The position numbers and the translations under genes were made by a program. Under the pieces are notes generated by a model. That model ran no database searches, was not told the origin of the DNA, and saw only the letters and a list, made by a program, of their open reading frames with translations. Below are positions 1-64,000 of a stretch of DNA of 64,000 nt, one piece after another; position 1 is the stretch's first letter; every line of letters begins with the position of its first letter. Source of the stretch: Pseudomonas sp. B28(2017) (GTDB taxonomy: Bacteria; Pseudomonadota; Gammaproteobacteria; Pseudomonadales; Pseudomonadaceae); assembly GCF_002113025.1 (NCBI RefSeq), contig NZ_NEJH01000002.1, positions 868,001-932,000 of the forward strand, in the 5' to 3' direction.

Positions 1-427
1 CGGCCGTGGTTTTCACGCCCTGCAGATCGGAACCGGCACCCGGCTCGGTCATGGCGATCGCGCTAACCATCTCGCCGGACACCAGCTTCGGCAGGTACTT
101 CTGCTTCAGCACTTCACTGCCGTAATGCAGGATGTACGGCGCCACGATGTCCGAGTGCAGGGAAAAACCGATGCCGGTCAGGCCAAGTCGCCCCACCTCT
201 TCGATCACCACCGCACTGTAGAGAAAGTCCGCCCCCAGACCGCCGTATTCTTCCGGCAGGTGCGAGCACAGCATCCCCGCCTCCCCTGCCTTGTTCCACA
301 GCTGTCGGTCGATATAGCCTTGTTTTTCCCATTGCCCATGGAATGGCACCGCCTCTTTTTCGAGGAACGTTCGCACGCTGTCGCGGAAAAGCTCGTGCTC
401 GGAGCTGAACAAGGTTCTGGGGATCAT
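1..427 (-). CDS. acyl-CoA dehydrogenase, N-terminal part (cut by window edge)
   Basis: Reading leftward from the ATG at 427 the protein begins MIPRTLFSSEHELFRDSVR, the usual acyl-CoA dehydrogenase N-terminus, and runs 142 codons to the window edge. The helical N-terminal domain is visible, including the EEYGGLGAD segment, and the middle domain begins with AMTEPGAGSDLQG, the family signature that contacts flavin and substrate. These FAD enzymes oxidise acyl-CoA to 2-enoyl-CoA and pass electrons to ETF. Chain-length preference cannot be read from this part. The gene is divergent from the GlxA-type regulator at 574, which could control it, but no operator was identified. Confidence 0.9.
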   Translation of the reverse strand, partial: MIPRTLFSSEHELFRDSVRTFLEKEAVPFHGQWEKQGYIDRQLWNKAGEAGMLCSHLPEEYGGLGADFLYSAVVIEEVGRLGLTGIGFSLHSDIVAPYILHYGSEVLKQKYLPKLVSGEMVSAIAMTEPGAGSDLQGVKTTA

Positions 428-573
428 GCGGCACCTTTTCTTTGTTTTTAGAAGGAGTTGACCTTCAGAGACTATGCCTCGCATCCGATACAGGACACTG
501 GACACATCCGACAAAAAATAAGACGATCCAGCCGTCTGGTGACCACTTTCCCCTATAAGAATAAAGTTGAATT

Positions 574-1569
574 ATGTCTAACCAAGCCTCCACGCCCCTG
601 CGGCGCGTCAGCATCCTGGCCATCGACCGGGTTTTCGCTTCCACCCTCATGCAAGCCAAGGATTTCTTTCACCTCGCCAGCCTGCGCTACGGCAAACAGC
701 TGGGCCAGGGCCTGACACCGGCGTTCGAAACCCGCCTGGTCAGCCCCGACGGCAAACCGGTCAACACTTTCAGCGATGTGGTGATTCCGGTGGATGGCGG
801 ACTGGAAAACGCCGATATCATCGTTCTTCCCGCGTTCTGGGATGATTTCGAAAGCCTCTGCAAACGTTACCCACAAGTCCTGCCCTGGTTGCGCCAGCAA
901 CATGCGCGCGGCGCCGTGCTGTGCGGCGAGGCCACCGGTGTTTTCTGGCTGGCCGAAGCCGGGCTGCTCAATGGCAAGGAAGCGACCACCTACTGGCGCT
1001 TCTTCAATGCCTTCGCCGAACGCTTCCCCCAGGTTCAACTCAATCAGGACAAGCACCTGACCGACGCCGACAACCTGTACTGCGCCGGCGGCACCACTTC
1101 GGCATGCGATTTGTACATTTACCTGATCGAGCGCTTCTGCGGTGCCAATGTGTCCCAGGCCGTAGCGCGGGACATTCTGTATGAAGTGCAGCGCAGCTAC
1201 TCGCCAGGGCGCATCGGTTTTGGTGGCCAGAAACTGCATCAGGACGTAATCATCCTGCAGATACAGCACTGGCTCGAAGAACACTTCGCCGACAAGTTCC
1301 GCTTCGAAGACGTCGCCCGCGAACACGGCATGAGCATCCGCAACTTCATGCGCCGCTTCCAGACAGCCACCGGCGACAAGCCACTGCATTACCTGCAACG
1401 CCTGCGCATCGAAACCGCCAAGGGCTTGCTGTCCGGCAGCCGCAAGAGCATCAAGACCATCAGTTACGAAGTCGGTTACGACGATGCGAGCTTTTTCGCA
1501 CGGTTATTCCGCCAGCACACGGAGTTGTCGCCGAACCAGTATCGGCAGCAGTTTCAGCAGGCTGCGTAG
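574..1569 (+). CDS. GlxA family transcriptional regulator (DJ-1/PfpI plus AraC HTH)
   Basis: This is a 331-residue protein. Residues about 10-180 form a DJ-1/PfpI-like domain with the nucleophile-elbow region AVLCGEATG, which keeps a Cys. Residues about 225-328 form an AraC/XylS double helix-turn-helix (FRFEDVAREHGMS, then IKTISYEVGYDDASFFARLF). GlxA-type regulators usually sense small nitrogen or carbon metabolites through the DJ-1 domain, which has no proteolytic activity; the effector here is unknown. The ribosome-binding site before the ATG is weak. The gene is divergent from the acyl-CoA dehydrogenase gene. Confidence 0.88.
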   Translation: MSNQASTPLRRVSILAIDRVFASTLMQAKDFFHLASLRYGKQLGQGLTPAFETRLVSPDGKPVNTFSDVVIPVDGGLENADIIVLPAFWDDFESLCKRYPQVLPWLRQQHARGAVLCGEATGVFWLAEAGLLNGKEATTYWRFFNAFAERFPQVQLNQDKHLTDADNLYCAGGTTSACDLYIYLIERFCGANVSQAVARDILYEVQRSYSPGRIGFGGQKLHQDVIILQIQHWLEEHFADKFRFEDVAREHGMSIRNFMRRFQTATGDKPLHYLQRLRIETAKGLLSGSRKSIKTISYEVGYDDASFFARLFRQHTELSPNQYRQQFQQAA

Positions 1570-1572
1570 GCC

Positions 1573-1670
1573 CTGCAGGAGCGAGCTTGCTCGCGAAGAA
1601 TCAGGGAGCGATGCGTTTAGCCCGCATGAACGCGCTATCGTTAACGTCCATCGCGAGCTCGCTCCTACAG
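1573..1670. repeat. REP doublet (inverted pair)
   Basis: Two copies of a GGAGCGAGC(T)TGCTCGCGA-type palindrome face each other (1576-1596 and about 1649-1670, the second as ATCGCGAGCTCGCTCCTACAG). This matches the REP doublets spread through fluorescent Pseudomonas genomes, which are mobilised by RAYT transposases. No RAYT gene lies in the window. Confidence 0.8.
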
Positions 1671-1686
1671 CTAACCTCCAGCGCAC

Positions 1687-1718
1687 AAAAAAAGGCCTGC
1701 ATGTGCAGGCCTTTTTTT
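1687..1718. terminator. bidirectional rho-independent terminator
   Basis: A perfect hairpin (AGGCCTGCA / TGCAGGCCT) is flanked by seven A and seven T residues, so it can stop transcripts from both sides. It sits just past the 3' end of zapE (minus strand) and after the glxA-type gene and REP doublet. Confidence 0.9.
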
Positions 1719-1733
1719 ATTATCCGATTTGTC

Positions 1734-2828
1734 CTACGGCTTATGCGCCCGGGACAGGAATTCGTGGGATTGCATTTCCAGCAGTCGGCTGAGGGTCCGT
1801 TGGAACTCAAAGTTCAGGCGACCGCCGGTGTACAGATCCTTAAGCTCGACTTCAGCAGAAATGATCAGCTTAACATTACGGTCGTAGAACTCGTCGACCA
1901 TGTTGATGAAGCGTCGGGCGATGTCGTCGGTGGTGACGCTCATCTGTTCGACACCGCTAAGCAGCACGGCGTGGAAGATCTTGCCCAGCTCGATGTAGTC
2001 GTTCTGGCTGCGCGGGCCGTCGCACAGTTCGCGGAAATCGAACCAGGCTACGTCGTCACAGGTGCGCAGGGCACGGATCTCGCGGTTTTCGATCATCAAC
2101 ACGTCGTTCTCGATCGCTGCCGTGCATTCCGGTGTCAGCGCGCGGAAGCTCTTGCGCAGGCTTTCGTGGGACGCCTCGTCGAGCGGGAAGTGGAACAGTT
2201 CCGCTTGCTCGAGGTGACGCAAACGGTAGTCGACGCCGCTATCGACGTTGACGATCTCGGTGTTCTGCTTGATCAGCGCAATGGCCGGCAGGAAGCGTGC
2301 GCGTTGCAGGCCATCCTTGTACAGGCCATCCGGCACGATGTTCGAAGTCGCGACCAGGCTCACGCCGTTCTTGAACAGCTCTTCCATCAGGGTGCCCAGG
2401 ATCATGGCGTCGGTGATGTCGGAGACGAAGAACTCATCAAAGCAGATCACCCGGGCTTCAGCGGCAAAGCGCTTGGCGATGATGGTCAGCGGATTTTTCT
2501 CGCCGCCCAGGGTTTTCATCTCTTCGTGCACCCGCTTCATGAAGCGGTGGAAGTGCGTACGAGACTTTTCCTTGAAGGGCAGCGCTTCGAAGAAGGTGTC
2601 CACCAGGTAAGTCTTCCCGCGACCTACGCCCCCCCAGAAATACAAGCCCTTGACCGGGGCCTGATCCTTCTTGCCAAACAACTTGCCCAGCAGGCCCGGC
2701 TTGTTTTGCTCGGCCGCGACCAGGTCGTCGTACAGGCGCTGCAAATGGCGCACGGCAGTTTCCTGCGCGGCGTCATGAAAGAATTCCGGGCGTTTCAGAT
2801 CAGCTTGATATCGTTCTAGGGGCGTCAT
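1734..2828 (-). CDS. zapE: cell division protein ZapE (AFG1-like ATPase)
   Basis: The 364-residue protein has the P-loop GGVGRGKT at about residues 67-74 and a Walker B segment VICFDEFFVSD, matching the AFG1/ZapE ATPases. ZapE binds FtsZ and destabilises FtsZ bundles during constriction in E. coli. Length and the N-terminal MTPLERYQADL fit the family. It stands alone on the minus strand with its own terminator at 1687-1718. Confidence 0.95.
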   Translation of the reverse strand: MTPLERYQADLKRPEFFHDAAQETAVRHLQRLYDDLVAAEQNKPGLLGKLFGKKDQAPVKGLYFWGGVGRGKTYLVDTFFEALPFKEKSRTHFHRFMKRVHEEMKTLGGEKNPLTIIAKRFAAEARVICFDEFFVSDITDAMILGTLMEELFKNGVSLVATSNIVPDGLYKDGLQRARFLPAIALIKQNTEIVNVDSGVDYRLRHLEQAELFHFPLDEASHESLRKSFRALTPECTAAIENDVLMIENREIRALRTCDDVAWFDFRELCDGPRSQNDYIELGKIFHAVLLSGVEQMSVTTDDIARRFINMVDEFYDRNVKLIISAEVELKDLYTGGRLNFEFQRTLSRLLEMQSHEFLSRAHKP

Positions 2829-2919
2829 AATTCGTTAGCAAGGCAACAAAAACGGGCCGACACTGTAGCGACGGCCCGGAGGAATGGCAATCGGCCCTTG
2901 GTTCGGGCCGAACCGTTAT

Positions 2920-4275
2920 TTATTCCTGAACCGGCGTCAGGGCAATGCGCAAGGCTTCGATGGCCGCGTCGCGTGCGGCGCTGTCGGCGAAGGCCGGGCT
3001 GTCGGCAACACACTGGCCTTCGAGCCAGACACTGAAGCCCAGTTCGTCACTGCGCACGTCCAATGCCAGGCCCGCTTGCAATTGCTTGGTCACCTGACCG
3101 GCGGTTTTGCCATCGGCGAAGTTGCGCGACAGCAGCAGTTGTTCGCCGTCGGCCGCCAGCAGACGGAAGCGGAAACTGCCATCGTCCTCGCGGAAGCTGA
3201 CAAAACGCGCAGCCTTCGCGGCTTTCTTTTTGGTGGTCGCCGCCACTTGAGTCTGGGCAACGAAGGAGCGCAGGCCCACCGCTTCACGCAGTTCGTGGAG
3301 GAACGGCGTCGCCACCGCACGGGCCTTTTTCGCGCCGTGTTGCAGGATGTCTTCCAGATCCGCCGGACGCTCGATCAATTGGTTGTAGCGCTCGCGGGAT
3401 TCGCCCAGTTCGGCGTCCAGCAGCTGGAACAGACGATTCTTCGCCTCACCCCAACCCAGGCCCTGCAACAGCTCGCTACGGAACTCGTCAGCCTGCGCCG
3501 GGGTGGCGAACGCCTGGAACAGGGTGAACAGGTGCGAATTGTCCGGATCCTTGGCTTCGCCCGGCGCGCGGGAGTCGGTGACGATCCGCGAAATCGCGTC
3601 CTTCATCTCTTTGGCGCTGCTGAACAGCGGAATGGTGTTGTCGTAGCTCTTCGACATCTTGCGGCCATCCAGGCCCGGCAACGTGGCGACGCTCTCTTCG
3701 ATCAGCGCCTCGGGCATGGTGAAGAACTCTTTGCCCTGGCCAAACAGGTGGTTGAAACGCTGGCCGATGTCCCGCGCCATTTCCACGTGCTGGATCTGGT
3801 CACGACCGACCGGCACCTTGTGTGCGTTGAACATCAGGATGTCCGCCGCCATCAGCACCGGGTAGCTGTACAGGCCCATGGTGATACCCGCGTCCGGGTC
3901 TTCGCCGGTCTCGACGTTCTTGTCCACCGAAGCCTTGTAGGCGTGGGCGCGATTGAGCAGGCCCTTGGCGGCGACGCAAGTCAGCAGCCAGGTCAGCTCG
4001 GGGATTTCCGGGATATCGGACTGACGGTAGAAGGTCACACGATCGACATCCAGGCCACCGGCCAGCCAGGTCGCGGCGATTTCCAGACGCGAGCGCTGGA
4101 TGCGCAGCGGGTCATCGCACTTGATCAGGGCGTGGTAGTCGGCCAGGAAGTAGAACGAATCGGCATTGCTGTCACGGCTGGCAAGGATCGCCGGGCGGAT
4201 GGCGCCAGCGTAGTTGCCCAGGTGCGGCGTGCCGGTGGTGGTGATGCCGGTGAGGATACGGGTACGAGTCGTCAT
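2920..4275 (-). CDS. trpS: tryptophanyl-tRNA synthetase with C-terminal extension
   Basis: Charges tRNA-Trp. The N-terminus [21 protein letters not shown] carries the HIGH-like motif (PHLGN), and [10 protein letters not shown] is the KMSKS loop. The protein has 451 residues against about 330 for the E. coli enzyme. The excess lies at the C-terminus, after a Lys/Ala-rich linker ([12 protein letters not shown]): about 100 residues that read like a YegP/DUF1508-type beta fold ([19 protein letters not shown]). Long TrpS forms are, to my knowledge, usual in Pseudomonas. ATG 4275 was chosen over an upstream in-frame codon because the product then matches the family start. It lies 24 bp after the hydrolase gene, probably in one operon. 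Confidence 0.95.
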
Positions 4276-4299
4276 GGGTAATCGCTTGTCAGACTGCAA

Positions 4300-4929
4300 T
4301 CAATTCGAGAGACGCGGCAGGATCAGATCCTTGAGATCGGTCAGCTTGCCATGAAAAAAGTGTCCGCATTCTGCCACTTTCAGCAGCTCATGGGGGCGTT
4401 CGAGCTTGTCGGACCATTCGTAAACGACTTGTGGATCGATCACTTCGTCGGTTTCCGGCTGGATCAGGGTCAGTTCACCTTGCTGCGGCAGCTGATCCCG
4501 ATCGCCGAGGCGCATGACCGCCGGCGCGACCATGAACAGGTGCTTGAGTTGCTCGCCCTTGGCCTCGAGGCGCCCACCGAGACTTGCTGCAACAAAACCG
4601 CCAAAGGAAAAACCGAACAGGGTCAGCGGCAATTCCGGGTGTCTGGCGCGAAACCATTCGGCGACAGCCTGGGCATCATCGACCTCACCGCTGCCCATGT
4701 CGTGAGAGCCTTCGCTGGCACCGACGCCACGGTAGTTGAAGCGCAGGGTGATCAGTCCGGCGTCGCGCGCGGTGCGCTGCAGGGTCGAGACCACTTTGTT
4801 GAGCATGGTGCCGCCTTGCACCGGGTTCGGATGGCAGATGAGCGCCAGGCCGCGCGGCTGCTCGTTGTCCAGGTACAGTGCTTCCAGTTGGCCGACCGGG
4901 CCATCAATCACTACAGGGGTTTCGCGCAT
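4300..4929 (-). CDS. alpha/beta hydrolase (dienelactone-hydrolase-like)
   Basis: A compact 209-residue alpha/beta hydrolase. Visible elements are the oxyanion region CHPNPVQGGTM, the nucleophile elbow GFSFGG with the candidate catalytic Ser, an acidic residue in PETDEVIDP, and the catalytic His in ECGHFFHGKL. This architecture is that of the YtxE/DUF-type small hydrolases near trpS in Pseudomonas; the substrate is unknown. The ATG at 4929 has no good ribosome-binding site. A TTG six bases upstream (4935) has GGAG at ideal spacing and may be the true start, adding two residues. It is divergent from yhcB. Confidence 0.85.
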   Translation of the reverse strand: MRETPVVIDGPVGQLEALYLDNEQPRGLALICHPNPVQGGTMLNKVVSTLQRTARDAGLITLRFNYRGVGASEGSHDMGSGEVDDAQAVAEWFRARHPELPLTLFGFSFGGFVAASLGGRLEAKGEQLKHLFMVAPAVMRLGDRDQLPQQGELTLIQPETDEVIDPQVVYEWSDKLERPHELLKVAECGHFFHGKLTDLKDLILPRLSN

Positions 4930-5073
4930 AAGCAAGGAAGGAACTCCGTGACCTCGAATCGGGTCGACTCGTCTAGCAAATTGTCTGTGGCTGTCTATTG
5001 CGAGTGAATCGCGGTATACAGCGCAGGTTCGAGCCGTTAACGTAAAGCAAAGCCGTTTATAGAGGAAGGACTC

Positions 5074-5508
5074 GTGGAACACTCGCTCTTAGTTTGGTTG
5101 TTACCGACTCTTGCCCTGGTTGTGGGTGTCGCCATTGGGTTTCTGATCGCTCGCCTTGCGCCGAATGCCGCGCCTAGCAGCACGCAACGTCAGCTGGACG
5201 ACATTCAGGAACGTTTCGACAGTTATCAGAACGAAGTGGTGACCCACTTCAACAGCACTGCAACGCTGGTCAAGAAACTGACTGCGAGCTACCAGGAAGT
5301 GCAGGATCATCTCGCCGAGGGCGCCAACCGCCTGGCCCTGGACGAACAGACTCGCCAACGCCTGCTGGCCTCCCTGCACGCCGATGCGGCGCAGGCTCCA
5401 CGGGAACGCCTGACGCCGCCACGCAATCAGGAACCGCCTCGCGACTACGCGCCAAAAGCCCCGAACGCGCCGGGCATGCTCGATGAGCATTACGGCCTGA
5501 AGAAGTAA
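5074..5508 (+). CDS. yhcB: YhcB/ZapG family (DUF1043) envelope protein
   Basis: A 144-residue protein with one N-terminal membrane helix (about residues 5-27), then a coiled-coil region (RQLDDIQERFDSYQNEVVTHF) and a Pro/Arg-rich tail ending in DEHYGLKK. This is the DUF1043/YhcB pattern; E. coli YhcB (ZapG) links cell-wall synthesis and division. The start is GTG, supported by AGAGGAAGGA three bases upstream. It is divergent from the hydrolase gene and followed directly by a terminator. Confidence 0.9.
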   Translation: MEHSLLVWLLPTLALVVGVAIGFLIARLAPNAAPSSTQRQLDDIQERFDSYQNEVVTHFNSTATLVKKLTASYQEVQDHLAEGANRLALDEQTRQRLLASLHADAAQAPRERLTPPRNQEPPRDYAPKAPNAPGMLDEHYGLKK

Positions 5509-5523
5509 TCAGACCCGCGCAAT

Positions 5524-5562
5524 AAAAAGCCCTCGGACATTCACTTGTCCGGGGGCTTTTTT
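5524..5562 (+). terminator. terminator after yhcB
   Basis: An 11-bp stem (GCCCTCGGACA / TGTCCGGGGGC, one G-U pair) with a 6-base loop is followed by six T residues. A five-A run precedes it, so weak activity in the other direction is possible. Confidence 0.9.
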
Positions 5563-5616
5563 GTTTCTGCCCGTTCCAGATCTTTATTGCCCGCGAAGGG
5601 GCCAGAACTGACGATA

Positions 5617-5661
5617 CAAAAAAGCCCGCCTGATCTGTTCAGGATCGGGCGGGCATTTTTT
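5617..5661 (-). terminator. terminator of the OmpA-like lipoprotein gene
   Basis: A GC-rich stem (GCCCGCCTGATC / GATCGGGCGGGC) is bounded by A-rich and T-rich runs on either side. It lies just past the stop of the minus-strand gene at 5685 and faces the yhcB terminator. Confidence 0.88.
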
Positions 5662-5684
5662 ACACCCGGAACTCAGTCAGACGC

Positions 5685-6431
5685 TTACGGGTACTGCTGA
5701 ACCGTGCCCTGCTGCTCAGCGCCATACTGCTGACCCGGAATCGCCTTGAGGTTGACCTCTACACGGCGGTTCTGCGCCCGGCCATTAGCGTCGCCGTTGC
5801 TGGCAACCGGGCTATCCGGACCGGCGCCACGAGCACTCAGGTTGGCACCGCTGACACCTTGCGAGGTCAGGTAGGTGGCCACGCTTTGTGCACGACGCTG
5901 GGACAGGTCCATGTTGTGCTGGCGGCTGCCGGTGCTGTCGGTATAGCCGACGATTTCGATCTGGTTCTGGTTGAACTCTTTCAGCGAGCCCGCCAGGTTG
6001 TTCAGCGGCTGATAGAAACCTGGTGCAATGTTCGCCGAATCGGTCGCGAACGTGATGTTGCCCGGCATGATCAGCTTGATCTGGTCGCCTTGGCGCTGCA
6101 CTTCAACACCGGTGTTGGCCATGCTGGCGCGCAGCTTTTTCTCCTGCTGGTCGGCGTAGTAGCCGTAACCGGCGGCGGATGCACCGACCACTGCCGCACC
6201 GATCAGCGCACCCTTGCCACGGTTATCGTGGTTGATGGCAGCACCGGCCAGCGCACCGGCCAGCGCGCCGAGGCCACCGTATTTCGCGGTCTTGCTCATG
6301 CCTTCGGAGCCGCTATCCGCCTGGCCCTGAGCCTGGCCCTGGCCCTGGCCGCCGTAAGGGTTAGGCGTGGCACAACCGGACAAAACGGCCACAGCCGTAG
6401 CGACAATAATCAAACGACGCGTGGTGAACAT
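5685..6431 (-). CDS. OmpA-family lipoprotein with glycine zipper (YiaD-like)
   Basis: A 248-residue protein. The signal peptide ends in the lipobox VLSGC (Cys about 20), followed by a Gln/Gly-rich stretch. A glycine-zipper segment at about 52-92 (GGLGALAGALAGAAINHD and GKGALIGAAVVGASAAG) comes next. The OmpA/MotB peptidoglycan-binding domain at about 118-230 has NITFATDSANI, IVGYTDSTGS and the NRRVEV terminus. It probably tethers the outer membrane to peptidoglycan. It ends in a Gln-rich tail. Single-gene unit with its own terminator. Confidence 0.92.
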   Translation of the reverse strand: MFTTRRLIIVATAVAVLSGCATPNPYGGQGQGQAQGQADSGSEGMSKTAKYGGLGALAGALAGAAINHDNRGKGALIGAAVVGASAAGYGYYADQQEKKLRASMANTGVEVQRQGDQIKLIMPGNITFATDSANIAPGFYQPLNNLAGSLKEFNQNQIEIVGYTDSTGSRQHNMDLSQRRAQSVATYLTSQGVSGANLSARGAGPDSPVASNGDANGRAQNRRVEVNLKAIPGQQYGAEQQGTVQQYP

Positions 6432-6534
6432 GTAAAGCTCCTACTTTTTTGCATTCTGTGGTGCAACGGACCAAGGCATCAGCCTTTGCGGGCGTTGGAT
6501 CACTTCCTGGATTAAAAATTCCGCTCGTTACAAA

Positions 6535-7176
6535 TCAGGCCCGTACAAACGGGTTTTCGCGCATTTCATCGCCCAGACGGGTGTCCGGACCATGCCCGGC
6601 TACCACCGTCGCCTCTTCGTCGAGGGTGTACAGCCGCTGCTTGATCGAACGCACTATGGTCGCCTGGTCGCCACCCCACAAGTCCGTGCGCCCGACTCCG
6701 CGACGAAACAACGTGTCGCCGGCAATCAGCAGCTTGGCCTCGGAAAACCAGAAACTCATGGAACCCGGCGTATGACCCGGCGTGTGCAGCGCCACACCGC
6801 AGCCGCAGGCCAGCTCTTCATCATCGGCCAGCCAGCGATCCGGTGATGGTACCGGGGTATAAGGGACGCCGAACATCTGGCACTGCATTTCCAGGTTGTC
6901 CCACAGAAACTGGTCTTCCTTGTGTAGATGCAGCGTAGCGCCGGTCTTCTCTTTGAGTTGACCGGAAGCGAGGAAATGATCGAGGTGAGCATGGGTATGG
7001 ATGATGCTGACCACTTTCAACCCCAAGGCATCGAGACGCGCCAGGATCAGCTCATGATTGCCACCCGGATCGACAACGATGGCCTTTTTCGTCACCGGAT
7101 CGCCGATGATTGTGCAGTTGCACTGCAAAGGGCCGACGGGGAAGGTTTCGCGGATGAGGGTGGGTTGCTGGGACAT
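6535..7176 (-). CDS. MBL-fold metallo-hydrolase (glyoxalase II-like)
   Basis: The 213-residue protein holds the metallo-beta-lactamase motif THAHLDH, then HTPGHTPGSMSFW, AGDTLFRRGVGRTDL and a late GHGPDT, giving a full two-metal ligand set. YcbL-type enzymes of this size hydrolyse S-lactoylglutathione or related thioesters; the true substrate is not certain. I chose ATG 7176 (MSQQPTLIRETFPVG) because the upstream extension is not conserved-looking. The N-terminal FPVGPLQCNCTIIGD is typical of the family. Confidence 0.88.
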   Translation of the reverse strand: MSQQPTLIRETFPVGPLQCNCTIIGDPVTKKAIVVDPGGNHELILARLDALGLKVVSIIHTHAHLDHFLASGQLKEKTGATLHLHKEDQFLWDNLEMQCQMFGVPYTPVPSPDRWLADDEELACGCGVALHTPGHTPGSMSFWFSEAKLLIAGDTLFRRGVGRTDLWGGDQATIVRSIKQRLYTLDEEATVVAGHGPDTRLGDEMRENPFVRA

Positions 7177-7263
7177 CGGGGGCCTGCTCGATAAACGGGG
7201 ACGAGCAATTTTCGCACAATTGAGCATCCAGCCAATGGCCGCGATCTGTATCGTGAAAAATCC

Positions 7264-10002
7264 TTAATCCAGCACCCCCAACTCCTTGGCCCGCGCCACG
7301 GCCTGTGTACGCCGCTCGACCCCGAGCTTGCTGTTGATGTGGCTGGCGTGGGTCTTGACCGTGTGCAGGGATATAAACAGCTGATCGCTGATTTCCTGAT
7401 TCGAACAGCCCTGGGCAATCAATCTCAGTACCGCCAGTTCCCGCGTGCTGAGCTGTTCCGCGGCCACGCTGGACTCCAGTCCGGAACGCGCAGCCAATGT
7501 CGGCAGTTTTTCACTGAGGCTCAGGGAAACGGGGGTTGGCGGACAGAGTTGCAGTTGCCCGCGCAGCCAGTCCGGGTACCCGGCCAGCAAGCACTCAAAG
7601 GGTTGCAGCACCCCGCCACCGGCGACGTCCAGCGCCTGAGCCAGTGCCTTGCGTGCTTCCGGTTCCCGTCCGGTGCCCAGCAATAGCGCCACTTTCTGGG
7701 TCAGCGCCATGGTGCTGAGCATCTGCCGACCGCTTTGCTGGCCATGTTCAAGCAGCGCATTCAAACGCCCTTCAGCCAGCATCGGTTGGCCCTGGATGGC
7801 ATCCAGCAAGGCTTGCTGCAATTCGATATGCAGCGGCAATTGCGGGTGGAACTCTGGTGGTGCTGCCCCGTTTTCGCCGTTATAGGTCTGGCCCAGACGC
7901 GCCAGCCAGGCTTCGGCCAGATCGGTGCGCCCCTGGGCCAGCCAGAGTTCACATTTGACCAGGGTGATCATCGCCAGGTAGTAGATCGGCGGCACGTCCC
8001 AGATGTGCATCAGCCGTTCGGCTTCGGCGAGCTCGGCAAAGGCCTTGGCGAACTCGCCGCTGCTGCCTTCCAGCCTGGCAATCACGCAGTGGCCGATAAG
8101 CACGCTGATGTCACGACAGGCACGCGCCTCACTCAGCCCTGCCTGCAACCGCACCCGTGCCAATTGCGGTTGCATGCGCTGGGCCAGCAAAAAACCTTCG
8201 TACAAGGTCAACCGGGCGCGAACCGCATACAGCCGTTGCGCAGACAAGTTCTGCAGGCGCTGCATTCCTTGACGGACCTCTTCCAGCGCCCGACAGATTT
8301 CCCCGCGCGCTTGCAACACTCGGGCGCGATCGTAGTGCGCCAGTGCTTCGAACAACGGGTTGCCGACCCGTTGCGCCAGCTCCAGCGATTCGCGGTTCAG
8401 TCCCCGTGCCTGCCACAAATCACCGTCGGCAATCGCCAGGTTGGACAGGGTCGAGAGGCACATCAGACGCTGGCCGTAACGCTTGGAAGGAAGACTTTCC
8501 AACGCTTCGCGGCAGTACCGCAGCGTCAGTTCGCGATTGCCGCGCCCACGGGCAATGATGCCGCTCAATGCCAGCCATTGAGCCAGCATGGACTTCTGGG
8601 CGGTGGCCGACGGAGCCGGCAGGAAGCGGCTCAAATGGCTGGCCAGCTCCTCGGCGGCATCCAGTTGGCAAGCCATCCCCAGCGCCCAGCTATACAGCAC
8701 GATCAGTCGCGGCGTGCTGATCAGCAAGCTGTCAGGCAAGTCCATTTTCCAGCGCAGCAACATGCCGACATTCTGCTCGGCCAGCAGTTGCTCTTCGGAG
8801 AGGTTCTGCACCAGGTTCGCCGCGACGTCCAGATGACCGGCACGCAAGGCCTGCTCCACGGCCTCATCGAGCAATCCCTGGGCATTGAACCAGCGACAGG
8901 CACGCAGGTGCAGGCTCGCGGCCGGGACCATCGACTGGGAAGTCGGCCGCGTGCGCAACAGATCGGAAAACAGGTGGTGGTAACGATACCAATGGCCATG
9001 CTCGTCCAGCGGCACCAGGAACACCTGGTGAGCCAACAGGAAGCGCAGGATCTCTGCGCTGTCATGAGCGTCGCGAACGGCATCGCACAGTTCGCTGCAA
9101 AAACGTTCCTGGGGCGCCGTGTCATAGAGGAACGACTGGACCTCGGCGGGCAGGCAATCGATGACTTCTTCGAGCAGATAATCACGGATCAGCCCTTCCC
9201 CACCGTGCAACGATTGCGGCAGCGTCCCATCGGTGCCCGCCTCCGAAGCGGCCAGCAGCCAGAAGCGCAGCCCCGCGACCCAGCCTTCGCTGCGCTGGAT
9301 CAGGTTTTCCAGTGCCTCACCGCGCAAGGAACTGCTGTGCCGGTCGAGCAGGCTCAAAGCCTCGTCACGGGTCAGGCGTAAATCCTGTTCATGCAGTTCA
9401 AGCAGTTGTCGCGACAGCCGCAGCCGTGCCAGGTGCCAGTCTGGACGCTGCCGACTGGTGACCATCACCAGCAGACCATCGGGAAGATGATTGAGGAAAA
9501 ACTGCAGGCAACGGTCCAGTACCGGCCCTTGGGCCAGATGGTAATCATCCAGCACCAGCAGCAATGGCTTCGCTGTGGACAGGTGCACAGCCAATTCGTC
9601 GAGCAGGCCGTCCAGCCATTCTTCGAACGCGAACGGCTGATGGCGTTGGCGCATTTTCAGCAGCCCGAGGGATTGCCTGCCCAGATGCGGGAAATAGTCC
9701 TGAAGGCCCTCCAGCAGGCGCTCGAGAAAACGCCCCGGGTCACTGTCTCGCAGGCTCAACCCCAGCCAGAGACTTTGCCAGTGCTCCGGTAATCCCTGAC
9801 AAAACTCCACCGCCAACGAACTCTTGCCGAACCCTGCCGGTGCGCTGACCAACAATAACCTGCCCGCGAGCCCGGCACTCAGCCGTTCGCACAAACGTGG
9901 ACGCAGCACATGGCCGTCGGGCAACGGCGGGCGGAAGAAGCGCCCGTCGAGTGTCGCGACGGCAACATGAGCAGAACCTGAAGGTGTAGACAAATCAGTC
10001 AT
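7264..10002 (-). CDS. LuxR-family ATP-dependent regulator, MalT/AlkS-like
   Basis: A 912-residue regulator. A P-loop (SAPAGFGKSS) lies near residue 55 and a Walker B-like LLLVLDDYHL follows in the NTPase domain. A long helical TPR-like sensor region fills the middle, and a C-terminal LuxR HTH (LSTRELAVLRLIAQGCSNQEI...SLHTVKTH) spans about 845-910. This is the MalT architecture, also seen in AlkS, the alkane regulator of the P. putida OCT plasmid. The gene is the last of four on the minus strand after an acyl-CoA ligase, DUF1302 and DUF1329 genes, so it probably controls that block. A strong terminator at 10121-10149 separates it from DUF1329, so it needs its own promoter in 10003-10120. Confidence 0.9.
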   Translation of the reverse strand: MTDLSTPSGSAHVAVATLDGRFFRPPLPDGHVLRPRLCERLSAGLAGRLLLVSAPAGFGKSSLAVEFCQGLPEHWQSLWLGLSLRDSDPGRFLERLLEGLQDYFPHLGRQSLGLLKMRQRHQPFAFEEWLDGLLDELAVHLSTAKPLLLVLDDYHLAQGPVLDRCLQFFLNHLPDGLLVMVTSRQRPDWHLARLRLSRQLLELHEQDLRLTRDEALSLLDRHSSSLRGEALENLIQRSEGWVAGLRFWLLAASEAGTDGTLPQSLHGGEGLIRDYLLEEVIDCLPAEVQSFLYDTAPQERFCSELCDAVRDAHDSAEILRFLLAHQVFLVPLDEHGHWYRYHHLFSDLLRTRPTSQSMVPAASLHLRACRWFNAQGLLDEAVEQALRAGHLDVAANLVQNLSEEQLLAEQNVGMLLRWKMDLPDSLLISTPRLIVLYSWALGMACQLDAAEELASHLSRFLPAPSATAQKSMLAQWLALSGIIARGRGNRELTLRYCREALESLPSKRYGQRLMCLSTLSNLAIADGDLWQARGLNRESLELAQRVGNPLFEALAHYDRARVLQARGEICRALEEVRQGMQRLQNLSAQRLYAVRARLTLYEGFLLAQRMQPQLARVRLQAGLSEARACRDISVLIGHCVIARLEGSSGEFAKAFAELAEAERLMHIWDVPPIYYLAMITLVKCELWLAQGRTDLAEAWLARLGQTYNGENGAAPPEFHPQLPLHIELQQALLDAIQGQPMLAEGRLNALLEHGQQSGRQMLSTMALTQKVALLLGTGREPEARKALAQALDVAGGGVLQPFECLLAGYPDWLRGQLQLCPPTPVSLSLSEKLPTLAARSGLESSVAAEQLSTRELAVLRLIAQGCSNQEISDQLFISLHTVKTHASHINSKLGVERRTQAVARAKELGVLD

Positions 10003-10120
10003 AGCCGGCTCTTGTTTGAGTTGCGGGTGGCGGCGTTGCAGATGTCCGCAGACTAGCCGTAATCGGATAGGGAATGAAGGTAATTGCTACAAATGGCTAC
10101 AAAAAGACTACAAGCAAAAA

Positions 10121-10149
10121 AAAAACGCCCCGAACCAGTCGGGGCGTTT
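10121..10149 (-). terminator. terminator of the DUF1302-DUF1329 unit
   Basis: Read on the minus strand, CGCCCCG - ACTGGTT - CGGGGCG is followed by about ten T residues. It ends transcription from the DUF1329 gene. Confidence 0.9.
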
Positions 10150-10177
10150 CAGAGGGTGCGTCGCTACTCAGTTCACC

Positions 10178-11542
10178 TTAGCGAACACCATCCTGACGCA
10201 AGGCTGCCGGGGTGAAGTCGCTGGTGGTGGCGGTGAAGCCAAAGTCATAGGCCGACTTCTCTTCGTTCTTCATGCCCAGCGCCAGGTAACGACCCGATTG
10301 CAGGTCATACAGGGTTTCGAGGGCATACCACGGTACTTGCTTGTCGTAGTAGTTCTCGGCATGGGCCTCGGCGACACGCCACAGTTGACCGCGACCGTCA
10401 TAGTGATCGATCACTGCAGCTTGCCAGGTGTCTTCGTCAATGTAGAAGTCACGCTTGGCGTAGATGTGACGCTGACCTTCCTTCAGGGTCGCAACCACAT
10501 GCCACACACGACGCAACTCGTAACGAGCCAGATCCTGATTGATGTGGCCGGCCTTGATGATGTCGGCGTACTTGAGTTTCGGATCATCGAGCTTGTAGGC
10601 ATCGGAGGCGATGTACATCTCTTTCTTGCCTTCGAGCTTCCAGTCGTAACGATCCGGTGCACCGTTGTACATGTCCAGGTTATCGGAAGTACGCAGGCCG
10701 TCGGCTGCGGTGCCCGGGCCGTCATAGGACACTTGCGGTGCACGGCGCACACGACGCTGGCCGGCGTTGTAGACCCACGCCGAGCGCGGTTCCTTCACCT
10801 GGTCGAGGGTTTCGTGCACCAGCAGCACACCACCGGCCAGACGTGCCGGCGCGGTCACTTTCTGCTTGAAGTAGAACAGGATGTTGCCCGGGTTTTTCGG
10901 GTCGTAATCCTTCATCTTGTCGCGGAACACGAACTGGTCCTGGAAGTACACCAGGCTGAACGAGCCGTTCGGCTGTGGTGTGGCCTGGGTCACCAGACGG
11001 GTCACGCTGCCCCCGCGATAGCGGGTGATGTGGTTCCAGATGACTTCCACCCCGCTTTTCGGAATCGGGAACGGTACAGCCGTTTCGAAGTTTTCCAGAC
11101 CATTACCTCCGGACACCAGGTTGGTGTTGGTGGCGTTACGCTTGATGGCGGCGAACACGTCATCCGGCACGGTGGCACCGCGGTGGGACGGGTACACCGG
11201 CATCTTGAAGGTTTCCGGGTAGCGCTTGAACATCGCGTACTGGCCCGGGGTGAGCTTCTCTTTGTACTGATCGACGTTCTGCGCCGTGATGGTGAACAGC
11301 GGCTTTTCGCTGGCGTACGGATCGGACAGGAAGCCCTTGCTGTCAGCGGTGCCGGCATTCTTCGGCATCGGTTTCCAGGCCGGAATCGAACCGTCGGCAT
11401 TACCCGCCATTTCGGCGCCCATCGGGGTCAGGCTCTTGCCCAGTTTGTCGGCCTCGGCCTGAGGAACCGCTGCGATGACGCTGGTCGCCAGCAGCGAAAG
11501 CCCCAGAACACCGGCGTGGAACAGACTCTTTGTTATTTTCAT
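10178..11542 (-). CDS. DUF1329 domain protein, exported
   Basis: A 454-residue protein with a cleavable signal peptide (MKITKSLFHAGVLGLSLL, cleavage near AVPQA). The rest is the DUF1329 domain, recognisable by its segments LGKSLTPMGAEMAGNADG and AGQRRVRRAPQVSYD. The family is thought to share the LolA/LolB-like fold that carries lipids across the periplasm. It follows the DUF1302 gene by 28 bp, and the two families nearly always occur together, often with lipid, sterol or aromatic degradation genes. An AGGA sequence supports the ATG. Probable role: periplasmic handling of a hydrophobic substrate, by inference. Confidence 0.88.
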   Translation of the reverse strand: MKITKSLFHAGVLGLSLLATSVIAAVPQAEADKLGKSLTPMGAEMAGNADGSIPAWKPMPKNAGTADSKGFLSDPYASEKPLFTITAQNVDQYKEKLTPGQYAMFKRYPETFKMPVYPSHRGATVPDDVFAAIKRNATNTNLVSGGNGLENFETAVPFPIPKSGVEVIWNHITRYRGGSVTRLVTQATPQPNGSFSLVYFQDQFVFRDKMKDYDPKNPGNILFYFKQKVTAPARLAGGVLLVHETLDQVKEPRSAWVYNAGQRRVRRAPQVSYDGPGTAADGLRTSDNLDMYNGAPDRYDWKLEGKKEMYIASDAYKLDDPKLKYADIIKAGHINQDLARYELRRVWHVVATLKEGQRHIYAKRDFYIDEDTWQAAVIDHYDGRGQLWRVAEAHAENYYDKQVPWYALETLYDLQSGRYLALGMKNEEKSAYDFGFTATTSDFTPAALRQDGVR

Positions 11543-11570
11543 ATGTGCGTTCGTCCTGAGAATACAGTGC

Positions 11571-13472
11571 TTAGAAGTTCACGCCGAAGCTGAGCGCAAC
11601 GAAGTCGCGGTCATCCACGGTGGTGTACTTGCCGTCGAAAAAGTTGGTGTACGCCAGGCTCGCGGTGTAGGTGTTCTGGTAATCGGCGTCGACACCCAGG
11701 CTCACCGCCTTGCGGCCTTCCTCGAAGTTGCCGCCAGGGCCAGGCGAGTAACCGCTCACGTCATGGGACCAGGCAACGTTCGGCTTGAGGTTCACACCGG
11801 CAAACACGTCGTTGTATTCCCAGATGGCGCGACCGCGGTAGCCCCACGAAGTCGGGGTGGTGAAGCCTTCATCGGTGCAGTTGCGGCTGCGGTTGTTGGT
11901 CGGCGTACCCGGGCCGGCACCGTTGATGGTGCTGGTATTGAGCGCCACGCAGGTATCGAGCGCGCCAGAGGCTGGCAACTCACCCGGGCCGTAGACCGGA
12001 TCGCGGCCGTAACGAACGTCGGAAGTGCTTTCCAGGCCGCCAACGTGGGTCACGCCCACTTCACCCACCAGGGTCAGACGGCTGGCGCCCATGACTTGGT
12101 CGAAGAAGTGCGTCAGGGTGGTCTGGAACTGGGTGATTTCCTTGCGACGATACCCGTGCAGGTCTTGACCCGGCACGCCGTTAAGCAGCGATGCATTGGT
12201 CAACGGATTGTTCGGGTTGTTATTGCCCAATGGACGTACACCGGCGAACAGGATGTCGGTGGTGTTGAGCTGCACCGGAGCGTTCGGACGGTAGCTGATT
12301 TCACCACTCCACGCCGTGCCGGTAGGCAGAGTGGTGGAGAAGCTCAGACCGTAGAGGCGGATGTCTTCCGGGTATTCGATGAAGTACTTCGAATTACCCG
12401 CCACCAGCAATGGCGCCAGCGCGGCGAACGGCCCCGGGAGTCCCGCTGCGGTGTTGTAGACCGACTGCGGTGCACCGGTGGCACTGAAGATCGGCGCACG
12501 GCTGTGGTAGTTCATGAAGTAGGCACCGAACTCGGTGTCCAGCGGATCGAACATGTACTTGAAGGACGCGCCCCACTGGCCACTGTCACGGGCATCGCGA
12601 TCGCCGCCACGGCGTACCAGAACACCCTCATTGTTGACGTCGACGCCGTTGGCGGCCAGAGGCCCCAGGGCAATGGCCGGAATCTGCGAGCGCTTGGCCA
12701 GCACACGCAGGTTGTTGTCGCAGCCATCGGCAACGATGTCTGGCTGGGAGAAGAACGTACCGCAGTTATCGACGACGGTCTGGTCCCATTCCAGTTGGTA
12801 GAAGGCTTCGGCCGAGAGGTTTTCGGTCAGGCTCTGGGAGATGTAGAACATGTTGACCGGGATCAGGCCTTCCTTGATCTCGGCACCCGGACGGCGGAAC
12901 GCGGACACGTCGATCGGGTTGATCGAGTTGATGCCACCGCCAATGAAGGTGCTTTCACCCCAGCTCACGACCTGCTTGCCCAGACGCACGGAGCCTGGTT
13001 GATCGGCAATGGAGTAGTTGTGGTAAACAAAGGCATCAAGGAGCTCGGAACCAGCGGACTTGGCGCCTTCCTTGCGGCCGTCGTCACTGATGTCCTTGAA
13101 CGGACGGCTTTCGTCCTTCAGTTCAAAGTCGTACCAATATTTGCCACGGACGAATACACCGGTATCGCCATATTTCAGTTCAAGGTCATGGATACCTTTG
13201 AAGATCTTCGAAAAGGTTTCCCCGCTCTTGAAGTTCAGGTGACCGTCATCAGAAGTCTGGGACAGACCCTTGCCGCCGTTATTGACACCGATGAGGTTCT
13301 TGTTTGGTTGCTGAGTAGACCAGCTGGCACCAATCGACAGGGATGAGTCGAACTGACCTTCGATTTCACCTACGTTGAAACTGACGCCGAATGCTGGCCC
13401 GGCGAGCGTAGAGGCAAGACTGACGGCCAGGGGCAGTTTCGCCCGGCGCCAGAACTGGTTAGCTGATGTCAT
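11571..13472 (-). CDS. DUF1302 domain protein, predicted outer-membrane beta-barrel
   Basis: The 633-residue protein has an N-terminal signal (RRAKLPLAVSLASTLAGPAFG) and the DUF1302 opening VSFNVGEIEGQFDSSLSIGASW. Alternating hydrophobic strands run to a C-terminal aromatic residue (FVALSFGVNF), the usual signal for outer-membrane barrel insertion. GGAG eight bases before the ATG is a good ribosome-binding site. It is the first gene of a DUF1302-DUF1329 pair. The function is not established; association with acyl-CoA ligase and an AlkS-like regulator suggests entry or transfer of fatty-acid-like molecules. Confidence 0.88.
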   Translation of the reverse strand: MTSANQFWRRAKLPLAVSLASTLAGPAFGVSFNVGEIEGQFDSSLSIGASWSTQQPNKNLIGVNNGGKGLSQTSDDGHLNFKSGETFSKIFKGIHDLELKYGDTGVFVRGKYWYDFELKDESRPFKDISDDGRKEGAKSAGSELLDAFVYHNYSIADQPGSVRLGKQVVSWGESTFIGGGINSINPIDVSAFRRPGAEIKEGLIPVNMFYISQSLTENLSAEAFYQLEWDQTVVDNCGTFFSQPDIVADGCDNNLRVLAKRSQIPAIALGPLAANGVDVNNEGVLVRRGGDRDARDSGQWGASFKYMFDPLDTEFGAYFMNYHSRAPIFSATGAPQSVYNTAAGLPGPFAALAPLLVAGNSKYFIEYPEDIRLYGLSFSTTLPTGTAWSGEISYRPNAPVQLNTTDILFAGVRPLGNNNPNNPLTNASLLNGVPGQDLHGYRRKEITQFQTTLTHFFDQVMGASRLTLVGEVGVTHVGGLESTSDVRYGRDPVYGPGELPASGALDTCVALNTSTINGAGPGTPTNNRSRNCTDEGFTTPTSWGYRGRAIWEYNDVFAGVNLKPNVAWSHDVSGYSPGPGGNFEEGRKAVSLGVDADYQNTYTASLAYTNFFDGKYTTVDDRDFVALSFGVNF

Positions 13473-13810
13473 CGACGCTACTCCATGTGCATTTTATTGT
13501 TATGGCAGTGAGCACTTCTAAAAACGCTGTGGATAACCGGGAGCCATGGCATCCCAAAGTCATTCCAAAGTTGCATCGCCCCCGTTTTGCGGTTGCTCCG
13601 TTCTTAAAAATCCTTGAGCGGACTATAGCCAGCGGGTAGTAGTGCTTGATCCCTCTAAAGTGTGATTTGCAGCTGCCAGCCACTCTGGAACAGTCCTTTC
13701 GCCAGTCCGACGCCCGTCGGCCCGGCAAGGATGGCTGAAAATTTCGATTTGACAAGCCAAGCGCTTGCTTGGTGGGGCTGGCGCGCCCTTTCGGGCACGC
13801 CGAGAGGTGC
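13473..13810. other. 338-bp intergenic region with two hairpins
   Basis: There is no convincing gene here. At 13757-13772 a perfect 6-bp palindrome CCAAGC-GCTT-GCTTGG occurs, and at 13780-13801 a GGCG.GCCC-TTTC-GGGC.CGCC hairpin follows. The second lies just past the acyl-CoA ligase stop and may be a terminator without a T tail; the first may be an operator. The promoter of the DUF1302 gene must lie between 13473 and about 13750. Confidence 0.55.
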
Positions 13811-15493
13811 TTAAAGCGTCGAGAGGAAGGTGCTGTTGGTGGCCTGCCATTCGGTGATGTCGACACGAATGCGCTTCTTGTCGAGTTTGCCGACACTGGT
13901 CTTGGGAATTTCAGTAACAAGAGCGATCTGGTTCGGAATCGCCCACTTGCTCAGGTGCCCCAACTCCACAAACGGCTTGAGGTGCTCCTTGAGTTCCCGT
14001 GCCCCGATTTCGTGACCCTCGCGGACCACCAGCAGGGCAAACGGCCGCTCGCCCCATTGCGGATCAGGGATCCCCACCACTGCTACTTCGCGTACCGCCG
14101 CATGGCGGCTGATCAGGTCTTCGAGATCCAGGGAGGAAATCCACTCGCCACCGGTCTTGATCACGTCCTTGATGCGGTCACGAATATCGATCACGCCCAT
14201 ACTGTCCAGCGTCGCCACGTCGCCGGTGTGCAGCCAGCCGCCGGCCCAGAGTTCGGCACCCTTCTGCGGCTCATTGAAATACCCCTCGGTCAGCCACGGT
14301 GCGCGTAACACCAGCTCGCCCTGCGTCTCGCCGTCAGCGGGCAGGAAGTTGCCCTCGGTGTCGACGATCGCCGCCTCCACCAGTGGCCCGGGTACGCCGG
14401 CCTTGATTCGGTAGGTGGTGCGCTCGTCTTCGGTGCCGGCCATCAACTCGTCGTTGAGGTGCGCGCACGACACCAGCGGCCCGGTTTCCGACATGCCGTA
14501 CGCAGCGGTCAACTGAATCCCCTTGGCCTTGGCCGCCTCGTACAGCGTGCGGTTCAGGGCGCTGCCGCCGATGACGATTTTCCAGCCGCCGAAGTCGACG
14601 TTCTGCGCGGCCTTGGCATTGAGGACCATCTGCAAAATGGTCGGTACGCAATGGGAGAACGTGACCTTCTCCTTGCGCCACAACTCCACCAGATACTCCG
14701 GGTCATAGCGACCCGGGTACACCTGCTTGAGTCCGAGCATGGTCGCCACATACGGCAAGCCCCAGGCGTGCACGTGGAACATGGGGGTGATCGGCATGTA
14801 CACGTCGTTGGTGCCCAGCAGGCGCACGCTATCGATCGCGCCCATGATGGTCGACACGCCCATGGTGTGCAGCACCAGTTGCCGATGAGTGAAGTACACG
14901 CCCTTGGGATTGCCGGTCGTGCCGGTGGTATAGAACGTGGTGGCGACCGAGTTTTCGTCGAAATCCTCGAAGTCGTACTGCGGGCTCGCCGCGGCCAACA
15001 GTTGCTCGTATTCGCCGACGAGGTTTGGCAGGTCAGCGGTTTTTTCCGGCAGGTCAGTCAGCAGCAGGGTTTTGTCGACTGTGGTCAGATGCCCTTCGAT
15101 GGCCTTGTAGAGGCCGACGAACTCGCTGTTGACCAGCACAAAGCGGTCTTCGGCGTGGTTCATGGTGTAGAGGATCTGTTCCGGCGACAGGCGCACGTTG
15201 ATGGTGTGGATCACCGCACCGATCATCGGGATGGCGAACATGCATTCCAGGTAACGATGGCTGTCCCAGTCCATCACACCCACGGCATCCCCGGGCTTGA
15301 CCCCGGCCGCTGTCAGCACGTTGGCCAGACGGGCCACCCGCTCGATCAGGGTCGGGTAGCTGTAGCGCAACTTGTCGCGGTAGATGATCTCGCGGGTTTT
15401 CTCATAACGGGCACCGGACATCAGTAGCCGCTTGATCAGCAGCGGATACTGGTAAGCACCTTCGGCCGGGGGGATAACGCGAGTCTGCAACAT
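13811..15493 (-). CDS. medium/long-chain fatty acid-CoA ligase (AlkK-like, AMP-binding)
   Basis: A 560-residue acyl-adenylate-forming enzyme. The phosphate-binding loop is YTTGTTGNPKGV; YGMSETGP, GWLHTGD and the C-terminal hinge/lysine region TEIPKTSVGKLDKK are all present. It activates a carboxylic acid to acyl-CoA via an acyl-AMP. Length and context resemble P. putida PP_0763, described as a medium-chain acyl-CoA ligase, and plasmid AlkK. ATG 15493 has AAGGGA upstream and is preferred over a codon 24 bp earlier. It precedes the DUF1302-DUF1329 genes on the same strand. Confidence 0.9.
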   Translation of the reverse strand: MLQTRVIPPAEGAYQYPLLIKRLLMSGARYEKTREIIYRDKLRYSYPTLIERVARLANVLTAAGVKPGDAVGVMDWDSHRYLECMFAIPMIGAVIHTINVRLSPEQILYTMNHAEDRFVLVNSEFVGLYKAIEGHLTTVDKTLLLTDLPEKTADLPNLVGEYEQLLAAASPQYDFEDFDENSVATTFYTTGTTGNPKGVYFTHRQLVLHTMGVSTIMGAIDSVRLLGTNDVYMPITPMFHVHAWGLPYVATMLGLKQVYPGRYDPEYLVELWRKEKVTFSHCVPTILQMVLNAKAAQNVDFGGWKIVIGGSALNRTLYEAAKAKGIQLTAAYGMSETGPLVSCAHLNDELMAGTEDERTTYRIKAGVPGPLVEAAIVDTEGNFLPADGETQGELVLRAPWLTEGYFNEPQKGAELWAGGWLHTGDVATLDSMGVIDIRDRIKDVIKTGGEWISSLDLEDLISRHAAVREVAVVGIPDPQWGERPFALLVVREGHEIGARELKEHLKPFVELGHLSKWAIPNQIALVTEIPKTSVGKLDKKRIRVDITEWQATNSTFLSTL

Positions 15494-15638
15494 AAGAATC
15501 CCTTTTTCTGACTGCACGGACGTGACTGAAAGTACGCACTGTAGTGCCCTTGATCGTCAGCCAAATCAGCCAAAGGAATGATTTGCAGGGCCCCACAAAT
15601 GCTAGCATTAAGCCATCACTCATAGTACTTGATCACCT

Positions 15639-15752
15639 GCTGGAGCAAGCCTGCTCGCGATGAACCCGGGATCACCGCGGGGCACCAGATAGGGAGTGTT
15701 ATCGTTGACGAGCATCGCGAGCAATCGAGCGTCGACCGGCTGCTCCTACAGG
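15639..15752. repeat. degenerate REP pair
   Basis: A TGGAGCAAGCCTGCTCGCGATGA copy at 15640-15662 faces a diverged copy at about 15714-15752 (ATCGCGAGCAATCGAGC...GGCTGCTCCTACAGG). It fills most of the gap between the LysE gene and the acyl-CoA ligase start. Confidence 0.65.
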
Positions 15753-15765
15753 GATAGATATCTGA

Positions 15766-16395
15766 TCAGTGCATCTCGGTAAAAGCGAGCTTTACGCCAA
15801 TCGCAATCAGCACCGCGCCCATGGTCCGGTCGAACCAGTGACCCATGCGAGCGAAACCGGCGCGTACGCGCTGCTGGCTGAACAACATTGCCACCAGACA
15901 GAACCAGGTCGCTGTCGCCGCCGCCAGGTAAACCCCGTAACCGGCCTGCACGGCCAGTGGTGTGTGCGGATTGATTACCACGGTGAACAGCGAGAGGAAG
16001 AACAGCGTGGCTTTCGGGTTGAGACCATTGGTGACGAAACCTGAGGTGAAGGCACCACGGGCCGTGCGTTCCCCGGCTTCCTTGTGCAGATCGTCCGCCA
16101 CCGGCTTGGCCGGTTGCGCGCGCAGTGCCTTGTAACCTATGTACAGCAGGTAAGCGGCGGCGGCCCATTTCAAGGCATTGAACAGCATGATCGACTGGGA
16201 CACGATCAGGCCGATCCCCAACAGGGAATAACCCACGTGCAGGAAAATCGCAGTACCCACGCCCAGCGCGGTCCAGGTGCCCGCGCGGCGACCGTGGGTA
16301 ACACTCTCACGCACCACCACGGCAAAGTCCGGGCCAGGGCTGGCCACGGCCAGCAGGTGAATCAGGGCAACGGTCAAGAACTCTGTCCAGTACAT
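15766..16395 (-). CDS. LysE/RhtB family amino-acid exporter
   Basis: This 209-residue integral membrane protein has the family N-terminus with LLAVASPGPDFAVVVRESV and five to six predicted membrane helices. LysE/RhtB proteins export amino acids or their lactones; the substrate here cannot be assigned. The start ATG is backed by GGAG close upstream. It is divergent from the 2-hydroxyacid dehydrogenase gene. Confidence 0.9.
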   Translation of the reverse strand: MYWTEFLTVALIHLLAVASPGPDFAVVVRESVTHGRRAGTWTALGVGTAIFLHVGYSLLGIGLIVSQSIMLFNALKWAAAAYLLYIGYKALRAQPAKPVADDLHKEAGERTARGAFTSGFVTNGLNPKATLFFLSLFTVVINPHTPLAVQAGYGVYLAAATATWFCLVAMLFSQQRVRAGFARMGHWFDRTMGAVLIAIGVKLAFTEMH

Positions 16396-16486
16396 GGGGG
16401 CTCCTTCAGGCCAAGCGTAACTATTTTTTTCATCTGGTAGGCTCGGCAGGTTACGCCTTCAGTTCATTGCACAAAAGGTACAGTTG

Positions 16487-17452
16487 ATGACGAACACTCG
16501 CCGCGCCGTTTTCCTCGACCATCCGTCCCTGGACCTCGGCGACCTTGACCTCAACCCGCTGCGCAGTTGTTTCAGCGAACTGCAGCTGTTCGCCCAGACC
16601 TTGCCCGATCAAGTCATCGAGCACCTCAAGGGCGCCAGCGTCGCCATCAGTAACAAGATCCTGATCGATGCCGCCGCCATGGCCGCCAGCCCTGATCTCA
16701 AGCTGATCCTGATCACCGCCACCGGCACCAACAACGTCGACCTCGCCGCCGCCCGCGCCCACGGGATTACCGTGTGCAACTGCCAGGGCTACGGTACGCC
16801 ATCGGTGGCGCAGCACACGATCATGCTGCTGCTCAACCTGGCCACGCGCCTGGCCGATTATCAAAAAGCCGTCGGCGAAGGCCGCTGGCAGCAAGCCAGA
16901 CAATTCTGTTTACTGGATTACCCGATTGTCGAACTCGAAGGCAAAACCCTTGGCCTACTGGGCCACGGCGAATTGGGCAGCGCAGTCGCACGGCTGGCTG
17001 AAGCCTTCGGCATGCGTGTTCTGCTGGGGCAAGTTCCCGGCCGCCCTGCCCGGCCGGACCGCCTGCCACTGGATGAACTGTTACCGCAAGTCGATGCCCT
17101 GACCCTGCACTGCCCGCTCAACGAACACACCCGGCATTTCATCGGCGCCCGTGAACTGGCCTCAATGAAGCCCGGCGCGTTCGTGGTCAACACCGCCCGC
17201 GGTGGCCTGATCGACGAACAGGCGCTGGCCGACGCCTTGCGCAACGGGCATCTTGGCGGCGCCGCCACTGACGTTCTGAGCGTCGAGCCCCCCATTAATG
17301 GCAATCCGTTGCTGACCAACGACATCCCGCGCCTGATCGTCACCCCGCACAATGCCTGGGGCAGTCGCGAAGCGCGTCAGCGAATCGTTGGCCAAGTGAC
17401 CGAAAACGCACTGGGATACTTCAGCGGTAAGGCGCTGCGGGTCGTCAGTTGA
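16487..17452 (+). CDS. D-2-hydroxyacid dehydrogenase (glycerate/hydroxypyruvate reductase type)
   Basis: A 321-residue NAD(P)-dependent dehydrogenase. The Rossmann motif GLLGHGELGSAVA is at about 150. The catalytic triad residues are visible as Arg in NTARGGLID, Glu in LSVEPP and His in TPHNAWG. It interconverts 2-oxo acids and D-2-hydroxy acids; similarity is closest to glycerate dehydrogenases (HprA-like). The Rossmann GHGELG has His where Gly-x-Gly-xx-Gly usually has a small residue, which is common in this subgroup. ATG 16487 has AAGG at 8-nt spacing and is preferred to the TTG at 16484. Confidence 0.9.
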   Translation: MTNTRRAVFLDHPSLDLGDLDLNPLRSCFSELQLFAQTLPDQVIEHLKGASVAISNKILIDAAAMAASPDLKLILITATGTNNVDLAAARAHGITVCNCQGYGTPSVAQHTIMLLLNLATRLADYQKAVGEGRWQQARQFCLLDYPIVELEGKTLGLLGHGELGSAVARLAEAFGMRVLLGQVPGRPARPDRLPLDELLPQVDALTLHCPLNEHTRHFIGARELASMKPGAFVVNTARGGLIDEQALADALRNGHLGGAATDVLSVEPPINGNPLLTNDIPRLIVTPHNAWGSREARQRIVGQVTENALGYFSGKALRVVS

Positions 17453-17485
17453 TAAACTGCGGCACTTTTTTTCACGGGAGCAGTT

Positions 17486-18484
17486 ATGGATCCGCGCAGT
17501 GAAGTACTGCTTCGTCAGGCCGAGTTATTCCAGGGATCGGTGCTGTTGGCCGGTTTGCCAGCCGACGACTTGCTGGGCCGTCTGCCCGAGGCTCACGGCT
17601 GGTGCTGGCACGCCGGCGATCAGGCCGCGCTTGAAGCCCGCTTTGCCGGGCGCAGCCATTTTGGCGTGAACGCGCCTGAGCGCAGGTTCGATAGCGCCGT
17701 GGTGTTTTTGCCCAAGGCCAGGGACCTGACCGACTACATCCTCAATGCTGTGGCCTCGCGGCTGGGAGGTCGCGAGGTGTATCTGGTGGGCGAGAAAAAA
17801 AGCGGCATCGAAGGTGCCGCCAAACAACTCAACCCGTTCGGCAAGCCACGCAAGCTCGACAGTGCACGGCATTGCCAGCTCTGGCTGGTCACCGTGGCCA
17901 ATGCGCCACAAACCAAACCGCTGGAAAGCCTGGCGCAGACCTACGAACTGCCGCTGGCCGAAGGCCCGTTGAAGGTCATCAGCCTGCCGGGGGTGTTCAG
18001 CCACGGTCGTCTCGATCGCGGCAGCGCGCTGCTGCTGGAGCATCTGGATAAACTGCCCGGCGGTCACTTGCTCGATTTCGGTTGCGGCGCAGGGGTCTTG
18101 GGCGCGGCGGTGAAACGTCGCTACCCGCACAATCAGGTGACGATGCTGGATGTGGACGCCTTTGCCGCCGCCAGCAGTCGCCTGACGCTGGCGGCCAATG
18201 GTCTGGAAGCCGAAGTGATTACCGGTGACGGAATCGATGCGGCACCGATGGGCTTGAGTGCGATTTTGAGCAATCCGCCATTCCATGTCGGCGTGCACAC
18301 CGACTATTTCGCAACGGAGAACTTGCTGCGAAAATCGGCCAAACATCTGAAAAACGGTGGCGAACTTCGCTTGGTGGCAAACAGCTTCCTGAAGTACCAG
18401 CCACTGATCGAAGAGCATCTGGGCCCATGCACGATCAAGGCCGAAGGCCAGGGTTTTCGCATCTACCGGGCCAAGCGCGGCTAA
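17486..18484 (+). CDS. rsmC: 16S rRNA (guanine-1207-N2)-methyltransferase RsmC
   Basis: A 332-residue protein with two methyltransferase-like halves. The degenerate N-terminal half is followed by an active C-terminal half with the SAM motif [12 protein letters not shown] and the catalytic NPPFH motif ([13 protein letters not shown]). This pattern identifies RsmC, which methylates G1207 of 16S rRNA in the assembled 30S subunit. GGGAG lies upstream of the ATG. It follows the dehydrogenase gene by 33 bp and may be cotranscribed with it. Confidence 0.92.
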
Positions 18485-18524
18485 GGCTTTTTTGAAAAAG
18501 AAGGCTTGCCGAATGGATTTTGCC

Positions 18525-18740
18525 TAGGCAGAATCCGCTCCGTCCTAGGGGAGTAGTCTCCCACGAGCGCCATGCTCGTCCGGCATGCGTCAACATACTT
18601 GGTCCTCAGACCATGGCGTATGCGACCCAAGCATCCACATCAGATGGATCGCAGGGTTTGACAAGACCTATGACACGAACACCTTACCCGGGGCGGGAAG
18701 GCTGTACGTGTCATAGCCGTGTCGACCCGCCCCTTAGGAA
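18525..18740 (+). promoter_or_regulatory. yybP-ykoY manganese riboswitch and expression platform
   Basis: The 264-nt leader contains the class hallmarks GGGGAGTAG (18548-18556) and CAACATACTTGG (18591-18602), which form the Mn2+-binding loops in this family. In the 3' half, CTATGACACG (18668-18677) can pair with CGTGTCATAG (18707-18716), and GGGGCGGG (18690-18697) with CCCGCCCC (18726-18733). The last strand abuts the ribosome-binding site TTAGGA (18734-18739), so translation control by sequestration is likely. The downstream gene is a Mn2+ exporter homologue, as expected for this riboswitch. Outer boundaries are approximate. Confidence 0.87.
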
Positions 18741-18748
18741 AACCCCTG

Positions 18749-19333
18749 ATGCTGGATTCACTACTCGTACCTACCGCAATCGTTGCCTTGGCCGAAATCG
18801 GCGACAAGACGCAACTGCTCGCGCTCATTCTCGCTGCCCGCTTCCGCAAGCCCTGGCCGATCATCGCCGGTATCGTCGCCGCGACCCTGGCCAACCACGC
18901 GGCCGCCGGTGCAGTCGGTGCCTGGGTCGGCAGTTTCTTCTCGGATACGATGCTGCACTGGATCCTCGCCGCGAGTTTTGCCGCGACCGCACTGTGGACT
19001 CTGGTGCCGGACAAGATGGATGACGACGAGGCCAGCACCGCCCGCAAGTTCGGACCGTTCCTGACCACGCTGATCGCGTTTTTCCTCGCGGAAATCGGCG
19101 ACAAGACGCAGATCGCAACCGTGATGCTGGCTGCGCAATATCCGGAGTTGTGGCTGGTGATCATCGGCACCACCGCCGGCATGCTGATTGCCAACGTACC
19201 GGTGGTTCTGGCGGGTAACTTTGCCGCAGACAAGCTGCCATTGACCCTGATCCGTCGACTGGCGGCGTCGGCGTTCTTCATTCTGGCGATTGTCGCGGTG
19301 TACAAGGCGATGCAGAGCAGTGGGTGGGTTTGA
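18749..19333 (+). CDS. UPF0016/GDT1 (TMEM165) family manganese exporter
   Basis: A 194-residue membrane protein with six predicted helices in two repeats. Each repeat carries the family signature EIGDKTQ (near residues 16-22 and 116-122), the cation-binding motif of UPF0016 transporters. Bacterial members export Mn2+ and are often under a yybP-ykoY riboswitch, as here. ATG 18749 was chosen over a start 30 bp upstream because the upstream codons lie in the riboswitch hairpin and AGGA sits nine bases before 18749. Confidence 0.93.
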   Translation: MLDSLLVPTAIVALAEIGDKTQLLALILAARFRKPWPIIAGIVAATLANHAAAGAVGAWVGSFFSDTMLHWILAASFAATALWTLVPDKMDDDEASTARKFGPFLTTLIAFFLAEIGDKTQIATVMLAAQYPELWLVIIGTTAGMLIANVPVVLAGNFAADKLPLTLIRRLAASAFFILAIVAVYKAMQSSGWV

Positions 19334-19363
19334 CTGTTTAGGTTGATAGACCGCGTTATCGTT

Positions 19364-19440
19364 CATCGCGAGCAAGCTCGCTCCCACAGGGTTCGGCGCC
19401 GAGCACAAAACCAATGTGGGAGCGAACTTGCTCGCGATGG
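19364..19440. repeat. REP doublet
   Basis: CATCGCGAGCAAGCTCGCTCCCACAGG and its inverted copy CAATGTGGGAGCGAACTTGCTCGCGATG are separated by about 22 bp. The doublet lies between the convergent GDT1 and M48 genes, where it could also form a transcript-ending hairpin. Confidence 0.85.
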
Positions 19441-19465
19441 CGATAGCGGCCTCACCGCATAGACA

Positions 19466-20284
19466 TCAGTACTTCCTGGCCTGCTCGTACAGCGGCATAA
19501 CCTTCGGAATCGCCGCCTGCAACGCAGCGGTCCGGCTGCTGGAAGACGGGTGAGTGCTCATGAATTCCGGCGGCGCGCCTTCGCTGGCCTTGCTCATCTT
19601 GCCCCACAGGCTGATCGCGGCGTTCGGGTTGTAGCCGGCGCGTGCAGCCAGCTCAAGGCCAATCAAATCTGCTTCGTTTTCGTTTTCACGACTATTGGGC
19701 AACGTCATACCATAGTTGGCTACCGTGTCCGCCAGTGCCAGACTGTCCTGGCTCAGCCCCAACAAAGCGCCGGCGCCCTGCTTGGCCATTTCGATGCCGT
19801 AAGCCTTGGACATCGCTTCTCGACCGTGCTCGCGCAGGGCGTGGGCGATTTCATGGCCCATGACCGCGGCAATTTCATCATCGGTCAGTTGCAGTTTGTC
19901 GATCAACCCGGTGTAGAAAATGATCTTGCCGCCAGGGCCGCAGTTGGCATTGAGTTCATCGCTCTTGATCAGGTTGACTTCCCACTTCCACTGGGCCGCG
20001 TCCGGACGGAAGTTCGGCGTCTGGGCAATCAGCCGGTCGGCAATCGCCTGAACCCGCCTGGCTTCATTGCTGGACTTGTCCAGCACACCTTTGCTGGACG
20101 CTTCGCCCACTGTCTTCTGATAGGACTGGGCGTACATCTGGTCGACCTCTTGCGAGGACAACATGCTGAACATGTACTGTTTGCGCTCAACGCCGACAGC
20201 GCCGCCGCTGGTGGTATTGATCGACTGGCAACCGGCGAGCAGCAGGCTTGCGCTCAGAGCACACAAAGCCAATGTCTTGTTCAT
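19466..20284 (-). CDS. M48 family metalloprotease, lipoprotein (LoiP/YcaL-like)
   Basis: A 272-residue protein. The signal peptide ends in the lipobox LLAGC (Cys 19). The zinc motif HEIAH (in VMGHEIAHALREH) and the third ligand Glu in NENEADLIG define a Peptidase_M48 domain at about 70-260. Such periplasmic outer-membrane-anchored proteases (LoiP, YcaL, BepA) take part in outer-membrane protein quality control. It is smaller than BepA and lacks TPRs. Single gene with its start facing the chemoreceptor gene. Confidence 0.92.
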   Translation of the reverse strand: MNKTLALCALSASLLLAGCQSINTTSGGAVGVERKQYMFSMLSSQEVDQMYAQSYQKTVGEASSKGVLDKSSNEARRVQAIADRLIAQTPNFRPDAAQWKWEVNLIKSDELNANCGPGGKIIFYTGLIDKLQLTDDEIAAVMGHEIAHALREHGREAMSKAYGIEMAKQGAGALLGLSQDSLALADTVANYGMTLPNSRENENEADLIGLELAARAGYNPNAAISLWGKMSKASEGAPPEFMSTHPSSSSRTAALQAAIPKVMPLYEQARKY

Positions 20285-20556
20285 CTAAAAACTCCCTGAA
20301 AACATGCCGCGTATCCTAGGCGTGGAATTGTATCGACGCCAGATACAACGGACATAAGACGCACAATTCGGACAAAGCTCTCATCGGCGCAGGAAAAAAT
20401 TCATATTCTGCGGCGAGCCGTAGCCCATCACGCCGCGTATAGATTCATTTGCGACATCCGGCACACAAAATCAGCTATTTCAACGGCCCGCGCTCATGCT
20501 CGCCCGACACCCTGCCGATACACCTCCGCAGATGTCCTTTCGCGTGCGGAGCCCCC

Positions 20557-22698
20557 ATGAAATTCAAGTCGATCCAGTTTTCCGTGGCGGCCCTTGCCGG
20601 CGCCATTGTCCTTAGTGTCGTGGCAGCGTTGGTGGTGTACGCGCTGTTTTCCGGCGCCCGCACGCAAGACATGGTCCAGGAGCGGACCCAGGCCCAATTC
20701 GAGCAAGTCATCGAACAACGCCTGACGTCACTGGCGCAAACCCAGGTCAGTCAGATCCAGCGTGAACTCGAAGCACCGCTGCTGATTGCCGGCGGACTGG
20801 TGCGGGTCAATGCCCTGATCGGCACACCGGGTGCCGATGGCAAGCCCGCCCTGAGCCTCAGCCGCGAGCAACTGATCGGCCTGATCAAGGAAAACGTGGT
20901 CAAGAACCCGAAAATCCTCGGCACCTACATCGGTTGGGAAAAAGACGCACTGGATCATGACGATACGGCCTACGTCGGCACCCAGGTGGTCGGCATCGAC
21001 GCCAGCAACGGGCGCTTCCTGCCCTGGTGGTTTCGCAATGACGACGGCACCCTGGGCCTGGACAAGCTGGTGGACGTCGACGATCAGAAGACCTTGTCCA
21101 CCGGCGTGCGCGCCAGCGAGTACTACCTGTGCTCGAAAGAAACCAAAAAATCCTGCGTGATCGATCCGGCGCCTTACAAGGTGGGCGACAAAATCGTGAT
21201 GCTCGCCTCCTTTATTGAACCGATCATGCTCAACGGTGCCTTCCAGGGCATCGTCGGTGCCGACCTGTCGGTGAACTTCATTCAGGAAATGCTCCTGGGC
21301 GCCAACCAGAAACTCTACAGCGGCGCAGGTGAAATGGCCCTGGTTGGCGGCAATGGCCGGATCGTTGCGTACACCAAGGATCCGAGCAAATTCGGTGAAA
21401 AAGTCAGTGACATCCTCGACAGCAAGCAGATTGCCAACATGGCCAATCTCAAGCGCGGCGAAGTGACCTACACCGTCGACAAGGCCCAGGGCCGGATCGA
21501 GCTGTACCTGCCTTTCGGCATCGGCCAAACCGACGCCCGCTGGACCTTGATGCTGCAACTGCCGCTGAACGCGGTGATGGCCGACCTGCAAAAACTCCAG
21601 GCCGACCTGAACGCACAGCGCAAATCCGACACCTTCGGCATGGCGATGGTCGGTCTGGTGATCGCCGGTATCGGCTTGCTGGTGATCTGGCTGGTAGGCC
21701 ACGGCATCGCCCGCCCACTCAAGCAGATGGTGGCCATGCTCGACGACATCGCCCAGGGCGAAGGTGACCTGACCCGACGCCTGACCAGCGACCGCGCCGA
21801 TGAACTGGGTTCGATTGCCAAGGGGTTCAACACTTTCCTGGCCAAGTTGCAGGCGATGATCACCCAAGTGGTGACTTCGGTGCAGAGCGTCAGCGATTCC
21901 TCGGAACACACCGCCGACATCGCCATCCGCACCAACACAGGTGTACACAAACAAATGGCCGAGATCGATCAGGTGGCCACCGCCGTGCAGGAAATGACCG
22001 CCACCGCCCAGGACGTGGCGCGCAATGCGACCCAGGCCGCACAGGCCGCCAGCCATGCCGATCAGGCCGCCAGCCAGGGCATGCAGATCGTGCGTGACAC
22101 GTCGGACTCGATTGGCGCCCTCGCCGTGGAGATCGGCCGGGCTGTCGGCGTGGTGCAAACCCTGGCCAGGGACAGCGAAAACATCAATGCCATCCTCACC
22201 GCCATTCGCGGGATCGCCGAGCAGACCAACCTGCTGGCTCTGAACGCAGCCATCGAAGCCGCCCGTGCCGGTGAACAGGGCCGAGGGTTTGCCGTGGTGG
22301 CCGACGAGGTGCGTAACCTGGCGCAGAAGACACAAAAGGCCACCGAAGAAATCCAGACCATGATCCAGCAACTCCAGCAAGGCACGCGGGATGTGGTGCG
22401 AGTCATGGAAGACAGCCAGAACCGCACGGACGAAAGCGTACTGCACGCCTCCAAGGCCGCCGAAGCACTGGAAACCATTACCCAGGCGGTGTCGGTGATC
22501 AACGACATGAACACCCAGATTGCCAGCGCGGCCGAAGAGCAAAGCGCGGTAGCGGACGACATCAACCGCAACGTGATCAACATCGGGCAAGTGGCCAATG
22601 AAGTGGCCGGTGGCGCGGATGAATCGAGTGCAGCCAGTGCGGACTTGACCAAACTGGCCGAGCAGCAGCGGCGGTTGATCAATCAGTTCAGGGTCTAA
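20557..22698 (+). CDS. methyl-accepting chemotaxis protein with dCACHE ligand domain
   Basis: A 713-residue receptor. Membrane helix 1 is at about 9-31, the periplasmic dCACHE domain at about 35-365 and helix 2 at about 362-385. A HAMP segment and a signalling domain follow, with the hairpin tip [21 protein letters not shown]. The dCACHE domain includes [10 protein letters not shown] and [10 protein letters not shown]. Length and layout recall the polyamine/histamine receptors McpU and TlpQ, but ligand residues cannot be assigned by eye. ATG 20557 has GGAG upstream; a 36-codon upstream extension was rejected. No C-terminal CheR pentapeptide is present. Confidence 0.92.
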
Positions 22699-22725
22699 AT
22701 GTTGCCGGAAGGTCCTGCGGACCTT

Positions 22726-22802
22726 ATCGCGAGCAGGCTCGCTTCCACACTGGATCTGCGGCGCAAGCCAATCCTTTGTGGGAGCGAGCCTGCTCGCGAA
22801 GA
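22726..22802. repeat. REP doublet
   Basis: TCGCGAGCAGGCTCGCTTCCACA and its inverted partner TGTGGGAGCGAGCCTGCTCGCGA lie between the convergent chemoreceptor and SRAP genes. Confidence 0.85.
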
Positions 22803-22825
22803 GGCCGACACTGACAACACACCAC

Positions 22826-23449
22826 TCAACCCGGTGTAAGGCACTCCGGCCCATTGAGCTTCGGATCATTGACCATGTTCGCCAGCACCCGCTCGCGCAA
22901 CGCGGCGGGCTCACTGGCCAGCAAGGCTTGCAAGGCATGCAGCGGCGTATCCGGATCCAGCCATGCCGCCTGCCCCGCCTCATCGAGAATCAACGGTCGA
23001 CGCTGACTGGCGGCTGGCTGGGTAATGACCGCCGTACTCAGCCACATCTGCTCCTGAACCGGATACGCCTCCCAGATCGCCGCAAAGAACAATGACGAGC
23101 CCTCCCCCGGCGTCAGCCAGTACGGCCGCTTGCGGGTGGTGCCGCGCCATTCGTAAAAACCATTGGCCGGCAACAGGCAGCGGCGCAAGCGCAGGGCTTC
23201 GCGGAACATCGGTTGTTCGGCAACGGTTTCGGCACGGGCGTGGGCCGGAGTGCGCGACAGATCGGTCAGCCAAGGCGGCGTCAGGCCCCAACGGGCGCGG
23301 GCCAGCGTGCGCTGGCCGTCAGGCTCGGCCCGCAGCATCAACACCGAATCATTGGGGGAAATGTTCCACTGCGCCTGCTGGTCGGCGGGAAAACCGGGCA
23401 GTGCCGCGAAGGCGGGATTCCAGCGAAACAGGGCATAACGTCCACACAT
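22826..23449 (-). CDS. SRAP-domain protein (HMCES/YedK-like) with altered active site
   Basis: A 207-residue SOS response-associated peptidase family protein. Cys2 of MCGRYALF is the residue that crosslinks to abasic sites in single-stranded DNA, and PANGFYEWRG keeps the catalytic Glu. Two conserved positions differ from E. coli YedK: the Asn of NARVET reads HARAET here, and the His of IHDRRPL reads ASQRRPL. The Cys-based crosslinking residue is kept, but reversal or stabilisation chemistry may differ. Length is usual. It is followed on the same strand by nothing close; the upstream DUF2007 gene ends 35 bp before it. Confidence 0.88.
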   Translation of the reverse strand: MCGRYALFRWNPAFAALPGFPADQQAQWNISPNDSVLMLRAEPDGQRTLARARWGLTPPWLTDLSRTPAHARAETVAEQPMFREALRLRRCLLPANGFYEWRGTTRKRPYWLTPGEGSSLFFAAIWEAYPVQEQMWLSTAVITQPAASQRRPLILDEAGQAAWLDPDTPLHALQALLASEPAALRERVLANMVNDPKLNGPECLTPG

Positions 23450-23484
23450 GGGGCAACACGGCTCTTGATCAAACGAACGCCAGC

Positions 23485-23745
23485 CTAACAGACCAGCGTG
23501 CCGGGAAAGCTCTCCGGGTCATCGCCGGACAGCGGCAGCGCGGCATTGTACGCGGTGATCAGCTCGCGGGCGTATTCGGCCTGGTCGTTCTCGACCGACA
23601 GCCCGAGCAGGCCATAGATCGGCAACTCGCCGCTGCCCCCGAGCAAATCACGGCCCACCAGATGCGCCTCGATACCTTCGCTGGCGAGCATGCCTTGCAG
23701 CAACTCGCCTTCCATCAGGTTTTCCGGATCGTAGATGCGCTGCAT
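23485..23745 (-). CDS. DUF2007 family small protein
   Basis: An 86-residue protein starting MQRIYDPENLMEGELLQGML. The pattern of an extracytoplasmic-free, ferredoxin-like DUF2007 (putative signal-transducing protein) fits: the segment SEGIEAHLVGRDLLGG is typical. No function is established. The ATG has GAGGGG upstream and lies nine bases after the stop of the CPXCG gene, so the two are cotranscribed. Confidence 0.82.
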   Translation of the reverse strand: MQRIYDPENLMEGELLQGMLASEGIEAHLVGRDLLGGSGELPIYGLLGLSVENDQAEYARELITAYNAALPLSGDDPESFPGTLVC

Positions 23746-23754
23746 ACACGCCCC

Positions 23755-23937
23755 TCACTCGTTTTCACTGAACACTTCGAGATGCCATTCCTCTCCATGA
23801 ACCTGCAACACGAACGTTATCGGCCGGCAGCACACCTGGCAGTCCTCGATGTAGGTCTGATCGCCACCGGACAAATCCAGAGTAGTCTCTACCTCCTCAC
23901 CACAATACGGACATTCATACAGCGCGTTTTCCAGCAT
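23755..23937 (-). CDS. CPXCG-motif zinc-ribbon protein
   Basis: A 60-residue protein with two cysteine knuckles: CPYCG at residues 9-13 and CQVCC at 33-37, together a likely zinc ribbon. It belongs to the CPXCG motif-containing cysteine-rich protein family of unknown role. ATG 23937 (MLENALYECPYCGE) was chosen because the 44 codons upstream have no family likeness. First gene of a small unit with the DUF2007 gene. Confidence 0.87.
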   Translation of the reverse strand: MLENALYECPYCGEEVETTLDLSGGDQTYIEDCQVCCRPITFVLQVHGEEWHLEVFSENE

Positions 23938-24075
23938 CGCAGTCTCCCAGGTGACTTGTGCGTATAATCGCCGGTCTATTTGCAGGGCTATTTTTGTCTG
24001 GCTACTTTTCAGACCGTGCCCCGCCGGTTTTCGATCAAAACCTTTACTTACCCTAGCCGTTTCTAACAAGAGAGC

Positions 24076-25242
24076 ATGATGGGCGAATTCGATGCCATCC
24101 GACCTTACGACGACAGTGAAGTCCCGGCAGTGCTGGCACGGCTGCTCGGCGACAAGGCGTTTCTAGATATCCTCACCCACTTCCGCTTCCCGCGTTTCGC
24201 CGGCGCTTTAGGCTGGGCGCTCAAACCTCTTATAGCCCATCGGCTGCGCCGTGAGTTTGCCGGCGTGACCTCCGTGGCCACGTTACAGGACAAAGTCGAG
24301 CATTACGTCGACCATACCATCGAGCGTGCCACCGACGGTGTCACCTATACCGGGGTGGAGCAATTCAAGTCCGGCAGCGCCTACCTGTTTATCGCCAACC
24401 ACCGCGATATCGTGATGGACCCGGCCTTCGTCAACTATGCCGTGTATCACGCCGGTCTGCCGACCCCGCGCATTGCCATTGGCGACAACCTGCTGCAAAA
24501 GCCTTTCGTCAGCGACCTGATGCGCCTGAACAAGAGCTTCATCGTGCACCGCTCGATCAGCGGGCGTCGGGAGAAAATGGCGGCCTATCAATTGCTGTCG
24601 GCGTACATCAACCATTCGATCCGCAACGATTGCGCCTCGATCTGGATTGCCCAGGCCGAGGGGCGTGCCAAGGACGGTGACGACCGCACCGAATCGGCGA
24701 TCCTCAAGATGTTCCACATGAGCCGCAAGGACGAGCCGTTCGGTGAAGTCATTCAGTCGCTGAATCTGACCCCTGTGTCGATCAGCTACGAATACGACCC
24801 GTGCGATCAGGCCAAGGCCCGCGAGCTTTACATCCGCGCCACCACCGGCAGCTACACCAAGGTGCCGGGCGAGGATGACGTGAGCATCGCCAAGGGCATC
24901 ACCGGCTACAAGGGCCGGGTGCATGTGAACTTTGCCGCGCCCATCACCGACCTGTTCGAAGACACCAAGCAATTGGCGGTCGAGATGGACAAGCAAATCC
25001 TCAGTGGCTATCGCTTGTTCCCGGTGCATTACCTGGCTTATGCGCAGTGGAAGGACGCTGACCCGCAACTGCAGGTACCAAAAGCTGCGCAAGTGTTCCC
25101 GGCCGAAGAACTGACCAAGGCCCAGGAAGAATGGCAACGCCGCCTGGACGCCTGCCCCGAAGAGCATCGTCCATTCCTGGTGCTGCAATATGCGACGCCG
25201 GTACGCAACCAGTACCGGGTGAAGGCAGGGTTACCGCTGTAA
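24076..25242 (+). CDS. PlsC-like glycerol acyltransferase family protein
   Basis: A 388-residue soluble-looking acyltransferase. The catalytic block FIANHRDIVMDP (about 105-116) resembles the HX4D motif but has five residues between His109 and Asp115. A second block, WIAQAEGRAKDGDDRTE, corresponds to the phosphate-binding EGTR motif. A basic stretch FIVHRSISGRREK lies between them. Family members acylate lysophosphatidate or related acceptors; the acceptor here is unknown. The start could be either of two adjacent ATGs (24076, 24079). A terminator follows. Confidence 0.85.
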   Translation: MMGEFDAIRPYDDSEVPAVLARLLGDKAFLDILTHFRFPRFAGALGWALKPLIAHRLRREFAGVTSVATLQDKVEHYVDHTIERATDGVTYTGVEQFKSGSAYLFIANHRDIVMDPAFVNYAVYHAGLPTPRIAIGDNLLQKPFVSDLMRLNKSFIVHRSISGRREKMAAYQLLSAYINHSIRNDCASIWIAQAEGRAKDGDDRTESAILKMFHMSRKDEPFGEVIQSLNLTPVSISYEYDPCDQAKARELYIRATTGSYTKVPGEDDVSIAKGITGYKGRVHVNFAAPITDLFEDTKQLAVEMDKQILSGYRLFPVHYLAYAQWKDADPQLQVPKAAQVFPAEELTKAQEEWQRRLDACPEEHRPFLVLQYATPVRNQYRVKAGLPL

Positions 25243-25260
25243 GCGGTTTCGGCCAGACGC

Positions 25261-25290
25261 AAAAACGGCGCCCTTGAGGCGCCGTTTTTT
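25261..25290. terminator. bidirectional terminator
   Basis: The hairpin ACGGCGCC-CTTGA-GGCGCCGT is flanked by five A and six T residues. It serves the acyltransferase gene and the convergent small membrane-protein gene. Confidence 0.9.
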
Positions 25291-25318
25291 GTATCTGCGA
25301 GGGTGCTGCATCAAGACT

Positions 25319-25597
25319 TCAGACCTGCGTACTGATCCAAGACACCAGCAACGCCATCCCCATGCAGGCAAAACCGAAAATGTAGAAAAACCGGTTCCTG
25401 CGCAAGGTCGCCCAGTCCAGCGTAGGCTCTACGTTGGGACTGCTCTGGCGCTGCATCTGCAAACTGGCCATCGCGCGCAGTTCGCGACGACGGGTGGCGT
25501 GCAGCAACCAGCCGCCCGGGAAGGCAAAGAGCAAGGCCAGCAGATTGATCAATTTGGCGGGATGGGCGGTAAACAGCGTCATCAAGTGCAGCGACAT
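25319..25597 (-). CDS. small two-helix membrane protein, unknown
   Basis: A 92-residue protein with hydrophobic segments at about 15-35 (INLLALLFAFPGGWLL) and 70-88 (IFGFACMGMALLVSWI), joined by a charged cytoplasm-like loop. I do not recognise the family. ATG 25597 has GAGG at 6-nt spacing, better than the ORF start four codons earlier. It is convergent with the acyltransferase gene. Confidence 0.65.
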   Translation of the reverse strand: MSLHLMTLFTAHPAKLINLLALLFAFPGGWLLHATRRRELRAMASLQMQRQSSPNVEPTLDWATLRRNRFFYIFGFACMGMALLVSWISTQV

Positions 25598-25787
25598 CAC
25601 AAACCTCAAGTAAAACAGGTGGCAGGTGCCGGACCGGCGACCGCGGCGCGAATTCTACCGAAAGCCCGCGCCCCTGCCCTCTGTTTCCGACAAATAACGA
25701 AGCAATCGATCAAAGGCTGTCCTGAGTCACGGCATCGTCATCTGTATCGGCGACCATGCGCGCCTCGAAACCGACAGGGACCACGTC

Positions 25788-25994
25788 ATGCTCCACGCCG
25801 AAAACCAGGATCGTCTTTACCTAATCACCCCCAGCGAAGAACAGCAAGCCCTCGTCGGCAGCCTCGCTTTCAACGTTCAAGACCGCCATTGGCTGGTGTA
25901 TTGCGCCTTGGGTGGACATCAACATGCGGACTTGCCGGAAACGGATTTGCTGACGGGTGTGAGTGTGCTGGACTTCTACTCCGAGGCAGCCTGA
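25788..25994 (+). CDS. small conserved-looking hypothetical protein
   Basis: A 68-residue acidic protein (MLHAENQDRLYLITPSEEQ...) with no cysteine motif, signal or membrane helix. The composition and the WLVYCALGGHQHADLPETD segment look like real coding sequence, but I cannot name a family. GGGA lies eleven bases before the ATG. A terminator-like hairpin follows at 26048. Confidence 0.55.
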   Translation: MLHAENQDRLYLITPSEEQQALVGSLAFNVQDRHWLVYCALGGHQHADLPETDLLTGVSVLDFYSEAA

Positions 25995-26047
25995 CACAAC
26001 CATTCCCACATTTGCTCAGTGTGAATCCGACTCAACCCAACAGACAT

Positions 26048-26085
26048 GAAAAAGCCCGGAACCATCGCTGGCACCGGGCTTTTTC
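26048..26085. terminator. bidirectional terminator
   Basis: AAAAAGCCCGG and CCGGGCTTTTT form a symmetrical stem round a short spacer. It can end both the YajG-like gene on the minus strand and the small gene on the plus strand. Confidence 0.88.
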
Positions 26086-26099
26086 ACATCCCGCGAAGA

Positions 26100-26684
26100 T
26101 TACTCGCCGAGAATCTGGCCCACGGTCGGGTCCTTGAACAGGCGGGTCAACGCATCGCTCAACACATCGCTGACCAGCTTGGTGTTGGTTTCCTGATTCG
26201 GCGCCATACCGAAGCGCTGATCCAGGGATGAGCCATAACGGCCGCTGTAGCGACGGTTGGCGTTCTGCACATCGGAGCGGAACGTCGCGCCGATGGTGGC
26301 CTCGGTCACGTACAGACCTTCCTTGGGCGACTGGTACTTCAACTCTGCCAGGGTCACGGTCAGTTGCGGTGCATTCATGGCGTTGTTCGTCGGGGTAAAG
26401 CCCAACAGACGCACGGCGGCTTCAGCCTGGGCCTGCAGCTTAGGCAGGATCTGCGCGCCCTGCACGGTGATCGCGCTGGTCTCCGGATACAGGCCGCCAC
26501 GGGTACCCAGTGTCGGCGACGGACGACCGTCCACTACACGTACCACAACGGGCTGGCCATGGCCGACCGGGGCCAACTGGGCGGTCAACTTGGGTTCCGG
26601 GCTCAGTTGTTGCGGGCTGTGGGCGCAGCCAACCAGGGTCAAACTGGTCACAGTGATCAAACCGAACAACAGGCGTTGCAACAT
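26100..26684 (-). CDS. YajG-family lipoprotein
   Basis: A 194-residue protein with signal sequence MLQRLLFGLITVTSLTLVGC and its lipobox LVGC, then an APVGHGQPVVVRVVDGRPS segment and a long beta/alpha domain, as in YajG lipoproteins. The role of YajG is unknown. ATG 26684 was preferred to an upstream start because it gives a clean signal peptide. Confidence 0.88.
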   Translation of the reverse strand: MLQRLLFGLITVTSLTLVGCAHSPQQLSPEPKLTAQLAPVGHGQPVVVRVVDGRPSPTLGTRGGLYPETSAITVQGAQILPKLQAQAEAAVRLLGFTPTNNAMNAPQLTVTLAELKYQSPKEGLYVTEATIGATFRSDVQNANRRYSGRYGSSLDQRFGMAPNQETNTKLVSDVLSDALTRLFKDPTVGQILGE

Positions 26685-26889
26685 GCTCTTCTCTCCAGAA
26701 TCAGGCACAAACAGGCCGGCAGTATAGCGGTGCGCCACTGTGGGGAACCAGCACCTCACAGTGTTTGATGAAGTCTTTGACAACTCCTTGGGAAAGCGGT
26801 TCTTGTCACCTGTCTGTCATCACTCATACACTTGCACGTAACGGCTAGTGGGCTATTTTCACAACAACCACCCCACAAGGTAAATTGCC

Positions 26890-27129
26890 ATGCGATACCT
26901 CGTTTCGTTGTTCGCACCACGCCCACTGCACCGCTGCTTTGCCCTGCTCGACAGCAATGGCCATTGCCAGGCCTTCAAGCAGTGCAGCCTCCAGCCCATG
27001 GGCGATGGCTGGGTTGAAGTCGAAGAGATCCGCCTGAACTGGCTGAATCAGCCGCTGCCGGCCGGTGCCCACGTCGTTTCGCAACAGCACCAGCCACGCT
27101 CGCGAGCACAGCAATTGATGACGACCTGA
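26890..27129 (+). CDS. small hypothetical protein
   Basis: A 79-residue protein (MRYLVSLFAPRPLHRCFALLD...) with mixed alpha/beta character and a basic, Gln-rich tail. AAGG at good spacing precedes the ATG. I do not recognise it. The next gene on this strand is mqo, 737 bp downstream. Confidence 0.6.
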   Translation: MRYLVSLFAPRPLHRCFALLDSNGHCQAFKQCSLQPMGDGWVEVEEIRLNWLNQPLPAGAHVVSQQHQPRSRAQQLMTT

Positions 27130-27866
27130 CCAAACACCTAATAAAAGTCATTAAACACGACCATTTCCCTGCGTTTCTTAGATACAATCTCCCCCCGATT
27201 ATAAGGACGTCTCCTGATCGGGCCTCGCAGCATCGTCAATGCGCTTGTGTTGACACCCCGCACTGCCCACAGAGAGCCGCCCACACAGATCGAGTGAAGC
27301 TGGCGCGCTTGCTGTTTCGTTGAGCAAAACCTCCACTTTTCGCGAATCTGCAGAGCTGTCATTACGCTCGGTCACTGAGCTGTTTGCCCGTTTTGCCTGC
27401 CTTGTATCTCATGGCGGCAATCCATCCGGGCACGGTGCCAGGCTGGGACAGCCCTTTTTGAGGTTCACGTCTTCAAAAGAGCGTGAAAAAAACGGGTTTT
27501 CACAACTTCACAAGAGTGTGGCGAGCAAATGAATAGTTTTGCGTCTGAACATGCACCATTAGCGTCTACAACAGCCCAACGACACAGGACCGAGTATTCC
27601 TCGAACACCGGAGCCTGAAGCCTGTCCGCTACGGATTTGGTTGCACAAACGGACGTATCGACCATAAGTCGAATTGCCTCCCGCGCGCTGAAATGAGTTC
27701 ATATGGCTCATAGGCCCGGCAGGTAGCGTCCGTCGAAGTTGCGATAAATTGCGAAGATTCGGACATGGCGACACTGCCATGGGTACCTGGGGCAACACTG
27801 ACACGCCCCGTCACTCCTGGCAGCCATGCCGACAATTTGGTGCTGCAGATTTTGGAGACGCGTTAA
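27130..27866. other. 737-bp gene-free region upstream of mqo, with RNA-like structure
   Basis: No protein-coding gene of normal length is convincing here. Features seen are as follows. A TACAAT -10-like box lies at 27183-27188. A hairpin GTGAAAA-N7-TTTTCAC lies at 27483-27503. A 29-codon open frame starting ATG 27529 and stopping at 27618 has only a weak ribosome-binding site. Three nested complementary pairs enclose 27649-27733: ACGGACG/CGTCCGT, GCCT/AGGC and ATGAG/CTCAT. The region could carry a small RNA or a long structured mqo leader. Confidence 0.45.
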
Positions 27867-29375
27867 ATGGCGCATAACGAAGCAGTCGACGTAGTACTGG
27901 TTGGGGCCGGCATCATGAGTGCCACCCTGGCGGTACTGCTCAAAGAGCTCGACCCCGCGATCACGCTGGAAGTCGTCGAGCTGATGGATTCCGGTGCCGC
28001 GGAGAGTTCCAACCCATGGAACAACGCCGGTACCGGTCACGCCGGGCTGTGTGAGCTCAACTACACGCCGCAGGCAGCCAATGGCGCCGTCGACATCAAG
28101 AAAGCCGTGCACATCAACACCCAGTTCGAGGTGTCGAAGCAGTTCTGGTCGTACCTGACCCGAAAAGGCACGTTCGGCTCGTGCAAATCATTTATCAGCC
28201 CGGTGCCACACCTGAGTTTCGTGCAGGGCGACAGCGGCGTGTCCTTCCTCAAGGAACGCTTCAAGGTGCTGAGCAAGCACCACGCCTTCGCCGACATGGA
28301 ATACACCGAAGACAAGGCCAAAATGGCCGAGTGGATGCCGCTGATGATGCCTGGCCGCGACCCTGGCGAAACCCTCGCCGCGACCCGCGTGATCAATGGC
28401 ACCGACGTCAACTTCGGCGCCCTGACCAACCAGTTGCTCAAGCACCTGACCAGTGCACCCGATGCCCAGGTCAAGTACTGCAAGCGCGTGACTGGCCTCA
28501 AGCGCAGCAACGGCGGCTGGACCGTCAGCATCAAGGACGTCAACAGCGGCAATACCCGTGAAGTCGACGCAAAATTCGTCTTCCTCGGCGCTGGCGGCGC
28601 GGCACTGCCGCTGCTGCAAGCCTCAGGCATCGAAGAAAGCAAAGGCTTCGGCGGCTTCCCGATCAGCGGCCAGTGGCTGCGTTGCGACAACCCGGAAGTG
28701 GTCAAGCACCACCAGGCCAAGGTCTACAGCCAGGCCGCAGTGGGTTCTCCACCCATGTCCGTGCCGCACCTTGACACCCGCGTAGTCGATGGCAAGAAAT
28801 CCCTGCTGTTCGGACCGTACGCCGGCTTCACCACCAAGTTCCTCAAGCACGGTTCCTTCATGGACCTGCCGATGTCGGTTCGCGCCGGCAACATCGGCCC
28901 GATGCTCGCCGTGGCGAAAAACAACATGGACCTGACCAAGTACCTGGTCAGCGAAGTGATGCAGTCGATGGAGCAGCGCCTGGATTCCCTGCGTCGCTTC
29001 TACCCGCAGGCGAAACCCGAAGACTGGCGCCTGGAAGTGGCCGGCCAACGGGTGCAGATCATCAAGAAAGACCCGAAAAAAGGCGGCATCCTGCAATTCG
29101 GTACCGAACTGGTCGCGGCCAAGGACGGTTCCCTGGCGGCACTGCTCGGCGCCTCTCCAGGTGCTTCGGTGACCGTTTCGATCATGCTCGAGCTGATCGA
29201 AAAATGCTTCCCGAGCAAAGCCAAGGGCGAATGGGCCACCAAACTGGCCGAAATTTTCCCGGCCCGGGAAAAGGTTCTGGAAACCGACGCTGCGCTGTAT
29301 CGCAAGATCAACGCGCAGAACAACGTTGCCCTGGAACTGGTTGAAGCCAGCAGCGAGACCGAAAGCTACGCTTGA
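27867..29375 (+). CDS. mqo: malate:quinone oxidoreductase
   Basis: A 502-residue FAD enzyme of the membrane surface that oxidises L-malate to oxaloacetate and reduces quinone in the TCA cycle. The N-terminal dinucleotide fold [15 protein letters not shown], the [20 protein letters not shown] segment and the C-terminal [15 protein letters not shown] fit Mqo closely. GGAG lies before the ATG at 27867. It corresponds by position to mqoB of P. aeruginosa. A terminator follows at 29388. Confidence 0.97.
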
Positions 29376-29387
29376 TTCGGCGCCATG

Positions 29388-29425
29388 AAAAACGCCCCGT
29401 TCTCACTGAGGCGGGGCGTTTTTTT
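29388..29425. terminator. terminator after mqo
   Basis: AAAAACGCCCCG and CGGGGCGTTTTTTT form a strong stem with an intervening loop. It also faces the end of the convergent PA4642-like gene. Confidence 0.92.
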
Positions 29426-29439
29426 ATGGCTGTATTTAC

Positions 29440-29727
29440 TCAGCTGCGAGCCTTTTCGATCAGCTCGATGTAATCCGCCGCGTTGCGCTGATCCTTGATC
29501 AGGGCAATGAAGTCATTGCCGTGCTCATCCTTGCCATTCACGTCGTAACCCGCTTCGACGAAAAACGTCAGGAAACGCTCGAAATCGTCGATGCGCAGGC
29601 CACGGTAGGCCTTGACCAGTTTGTGCAGGGACGGAGAAGTCGCGCCGACCGGTTCGAAATCGAGGAACAACTTGATCTGCTCATCGCCGATCTCGTCACC
29701 AATCACTTGTTTTTTATCTTTACGCAT
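29440..29727 (-). CDS. PA4642-family protein
   Basis: A 95-residue acidic protein (MRKDKKQVIGDEIGDEQIKL...) resembling the PA4642 family, which sits next to mqo across Pseudomonas. The segment LRIDDFERFLTFFVEAGYDVNGKDEHGND has the look of a single ankyrin-like repeat. The function is unknown. Confidence 0.85.
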   Translation of the reverse strand: MRKDKKQVIGDEIGDEQIKLFLDFEPVGATSPSLHKLVKAYRGLRIDDFERFLTFFVEAGYDVNGKDEHGNDFIALIKDQRNAADYIELIEKARS

Positions 29728-29790
29728 TGCCGACTCCAGCTCGCAGACATTTCACGGGGCGGGCAGTTTACCCCTGCGCAGGCAAAGGGC

Positions 29791-30276
29791 TCAACGCGCA
29801 CGAGTGCTGCCGGTGTGCAGATCGGCCCAGACATGCCCATTGGCGTAGCTGAGAAACTGGCAATACACCGTGTCGTTGCGCAACAAGTCGATCACCACCC
29901 GGTATTGCGCCAGCGGGTAATAGAGGGTCAGGGTCTTGCTCGGCTCATCGTAGACCGGCTTCTTCAGGCTTTTGCTTTCGCCATCGAAATTGACCAGCAC
30001 CTGACTGATGGTGGCGCCCTTGTTCAGGGATTTGCCCTTGAGTCGAATCATCAGCGGCGAAGTGACCGGAATCGGCTGTTGACTGGATTGACGCTGGCTG
30101 CCGACCACCACCGAATACTCGGTAACCTGCAACAATTGTTGCTGTTCGGGTTCGCTGTCACGCAGGGTCAAGTCATCGGGCGGCAGGAACTGCGCGTGCA
30201 TGGGCGCCGGCGCGGCAGCCAGAGGCAGGCTAAGGGTCAGCAACAGGGCGGCGCAACTGCGGATCAAAAGGCTCAT
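29791..30276 (-). CDS. exported protein of unknown function
   Basis: A 161-residue protein with a signal peptide (LLIRSCAALLLTLSLPLAAA, cleavage near APA) and a beta-rich mature part (LMIRLKGKSLNKGATISQV; TLTLYYPLAQYRVVIDLL). I know no named domain; the position matches PA4643 in P. aeruginosa. ATG 30276 has GGAG at 6-nt spacing. Confidence 0.78.
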   Translation of the reverse strand: MSLLIRSCAALLLTLSLPLAAAPAPMHAQFLPPDDLTLRDSEPEQQQLLQVTEYSVVVGSQRQSSQQPIPVTSPLMIRLKGKSLNKGATISQVLVNFDGESKSLKKPVYDEPSKTLTLYYPLAQYRVVIDLLRNDTVYCQFLSYANGHVWADLHTGSTRAR

Positions 30277-30300
30277 GGCTGGCTCCAAGGGTGAACGCGT

Positions 30301-30329
30301 CCTGTAGGAGCGAGCCGGCTCCTACAGGG
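30301..30329. repeat. single REP-like palindrome
   Basis: CCTGTAGGAGC-GAGCC-GGCTCCTACAGG is a half-REP hairpin with 11- to 12-bp arms between the WbuC-type gene and the secreted-protein gene. Confidence 0.8.
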
Positions 30330-30340
30330 TACAAAATCAA

Positions 30341-30814
30341 TCAGTCGAACTGCGCGCGCATCCAGGCCTGATATTCGGCAACACCGGGCTCGCCTTCGCG
30401 TGGCGCCCAATGCGCCAGTTCACCTTCACCGACCGGACGGTAAGGACCGGCCTTGCATTCGAACATCAGGCTGTCGGCCTCCAGCACCACCAAACCGTGG
30501 AACACACCGGTTGGCAGGTCCACACCAACACAGTCGCCACCGGCCTGAAGCACGGTCTTGCTCAGCACCGTACCCGTCTCATCAAAGATCAACACGCCCA
30601 GCCGACCCTTGAGGACCAACAGGGTTTCGGCCTTGTTGTCGCCCAAATGCCGGTGAGGCGGGATATACGTGGACGGCTGCAACCCCACCGCCATGCGATG
30701 GCAAGCGTCCTCCATCTGGTGGAAGTTGTGATGCTGGCGCCCACGAGGATTGGCCGCGGCTTTCCCGGCCAGCTCGGCGAACAAGGTCTGATCCAGAAAG
30801 CGAGGCGTATCCAT
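30341..30814 (-). CDS. WbuC-family cupin protein
   Basis: A 157-residue cupin. Metal ligands are visible in PPHRHLGDNKAETLLVLKG and in FHGLVVLE. WbuC proteins are found in O-antigen loci and elsewhere, with no proven reaction. Position matches PA4644. The stop is 3 bp from the hpt stop-side boundary, and both genes lie on the same strand, hpt upstream, so they are cotranscribed. Confidence 0.85.
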   Translation of the reverse strand: MDTPRFLDQTLFAELAGKAAANPRGRQHHNFHQMEDACHRMAVGLQPSTYIPPHRHLGDNKAETLLVLKGRLGVLIFDETGTVLSKTVLQAGGDCVGVDLPTGVFHGLVVLEADSLMFECKAGPYRPVGEGELAHWAPREGEPGVAEYQAWMRAQFD

Positions 30815-30817
30815 GTC

Positions 30818-31375
30818 TTACATTCCTTTAACGGCGAAAATCCCGTTGGCATTACGCCAGTAGCCTTTGTAGTCCATGCCGTAACCGAAGATGTAGCGGT
30901 CGACGCACGGCAGGCCGACGAAGTCTGCCTTCAGGTCAGGGCGGGCCTTGCGGTCGTGGTCCTTGTCGATCAGCACGGCGGTGTGCACTTTGCGCGCGCC
31001 GGCGTGACGGCAGAAATCGATGATCGCACCCAGGGTGTGACCTTCGTCAAGGATGTCGTCGATGATCAGCACGTCGCGGTCGATGAACGAGACTTCCGGC
31101 TTGGCTTTCCAGAACAGGTCGCCGCCGCTGGTTTCGTTGCGATAGCGGGTAGCGTGCAGATAGGACGCTTCCAGCGGGAACTGCAGACAGGTCAGCAGTT
31201 TGCCGGAGAAGATCAGGCCGCCGTTCATCACGCAGAACACCACCGGGTTGCTGTCGGCCAATTGTTCGTTGATTTGTGCACCGACGCGGGCGATGGCGGC
31301 CTCGACTTCAGCTTCGGTGTACAGGCAGTCAGCCTCTCGCATGATTTGACGGATATGCTCGAGATCAGCGGACAT
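30818..31375 (-). CDS. hpt: hypoxanthine-guanine phosphoribosyltransferase
   Basis: A 185-residue purine salvage enzyme that converts hypoxanthine or guanine plus PRPP to IMP or GMP. The PRPP loop VLIIDDILDEGHTLGAI and the YRNETSGGD active-site loop are clear. ATG 31375 (MSADLEHIRQIM) has GGAG just upstream and replaces an in-frame start 57 bp earlier. It precedes the WbuC-type gene and is divergent from upp. Confidence 0.93.
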   Translation of the reverse strand: MSADLEHIRQIMREADCLYTEAEVEAAIARVGAQINEQLADSNPVVFCVMNGGLIFSGKLLTCLQFPLEASYLHATRYRNETSGGDLFWKAKPEVSFIDRDVLIIDDILDEGHTLGAIIDFCRHAGARKVHTAVLIDKDHDRKARPDLKADFVGLPCVDRYIFGYGMDYKGYWRNANGIFAVKGM

Positions 31376-31538
31376 GGCGCTCTCCAAGGGGGTTCGATTT
31401 CGGAAAAGCGGGCAAAGGTACGCATCCCGCACGGTCAGATCAAGCGTTTGTGGACTAACGTACTGTATGTCTATAGGACAACACCCTCGGATAGATTAAT
31501 CTAGGCCGGTTTTTTTGCCCGCCGCCGGAGCCTTTCCC

Positions 31539-32177
31539 ATGTCCATCCAAGAGATCCGCCACCCGCTGATCCGTCACAAACTTGGCCTTATGCGCCGTGC
31601 AGACATCAGCACCAAGAATTTCCGCGAGCTCGCTCAGGAAGTCGGCGCTCTGCTGACCTATGAAGCCACCAAAGACCTGCCGCTGGAAGCCTACGATATC
31701 GAAGGCTGGTGCGGCACCGTATCGGTCGAGAAAATCGCCGGCAAGAAAATCACTGTGGTACCGATCCTGCGTGCTGGTATCGGCATGCTCGAAGGCGTGC
31801 TCAGCCTGATCCCGGGCGCCAAGGTCAGCGCCGTCGGCGTGGCTCGCAACGAGGAAACCCTTGAAGCCCACACCTACCTGGAAAAACTGGTACCGGAAAT
31901 CGACGAACGCCTGGCGATGATCATCGACCCGATGCTTGCCACCGGCGGCTCGATGGTTGCCACCATCGACCTGCTGAAAAAAGCCGGCTGCAAGGACATC
32001 CGCGCCATGGTGCTGGTCGCCGCGCCAGAAGGCATCGCTGTGGTTGAGAAAGCTCACCCGGACGTGATCATCTACACCGCTTCCATTGATCAAAAACTGA
32101 ACGAACACGGTTACATCATCCCAGGGCTTGGCGATGCCGGTGACAAGATCTTCGGCACCAAGCAGAAGGACGCGTAA
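31539..32177 (+). CDS. upp: uracil phosphoribosyltransferase
   Basis: A 212-residue enzyme that makes UMP from uracil and PRPP. The PRPP motif is [13 protein letters not shown], and the uracil-binding end is [20 protein letters not shown] 31539 has GGAG at 8-nt spacing. uraA follows after two bases, so uptake and salvage of uracil are coupled. Confidence 0.97.
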
Positions 32178-32179
32178 GC

Positions 32180-33454
32180 ATGCAGCAAGAGTTCAACGAT
32201 CCGCTCTGGCGCACGGTGCTGTCGGGTGCGCAGATGCTGTTCGTGGCCTTCGGTGCCCTGGTGTTGATGCCGCTGATTACCGGTCTCGACCCGAACGTAG
32301 CGCTATTCACGGCCGGCCTGGGGACGATCCTGTTCCAGATCGTCACCGGGCGTCAGGTGCCGGTGTTCCTGGCATCGAGCTTTGCCTTCATCACCCCGAT
32401 CATTCTCGCCAAGGGCCAGTTCGGCCTGGCCGCGACCATGGGCGGCGTGATGGCGGCGGGTTTCGTCTACACCTTCCTCGGCCTCGCGGTGAAGATCAAA
32501 GGCACCGGTTTCATCGACCGTCTGCTGCCGCCGGTGGTGATCGGGCCGGTGATCATTTCGATCGGCCTGGCCATGGCGCCGATTGCCGCCAACATGGCCA
32601 TGGGCAAGGCCGGCGACGGCAGTGAGTTGGTTCACTACCAGACGGCGATGATGATCTCGATGCCCGCGCTGCTGACCACGCTGATCGTCGCGGTTTTCGG
32701 CAAGGGCATTTTCCGCCTGGTGCCGATCATCTCCGGCGTGCTGGTCGGTTTCGGCATGTCGTTCTACTTCGGCGTGGTCGATGTCGCAAAGATTGCCGCG
32801 GCACCGTGGTTATCCATCCCGAACTTCACCGCTCCGGAATTCAACTGGCAGGCGATTCTGTTCATCGTTCCGGTGGCCCTGGCCCCGGCGATCGAACACA
32901 TCGGCGGCGTGATTGCCGTGGGTAGCGTGACCGGTCGCGATTACCTGAAGAAGCCCGGCCTGCACCGCACCCTGCTCGGCGACGGCATTGCCACCACGGC
33001 GGCCGGCCTGTTCGGCGGCCCGCCCAACACGACCTACGCCGAAGTGACTGGCGCGGTCATGCTGACCAAGAACTACAACCCGAAAATCATGACCTGGGCG
33101 GCGATATTCGCCATCAGCCTGGCGTTTATCGGCAAGTTCGGCGCACTGCTGCAAAGCATTCCGGTGCCGGTAATGGGCGGGATTCTCTGCCTGTTGTTCG
33201 GCTCGATTGCGGCGGTGGGAATGAACACGCTGATCCGCCACAAGATCGACCTGGGCGAGGCGCGCAATCTGGTGATTGTTTCGGTGACCCTGGTATTCGG
33301 GATCGGCGGCGTGCTGATCGGCACCGGCACCGGGCCGGACGATTTCGGCCTCAAAGGCATCGCGCTGTGCGCGGTGGTGGCGATTGGTTTGAATCTGATC
33401 CTGCCGGGCAACGACAGCTGGAAGCACAAGAAGGCGAATGAGCCGCTGATCTAA
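32180..33454 (+). CDS. uraA: uracil:proton symporter
   Basis: A 424-residue NCS2-family permease with about 14 membrane segments. The family signatures VALAPAIEHIGGVIAVGSVTG (Glu-His pair in TM8) and GGPPNTTYAEVTGAVMLT (TM10) match UraA of E. coli. It follows upp by two bases. In P. aeruginosa a chaperone-usher fimbrial cluster lies downstream; here only a REP doublet and hemH follow. Confidence 0.95.
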   Translation: MQQEFNDPLWRTVLSGAQMLFVAFGALVLMPLITGLDPNVALFTAGLGTILFQIVTGRQVPVFLASSFAFITPIILAKGQFGLAATMGGVMAAGFVYTFLGLAVKIKGTGFIDRLLPPVVIGPVIISIGLAMAPIAANMAMGKAGDGSELVHYQTAMMISMPALLTTLIVAVFGKGIFRLVPIISGVLVGFGMSFYFGVVDVAKIAAAPWLSIPNFTAPEFNWQAILFIVPVALAPAIEHIGGVIAVGSVTGRDYLKKPGLHRTLLGDGIATTAAGLFGGPPNTTYAEVTGAVMLTKNYNPKIMTWAAIFAISLAFIGKFGALLQSIPVPVMGGILCLLFGSIAAVGMNTLIRHKIDLGEARNLVIVSVTLVFGIGGVLIGTGTGPDDFGLKGIALCAVVAIGLNLILPGNDSWKHKKANEPLI

Positions 33455-33486
33455 GGAAGCTCGGATATTCGCTGACTGAAAGTCCA

Positions 33487-33555
33487 CTTCGCGAGCAGGC
33501 TCGCTCCCCCAGCCTGGGAATGCATTTCCCTGTGGGAGCGAGCCTGCTCGCGATG
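33487..33555. repeat. REP doublet
   Basis: CTTCGCGAGCAGGCTCGCTCCC and the inverted TGTGGGAGCGAGCCTGCTCGCGATG lie between the convergent uraA and hemH genes and abut the hemH stop codon. Confidence 0.85.
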
Positions 33556-33558
33556 CTT

Positions 33559-34581
33559 TTAAAGCGCCAACGGTGCCCTTTCGCACAACGCACTCAATGC
33601 CCGCACCCAATGCGGGTCATCGTTGAGGCACGGCACCAACACCAACTCATCTCCTCCTGCTGCGCGGAATTGCTCCTTCCCGCGATCACCAATCTCTTCC
33701 AGTGTTTCGATGCAATCGGCAACGAATGCCGGGCACATCACCAGAATCTTTTTCACACCGCTTCTGGCTAACTCATCAAGGCGCGCTTCGGTGTAGGGTT
33801 CGATCCATTTGGCGCGCCCCAGTCGCGACTGGAACGACACCGACCACTTGCCCTCCGGCAACCCCATGCGCTTGGCAAACTCTGCCGCCGTACGCAGGCA
33901 TTGGCCGCGATAACAGGTGGCGACCACCTCAGGGGGCGCCCCGGCACAGCAATCACCGCCACCCTCGAAGTTGTGACCCGGGTTGAGCTTCTTCAGATGC
34001 CGTTCCGGCAATCCATGAAAACTCATCAACAAGTGATCGAAGTCCTGCTGCAAATGCGGCCGGGTCGTGGCCACCAACGCATCGAGGTACTCCGGTTGAT
34101 CGTAGAAAGGCTGGAGCACCGACAGCTGCACATCGAGGCCCTTCTCGCGCACCACACGTCTGGCTTCCGCGATGACCGTGGTGGTGGTGCTGTCGGCGAA
34201 CTGTGGATACAGCGGCGCCAGCGTGATTCGCTTGTGCCCCGCTGCGGCCATGCGCACCAGCGTCGATTCAATCGACGGCTCGCCGTAGCGCATCGCCAGT
34301 TCGACCGGGCCGTGCTGCCACTGGCCGGTCATGGCTTGTTGCAGGCGACGACTGAGCACCACCAGCGGCGAGCCCTCGTCCCACCAGATCGAGGCATAGG
34401 CATGGGCCGACTGCTCGGGACGCTTGATCAGGATCAGCGACACCAGCAAGCGTCGAACCGGCCATGGCAGGTCGATCACGTACGGGTCCATCAGAAATTG
34501 ATTGAGGTAGCTACGCACATCCGCCACCGAGGTAGAGGCAGGTGAGCCCAGGTTGACCAGAAGCAACGCGTGATCGGTCAT
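33559..34581 (-). CDS. hemH: ferrochelatase
   Basis: A 340-residue enzyme that inserts Fe2+ into protoporphyrin IX, the last step of haem synthesis. The N-terminus [16 protein letters not shown], the active-site His in [10 protein letters not shown] and [18 protein letters not shown] are family hallmarks. ATG 34581 was chosen over a GTG 48 bp earlier that lies inside the upstream gene. It begins 13 bp after the epimerase stop, so the two are in one operon. Confidence 0.96.
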
Positions 34582-34594
34582 GCAACGTCCTATT

Positions 34595-35497
34595 TCAAAG
34601 GCGACCGGACAGATCGTCCAGAGCCGCACGCAAATCCGTGAACTGAAAAGTGAAACCCGCCTTCAACAGGCGAACCGGCGTGGCCCGTTGGCCACCCAGC
34701 AACAGCAAGGACAACTCGCCCAGCCCCACCTTCAATGCAAAGGCCGGCATCGGCATCAACGCCGGGCGATGCAGCATGCTGCCCAGCGCCTTGGCAAATT
34801 CGCGGTTGCGCACCGGTTTGGGCGCGCACGCATTATAGGGACCGCTGGCCTCATTGCGATGCAGAAGAAAATCAATCAGGGCGATTTGATCGTCGATATG
34901 AATCCACGACATCCACTGCCGGCCGTTGCCGATCGGCCCTCCCAGGCCCAGTTTGAACGGCAGAAACAGCCGCGACAAAAAGCCGCCCTCCGCCGACAGC
35001 ACCAACCCCGTACGGATGAGAATGACGCGGATGCCCAGCGCTTCAGCCCGCTGTGCAGTCTCCTCCCAGGCGATGCATAACTGGCTGGCGAAATCTTCGC
35101 TGACCGGCGTCGAGTCCTCGGTCAGTTCGCGCTCGCCACCATCGCCATACCAACTTGCAGCCGAACCGGAAATCAAGACCCGTGGTTTCTGCTCGCGGCT
35201 TTCAAGCCATGCCAGCAGGGTTTCAGTCAGCGTGATCCGGCTGCTCCATAACAAGGCTTTACGCCTGTGCGTCCAGAGCCGGTCGGCAATCGGCGCACCG
35301 GCAAGATTGACGATCGCATCCACCGGCTCCTGCCCCACATCCTCCAGCCGGGCAACTCCACGCACTTGGGCACCACATATTTTCGCGACTTTTTCAGGCT
35401 TGCGGCTCCAGACTGTCAGGCGATGGCCCTGCCCCGACCAGTGCCGGCAGAGCTGACGTCCTATCAAACCAGTACCGCCGGTCAGCAATATGTGCAT
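34595..35497 (-). CDS. TIGR01777-type NAD(P)-dependent epimerase (YfcH-like)
   Basis: A 300-residue extended-SDR protein with the Rossmann motif [14 protein letters not shown] at the N-terminus and the C-terminal DUF1731-type tail ([20 protein letters not shown]). YfcH-like proteins are sugar-epimerase homologues of unknown substrate. It starts the hemH operon and is divergent from the FAD oxidoreductase gene. The shared 196-bp region carries a candidate LitR box. Confidence 0.92.
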
Positions 35498-35618
35498 GAC
35501 TTCTTCCTCGCGTGGCGTTTTACCCTGTCCATTAGTCTATTTTTATAAGCAGGGATCTTTGGTATCGAGCAGGCTCTATGTTTAACAATAGGCCAAGCTG
35601 TCAGAACAAGAACGCTAA

Positions 35619-36680
<1,062 letters not shown>

Positions 36681-36739
36681 AGAGCATCAATCCGAGCAAG
36701 TCGCTGCTGTCATCATGGACAGCAGCCGGTCAAAATACC

Positions 36740-36763
36740 TATACATATAATTTGACTTGTACA
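36740..36763. promoter_or_regulatory. LitR/PplR operator box 1
   Basis: TATACA - N12 - TGTACA is an exact match to T(G/A)TACA-N12-TGTA(C/T)A, recalled as the binding site of class II LitR in P. putida. It overlaps the -35 element of the promoter at 36752-36779. It is the reverse complement arrangement of box 2, so the pair forms a large inverted repeat. Confidence 0.75.
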
Positions 36764-36779
36764 ACTTTGAATCTATGAT
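36752..36779 (+). promoter_or_regulatory. sigma70-type promoter of the DUF1722-merR-phrB operon
   Basis: TTGACT (36752-36757), a 16-bp spacer and TATGAT (36774-36779) make a strong predicted promoter. The -35 lies inside LitR box 1, and box 2 starts about 10 bp past the -10. Bound repressor would block polymerase on both sides. Confidence 0.7.
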
Positions 36780-36789
36780 GAAATTATCT

Positions 36790-36813
36790 TGTACAGACAC
36801 GAATGTTTGTATA
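36790..36813. promoter_or_regulatory. LitR/PplR operator box 2
   Basis: TGTACA - N12 - TGTATA is an exact match to the operator pattern. With box 1 it builds a 9-bp outer inverted repeat (ACCTATACA at 36737 and TGTATAGGT at 36808). The box-to-box gap is 26 bp. Confidence 0.75.
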
Positions 36814-36835
36814 GGTTCAGATTCGAGGTGCTCCG

Positions 36836-37423
36836 ATGCCCCACTCCCCCGCCAAACCGAAAATCGCTATCAGCGCCTGCCTGCTGCACACCGATTTGCC
36901 GGTGGAGGAAGACGGCCGACTCAAGGATCCGGTGCTGAGGGAAAACTTCCTCACTCGCGTACTCGCCTACAGCGCCTGGCAGCAGCTGTGCCAGGAAGGC
37001 CTGACCCGGCACGGTCTCACGGACTTTCACTCGCGCTATAAATACCTGCTGATGGCGCACAACCCGGCGCAATACAAAGTGCTCGGCAAGCTGCTGGGCA
37101 ACATGGGCCATACCGATCCGAAGGAACTTGGCGCGCGCTATTTCAGTGAACTGATGGCGGCACTGAAAAAGTGCGCCACCCGCGGTACCCATACCAATGT
37201 CCTGCAACACCTCAGTGGCCACCTGAAGCAGGCCATCAGCCGCGAAGACAAGCAGGAGGTGCAACACGTGATCAGCCAGTATCGCCTGGGCATCGTGCCG
37301 TTGGTGGTGCCATTGACACTGCTCAAGCATCACTTCCGCCAACACCCCGATCCGTACATCGCACAGCAGGTTTACCTGCAACCGCTCCCGGAAAACCTCA
37401 GCCTGCGAAACGCCATCCAATGA
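36836..37423 (+). CDS. DUF1722 protein with most of its DUF523 domain deleted
   Basis: A 195-residue protein. The first residues (KPKIAISACLL) are the classic opening of DUF523, but the sequence then runs at once into HTDLPVEEDGRLKDPVLRENF, the start of the DUF1722 (YbgA) domain. That domain is complete to the C-terminus (FHSRYKYLLMAHNP, RGTHTNVLQHLSGHLKQ). Homologues in this locus are, from memory, about 310-320 residues, so about 110-130 residues seem to have been removed in frame. GAGG seven bases before the ATG is a good ribosome-binding site. ATGA overlap links it to the MerR gene. Function of either domain is unknown; homologues sit with photolyase genes. Confidence 0.82.
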   Translation: MPHSPAKPKIAISACLLHTDLPVEEDGRLKDPVLRENFLTRVLAYSAWQQLCQEGLTRHGLTDFHSRYKYLLMAHNPAQYKVLGKLLGNMGHTDPKELGARYFSELMAALKKCATRGTHTNVLQHLSGHLKQAISREDKQEVQHVISQYRLGIVPLVVPLTLLKHHFRQHPDPYIAQQVYLQPLPENLSLRNAIQ

Positions 37424-38361
37424 AAAAAGCACCCGACACCAGCGCCTGCGATGGCCTCAGCGATGACTTTAACAAGGCGTTGGACGAAGGCTGGCTGCCG
37501 ATCCGTGAAGTGGCGCGGCAAACCGGCGTCAATGCCGTGACCTTGCGCGCCTGGGAGCGGCGTTACGGGCTGATCGTGCCGCAACGCACACCCAAGGGGC
37601 ACCGGTTGTTTTCGGCCGACCATGTCCAACGCATCCAGGCCATCCTCACCTGGCTCAACCGTGGCGTTGCCGTCAGCCAGGTCAAACAATTGCTCGACAC
37701 GCCGCAAGCCTTCAGCGAGTCCGTCGACAACGATTGGCACACTTTGCTGCAAACGTTGCTGCAGGCGGTCAGCGGATTGAAGGAACGCGCCCTGGATGAC
37801 AGCGTCAATCAGGCGATGGCGCTGTATCCGCCGCGAACCCTGTGCGAACAATTGCTGATGCCCCTGCTGGCCGCTCTGGAGCTACGCTGGCAAGGCCAGT
37901 TCGGTGCGCAGATGGAGCGGGTGTTTTTTTGTGCCTGGCTGCGCAGCAAGTTCGGCGCACGCATCTACCATAACAATCGTCAGTTGCGCAGCGCACCGCT
38001 GCTGTTAATCAACCACTCGGACCTGCCCACTGAGCCGAATCTGTGGCTCACGGCCTGGCTGATCAGCACTGCCGATTGCCCAGTGGAGGTCTTCGACGGG
38101 CCGCTGCCTGTCGGTGAACTGGCACTGGCGGTCGAACTGCTGCAACCCCGCGGGGTTCTGCTGTACTCCAGCAAGGCCATGAACCTGGCGCAACTGCCAA
38201 AACTTTTCAAAGGCATCAGTTGCCCAAAAATGATTGCCGGACCAACGGTATGCATCCACCACGCCGAGTTGTCCGCAAGTACTACCGAGATCGCTGACTT
38301 GTACCTCGCCGAAGATCCATTGTCGGCACATCAGTCACTCATTCAGCGCGGGCTGATTTAA
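37420..38361 (+). CDS. MerR-family regulator, class II LitR/PplR-like
   Basis: A 313-residue regulator. The winged-helix MerR domain is at about 25-95 (LPIREVARQTGVNAVTLRAWERRYGL, then TPKGHRLFSADHV). The C-terminal part follows the helix-bundle plus B12-domain layout of CarH/LitR (LLMPLLAALELRWQGQFG), but the EH pair after the Trp reads ER, and no DxHxxG cobalamin ligand motif can be found. This fits class II LitR such as P. putida PplR1, which do not sense light by adenosylcobalamin themselves. It overlaps the DUF1722 gene by ATGA and is followed without a gap by phrB. Probably represses its own operon through the boxes at 36740 and 36790. Confidence 0.85.
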   Translation: MKKAPDTSACDGLSDDFNKALDEGWLPIREVARQTGVNAVTLRAWERRYGLIVPQRTPKGHRLFSADHVQRIQAILTWLNRGVAVSQVKQLLDTPQAFSESVDNDWHTLLQTLLQAVSGLKERALDDSVNQAMALYPPRTLCEQLLMPLLAALELRWQGQFGAQMERVFFCAWLRSKFGARIYHNNRQLRSAPLLLINHSDLPTEPNLWLTAWLISTADCPVEVFDGPLPVGELALAVELLQPRGVLLYSSKAMNLAQLPKLFKGISCPKMIAGPTVCIHHAELSASTTEIADLYLAEDPLSAHQSLIQRGLI

Positions 38362-39825
38362 ATGAATCGCGTGGATACCAATATGCAATTGATCTGGTTG
38401 CGCAGCGACTTGCGCCTGCATGACAACACCGCCCTCTCGGCCGCCGCGACTCGCGGCCCGTGCGTGGCCGTGTATCTGCTGAGCCCGGAACAATGGCTGG
38501 AACATGATGACGCGCCCTGCAAAGTGGACTTCTGGCTGCGCAACCTGCGCGAGTTGAGCCGCGAACTGGGTCAACTGAACATTCCCCTGCTGGTCCGTCG
38601 TGCACCTCGCTGGGAGGACGCGCCAGCCGTGTTGCTGGATCTGTGCCGACAATGGCAGATCGACGCGGTGTACCTCAATGAAGAGTACGGCATCCATGAA
38701 ACCCGTCGCGATGCGGCGGTCGCCAGGACGCTCAGAGCCGAAGGCATCGAAGTTCACCGCTACCTCGATCAATTGCTGTTCAAGCCCGGGGGTGTGCTGA
38801 CCCGGACCGGCACTTACTTTCAGGTTTTCAGCCAGTTCCGCAAAGCCTGCTACGAACGCCTGCACCACTCGCTGCCCAGCCTGGTCCGCGCACCGCACAA
38901 GCAAGCACCACTGAACATTGCCAGCGATGCGATCCCCTTGAGTGTCGAGGGTTTTGCGACGCCCGGTGATAACCTGCGCAGCCTGTGGCCGGCGGGCGAA
39001 GCCCAAGCCCGGCAGCGCCTCGACAGCTTCAGCGATGCACAAATCGATCATTACCATAACGAGCGCGACTTCCCGGCAAAACCCGGCACCAGTCAGCTCT
39101 CGGCCTATCTCGCGGCCGGAGTGATTTCTCCCCGCCAATGCCTGCACGCCGCCTTGAACAGCAATCAGGGTGAGTTCGAAAGCGGCAAGACCGGCGCCGT
39201 CACCTGGATCAACGAACTGCTGTGGCGCGAGTTCTACAAACACATCCTGGTGGGCTACCCACGGGTGTCCCGGCACCGCGCGTTTCGCCCGGAAACCGAA
39301 GCTCTGGCCTGGCGCGATGCACCCGAAGAACTGGCTGCCTGGCAACAGGCACGTACCGGTTTGCCGATCATCGACGCGGCCATGCGCCAACTGCTGGCTA
39401 CCGGCTGGATGCACAACCGCCTGCGCATGGTGGTGGCGATGTTCTTGAGCAAAAACCTGTTGATCGACTGGCGCGAAGGCGAACGCTTTTTCATGCGTCA
39501 CCTGATCGATGGCGACCTGGCGGCGAACAATGGAGGCTGGCAGTGGAGTTCCTCCACCGGTACCGACTCGGCGCCTTACTTCCGGATTTTCAACCCGTTG
39601 AGCCAGTCGGAAAAATTCGATCCCGAGGGCCTGTTCATCAAGCGCTGGCTTCCGGAACTGGCCGGGCTGAATAAAAAAGACGTGCACAACCCGGCCAATC
39701 TCGGCGGCCTTTTCGGTGTAGTGGATTACCCCTCACCGATCGTCGACTTGAGTACTTCCCGTACGCGCGCGTTGACTGCATTCAAGAACCTGCCCTCACG
39801 ACAATACGCCGCCGTTGGGTCATGA
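38362..39825 (+). CDS. phrB: deoxyribodipyrimidine photolyase
   Basis: A 487-residue blue-light DNA repair enzyme that splits cyclobutane pyrimidine dimers. The N-terminal antenna domain begins MQLIWLRSDLRLHDNTALS. The FAD-binding domain has MHNRLRMVVAMFLSKNL and GGWQWSSSTGTDSAPYFRIFNP, with the usual Trp residues. The annotated ATG directly follows the MerR stop; a second in-frame ATG at 38383 fits the family start better and may be the real one. The stop overlaps the remnant gene at 39822 by ATGA. Confidence 0.95.
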   Translation: MNRVDTNMQLIWLRSDLRLHDNTALSAAATRGPCVAVYLLSPEQWLEHDDAPCKVDFWLRNLRELSRELGQLNIPLLVRRAPRWEDAPAVLLDLCRQWQIDAVYLNEEYGIHETRRDAAVARTLRAEGIEVHRYLDQLLFKPGGVLTRTGTYFQVFSQFRKACYERLHHSLPSLVRAPHKQAPLNIASDAIPLSVEGFATPGDNLRSLWPAGEAQARQRLDSFSDAQIDHYHNERDFPAKPGTSQLSAYLAAGVISPRQCLHAALNSNQGEFESGKTGAVTWINELLWREFYKHILVGYPRVSRHRAFRPETEALAWRDAPEELAAWQQARTGLPIIDAAMRQLLATGWMHNRLRMVVAMFLSKNLLIDWREGERFFMRHLIDGDLAANNGGWQWSSSTGTDSAPYFRIFNPLSQSEKFDPEGLFIKRWLPELAGLNKKDVHNPANLGGLFGVVDYPSPIVDLSTSRTRALTAFKNLPSRQYAAVGS

Positions 39826-39905
39826 GTTACCGCCACCGGGATTACTTCGATGCCGGGACTCTGCGTTATGAACATTTACCCGTATTGGGCCGGGCAGCTG
39901 CCTGA
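39822..39905 (+). pseudogene. remnant of an NTF2-like (SnoaL) protein gene
   Basis: A 27-codon frame starts at the ATGA overlapping the phrB stop and ends in TGA. Its product (RHRDYFDAGTLRYEHLPVLG) reads like the C-terminal strand of NTF2/SnoaL-like proteins that follow phrB in other Pseudomonas light operons. Only the start codon and the last part remain, so about 120 codons seem lost. Identification rests on memory of such tails, not on an alignment. Confidence 0.55.
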
Positions 39906-39922
39906 CTGAAAAGGAGATTGGG

Positions 39923-40705
39923 ATGAGTCGTACACTCGCACGACGATACTGGCTGACCGGCGCCAGCAGCGGCATTGGTGCCGCCCTGGCCGAAGAAATC
40001 CTGAAGACCGGCGCGCACCTGGCGGTAAGTTCAAGGTCAGTTGCGCCACTGAAAGTCTTGTCGCAACGTTATCCGGGACAAGTGCAGGTAGTCGCCGGAG
40101 ACCTGACCAACAGCCAGACCGTGCGCGAAATCGGCGAGCAGATTGCCGAGGATTGGGGTTCGCTGGACACCGTGATACTCAACGCCGGTACCTGCGAGTA
40201 CGTGGACGCCAAGCAGTTCGATGCGTCGATTGTCGAGCACGTGGTGCGCACCAACCTGTTGGCCAGCAGCTATTGCATCGAAGCTGCCCTGCCTTTGCTA
40301 CGGGCTGGCACCGCACCGCATATGGTGCCCATGGCCAGTGCGGTGACTTACCTGCCGCTGCCCAAGGCGGAAGCCTGCGGCGCCTCGAAAGCCGGGCTGC
40401 GTCATCTGTTCGAATCCCTGCGCATCGACCTGGCTCCCGAAGGCATAGAAGTCACGGTGATCAGCCCCGGGGGTGTCGAATCGCCGCTGACGACGAAAGA
40501 CAGATTTCCCATGCCCTTGAGCTGGCCGGTGGAGAAAGCCGCACGACACATCTTCGAAAAACTCAAGGACCGCCCTCTCGAAATCGCTTTCCCGGCAGCA
40601 TTCATGTCCACCCTCTGGCCGCTCTCCAGACAGCCGGACCAAGTGAAACTGGAGATTGGCAAACGCATGGTGCGTAGCCTGCCACCGCTCAAGGATCAAC
40701 CGTGA
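39923..40705 (+). CDS. short-chain dehydrogenase/reductase with catalytic Tyr replaced by Cys
   Basis: A 260-residue SDR with TGASSGIG (cofactor) near residue 12, NAG in VILNAGTCEY and the catalytic Ser region MASAVTYLPL. Where SDRs have YxxxK the sequence is ACGASKAG, so the catalytic Tyr is Cys while Lys is kept; one base (TGC for TAC) explains it. The enzyme is likely inactive as a classical SDR. A good ribosome-binding site (AAGGAG) precedes the ATG. The next gene of the ancestral operon is only a remnant. Confidence 0.88.
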   Translation: MSRTLARRYWLTGASSGIGAALAEEILKTGAHLAVSSRSVAPLKVLSQRYPGQVQVVAGDLTNSQTVREIGEQIAEDWGSLDTVILNAGTCEYVDAKQFDASIVEHVVRTNLLASSYCIEAALPLLRAGTAPHMVPMASAVTYLPLPKAEACGASKAGLRHLFESLRIDLAPEGIEVTVISPGGVESPLTTKDRFPMPLSWPVEKAARHIFEKLKDRPLEIAFPAAFMSTLWPLSRQPDQVKLEIGKRMVRSLPPLKDQP

Positions 40706-40779
40706 AAACCGCCATCATCGGCAGCGGTATCTCGGGGGCCGGCCTGCGTCTGTCAGAGCTTTCACACAGCACCCGGTGA
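40702..40779 (+). pseudogene. remnant 5' end of a FAD-dependent oxidoreductase gene
   Basis: A GTG overlapping the SDR stop (GTGA) starts a 25-codon frame whose first 12 residues, VKTAIIGSGISG, are the dinucleotide-binding start of the FAD oxidoreductase that follows the SDR in related operons. The frame then becomes unrelated sequence and stops. The rest of that gene and the genes I would expect after it are missing; the YkgJ-type gene starts 19 bp later. Confidence 0.65.
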
Positions 40780-40798
40780 CTGCCTTACACTGCGCGCC

Positions 40799-41104
40799 AT
40801 GAATAACATCCCCCATACGCAAATCGCAGAACCCGCAGTCACCTGCTCGACCTGCGCAGCCTGCTGCTGCCAGCTCGAAGTCATGCTGATCACCGATACG
40901 GGTGTGCCTGAACGGTTCATCGATACCGATGATTGGGGCGGGGAAGTCATGCTGCGTCTGGGCGACGGCTGGTGTGCCGCACTGGATCGCAACTCGATGA
41001 TGTGCACCATCTACGAGAAACGCCCGCTGATCTGCCGGGAGTTCGAGATGGGCGCACCGGAGTGCATCGACGAACGCCAGGGGATTTCGACGGCGTATCG
41101 CTAG
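40799..41104 (+). CDS. YkgJ-family cysteine-cluster protein
   Basis: A 101-residue protein with a Cys-rich cluster (CSTCAACCCQLE) at 16-27 and further Cys residues in WCAALD, MCTIYEKRPLICREF and PECID, the CxxCxxCC-type pattern of the YkgJ/Fe-S-like Zn cluster family. The biochemical role is unknown. It lies immediately after the decayed light operon. Confidence 0.85.
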   Translation: MNNIPHTQIAEPAVTCSTCAACCCQLEVMLITDTGVPERFIDTDDWGGEVMLRLGDGWCAALDRNSMMCTIYEKRPLICREFEMGAPECIDERQGISTAYR

Positions 41105-41125
41105 TTTGAAGTCACCCAAATACAA

Positions 41126-41151
41126 ATGTGGGAGCGGGCTTGCTCCCACAT
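41126..41151. repeat. single REP-like palindrome
   Basis: ATGTGGGAGC-GGGCTT-GCTCCCACAT is a hairpin of the REP type between the convergent YkgJ-like and pagL genes. Confidence 0.8.
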
Positions 41152-41169
41152 CTAATACAGCGTCGTGTC

Positions 41170-41688
41170 TTACAACGGCAACGTGTAATGCAGCGAGTAG
41201 CTTTCTACACCGTCGTTGGAACTGGCGAGCCCGGCGTTGGAGTAGTGCGTCGCGCGGATTCCCACTTCATGGCCGCCGTTGAAGCGCAGGCCAAAACCGA
41301 GCCGGTCTTCAAACTGAAAAGAACTACCGAGGTTGTTGTCTTCGAGTCGGGTATTGGAGAAAAACGCCACGCCAATGCCTGCTTCAACGTACGGTTTGAC
41401 GTTCTGGCCGGCAAATTCGTAAACGAACACCGGAGAGAACGACAGGCTGTTGTTGCTCGAGGTCTTGTCGCCTTCCCAGTAGGTATAGGCACCGCTCCAG
41501 TAGCCGGTCATGCGACCAACGTCACTCTGCCACCAACTCTGGTCCCAATCGAATTGCATGCCCAGTCGATACGTCATGGTCGAATCGCTGGTCTGACCAA
41601 CCGCAAACTCCACACCTGCCGCTTGCGCAGTAAAGGTGTGCCCCATTAATGCGGCCGCAATCGCGGCCAAGCAGAATAGTCGCTTCAC
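41170..41688 (-). CDS. pagL: lipid A 3-O-deacylase PagL
   Basis: A 172-residue outer-membrane beta-barrel enzyme that removes the 3-O-acyl chain of lipid A. The GTG start at 41688 is backed by AAGGAAG and gives a signal peptide (KRLFCLAAIAAALMG) cut after QA. The catalytic His-Ser pair lies in ATHYSNAGL near the C-terminus. The last residue after TLP is Leu. P. aeruginosa has pagL in the same position. Confidence 0.92.
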   Translation of the reverse strand: MKRLFCLAAIAAALMGHTFTAQAAGVEFAVGQTSDSTMTYRLGMQFDWDQSWWQSDVGRMTGYWSGAYTYWEGDKTSSNNSLSFSPVFVYEFAGQNVKPYVEAGIGVAFFSNTRLEDNNLGSSFQFEDRLGFGLRFNGGHEVGIRATHYSNAGLASSNDGVESYSLHYTLPL

Positions 41689-41816
41689 TAGAAACTTCCT
41701 TTTCCGAACGATTTCGTATGGTTTTTTTGTTACCAAGCCCTGCAAAACTATAGAAGTCAGCGATTTATCAGAAGTTCACCCCGATTTTTCGTACTCCCCC
41801 TCCCCCGGACAGGCTT

Positions 41817-42608
41817 CTACCTGTTGAAGCTTCGCACAACGCCAGCGGTATTCCACAGTATCGGCAAGATATTTCTGAAATGAAGCGGATCGGCACTGGT
41901 CCAGAACTGCGCTTCACGGGCCGGCCCCTGGGCGAGCAGCTCGCTTTCGGCCAATAGCCGCTGGAGTTGCCGTGCGACGGCGGCACCGGTGTCGATCAGA
42001 CTGATGTCCTCGGGGATCATCTGCCGGAGCATCGGCTTGAGAAAGGGATAATGGGTGCAGCCGAGAATCAAGGTGTCCGCGCCGGCGGCCAGCAGCGGCT
42101 GGACATACCTGGCCAACAGCTGACGCAGCTCGGGGCTGTGCAGATCGCCGTTTTCAATCAGCTCCACCAGCCCCGGACACGGCTGGGTAATCACTTTCAC
42201 GTCCGTGGCGAAACGGTCGAGCAATGCGGCGAACTTGGCGCTCTGCAAGGTGCCGGTGGTAGCCAGCACCCCCACTACGCCTGAGCGGGTGGCGGCGGCC
42301 GCCGGCTTGACTGCCGGCTCCATACCGACGATGGGCCATTCGGGATAGTCGCGGCGCAAGTCAGCGACACCGGACACCGTCGCCGTGTTGCAGGCCAGCA
42401 CCAGAGCCTTGGCGCCCTGTTGCTGAAAGAAGTCGGCCATCACGCTGCAACGCTGCCGGATGAATTCCGGGGTTTTCTCGCCATAGGGAACATTCCCGCA
42501 ATCGGCGACGTACATCAGCGTCTCGTTGGGCAACAAGCGCTGGATCTCGGCCAGCACCGAGAGCCCACCGACACCAGAGTCGAACACGCCGATTGGCGCC
42601 TCACGCAT
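41817..42608 (-). CDS. murI: glutamate racemase
   Basis: A 263-residue cofactor-independent racemase that supplies D-glutamate for peptidoglycan. Both catalytic cysteines are present: VLACNTATV and [10 protein letters not shown]. The N-terminal [13 protein letters not shown] is typical. ATG 42608 overlaps the last eight bases of moeB (ATGCGTGA), so it is translationally coupled. Confidence 0.96.
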
Positions 42609-43356
42609 GTGAAGGCCCACAGACGCTGCAACCCGGATCCCGCTTGACCCGCAATTCGCGAAAGCGCGTGCCCAAGGCGTCGATCAACAGCAGGCGCCCC
42701 ACCAGCGGCTCGCCGAATCCGGCCAGCAATTTCAGTGCTTCAAGCGCTTGCAGACTGCCCACCAGCCCCACCAGCGGCCCGACCACCCCGGCTTCGCTGC
42801 ACGTCAGTTCGGCTTCGCTGCCGTGCCCGTACAAACAGTGGTAGCACGGGCTCTCTGGCCGGCGCGGATCGAACACCGACAATTGCCCTTCGAGGCGAAT
42901 CGCCGCGCCGCTGACCAGCGGTTTGCCGGCCGCCACGCAAGCGGCGTTGACCGCTTCCCGGGTGGAGAAATTGTCGGAGCAATCGAGCACCAGATCCACC
43001 CCGGCCACCACTGCAGCCAGGGAATCTTCGTCCAGCGCCGCACGATGGGCGATCAGTTGAATTTCAGGATTGATCGCGCTCAGGCGCTTGAGCGCCGAAT
43101 CGACCTTGGTCATGCCGACGCTGTCGGTGTCGTGAATGATCTGGCGTTGCAGGTTAGTCAGGTCGACCGTATCGAAGTCCGCCAGATGCAACTCGCCGAC
43201 TCCTGCGGCGGCGAGATACAGCGCCACCGGCGCACCGAGGCCACCGAGGCCGACGATCAATACGCGGCTGTCCTTGAGGCGCAACTGGCCGTCGATATCG
43301 ATGTGTTGCAGCAGAATCTGCCGGCTGTAACGCAGTAACTCCTGATCATTCAGCAC
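42601..43356 (-). CDS. moeB: molybdopterin-synthase adenylyltransferase
   Basis: A 251-residue E1-like enzyme that adenylates the C-terminus of MoaD. The ATP-binding loop [13 protein letters not shown], the [13 protein letters not shown] segment and two zinc CxxC pairs (CYHC, CSVC) are visible. ATG 43356 overlaps the prmC stop by 7 bp. Confidence 0.94.
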
Positions 43357-44180
43357 GGCAGGCGCCCCAGACTGATGCGTTGGTGACCGCCCAGATCGGT
43401 GCGGCTGTGAACTTCCTCAAAACCGCGGGTCAGCAACAAATCGCGGACCGCCTCGGCCTGATCATAACCATGCTCGAGCATCAGCCAACCGCCAGCGTCG
43501 AGATGGTCCGGTGCCTGGGCGACGATCAAACGCAGATCGTCGAGCCCATCGACACCGGCCACCAGAGCGCTGGCCGGTTCAAAGCGCACATCGCCCTCGA
43601 CCAGATGCGGGTCGGCAGCTGCAATGTAGGGCGGGTTGCTGATGATCAGTTGAAAACGCTGACCTTCCAGGGCACTGAACCAATAGCTGCTCAGTACCTT
43701 GGCGTTATTCAGATGCAGACGCTGGCGATTGCGTTCGGCCAGGGCCACGGCTTCCAGCACGCGATCCACGGCAGTGACGTTCCAGGCCGGACGCTCGCTG
43801 GCCAGCGCCAGGGCAATCGCGCCACTGCCGGTGCCCAGGTCGAGGACCTTGGCCGGTGTGGCCGGCAGCAACTCCAGCGCAGCCTCCACCAGCAGTTCGG
43901 TGTCCGGGCGCGGGATCAGCGTGTGCGGTGCCACTTCCAGATCCAGCTTCCAGAAACCTTGCTGGCCGAGGATATAGGCCACCGGCTCACCGCTGCGGCG
44001 GCGCTGCAAATACTCGGCGAACGTCAGCACCGCTTCGCTGGGAACGATGCGTTCCGGCCAGGTGTGCAGGAAGCTGCGGGACTTGCCCAACGCCGCCGCC
44101 AGCAGCAATTCGGCATCCAGACGCGCCGTCGGCGAGTCGGGTAAGTCGGCGGCGCGCAACAGACTGGCAATGATCGTCAT
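43350..44180 (-). CDS. prmC: release factor glutamine methyltransferase
   Basis: A 276-residue SAM-dependent enzyme that methylates the Gln of the GGQ motif in RF1/RF2. The SAM motif VLDLGTGSGAIALAL and the catalytic NPPY (ISNPPYIAAAD) are present. It is directly downstream of prfA, its substrate gene, with no spacing. Confidence 0.96.
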   Translation of the reverse strand: MTIIASLLRAADLPDSPTARLDAELLLAAALGKSRSFLHTWPERIVPSEAVLTFAEYLQRRRSGEPVAYILGQQGFWKLDLEVAPHTLIPRPDTELLVEAALELLPATPAKVLDLGTGSGAIALALASERPAWNVTAVDRVLEAVALAERNRQRLHLNNAKVLSSYWFSALEGQRFQLIISNPPYIAAADPHLVEGDVRFEPASALVAGVDGLDDLRLIVAQAPDHLDAGGWLMLEHGYDQAEAVRDLLLTRGFEEVHSRTDLGGHQRISLGRLPC

Positions 44181-45263
44181 TTACTCACCTATCGCCGCCA
44201 GTTGATCGGCCTGGTACTCGGCCAGCAACGGCTCGATCACCGCCTCGACGCCGCCGGCAAGGATCTCGTCAAGGGAATACAGGGTCAGGTTGACCCGGTG
44301 GTCGGTGACCCGGCCCTGGGCAAAATTGTAGGTGCGGATGCGCTCGGAGCGATCACCGGAACCGACCAGCAACTTGCGCTCACTGGCGATGGCGTTGGCC
44401 GCGGCCGAGGCCTGCTGATCGTTCAGCTTGGCCGACAACCAGGACATCGCCCGGGCACGGTTCTTGTGCTGTGAACGTTCTTCCTGGCACTCGACCACGA
44501 TACCAGACGGCAAGTGAGTGATACGGATAGCCGAGTCGGTCTTGTTGACGTGCTGGCCACCGGCGCCGGAGGAGCGATAGGTATCGATGCGCAGGTCGGC
44601 CGGGTTGATCTCGATGGCTTCCTGTTCGTCCGGTTCGGGCAATACCGCCACGGTGCAGGCCGACGTGTGGATACGGCCCTGGGATTCGGTCGCCGGCACC
44701 CGCTGCACGCGGTGGGCACCGGATTCGAATTTCAGCTTGCCGTAGACGTTGTCGCCTTCGACCCGGGCAATCACCTCTTTATAGCCGCCGTGTTCACCCT
44801 CGCTTTCCGAGAGGATTTCCACCCGCCAGCCACGACGCTCTGCATAACGCGAATACATGCGGAACAGGTCGCCGGAGAAAATCGCTGCCTCGTCGCCGCC
44901 GGTGCCGGCACGGATTTCGAGGAACACGTTGCGCCCGTCATTCGGGTCCTTGGGCAGCAGCATGCGCTGCAGGTCGGCTTCGAGCGTGACCAGGCGCTCC
45001 TTGGCCTCGCGGACTTCTTCCACGGCCATTTCGCGCACGTCCGGGTCGCTGTCCTTGAGCAGAGCCTGGGCGCCTTCGAGGTCGCCCTGCACTTTCAGCA
45101 GCTGTTTATAGGCGTTCACGATCGGTTCAACTTCCGCGTACTCCTTGGAGTAGGTGCGGAACTTGTTCTGATCGGAAATGACCTCGCCGTCGCCCAGCAG
45201 GGCGGTCAGCTCCTCGAAACGGTCCTGGAGAATATCCAGCTTATTGAGCAGTGACGCTTTCAT
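44181..45263 (-). CDS. prfA: peptide chain release factor 1
   Basis: A 360-residue RF1. The stop-codon reading tripeptide PAT is in RVPATESQG, and the GGQ motif is in [10 protein letters not shown]. It reads UAA and UAG. It overlaps the hemA 3' end by 4 bp (45260-45263). Confidence 0.97.
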
Positions 45264-46549
45264 TGCGGTTTTTTATCCGAAAAGCTATCCGATGAGCCCT
45301 CACCGAGGGCAAAGAGTTCCTGGGCCATCGCCAGCGCATCCAGGCGACCTTCGGCAGAGAGCTTTTTCAACTGCACGCTCGGTGAGTGCAACAGTTTGTT
45401 GGTCAACCCGCGAGCCAGTTGCACCAGCACCTCTTCGGCACTGGTGCCGTTGGCCAGCAGGCGCTGGGCTTTTTGCAATTCTTCGTCGCGCAGGCGTTCG
45501 CTCTGTTGACGATAGGCCTTGAGAACATCCACTGCCGCCAATTCACGCAGGCGGACCATGAAGTCTTCGGCACCGACCGAGACCATCTCTTCGGCGGCCT
45601 GGGCTGCGCCCTGGCGGCTCTTGAGGTTCTCGGCGACCACTTCGTGGAGATCGTCGACGCTATAGAGGTAAACATCGTCCAACTCGCCGACTTCTGGCTC
45701 GATGTCACGCGGAACGGCGATGTCCACCATGAAGATTGGTTTGTGCTTGCGCAGTTTCAAGGCGCTTTCCACTGCACCCTTGCCCAGAATCGGCAACTGG
45801 CTGGCGGTGGAACTGATGACGATATCGCTGCGCACCAGCTCCGCCGGAATATCCGACAACAACACGGCATGGGCGCCGAACTGTTCGGCCAGAATGCTGG
45901 CGCGCTCCAGGGTACGGTTGGCGACCACGATGCGCTTTACACCCAGGTCATGCAGATGGCGGGCGACCAGGGTGATGGTCTCGCCGGCGCCGATCAACAA
46001 GGCCTGGCTGCGCTGCAAGTCGCTGAAAATCTGTTTCGCCAGGCTCACCGCGGCAAACGCCACCGATACCGGGTTCTCGCCGATGGCCGTGTCGGTGCGC
46101 ACCTGCTTGGCCGCGTTGAACGTGGCCTGGAACAGCCGCCCGAGCAATGGCCCGATGGTCCCTGCCTCGCGGGCCACGGCATAGGCCGACTTCATCTGAC
46201 CGAGAATCTGCGGTTCGCCCAACACCAGCGAGTCGAGCCCGGAGGCCACCCGCATCATGTGACGAACTGCCGCATCATCTTCATGCACATAGGCGCTTGC
46301 GCGCAGCTCGTCGAAGCTCAAATGATGATATTCGGCCAGCCAGTGCAGCACGACGTCCGCCGACAGGTGATCCTGTTCTATATAGAGTTCACTGCGATTG
46401 CAGGTGGAGAGGATCGCAGCTTCGCGGCTGTCGGTGAGTCGGCAGAGCTGCTGCAAGGCCTCAACCAGCTGTTCAGGGGTAAAAGCCACGCGCTCGCGGA
46501 CGTCTACTGAAGCAGTCTTGTGGTTAATACCGAGTGCAAGGAAGGCCAT
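45260..46549 (-). CDS. hemA: glutamyl-tRNA reductase
   Basis: A 429-residue enzyme, first step of C5 haem synthesis. The catalytic Cys in ILSTCNRSE, the [13 protein letters not shown] segment and the NADP fold LLIGAGETI are all present. First gene of the hemA-prfA-prmC-moeB-murI chain on the minus strand. Confidence 0.97.
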
Positions 46550-46899
46550 TCAAAGTCGCTGATTGTGACGTGAAGCCGGTAATTGTCCTACTTCGACGGA
46601 GTCAGAACAACCACTCGATATCTATCGCCATGGCAGGCACCTGCCCGTACTGCGAGCCATTCTCGTTTACAGGCACGTACATCGCCTCCTGTGGGAGCTG
46701 GCTTGCCTGCGATGGACTGACAGCCGCCGCGTCTTTGCGGTTAAATCGCGTCATCGTTAACGACCATCGCTGCGATGCGGCGACCCGACAAGCCAGCTCC
46801 TACAGGGACCGTGTACATGGGAAAATGGCTGGCCGGTTATGTTTGGCCTAAAGCTTGTGTCATGATGATCTGACCGCAGGTTAGTCGTCCTCTTCCTAT
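46550..46899. other. 350-bp divergent region hemA / TPR lipoprotein
   Basis: There is no gene. The promoters of hemA (leftward) and the TPR gene (rightward) must lie here. The middle 46688-46807 is a long inverted repeat annotated separately. Nothing else notable was found. Confidence 0.6.
46688..46807. repeat. REP doublet of a second subfamily
   Basis: CCTGTGGGAGCTGGCTTGCC and its inverted end GACAAGCCAGCTCCTACAGG enclose CTGCGATGG and CATCGCTGCGATG copies. The core GGAGCTGGCTTGCC differs from the GGAGCGAGC core of the other REP elements in the window. Confidence 0.8.
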
Positions 46900-48624
46900 A
46901 TGAATAGATCTTCCGCGTTGCTCCTCGCTTTTGTCTTCCTCAGCGGTTGCCAGGCCTTGGCACCCGTTTCGTCGGACGGTACGCCGCCGGCTGAAGACAG
47001 CACCCCGGCCCCTGAAAAGCCCAAGGTCTACAGCTCATTCAGCGAGGAAACCATCTTCAGCCTGTTGAGCGCCGAACTGGCTGGCCAACGCAATCGTTTC
47101 GACATTGCGCTGGACAACTATGTGACCCAGGCCATCAACACCCAGGATCCGGGCATCTCCGAGCGTGCATTCCGTATCGCCGAATACCTGGGCGCCGATC
47201 AGGCAGCCCTGGATACCGCGCTGATCTGGGCCAGGAACGCCCCTAACGACCTCGAAGCGCAACGCGCCGCCGCCGTGCAACTGGCGCGCGCCGGGCGTTA
47301 TGACGACTCCATGGCCTATATGGAGAAAGTCCTGCAAGGCAAGGGCGACACCCATTTCGACTTCCTCGCGCTGTCCGCGGCCGACACCGACCAGGACACC
47401 CGCAACGGCTTGATGAAAAGCTTCGACCGTTTGTTGCAGCGTCATCCAAACAATAGCCAGCTGATTTTCGGCAAGGCACTGCTGATGCAACAGGATGGCG
47501 ACGCCAAGGGCGCGCTGACGCTGCTGGAAAACAACCCGCCGGATGACGGCGAAATCGCTCCGATCCTGTTGCGCGCACGCCTGCTGCAAACCCTGAATCG
47601 CGGTGACGAAGCCCTGCCGCTGCTGCAGAAAAGCATCAAGAAATACCCGGACGACAAGCGCCTGCGTCTGACTTATGCACGTATGCTGGTTGAACAGGAC
47701 CGCATGAACGACGCCAAGGCCGAGTTCTCGAGCCTGGTCCAGCAATACCCGGAAGACGACGAACTGCGTTACTCCCTGGCGCTGGTCTGCCTGGAAGCCA
47801 AGGACTGGAATGAGGCCAAGGGTCATCTTGAAGACCTGATCGCCCGGGAAAGCCATGTCGACTCGGCGCACCTGAACCTCGGCCGCATCGCCGAAGAACA
47901 AAACGACCCGCAAGGCGCACTGATCGAATATGCCAAGGTTGGCCCGGGCAACGACTTCCTGCCGGCGCAATTGCGTCAGGCCGACATCCTGATCAACAAC
48001 GGCAAGACCGCCGAAGCGCAACGCAAGCTCGCGGCAGAGCGCGATGAGCAGCCGGATTACGCCATCCAGTTGTACCTGATCGAAGCCGAAACCCTGTCCG
48101 CCAACAATCAAGGCGACAAGGCCTGGAATGTTCTGCAGCAGGCCTTGCAGAAATACCCGGACGACTTGAACCTGCTCTACACCCGCGCCATGCAGGCGGA
48201 AAAACGCAATGACCTGGCGCAGATGGAAAAAGACCTGCGCACGATCATCAAGCGCGACCCGGACAATGCCATGGCGTTGAACGCCCTCGGCTACACCCTG
48301 TCCGACCGCACAACGCGCTACGCCGAAGCCAAAGCCCTGATCGAACAGGCGCACCATATCAGTCCGGAAGACCCGGCGGTACTCGACAGCCTTGGCTGGG
48401 TGAATTACCGCATGGGCAATCTCGACGAAGCCGAGCGCCTGCTGCGTCAAGCCCTGGATCGCTTCCCCGATCAGGAAGTCGCCGCTCACCTGGGCGAGGT
48501 CCTGTGGGCCAATGGCAAACAGCGTGAAGCCAGGCAAGTCTGGGGCAAGTTCCTCAAGGAACAGCCTGACAGCCCGACCTTGCGCGGCACCATCAAACGC
48601 CTGACCGGATCAGAGACCCTTTAG
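46900..48624 (+). CDS. TPR-repeat outer-membrane lipoprotein
   Basis: A 574-residue protein. The signal peptide ends in the lipobox FLSGC (Cys 17). Many tetratricopeptide repeats fill the rest, for example [37 protein letters not shown] and [20 protein letters not shown]. It is the orthologue by position of PA4667 next to lolB. Probable periplasmic scaffold; no enzymatic domain is seen. Confidence 0.9.
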
Positions 48625-48628
48625 GATT

Positions 48629-49246
48629 ATGTTTTTGCGCCATCTCATCGTTTTCAGTTTTATCGCCCTGCTCGCCGGTTGTGCCGGACTGGGTCCCCGC
48701 GAATCGGTCGAGGGGCACGGCAATCCTGCCCAATGGCGTGCGCACAAACAGCAACTGACCAGCCTCGATGGTTGGCAGATCGACGGCAAGATCGGCATCC
48801 GCGCCCCGAAAGACTCGGGCAGTGGCACGCTGTTCTGGCTGCAACGCCAGGATTACTACGACATTCGCCTCTCCGGCCCGCTGGGTCGTGGCGCAGCACG
48901 CCTGACCGGACGGCCGGGCAAGGTTTCGCTGGAAGTCGCCAACCAGGGGCGTTACGACGCACCAACCCCTGAAGTGTTGCTCGAAGAGCAACTGGGCTGG
49001 AAGTTGCCGGTGTCCAACCTGGCCTGGTGGGTCCGCGGGCTTCCGGCTCCGGATAGCAAAAGTCACCTGACACTGGATGCCGACAGTCGCCTGGCCAACC
49101 TCGAACAGGATGGCTGGCAGGTCGAATACACCGACTACACCCAGCAAAACGGTTACTGGCTGCCCGAGCGAATCAAGCTGCATGGCACCGACCTTGACGT
49201 CACACTGGTGATCAAGGCCTGGCAACCGCGCAAACTGGGGTCGTGA
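48629..49246 (+). CDS. lolB: outer-membrane lipoprotein LolB
   Basis: A 205-residue lipoprotein receptor that takes lipoproteins from LolA and inserts them in the outer membrane. Lipobox LLAGC at Cys 18; [12 protein letters not shown] and the Trp-rich WWVRGLPAP match the family. The start is four bases after the TPR gene; ispE starts two bases after the stop. Confidence 0.95.
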
Positions 49247-49247
49247 C

Positions 49248-50099
49248 ATGCCAGCCAATCGCCTGACTTTGCCGTCTCCGGCCAAACTCAACCTGATGCT
49301 GCACATTCTCGGTCGCCGTGAAGACGGCTACCACGAACTGCAAACGATGTTTCAGTTTCTCGATTACGGCGACGAAATCACCTATGCGCTGCGCGAAGAC
49401 GGTGTCATTTGCCTGCACACCGAATTCGAAGGCGTCCCCCACGACAGCAACCTGATCGTCAAGGCCGCGAAAAAACTTCAGGAGCAATCCGGGTGCACGT
49501 TGGGCGTCGATATCTGGATCGAAAAAATCCTGCCCATGGGGGGCGGCATTGGCGGCGGCAGTTCGAATGCCGCAACGACTTTGCTCGGCCTCAATCACCT
49601 GTGGCAATTGGGTTGGGATGAAGATCGCCTGGCTGGCCTGGGATTGACGCTGGGCGCCGACGTCCCGGTTTTCGTACGTGGCCACGCAGCTTTCGCCGAG
49701 GGCGTGGGAGAAAAACTGACGCCTGTCGACCCGGAAGAACCGTGGTATCTCGTGCTGGTGCCGCAAGTCTCTGTAAGTACGGCAGAAATTTTTTCAGATC
49801 CGTTGTTGACACGTAACACGCCTCCCATTAAAGTGCGCCCCGTTCCCAAGGGAAACAGTCGAAATGACTGCTTGCCGGTGGTAACAAGGCGCTACCCAGA
49901 GGTACGTAACGCTTTGAATTTGTTAGGTAAATTTACCGAAGCAAAACTCACCGGAACTGGAAGTTGTGTGTTTGGGGGCTTCCCAAGCAAAGCTGAAGCT
50001 GATAAAGTCTCGGCCCTTCTTACAGAGACCCTTACAGGGTTTGTAGCGAAAGGAAGCAACGTTTCGATGTTGCATCGCAAGCTGCAAAGTCTGCTCTAA
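49248..50099 (+). CDS. ispE: 4-diphosphocytidyl-2-C-methyl-D-erythritol kinase
   Basis: A 283-residue GHMP kinase of the MEP isoprenoid pathway. The N-terminal [22 protein letters not shown] and the ATP loop [16 protein letters not shown] are diagnostic. The C-terminal codon use (about 49800-50090) is richer in A/T than the rest. It is followed by tRNA-Gln and prs, an order conserved in gammaproteobacteria. Confidence 0.96.
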
Positions 50100-50135
50100 A
50101 GGAACCGATTACAGGGTAATCGTTGCAACAGATAC

Positions 50136-50210
50136 AGGGGCGTCGCCAAGCGGTAAGGCAGCAGGTTTTGATCCTGCCATGCGTTGGTTCGAATCCAGCC
50201 GCCCCTGCCA
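50136..50210 (+). tRNA. tRNA-Gln (anticodon TTG)
   Basis: The acceptor stem AGGGGCG pairs with CGCCCCT; discriminator G and an encoded CCA end it at 50210. The anticodon stem GCAGG/CCTGC encloses the loop TTTTGAT with anticodon TTG. The T-arm is GCTGG-like (GTTGGTTCGAATCCAGC). It lies between ispE and prs. Confidence 0.96.
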
Positions 50211-50256
50211 TTTTCCTATACTCATCCAGGTTACCCTCAGCCTTCAGGTACTGCGC

Positions 50257-51198
50257 GTGTCCAAGATGATGGTCTTTACGGGGAACGCTAACCCCGATCT
50301 GGCTCGGCGTGTCGTACGTCAGCTGCATATCCCTCTCGGTGACATCTCTGTCGGAAAATTCTCCGACGGCGAAATTACAGCCGAGATCAATGAAAACGTC
50401 CGCGGTAAAGACGTCTTCATTATTCAGCCGACTTGCGCTCCGACCAACGATAACCTGATGGAACTGGTAGTGATGGCTGATGCCTTCCGCCGCTCCTCGG
50501 CTACTCGTATCACTGCTGTTATTCCTTACTTTGGTTATGCCCGTCAGGATCGCCGTCCGCGTTCCGCACGTGTGGCTATCAGCGCGAAAGTCGTGGCTGA
50601 CATGCTTACCGTAGTCGGCATCGACCGTGTTCTCACGGTTGATCTGCATGCTGACCAAATCCAGGGTTTCTTCGATATTCCGGTAGATAACATCTACGGC
50701 TCCCCGGTTCTGGTGGATGACATCGAAGATCAGCGCTTCGAAAACCTGATGATCGTGTCCCCGGACATTGGTGGCGTCGTGCGTGCACGTGCCGTTGCCA
50801 AATCCCTGGGTGTGGATCTCGGGATCATCGACAAACGCCGTGAGAAAGCCAATCACTCTGAAGTGATGCATATCATCGGTGATGTCGAAGGGCGCACCTG
50901 TATTCTGGTCGATGACATGGTCGATACCGCCGGCACCCTGTGCCACGCGGCCAAGGCCCTGAAAGAGCATGGCGCAGCCAAGGTTTTCGCCTACTGCACG
51001 CACCCGGTGCTGTCGGGTCGGGCGATCGAAAACATTGAAAATTCCGTGCTGGACGAGTTGGTGGTGACTAACACCATCCCACTGTCCGCTGCAGCACAAG
51101 CCTGTGCGCGTATCCGCCAACTGGATATCGCACCGGTAGTTGCCGAGGCGGTCCGCCGCATCAGCAATGAAGAATCGATCAGCGCGATGTTCCGCTAA
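50257..51198 (+). CDS. prs: ribose-phosphate pyrophosphokinase
   Basis: A 313-residue enzyme that makes PRPP from ribose 5-phosphate and ATP, feeding hpt and upp of this window among many others. [18 protein letters not shown], the PRPP loop [14 protein letters not shown] and [18 protein letters not shown] are present. The GTG start at 50257 gives the usual [15 protein letters not shown]; a longer frame runs back into the tRNA and was rejected. Confidence 0.95.
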
Positions 51199-51230
51199 GG
51201 GCCCAGCCCATTTCGAACATCTCGTTGACG

Positions 51231-51274
51231 AAAAGCGCCCCGCCCCGGCATTCCTGTCGGGGCGGGGCTTTTTT
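51231..51274 (+). terminator. terminator after prs
   Basis: GCCCCGCCCCG and CGGGGCGGGGC form a very GC-rich stem, followed by six T residues. It precedes the rplY leader. Confidence 0.92.
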
Positions 51275-51338
51275 GCCCATACCGTGTTTGGCGCTGGTCG
51301 CAAACGCCAATCGGTGATGGCTATTTTGGAGATACAAA

Positions 51339-51935
51339 ATGACTGAATTTACTCTGAACGCTCAAGCGCGTACTGACCTGGGGAAAGGTGCGAGCCGCCG
51401 CCTGCGTCACGCTCTGAACATCCCTGCCGTTGTATACGGTGGCAACAAGCCTGCTGAATCCGTGACCATCCTGGCCAAGGAAATCACCAAGCTGTTCGAA
51501 AACGAAGCGGCCTTCAGCCACGTTATCGAGCTGAACATCGACGGCGCCAAGCAGAACGTTGTTGTTAAAGCCATGCAGCGCCACCCAGCCAAGCAATTCA
51601 TCATGCACGCTGACTTCGTGCGCGTTGTTGCTGGTCAGAAACTGACCGCTATCGTTCCAGTGCACTTCATCAACGAAGAAGCTCCGGTCAAGAAAGGCGG
51701 CGAAATCTCTCACGTAGTTGGCGAGATCGAAGTTTCCTGCGAAGCCAAGGACCTGCCTGAGTTCATCGAAGTCGACCTGGCTAACGCTGAAATCGGCACC
51801 ATCGTTCACCTGTCCGACCTCAAAGCCCCTAAAGGCGTTGAGTTCGTGGCCCTGGCACACGGCGATGACAAGGCAGTTGCCAACGTCCACGCTCCACGTG
51901 TTGCTCCAGAAGCTGCAGAAGGCGCTGCAGAGTAA
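51339..51935 (+). CDS. rplY: 50S ribosomal protein L25/general stress protein Ctc
   Basis: A 198-residue long-form L25 (Ctc type). The N-terminal 5S-rRNA-binding domain is [19 protein letters not shown], and the C-terminal beta domain has [21 protein letters not shown], with an Ala/Glu-rich tail. GGAG lies before the ATG. Strongly biased codon use (many CTG, GTT, GCT) fits a ribosomal gene. Confidence 0.96.
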
Positions 51936-52104
51936 TTTCACTCTGTACGCCAGAGTGATGGGAACATCGCGGACTGAAACGTAGCGAGAAAGCGGGCGGG
52001 AACGCGGAGTTTACATTCATGGTAAATGAGCATTTTTCGTCCACTTTCGCCGCTCGCACTGCTTGCGGCGATGTTATCCACCACTTCAAGGAAGGGCCCC
52101 TATT

Positions 52105-52689
52105 GTGACTGCCATCAAACTGATCGTTGGCCTGGGAAATCCAGGCGCCGAATACGAACAGACCCGGCATAACGCAGGGGCCCTTTTTGTTGAGCGCATT
52201 GCGAACGCACAAGGCGTGAACCTTGTGGCGGACCGCAAATATTTCGGCCTGACCGGGCGCTATTCGCATCAGGGTCAGGATGTTCGTCTGCTGATTCCCA
52301 CCACGTACATGAACCGCAGCGGCCAGGCCGTGGCGGCCCTTGCAGGTTTCTTCCGCATCAAGCCTGAAGAAATCCTCGTGGCACACGACGAACTCGATCT
52401 GCCTCCGGGCGTCGCCAAACTCAAAGTGGGCGGCGGCCATGGCGGTCACAACGGGTTGCGCGACATCATTGCGCAACTGGGCAATCAGAACACTTTCCAC
52501 CGCCTGCGGCTTGGCATCGGTCACCCGGGCGTCGCCAGTATGGTTTCAAATTTCGTCCTGGGTCGTGCGCCACGCGCCGAACAGGAAAAACTCGATGCCA
52601 GCATCGACTTTGCCCTCGGCGTGCTGCCGGATATCCTCGCCGGTGAATGGAACCGCGCGATGAAAAACCTGCACAGCCAGAAGGCCTGA
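52105..52689 (+). CDS. pth: peptidyl-tRNA hydrolase
   Basis: A 194-residue enzyme that recycles peptidyl-tRNA. [20 protein letters not shown] holds the catalytic Asn and His; the later Asp is in [12 protein letters not shown]. The start is GTG with AAGGAAGG upstream. Confidence 0.96.
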
Positions 52690-52711
52690 CTCTTACCCGA
52701 GGGGAAACACC

Positions 52712-53812
52712 ATGGGATTCAATTGCGGCATCGTCGGCCTGCCTAACGTCGGCAAGTCCACCCTGTTCAACGCCCTGACCAAATCCGGGATCGCGGCCGA
52801 GAACTTCCCCTTCTGCACCATCGAGCCGAACAGCGGTATCGTGCCGATGCCGGATCCGCGCCTGCAAGCCTTGGCAGAGATCGTCAATCCAAAGCGCATC
52901 CTGCCAACCACCATGGAGTTCGTCGACATCGCCGGCCTGGTGGCCGGGGCATCGAAAGGTGAAGGCCTGGGCAACAAGTTCCTGGCCAACATCCGCGAAA
53001 CCGATGCCATCGCTCACGTGGTCCGCTGCTTTGAAGACGAGAACGTGATTCACGTCTCCAACAGCGTCGACCCGAAACGCGATATCGAAATCATCGATCT
53101 GGAACTGATCTTCGCCGACCTCGACAGCTGCGAGAAGCAACTGCAGAAAGTCACGCGCAACGCCAAGGGCGGTGACAAGGACGCAGTGGTCCAGAAAGGC
53201 CTGCTGGAGCAACTGATCGCTCACTTCACCGAAGGCAAGCCGGCGCGTAGCCTGATGAAGAACATGGGTACCGACGAGAAAGCGGTGATCAAGGGCTTCC
53301 ACCTGCTGACCACAAAACCGGTCATGTACATCGCCAACGTCGCTGAAGACGGTTTCGAAAACAACCCGCACCTGGACGTGGTCAAGGCCATCGCCGAAGA
53401 AGAAGGCGCCGTGGTTGTTCCGGTGTGCAACAAGATCGAAGCGGAAATCGCCGAGCTCGATGACGGCGAAGAGAAAGACATGTTCCTCGAAGCCCTGGGT
53501 CTCGAAGAGCCTGGCCTGAACCGCGTGATCCGCGCCGGCTACGAAATGCTGCACCTGCAGACCTACTTCACCGCCGGTGTCGAAGAAGTCCGCGCCTGGA
53601 CCGTCCGCGTCGGTGCCACCGCACCACAAGCCGCTGGCGTGATCCACACCGACTTCGAAAAAGGCTTCATCCGCGCCGAAGTGATCGCTTACAACGACTT
53701 CATCCAGTACAAGGGCGAAGCCGGTACCAAGGAAGCCGGTAAATGGCGTCTGGAAGGCAAGGATTACATCGTTAAAGACGGCGACGTGATGCACTTCCGT
53801 TTCAACGTGTAA
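52712..53812 (+). CDS. ychF: redox-regulated ATPase YchF
   Basis: A 366-residue OBG-like P-loop protein. G1 is [15 protein letters not shown]; the NKIE motif ([10 protein letters not shown]) replaces NKxD and explains ATP preference. A C-terminal TGS domain follows ([15 protein letters not shown]). AGGGGAAAC precedes the ATG. A terminator follows. Confidence 0.96.
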
Positions 53813-53824
53813 ACACACCGCCCC

Positions 53825-53856
53825 AAAAAAAGCCGCGTTTGATACGCGGCTTTTTT
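53825..53856 (+). terminator. terminator after ychF
   Basis: AGCCGCGT-TTGAT-ACGCGGCT is flanked by an A run and six T residues. Confidence 0.92.
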
Positions 53857-53890
53857 GTGCGTGAAACAATCATCCGCCATACCACATTCC

Positions 53891-53922
53891 CCTGTGGGAG
53901 CGAGCAAGCTCGCTCCCACAGG
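53891..53922. repeat. perfect REP palindrome
   Basis: A 15-bp perfect inverted repeat (CCTGTGGGAGCGAGC / GCTCGCTCCCACAGG) with a two-base centre (AA). It lies between the convergent ychF and MFS genes. Confidence 0.9.
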
Positions 53923-53934
53923 ATATTTGTCGGT

Positions 53935-55152
53935 TCAGGCCTTTTTGGTTCGCGGCAGAAAGATCGCCAGCCCCCCAAACAGCGGCAGGAACGAACACAG
54001 GAAGTACACGTACTCGATGCCGTGAATATCCGCCAGATGGCCCAGCAACGCCGCGCCAATTCCGCCGAAGCCAAACATCAAGCCGAAGAACACCCCGGCG
54101 ATCATCCCGACATTGCCTGGCACCAACTCCTGGGCGTACACCACGATGGCCGAGAACGCCGAGGCGAGAATGAAGCCGATGACCAGGCTGAGAATGCTGG
54201 TCCAGAACAGGTCGACATGCGGCAGCAGCAAGGTGAACGGTGCAACGCCGAGGATCGAAAACCAGATCACCGCCTTACGCCCGATCCTGTCGCCAATCGG
54301 CCCGCCAAAGAATGTCCCCGCCGCTACCGCCCCCAGAAACAGGAACAGGTGCAACTGCGAACTGGCGACCGACAGGTCGAATTTCTCGATCAGGTAGAAG
54401 GTGAAGTAGCTGGTGAGGCTGGACATGTAGAAATACTTGGAGAACACCAGCAACCCGAGCACGACCAGCGCGCTGATCACTCGCCCCCTGGACAGGCCGT
54501 GAGTTGCCGCCTGACCTTGCTTGAGCTTGAACAGGCTCAAGTGACTGGCGTACCAGCGGCTGATCCGGTAGAGCACGAACAGCGCAAATACCGCGAACAG
54601 GCCGAACCACGCCACGTGCCCTTGACCGAAGGGAATGATGATCGCCGCCGCCAGTAAAGGGCCGAACGCCGAGCCTGCGTTCCCCCCAACCTGAAAAGTC
54701 GATTGCGCCAGCCCGAAGCGCCCGCCTGAAGCCAGGCGCGCCACGCGGGACGCTTCGGGGTGGAAGGTCGAAGAACCGATGCCGATCAAACCCGCCGCCA
54801 GCAGAATCAACGGAAAGCTGCCAACTACCGACATCATCAGAATCCCGATCAGGGTGCAGACCGTGCCCGCCGGCAGAAGCCACGGCTTGGGATGGCGGTC
54901 GGTGTAGTAACCCACCCACGGCTGCAACAGCGAGGCCGTCAACTGGAACGTCAGGGTGATCAGGCCGACCTGGGTAAAGGTCAGGCCATAGTTGGCCTTG
55001 AGCATCGGATAGATCGACGGCAGTACCGACTGGATCAGGTCGTTGATCAAATGCGCCAGCGCCACCGCGCCGATGATGCGCATCACCAGGGGACTGCTTT
55101 GGGGCGTAGCGGACGCCGGCACTGAACCGGTCTGGGCGTTGCTGATGGCCAT
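53935..55152 (-). CDS. MFS transporter, fosmidomycin-resistance (Fsr) family
   Basis: A 405-residue 12-helix transporter. GLTFTQVGLITLTFQLTASL, PWVGYYTDRHPKPWLLPAG and GSSTFHPEASRVAR are typical of the Fsr family, exporters that confer fosmidomycin resistance in E. coli. The natural substrate is unknown. ATG 55152 was chosen over an upstream codon with a Cys-rich, non-family extension. Confidence 0.9.
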   Translation of the reverse strand: MAISNAQTGSVPASATPQSSPLVMRIIGAVALAHLINDLIQSVLPSIYPMLKANYGLTFTQVGLITLTFQLTASLLQPWVGYYTDRHPKPWLLPAGTVCTLIGILMMSVVGSFPLILLAAGLIGIGSSTFHPEASRVARLASGGRFGLAQSTFQVGGNAGSAFGPLLAAAIIIPFGQGHVAWFGLFAVFALFVLYRISRWYASHLSLFKLKQGQAATHGLSRGRVISALVVLGLLVFSKYFYMSSLTSYFTFYLIEKFDLSVASSQLHLFLFLGAVAAGTFFGGPIGDRIGRKAVIWFSILGVAPFTLLLPHVDLFWTSILSLVIGFILASAFSAIVVYAQELVPGNVGMIAGVFFGLMFGFGGIGAALLGHLADIHGIEYVYFLCSFLPLFGGLAIFLPRTKKA

Positions 55153-55487
55153 GGGGTTTTCCGTACAACAGGTGGGTGCAAACGGGCAGGTGCACCAATG
55201 TGCCATTTTTCAGTGCAGCAACGCCATCCCCTTAGCCTGCTAACGACTTCGATTTTCATCGCCACAACATTGATGGCGCATAGCCATGGTCTGAATCTTG
55301 CCTTGCTTGTCTGCTTGAACGCGGCTTCCTTACAAAGGAGGCCGACAATGGGAAGTTTCGCTACAGAGTCAGCCTACAGAGCGGACAAGGGTGAACTTTC
55401 GAGGCCTTTTTTAGAGGGCACGAGTCGGCGGTGCAACAACCTCCGACGCACGCCAATGGTGCGTGGTGTCCAGAGGAGTCATGGGGC
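55153..55487. other. 335-bp divergent region MFS / chemoreceptor
   Basis: No gene of normal character is seen. An ATG at 55348 has an excellent ribosome-binding site (AAAGGAGG, 7-nt spacing), and its frame runs 84 codons to 55602, overlapping the start of the chemoreceptor gene in another frame. The Cys-rich, Arg-rich tail of that frame looks non-coding. Confidence 0.5.
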
Positions 55488-57545
55488 ATGCAGGCTTTTT
55501 TATCACCGGGGATCGGGTTGCTGGGGCGTTTTGGCTTTGCACGTAAATTCCAGCTGTTGTTTCTGCTGTTTATCCTGCCGCTGGCCGGCAGCCTGTGGAT
55601 GATCGGCCAGGACTATCGCGACAAACTCAGCCTGATCTCCGGCGAACGCGCCGGGGTGCGGCAACTGCTCGCTCTTGATGCGCTGGATGACCTGCTCGCC
55701 GCCCAGCGTGATCGCGCCGCCCGGTGGCGTGCTACGGAAACCAATCGCCAGCCAACGCCGGCCACACTCGCTGCGATGGCTGCGTTCGATGCGGCTCAAC
55801 CCGCCGTCAGCCAGGCCACTGCCGAGTTGGGCAACGCCCTGCAAAAAGATGGTGCCGAGGGTGAAACGCTATCGCGTTATCAGGCCCTGCAAACCGCCCT
55901 AGATGGCCTCGACTCAAAAAGCCTGAGCAATATCGGCTGGTGGCCGGATGGCTACGATCGCTTCACCAACGCCTTGAGCGCCCTGCAAGCCTTGCGCGAA
56001 CAGATCGCCATGGATAATCGCCTGACGCTGGCACCGTGGCTGGAAACCTACTTGCTGACGCAGATCTCCACCCAACATGCGCCAGACCTGATCGAGCGAG
56101 TCGGTCGCCTGGCGGCGGTGGGCCAGGCTTCGGTAGTGTCCGGGCAGTTCACTCTGCAAAGCCGCTTGCAACTGCGCGACTTGCGCAGCCGCATCGGCGA
56201 TGCGCGCGAGCAGCTGGTGAAAACCGCAGGCCTGCTCGAAGCGCGCCTGCCCGGCGCCCTGCAAACCTGGGCCGGGCAATACCATGACAGCCTCAAGCAC
56301 CTGGACGCCGGCCTGAAGGTGCTGGATGACGGCGTGTTCGGCGGCAGCATCAACCTCAAGCCGGATGATTTCGAACGCAGTCTCGATGCCCTGCTCTCTG
56401 ACCTCGCCTCGTTGCGTCAGCAGTCGCTGGTATCGCTGGATCAACGCCTTGATCACTACCACGGCTCAGCGATCCGCCAGTTCATTGTGGTGGCTGCCGT
56501 GTTGGGCTGCCTGCTGTTGGCCGCCCTGTATCTGTTCATCTGTTTGCAGGCTTCGATCCGCCGCAGCGCCAGCGGCATCACGCTACTGGCCGAGGCCTTG
56601 CGCGATGGCAATCTGAGCCTGCAAGTACCGGTTCAGGGGCGGGACGAACTGGCGGCCATCAGCACCGCGCTGAACGTCGCCGTGGTGCAACTGCGCACCA
56701 GCCTGCAAGGGGTGGATCACGAAACCCTGCAATTGAGCCACGCCGTGCAAACCCTCAACCATCACTCCAGCGACGCCTTGGGTGAAGTCGAAGCCCAGCA
56801 GTTGCAGATCAGCCAGATTGCCGCGGCGGCGACGCAACTGGCTGCCACCTCACAAGGGGTGGCCCACAGTTGCGAACAGGCGTCCGGTAGCGCCCAGCAC
56901 ACCCGGCGCATCGCCACCGACAGCAGCCGTGACAGCCAGCGCACCACCGCGAGCATCCAGCAACTCAACCAACGCCTGAATGAAACCGCAGCGGCGCTGG
57001 GCCGGGTCAGCGAGCAGGGGCAACAGATCCAGCTGGTGGTCGATACCATTCGCGGCGTTGCCGAACAGACCAACCTGTTGGCGCTGAATGCTGCAATCGA
57101 AGCTGCGCGGGCCGGCGAACAGGGTCGTGGCTTCGCGGTGGTGGCCGATGAAGTGCGCAGCCTGTCGCAACGTACGCAATCTTCGACTGCGCAGATTGCC
57201 AGCACAGTCGATAGCTTGCGCAACACGGTGAACGAAGCCGTGAGTCTGATGGAAGCGGCCTGTGGTCAGGCACAATCCGATGCGCAGGCAGTGACAGGCC
57301 TGGGCGAGCGGCTCGGGGAAATCGCCAGTGCGGTGCAAAGTGTCACCGCTACCCTGGCGCAAATCGCCACGGCGGTGGAGGAACAGGCCAACACCGCCGA
57401 CGAGGTCAGCGGCAATATCCAGCAGGTCGATCAAGCGGCGGTGCGTTTGCTCGAAGGTGCGCGCGCGGTGAACCAGGCAGCGGACACCTTGAGTCACGGC
57501 AGCAAGGCCCTCAGCGACAACACCGGACGCTTCCGCTTGAGTTGA
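55488..57545 (+). CDS. methyl-accepting chemotaxis protein with helical-bundle ligand domain
   Basis: A 685-residue receptor. Helix 1 is at about 22-40 (LLFLLFILPLAGSLWMIG). A large all-helical periplasmic domain of about 300 residues (to about 335) follows, then helix 2 (VVAAVLGCLLLAALYLFICL), HAMP and the signalling domain with tip [21 protein letters not shown]. The sensor looks like a helical bimodular or four-helix type, not CACHE; the ligand is unknown. GAGGAG lies about ten bases upstream of ATG 55488. Confidence 0.88.
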   Translation: MQAFLSPGIGLLGRFGFARKFQLLFLLFILPLAGSLWMIGQDYRDKLSLISGERAGVRQLLALDALDDLLAAQRDRAARWRATETNRQPTPATLAAMAAFDAAQPAVSQATAELGNALQKDGAEGETLSRYQALQTALDGLDSKSLSNIGWWPDGYDRFTNALSALQALREQIAMDNRLTLAPWLETYLLTQISTQHAPDLIERVGRLAAVGQASVVSGQFTLQSRLQLRDLRSRIGDAREQLVKTAGLLEARLPGALQTWAGQYHDSLKHLDAGLKVLDDGVFGGSINLKPDDFERSLDALLSDLASLRQQSLVSLDQRLDHYHGSAIRQFIVVAAVLGCLLLAALYLFICLQASIRRSASGITLLAEALRDGNLSLQVPVQGRDELAAISTALNVAVVQLRTSLQGVDHETLQLSHAVQTLNHHSSDALGEVEAQQLQISQIAAAATQLAATSQGVAHSCEQASGSAQHTRRIATDSSRDSQRTTASIQQLNQRLNETAAALGRVSEQGQQIQLVVDTIRGVAEQTNLLALNAAIEAARAGEQGRGFAVVADEVRSLSQRTQSSTAQIASTVDSLRNTVNEAVSLMEAACGQAQSDAQAVTGLGERLGEIASAVQSVTATLAQIATAVEEQANTADEVSGNIQQVDQAAVRLLEGARAVNQAADTLSHGSKALSDNTGRFRLS

Positions 57546-57559
57546 ATCCGCAGCGCTGC

Positions 57560-58465
57560 TCAGGCGCGGATCACCGCCTCCGGGAAGTCCTGCTCCAGCT
57601 CGGTCTTGAGCCAGTCGATAAACCACGCCACGTCCGCCGAGAGCTCGGCGGACGGCGTGAGCACCCGATAGCTTTCCAGCTTCACTTGCGCGTCCACCAC
57701 CCGCACCAGCTTGCCGCTATGGAGTTCTTCGCGCACCAGCACTTCGTTGGCCAGCGCAATGCCCTGCCCGCTCTCGGCCACCGACAACGCGTGGTCGTTG
57801 TTGACGTAGAGCATGTCCGAATTGAGGTGCATGTCGAGGTCGTTGGCGGCAAACCACAGGTTCCACCACTCTCCGTCATCGACATGGATCAGGTTGTGCT
57901 TCACCAGGTCCGCAGGGCTGTCGATGGGCTCGACGCTGGCCAGATATTCGGGGGAGCAGATCGGAAACACCCGAGGACAAATCAGGCTGGTGCGGGAGTG
58001 GGCATACTGGCCATCCAACCCGTAGACGATGCCCAGGTCAGCGCTTTTGCCATCCACTTCGGTGAAGGTCGAATTGGGTTCGATGGCGAATTTCAAACCC
58101 GGACGCAGATGGCGCATGGCCTCGATGCGTGGCATCAGCCAGCGCTTGGCGAACCCCGGTACCACCATGATGCGCAGCCAGCGCTCGGCGTGTTTGGGCT
58201 GCGCCTCTTTTCCGGCTTCGATGATCAGTTGCAGGGCGGCGCTGATCTTGCGGTGGTACTTCTCCCCCGCCGCCGTCAGGTTGACCCCGCGAGAGGTGCG
58301 CTCGAACAGTTGGATGCCCAGCCAGTCCTCCAGCAACTTCACATGGCGGCCGATGGCAGGCTGGGTCACGTGCAAGGCTTTGGAGGCTTCGACATAGCTA
58401 CCCAACCGGGCCGCGGCATCAAAGGCACGCACCGCGTTGAGCGGCGGCAATCGGTGGTCAGGCAT
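57560..58465 (-). CDS. LysR-family regulator (GcvA-like)
   Basis: A 301-residue regulator. The N-terminal HTH is LNAVRAFDAAARLGSYVEASKALHVTQPAIGRHVKLLE; the C-terminal periplasmic-binding-like effector domain follows (PGFAKRWLMPRI is typical of the GcvA/AmpR branch). It is divergent from the ABC-transporter operon, so it probably controls it. A LysR-type palindrome lies at 58487-58501. Confidence 0.9.
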   Translation of the reverse strand: MPDHRLPPLNAVRAFDAAARLGSYVEASKALHVTQPAIGRHVKLLEDWLGIQLFERTSRGVNLTAAGEKYHRKISAALQLIIEAGKEAQPKHAERWLRIMVVPGFAKRWLMPRIEAMRHLRPGLKFAIEPNSTFTEVDGKSADLGIVYGLDGQYAHSRTSLICPRVFPICSPEYLASVEPIDSPADLVKHNLIHVDDGEWWNLWFAANDLDMHLNSDMLYVNNDHALSVAESGQGIALANEVLVREELHSGKLVRVVDAQVKLESYRVLTPSAELSADVAWFIDWLKTELEQDFPEAVIRA

Positions 58466-58486
58466 GGTTTCTGTACGCCTTTAGCT

Positions 58487-58501
58487 GTTAATTTTTTTAA
58501 C
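58487..58501. promoter_or_regulatory. candidate LysR operator (T-N11-A palindrome)
   Basis: GTTAA - N5 - TTAAC is a perfect palindrome containing T-N11-A (58488 and 58500). It lies 22 bp from the LysR start in the 226-bp divergent region, where autoregulation sites usually sit. Confidence 0.5.
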
Positions 58502-58691
58502 AACCCCTATGTTAAAATTGAAGTTTCGCCCCCCGCAACCCCTCGCTGATAATCGATCCACAGCAGAACAAAAAACAGCTGGTTACTACACCCGAACGCA
58601 ATCTCGATCCTGCCCAGAAAAATAATATCCATGGTCCGACAGCTCAGCTGTTTACAGCACTCGCGGGCGATGGGGGAATCGGAGGTAACGC

Positions 58692-59810
58692 ATGAATGCC
58701 CTGCATTCGCTGCAAACGCTGGCGGTGTCCATCCGCTCAGTGCGCAAAGTCTACGGTGATCCACACACCGGTCCGGTGGCGCTCAAAAGCATCGACCTGG
58801 ACATTCGCGACAACGAATTCTTCACCCTTCTCGGCCCTTCGGGCTGCGGTAAAACCACGCTCCTGCGGATGATCGCCGGGTTCGAATTCCCTACCGAAGG
58901 CGAGATTCTGCTCTACGGCGAAAACATCGCCGATCGCCCGCCCTTCCAGCGCCCGGTCAATACGGTGTTCCAGCATTACGCACTGTTCCCGCACATGAGC
59001 ATCGCCGAGAACCTGGCCTTCGGCCTGGAATCCCACCCAATGGGCAAAGTCCTGAACAAAACGCAAATGGCTGAACGGGTGCGCGAGATGCTCGCCCTGG
59101 TGCAGATGGAACGTTTCGCCAACCGCAAACCGGCGCAACTCTCCGGCGGTCAGCAACAGCGCGTCGCCCTGGCTCGCGCACTGGCGCCACATCCCAAGGT
59201 CTTGCTACTCGATGAACCGCTCTCGGCCCTGGACCTCAAGCTGCGCCAGGCCATGCGCGAAGAGCTGAAAACCATCCAGGCGCGCACCGGCATCACCTTC
59301 ATCTTCGTCACCCACGACCAGGAAGAAGCCCTGACCATGTCCGACCGCATCGCCGTGTTGTCCGAAGGCGAAGTGCAGCAGGTCGGCCGCCCGGAAGACA
59401 TCTACGAGCGCCCGCGCAATCGTTTTGTCGCGGACTTCATCGGTGAAACCAACTTCATCGAAGGCACCGTCACCCGCGTCGAAGATGGCCTGGCCTGGTT
59501 CGCCGGCCCGGCCGGTCACCCGCTGCCTGCGCAGCCGTGCAGCGATGTGCGGGTCGGTGCCAACGTCGCGTTGTCCGTGCGTCCCGAGCGTTTGCATCTG
59601 GTGCCGGGCAATACCGACGGTGCCTTACCGTGCCGGATCGAAGCGCAGATCTACCTCGGCACCGACCTGCAATACCAGGTCAGCCTGAGCGACGGTTCAC
59701 GCCTCACCGTGCGCACCCCCAACTGCGTCGACCAGAGCAAACGCTTCGCACCAGGAAGCCAGGCCGGCCTGTTGTTTGACCAGGGTAGCGCCAGCGTCCT
59801 GCACGATTGA
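58692..59810 (+). CDS. polyamine-type ABC transporter ATP-binding protein (PotA-like)
   Basis: A 372-residue ATPase. Walker A GPSGCGKTTLL, the signature LSGGQQQRVALARAL, Walker B LLLDEPLSALD and the switch His in VTHDQEE are all present. A C-terminal TOBE domain follows (ARVGANVALSVRPERL-like). GGAGG lies before the ATG. First of a four-gene ABC operon. Confidence 0.93.
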   Translation: MNALHSLQTLAVSIRSVRKVYGDPHTGPVALKSIDLDIRDNEFFTLLGPSGCGKTTLLRMIAGFEFPTEGEILLYGENIADRPPFQRPVNTVFQHYALFPHMSIAENLAFGLESHPMGKVLNKTQMAERVREMLALVQMERFANRKPAQLSGGQQQRVALARALAPHPKVLLLDEPLSALDLKLRQAMREELKTIQARTGITFIFVTHDQEEALTMSDRIAVLSEGEVQQVGRPEDIYERPRNRFVADFIGETNFIEGTVTRVEDGLAWFAGPAGHPLPAQPCSDVRVGANVALSVRPERLHLVPGNTDGALPCRIEAQIYLGTDLQYQVSLSDGSRLTVRTPNCVDQSKRFAPGSQAGLLFDQGSASVLHD

Positions 59811-59825
59811 GCACGAGGAATTGCC

Positions 59826-60746
59826 ATGCACGCTTTACCGATTGCCAATGCCCTGGAACGTCGGCGGGCTTTCCAGAGTTTTCTCGGTGTCAGCCCCGCG
59901 CTGATCGCCATCGGCCTGTTTCTGATCGTGCCGATCCTGATCGTCATCGGTTACTCGCTGATGGAAGCCAACCCCTACGGTGGGGTGAACAAGGTATTCA
60001 GCAGTGACGCCTACACCTCGCTGCTCTTCGAACGGCAACTGGACGACAGCCTGGCCTTCGCCGACTCCTACCTGATCATCGCCTTGCGCTCCATCGGCAT
60101 CGCCGGGCTGACCACCGTCATCACTCTGTTGATCGGTTTTCCGGTCGCGGTATGGCTGGCCATGCAACCGGCCCATCGCCGAGGCTTGCTGATCTTTCTG
60201 ATCACCGTGCCGTTCTGGGCCAACCTGTTGATCCGCACCTATGCGTGGATTTTGCTGCTGCGTAACACCGGAGTGATCAACAACAGCCTGATGGGTCTCG
60301 GGGTCATCGATCAGCCGTTGCAACTGCTCTACACCGACGGCGCAGTGCTACTGGGGCTGGTCTACACCTATGCGCCCTTCGTCGTGCTGCCGATCTACGC
60401 CACCCTGGAAAAAATGGACATCCGCCTGCTCGAGGCCGCCCAGGACCTCTACGCCGGGCGCGTGCGCACCTTGCGCAAGGTGGTGTTGCCTATCGCCAAA
60501 CCGGGGATTCTTGCCGGCGCCATCCTCACCTTCGTGCCTTGCCTGGGCGCGATGATCGCCCCGGAATTGCTCGGCGGCGGCACGCGAATGATGCTCGGCA
60601 ACCTGATCTTCCGGCAGTTCAGCGATGCCCGTAACTGGCCCTTCGGCGCGGCCCTGTCGCTGGTGTTGATGGCGGCGGTGATGTTGGTTCTGACGGTCTA
60701 TGCCCTGCGTGCCGAACGCCAGCGCATCGCCAAAGGAGGTGCATGA
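59826..60746 (+). CDS. ABC transporter permease (PotB/PotH-like)
   Basis: A 306-residue permease with six predicted membrane helices and the EAA loop EAAQDLYAGRVRTLRKVVLPIAKPG. It pairs with the next permease, to which it is coupled by ATGA. Confidence 0.92.
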   Translation: MHALPIANALERRRAFQSFLGVSPALIAIGLFLIVPILIVIGYSLMEANPYGGVNKVFSSDAYTSLLFERQLDDSLAFADSYLIIALRSIGIAGLTTVITLLIGFPVAVWLAMQPAHRRGLLIFLITVPFWANLLIRTYAWILLLRNTGVINNSLMGLGVIDQPLQLLYTDGAVLLGLVYTYAPFVVLPIYATLEKMDIRLLEAAQDLYAGRVRTLRKVVLPIAKPGILAGAILTFVPCLGAMIAPELLGGGTRMMLGNLIFRQFSDARNWPFGAALSLVLMAAVMLVLTVYALRAERQRIAKGGA

Positions 60747-61552
60747 TGATCGGCCTGTTCAAGCGCAACACGCTGGGCGTGCAGGACTTCCCCGGTTTCG
60801 GCGGTTTCAGCTTCCTGTTCTACCTGTATCTCTACGCGCCGATCGTGGTGCTGGTGGCGTTCTCGTTCAACGCCAATCAGTCGGCAACGGTATGGACCGG
60901 ATTCAGCCTCGACTGGTATCGCGCCGCCTTCGCCAACCAGGCCCTGCGCCAGGCGGCCGGCAACAGCCTGTTGATCGCGGTCTGCGCCAGCATGGTCGCC
61001 ACGGCCATCGCCACCCTCGCCGCCCTCGGCACCTCACGGGGTGCGAAGTTCAAAGGCCTGCAACTGTCCATGGGCGCAATCATGCTGCCCTTGGTATTGC
61101 CGGAAATCGTGGTCGGCGTCGCCACCCTCGCACTGTTTTCCACCATCGGTCTGTCCCTGGGCTACGGCAACCTGATCATCGCTCACACGGTGTTCTGCAT
61201 TCCGTTTGCCTTTCTGCCGATACGGGCACGCCTGAACGACATGGACCTGTCCCTGGAACAGGCCTCGGCCGACCTCTATGCCGGCCCTTGGCGGACCTTG
61301 CGCAAGGTCACCCTGCCGCTACTGATGCCGGGGATTTTCTCCGGGCTGATGCTGGCCTTCATCGTGTCGCTGGATAACTTCGTGATCTCGATGATGGTCT
61401 CCCAGGCCGGCACCACCACTTTGCCGATCTTCATCTTCGGCCTGTTGCGCATGGGCGTGACACCCGACGTCAACGCCGTGTCGACCCTGATCCTGGGGGT
61501 CTCGGTGCTGTTCGTTACCCTCTCTTATCTGCTGGGCAAAAAGAAATCCTGA
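60743..61552 (+). CDS. ABC transporter permease (PotC/PotI-like)
   Basis: A 269-residue permease with the EAA loop EQASADLYAGPWRTLRKVTLP. AAAGGAGG lies before the ATG at 60743, which overlaps the previous stop. It forms the second half of the membrane channel. Confidence 0.92.
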   Translation: MMIGLFKRNTLGVQDFPGFGGFSFLFYLYLYAPIVVLVAFSFNANQSATVWTGFSLDWYRAAFANQALRQAAGNSLLIAVCASMVATAIATLAALGTSRGAKFKGLQLSMGAIMLPLVLPEIVVGVATLALFSTIGLSLGYGNLIIAHTVFCIPFAFLPIRARLNDMDLSLEQASADLYAGPWRTLRKVTLPLLMPGIFSGLMLAFIVSLDNFVISMMVSQAGTTTLPIFIFGLLRMGVTPDVNAVSTLILGVSVLFVTLSYLLGKKKS

Positions 61553-61579
61553 TCTTTCTACGCACTGTGGGGAAATAGC

Positions 61580-62626
61580 ATGAGCAAGTGGATTAAAAGC
61601 ATCGGTACGTCGTTGTTCCTGACCTTGCCACTGACCATGGCCGGCAGCGTTCAGGCCGCGGAAAAACTCAACGTGGTGAGCTGGAGCGGTTACTTTTCGC
61701 CGGAAATTCTCAGCAAATTCCAGAAGCAGACCGGCATTGAAGTTACCGTCGATTCCTACGACTCCAACGAAACCCTGCTGGCCAAATTGAAACAGGGCGG
61801 TGCCGGTTACGACGTGGCGATCCCGTCCCACCAGTTCATTCCGATCCTGATCAAGGAAAAGCTGCTGGAGCGCTTCGACCCGGTCAACGAGCCCTACTAT
61901 GCCGGCGTCGTCGACAACCTGAAAAAACCCACCTGGGACCCGGAAGGCGCCTATTCCGTGCCGTTCATCTGGGGCACCACCAGCGTGGTGCTCAACACAG
62001 AGCGCTACAAGGGCCCTGCCGACAGCCTCAAGGTGCTTTACGAGCCACCGGCCGAGCTGCAAGGGCGAATAAACATGTTCGACTCGGTCAGCGATGTGGT
62101 GGACATGGCCAGCCTGTACTTGAACATTCCGCTGTGCAGTGAAGATCCGAAGCAGATGCAGCAGATTCTGACCCTGCTCAAGGCGCAGAAGCCGTTCGTC
62201 AAAACCTACAGTTCCAAGGCAGGCTCGATCCGCGAAAACCTGGCGTCCGGTGAGATCGACATGTCGACCTTCTGGGGTGGTTCGTCGATGCGCGCCCGGG
62301 AAATGAAACCGAGCCTGAACTACCTGTACCCGAAAGAAGGCGTACTGGCCTGGGTCGACAACATGGTCATCCCGACCGGGAGCAAGAACCCGGCGAATGC
62401 CAAGGCATTCATCGCGTTCCTCAGTCAGCCTGAAAACGCGGCGATGACCCAGAACTTCCTCAAGCACCAGAGCCCGATCAAGGGGGTGGAGCCGTTCCTC
62501 GACGCGGGCCTCAAGGATGCGCCGGAACTGCACATTCCCGATGGCACTCCGGTGGTGTTCAGCAAGACCTGCGGCGAAGGCGCGATCCGCCTGGCCGACC
62601 GTCTCTGGACCAACCTGATGCGTTGA
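61580..62626 (+). CDS. ABC transporter substrate-binding protein (PotD/PotF-like)
   Basis: A 348-residue periplasmic protein. Signal peptide MSKWIKSIGTSLFLTLPLTM, cut after VQA. The mature start EKLNVVSWSGYFSPEIL is the polyamine-binding family opening; AGYDVAIPSHQFIPILI and IPTGSKNPANAKAFIAFL follow. The ligand may be a polyamine or a related amine; binding residues were not assigned. Confidence 0.9.
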   Translation: MSKWIKSIGTSLFLTLPLTMAGSVQAAEKLNVVSWSGYFSPEILSKFQKQTGIEVTVDSYDSNETLLAKLKQGGAGYDVAIPSHQFIPILIKEKLLERFDPVNEPYYAGVVDNLKKPTWDPEGAYSVPFIWGTTSVVLNTERYKGPADSLKVLYEPPAELQGRINMFDSVSDVVDMASLYLNIPLCSEDPKQMQQILTLLKAQKPFVKTYSSKAGSIRENLASGEIDMSTFWGGSSMRAREMKPSLNYLYPKEGVLAWVDNMVIPTGSKNPANAKAFIAFLSQPENAAMTQNFLKHQSPIKGVEPFLDAGLKDAPELHIPDGTPVVFSKTCGEGAIRLADRLWTNLMR

Positions 62627-62633
62627 TCGCTAC

Positions 62634-62661
62634 CGCCCCGACGCAATGGCGGGGCGTTTTT
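62634..62661 (+). terminator. terminator between the binding protein and amidase genes
   Basis: CGCCCCG-ACGCAATGG-CGGGGCG followed by five T residues. It is likely to reduce, not abolish, transcription into the amidase gene. Confidence 0.85.
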
Positions 62662-62686
62662 CCAGCCGTCTGAAAGGCCGCTTGCA

Positions 62687-64000
62687 ATGAACTCTAATAA
62701 CATCAGCGAACTGGTCCTGCTGCAGGCCCATGAGCTCGCCGAACGCATCCGCCTGCGCCAGGTTTCCTGCCGGGAAGTGATGCAGACTTATCTTGCCCAT
62801 ATCGAACGCTTCAATCCGCAGGTCAATGCACTGGTGAGCCTGCAAGCGCCGGAAGACCTGCTGGCCCAGGCGGATATCCGCGACGCGGAACTGGCCAGCG
62901 GCCAATACCGTGGCTGGATGCACGGCCTGCCCCATGCCATCAAGGACCTGTCCCTGACCCGTGGCATCCGCACCACGCTGGGTTCGCCGCTGTACAAGGA
63001 CTTCATCCCCGAGCGCGACGGCATCATGGTCGAGCGGATCAAGGCCGCCGGCGCGATCATCATCGGCAAGAGCAACACCCCGGAATTCGGCCTCGGCTCG
63101 CAAAGCTATAACCCGCTGTTCGGCGCGACCGGTTGCGCCTACGACCCAAGCAAGACCGCTGGTGGCAGCAGCGGCGGCGCGGCGGCAGCGCTGGCCATGC
63201 ATCTGGTGCCGGTGGCCGATGGCAGCGACATGATGGGCTCGCTGCGCAACCCGGCCGCGTTCAACAACATCTTCGGCTTCCGTCCGTCCCAGGGCCGCGT
63301 GCCCTTCGATGACAGTGCCGACCTGTTTATCGACCAGCTCGGCTACGAAGGCCCCATGGCGCGCAGCGTGCGCGATGCGGCGTTGCTGCTGTCGGTGCAG
63401 GCCGGGGCCGATGCGCGAGCGCCGCTGTCAATTGCCGAGTCCGGCAGTGCATTTGCGGCACCGCTGGAGCGGGACTTCAAAGGCACTCGCCTGGGCTGGC
63501 TCGGCGACTTCAACGGCTACCTGCCGATGGAAAAAGGCATCCTCTCGCTGTGCGAAAAGGCCTTTGCCGATTTCGAAAGCCTGGGTTGCCATGTCGAGCC
63601 CGTACGGCCGGAATTCGCGCCAGAGAAGCTCTGGAGCAGTTGGCGGACATTGCGTCACTGGATGGTTGCCGGCTCGTTGGGCGCGACCTATGCCGACCCG
63701 CAAAAGCGTGCACTGTTGAAACCGGAAGCCTGCTGGGAAGTCGAAAACGGCCTGAAACTCTCGGCCACTGACGTGTTTGCCGCGTCGGTGATGCGCAGTG
63801 ACTGGTATCGGGCGATTTCCAGGCTGTTCGAAAAATACGACTACCTGCTGCTGCCGAGCGCCCAGGTATTCCCGTTCGATAAAACCCAACCCTGGCCCGC
63901 CTCCATCGAAGGCGTGAGCATGGACACCTATCACCGCTGGATGGAGGTAGTGATTCCCGGCACCCTGTCCGGCTGCCCGGTGGCTAACGTACAGGTCGGT
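62687..64000 (+). CDS. amidase signature enzyme, cut by the window edge
   Basis: At least 438 residues. The Ser-cisSer-Lys triad is visible: Lys in HAIKDLS, cis-Ser in GGSSGGAAAAL and the nucleophile Ser in DGSDMMGSLRNPA. AAAGG lies nine bases before the ATG. It follows the polyamine-type ABC genes and may hydrolyse an amide taken up by them; this is inference. The 3' end is beyond 64000. Confidence 0.9.
   Translation, partial: MNSNNISELVLLQAHELAERIRLRQVSCREVMQTYLAHIERFNPQVNALVSLQAPEDLLAQADIRDAELASGQYRGWMHGLPHAIKDLSLTRGIRTTLGSPLYKDFIPERDGIMVERIKAAGAIIIGKSNTPEFGLGSQSYNPLFGATGCAYDPSKTAGGSSGGAAAALAMHLVPVADGSDMMGSLRNPAAFNNIFGFRPSQGRVPFDDSADLFIDQLGYEGPMARSVRDAALLLSVQAGADARAPLSIAESGSAFAAPLERDFKGTRLGWLGDFNGYLPMEKGILSLCEKAFADFESLGCHVEPVRPEFAPEKLWSSWRTLRHWMVAGSLGATYADPQKRALLKPEACWEVENGLKLSATDVFAASVMRSDWYRAISRLFEKYDYLLLPSAQVFPFDKTQPWPASIEGVSMDTYHRWMEVVIPGTLSGCPVANVQVG

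Follow-up and report, generated by a model that had tools for sequence, protein, structure and literature searches.

The 64,000-nucleotide stretch of DNA from Pseudomonas sp. B28(2017) analyzed here (the window) contains a three-gene operon that ends with a photolyase gene, and it raises the question of whether this operon is switched by light, and by which proteins. A preliminary description had placed two exact LitR/PplR boxes around a promoter and, behind it, an operon for a LitR-like MerR protein and phrB. This arrangement was borne out, and the operon and its control region comprise the following features:

36740-36763, plus strand: LitR/PplR box 1 (TATACA-N12-TGTACA), 0 mismatches, spanning the -35 hexamer; its position is kept in relatives, and it is laid out like Site 1 of the P6650 promoter of P. 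mendocina.
36752-36779, plus strand: sigma-70-type promoter TTGACT-N16-TATGAT, with the hexamers and the spacer of P6650.
36790-36813, plus strand: LitR/PplR box 2 (TGTACA-N12-TGTATA), 0 mismatches, just 3' of the expected transcription start and 50 bp from box 1.
36836-37423, plus strand: gene 1, a RudS remnant of 195 aa with DUF1722 only (PF08349, E 1e-42), TudS having been deleted in frame.
37420-38361, plus strand: gene 2, a class II LitR/PplR1-type MerR regulator of 313 aa, called LitR1 below (MerR_1 E 8e-18, B12-binding_2 E 7e-8, no PF02310).
38362-39825, plus strand: gene 3, phrB, a deoxyribodipyrimidine photolyase (PF03441 and PF00875; NF007955 at 531.7 bits, cut-off 506).

The three genes are contiguous, the ATG of litR1 at 37420 overlapping the stop of gene 1 (ATGA) and the ATG of phrB at 38362 lying directly 3' of the litR1 stop. 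In the promoter, the -35 hexamer TTGACT (36752-36757) is separated by a spacer of 16 from the -10 hexamer TATGAT (36774-36779), and this was the sole promoter-like match in 36600-36900 (mean of 0.2 in shuffled sequence). By analogy with the 48-bp leader of P6650, transcription would start at about 36788, 48 bp 5' of the ATG; with that start, box 1 on the -35 and box 2 just past the start reproduce the P6650 layout. The consensus T(G/A)TACA-N12-TGTA(C/T)A, which the preliminary description had ascribed to work on class II LitR of P. putida, is given in PMC9758184 as that of P. putida PplR1. Its only exact matches in the window were boxes 1 and 2, and 100 dinucleotide shuffles of the window gave none (mean 0, maximum 0). 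The whole-genome scan that had been suggested gave exact boxes at four places in the 5.93 Mb of this genome, boxes 1 and 2 included, and none with a reversed-pattern control. The third exact box (C24:375813) lies within a porin-type ORF, the identity of which was judged by eye. With one mismatch tolerated, 22 places were found genome-wide and 10 in the reversed-pattern control, so many of the one-mismatch sites would be due to chance. The fourth exact box, palindromic (TATACA-N12-TGTATA; C13:377644-377667, that is L001 1501-1524), lies, as judged by eye, within the 5' portion of an ORF for a response regulator and is perhaps upstream of its true start.

The two boxes had also been described as mirror images. 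This is formally true: TGTACA equals its own reverse complement, TATACA pairs with TGTATA, and the 9-bp inverted repeat made up of ACCTATACA (36737-36745) and TGTATAGGT (36808-36816) is perfect. The trait is not conserved, the mirrored outer half-sites (TATACA in box 1 with TGTATA in box 2) occurring in only 2 of 57 pairs, those of L024 and of the window itself.

The pair of boxes is conserved. The strict double-box pattern was present in 174 of the 298 sampled genomes of the genus and in none with the reversed control; the strict pair was missing in the other 124, some of which hold a degenerate pair (e.g., G277, G021, G232, and G246). Since this count uses the motif itself, loci were also fetched by protein similarity, and the pair proved to be conserved in these orthologous loci found independently of the motif: it was present in 29 of 30 fetched by similarity to the DUF1722 protein (own locus included). 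Among the named relatives, of which the best 80 of 309 were read, 77 had it (65 with 0 mismatches and 12 with one), and in the other three a degenerate pair could be made out by eye. Neither the pair nor such a promoter was found in the 3.5 kb of locus L044 (G088). The promoter TTGACT-N16-TATGAT accompanied 29 of 29 pairs among L038-L067, and TTGACT-N16-TATG[AC]T accompanied 74 of the 77 pairs among the best 80 named relatives; the -35 is partly built into these figures because the scans required TTGAC within box 1, but the -10 is not. In the same 77 pairs the spacing was 50 bp in 69 and 51 bp in 8, within an allowed range of 47-53. The 57-pair scan, in which 42-59 was allowed, gave 50 bp in 41 pairs; L007 and L016, from the set of 30 loci fetched by the pattern, are not among them because they have no TTGAC. 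Box 2 has one mismatch in L039 and L041, both of which share the gene 1 deletion of the window. The build of this blue-light switch is thus very fixed, with 49-52 bp between the boxes in the loci read and one promoter sequence.

The preliminary description had gone further and proposed a light-released autorepression loop, which raises the question of the light sensor. LitR1 can be classed as a class II LitR because it combines MerR_1 and B12-binding_2 with no PF02310 match in Pfam and no [DE]xHxxG motif anywhere in 37420-38361, and because its alignment with CarH, its best solved match, covers residues 21-176 only. The two histidines of the CarH WHRGEIGVAEEH stretch are absent from LitR1 in this alignment. 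A cobalamin-binding domain with its ligand histidine, by which CarH and the class I LitRs are recognized, was not found in LitR1, and the regulator encoded by the operon is probably no light sensor itself. The likely sensor, by analogy with the relatives, is a short LOV anti-repressor whose gene lies elsewhere in the genome, close to that of a second LitR:

C1:188260-189216: second LitR (LitR2), 38% identical to the LitR of the window.
C1:189886-190356: short LOV of 158 aa with the cysteine motif DCRFLQ, matching only PAS families in Pfam, near LitR2.

LitR2 matched only MerR families in Pfam (MerR_1 E 8e-16), with no B12-binding_2 match at 0.001. The LOV protein has a LOV domain with the cysteine, has no effector domain and is encoded near a LitR; it matches solved short LOVs of the Pseudomonas type (7yx0, E 1e-71; 3sw1, E 9e-51). 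The idea that this genome has no short LOV was dropped: a search for NCRFLQ was empty as the protein reads DCRFLQ, and a widened motif matched it. Between LitR2 and the LOV gene lies a 203-aa gene (L006 2407-3018) with no Pfam match, in the position of PME15565 in P. mendocina. In the 3.8 kb of the LitR2/LOV locus no box came closer to the consensus than two mismatches, which agrees with the report that pmlR2 and pmSB-LOV are expressed constantly in P. mendocina (PMC9758184).

Taken together, 36740-36813 very probably serves as the double operator for a sigma-70 promoter of the PplR/PmlR (class II LitR) regulon that is induced by blue light through a LOV protein. The sites, the promoter, the operon layout, their conservation and the presence of both LitRs and of the LOV gene were observed directly. 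For LitR binding, repression and release by light, we rely on published work on relatives. The P6650 promoter of P. mendocina has TTGACT-N16-TATGAT with Site 1 on the -35 and Site 2 past the transcription start but ahead of the ATG; a footprint over both sites was obtained with PmlR2, a class II LitR, with protection from +32 to -45 and from +37 to -54 (PMC9758184). In the same work, phrB was induced 27-33-fold by light and PmSB-LOV acted as a blue-light anti-repressor in SPR and run-off assays, although in gel shift, unlike in SPR, the LitR/LOV complex stayed on the DNA in the light. By this model, a class II LitR would sit on both boxes in the dark, and RNA polymerase would be excluded as occupancy of box 1 covers the -35 and occupancy of box 2 covers the start of the transcript. 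In blue light, the short LOV would form its flavin-cysteine adduct, bind the LitR and remove it from the DNA, and the operon for truncated RudS, LitR1 and photolyase would then be transcribed. The extra LitR1 made could help to re-close the promoter when darkness returns. As to the loop proposed in the preliminary description, the sites are very probably LitR/PplR operators of a photolyase operon induced by light, a promoter of like build having been footprinted in P. mendocina (PMC9758184), while the LitR of the operon is probably not what senses the light. Autorepression by that LitR is possible but unproven, since the P6650 footprint was made with PmlR2, and the pmlR2 gene is near the LOV gene like that of LitR2 here.

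One could argue instead that LitR1 is the sole occupant of both boxes and is itself light-sensitive in the B12 manner, making the LOV protein unnecessary. In its favor, litR1 sits in the operon that it would control and the boxes follow the PplR1 consensus, and genomes that have the pair but no strong short-LOV match also bear on it. There are 16 such genomes among the 174 with the strict pair. Over all 298 genomes, "no strong short LOV" means either no match (12 genomes) or a best E of 2.6e-16 to 1.2e-31 (24 genomes), the next best being 6e-49; the line was drawn by eye, on scores from no more than 12 candidates in each genome. Across the 298 genomes, strong short LOVs were present and absent in 158 and 16 genomes with the strict pair and in 104 and 20 genomes without it, which is not significant (Fisher p 0.07) in a comparison that is blunt because the strict pattern misses degenerate pairs. 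A search with LitR2 in 15 of the 16 (G223, 73% complete, was left out) returned a single match in each, at 35-41% identity, which is the level of the operon LitR. The same search in 21 LOV-positive genomes (own, four near relatives, and 16 more distant ones picked by hand) returned two LitR matches in all 21, the better one at 50-100%. LOV and LitR2 are thus present together or absent together in this sample, which supports them as partners. LitR1 and its operators can persist without either.

Eight of the LOV-less loci were read. In five, the pair precedes a complete RudS-LitR-photolyase operon, which speaks for LitR1 acting alone, and in three it precedes a lipid cluster. The outer half-site of box 1 is TCTACA in four of the five operons. 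Against a light-sensitive LitR1, the LitRs of these five operons have no B12 motif, and like LitR1 of the window they show B12-binding_2 but neither PF02310 nor [DE]xHxxG; the CarH alignment stops at residue 176 and misses the two histidines of WHRGEIGVAEEH; B12 is not required in P. putida (PMC9758184); and the genome under study has both a LOV protein and LitR2. We therefore regard sole control by a B12-type LitR1 as improbable and favor the LOV-released double operator. The term adenosyl-B12-dependent is applied to class II LitRs in PMC11417400, and the sequence of LitR1 in the window fits the view of PMC9758184 that B12 is not required, not that of PMC11417400. The fifteen genomes with the double operator and neither a strong short-LOV match nor a second LitR (L120-L124 and L133-L147), which are LitR1-only, offer a handle on what relieves repression when short LOV and LitR2 are missing.

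Possible further members of the regulon were indicated by the same motif or a variant of it, one of them in front of the operon:

35623-35646, plus strand: variant LitR box TATACC-N12-TGTACA, 1 mismatch to the consensus, before a FAD oxidoreductase gene.
35694-36680, plus strand: FAD-dependent amine-oxidase-like gene (PF01593), with an ATG at 35694 placed by conservation, 3' of the variant box.

The variant box was present in all 18 genomes examined (own included), nearly unchanged in 15 and with another spacer and the same ends in the three distant ones. It is the reverse complement of the site reported upstream of P. mendocina folM, TGTACA-N12-GGTATA (PMC9758184), and this match makes GGTATA worth considering as a half-site. 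The FAD gene at 35694-36680 is a possible second light-regulated unit. In G190, G127 and G259 the double box lies before SnoaL-like, SDR, amine-oxidase-like, DUF1365 and cyclopropane-synthase-like genes (identified with Pfam in G190 only), a cluster similar to that of ufaM in PMC9758184. The ufaM-like lipid-cluster loci L125, L126 and L127 have TAGGCT as the -10 in place of TATGAT. That the boxes belong to some other TGTACA-binding regulator, and only by coincidence look like PplR sites, is scarcely credible: TGTACA is a short palindrome usable by other regulators, but the N12 spacing, the boxes flanking a promoter with the P6650 hexamers, the conservation with the LitR-phrB operon and the same pair before the ufaM-like cluster in three genomes all speak against it.

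The first gene of the operon held a further feature, its truncated-RudS nature, of which the preliminary description made no mention. RudS is a tRNA 4-thiouridine desulfidase composed of TudS and DUF1722, encoded in P. putida by PP_0741, which lies in the LitR-photolyase operon (PMC11417400). The deletion in the window is located as follows:

36860-36898, plus strand: deletion junction region, residues KIAISACLLHTDL; 375 nt are absent with respect to intact relatives, between CTGCCTG repeats.

Intact relatives have 125 codons more, and the window joins KIAISACL to LHTDLPVEEDG. A search for PF04463 (TudS) in the genome matched only a stand-alone gene (C24:401532), not gene 1. In this strain the operon has a stand-alone DUF1722 protein in place of a tRNA desulfidase. 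The junction of the window is common to P. fluorescens C8, GM49 and GM48, the last two apparently being G232 and G246, which share the TudS deletion of the window strain. Other frame-keeping TudS deletions were found in P. lini DSM 16768, GM18, G083 and G129 (partial in GM18 and G129), which gives five different junctions in total, all with an open frame; the junctions read at the DNA level (window group, P. lini and GM18) are at 6-7-nt repeats by eye. At least five frames shorter than 300 aa were found among the 150 matches listed (292 genomes had a match). The TudS frame of L159 is broken, possibly by a sequencing error. Eight open frames of 637-655 aa had looked like RudS-LitR fusion proteins; a TAG stop lies between the genes in all eight, and the length reflects the ORF-reading convention.

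Whether G232 and G246 share a single deletion event with the window strain was addressed with trees. In a 12-row tree, the best tree needs two changes and the three deletion genomes came together in 2% of the bootstrap trees; G232 and G246 are sisters (99/99), and grouping them with the window strain was not rejected (p-AU 0.177). A 22-row tree was poorly resolved around the deletion genomes, and its group table was counted without 17 rows. The DUF1722 part that remains looks constrained: its dN/dS was 0.14-0.19 among the deletion genomes (three pairs) and 0.06-0.18 among four close relatives with an intact gene (six pairs), with the reservation that the pairwise values may include time before the deletion, which need not have a single origin. 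For litR the values were 0.24-0.28 in the deletion genomes and 0.12-0.17 in the intact relatives, so litR appears somewhat relaxed in the former.

A decaying pseudogene, with its frame kept only for translational coupling to litR through ATGA, would account for the lost catalytic domain, for the overlap of the gene 1 stop with the litR start and for the first cluster cysteine, which the stub of the window retains and which is changed in G246; the possible pre-deletion share in the dN/dS values would also suit it. We nevertheless find decay rather unlikely, given that DUF1722 dN/dS in the deletion pairs is close to that of intact pairs and that the frame is open at each of the five junctions. 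A tentative alternative, somewhat less likely than not, is that the DUF1722 half performs a separate light-regulated function, independent of the desulfidase; it may bind tRNA and shield or route 4-thiouridine tRNA under UVA. Alongside this, the LitR1-only genomes with the double operator might use a light input so far unrecognised. The natural TudS deletions are ready test cases for the role of DUF1722 without the desulfidase. A non-exhaustive search of the literature, PMC11417400 included, found no report of them; PMC11417400 does note DUF1722 proteins that stand alone, and it speculates about a split.

Among the closest known systems is that of P. mendocina NBRC 14162, whose P6650 shares with the window the two N12 boxes, the promoter hexamers, the placement of Sites 1 and 2 and a pmlR1-phrB region (PMC9758184). 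There too, the LOV gene is clustered with pmlR2 and a hypothetical gene at a separate locus, like LitR2, the small gene and LOV in this genome. The outer half-sites differ, being TATACA and TGTATA in the window and TGTACA in P6650, and gene 1 of the window has no TudS; PME6650 is termed hypothetical in PMC9758184, and we infer its identity as RudS from gene order. The PplR1-PplR3 regulon of P. putida KT2440 (Sumi et al. 2020, as described in PMC9758184) has the same consensus, and pplR1 and phrB are light-induced in it, with three PplRs and two short LOVs (PpSB1-LOV and PpSB2-LOV) where the genome studied here has two LitRs and one short LOV. With CarH and the class I LitR of Thermus (5c8d and 3whp), LitR1 shares an alignable MerR HTH and the helical region that follows, but unlike CarH it has no cobalamin-binding domain match and appears not to sense B12. 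The operator of the window is hence a further instance of a described system and the site itself is ordinary. Less ordinary is the loss of the enzyme domain in gene 1, which several relatives have also undergone by other deletions: where RudS PP_0741 combines DUF1722 with a catalytic TudS (PMC11417400), the window keeps DUF1722 and the place in the LitR-photolyase operon, and otherwise only an N-terminal stub.
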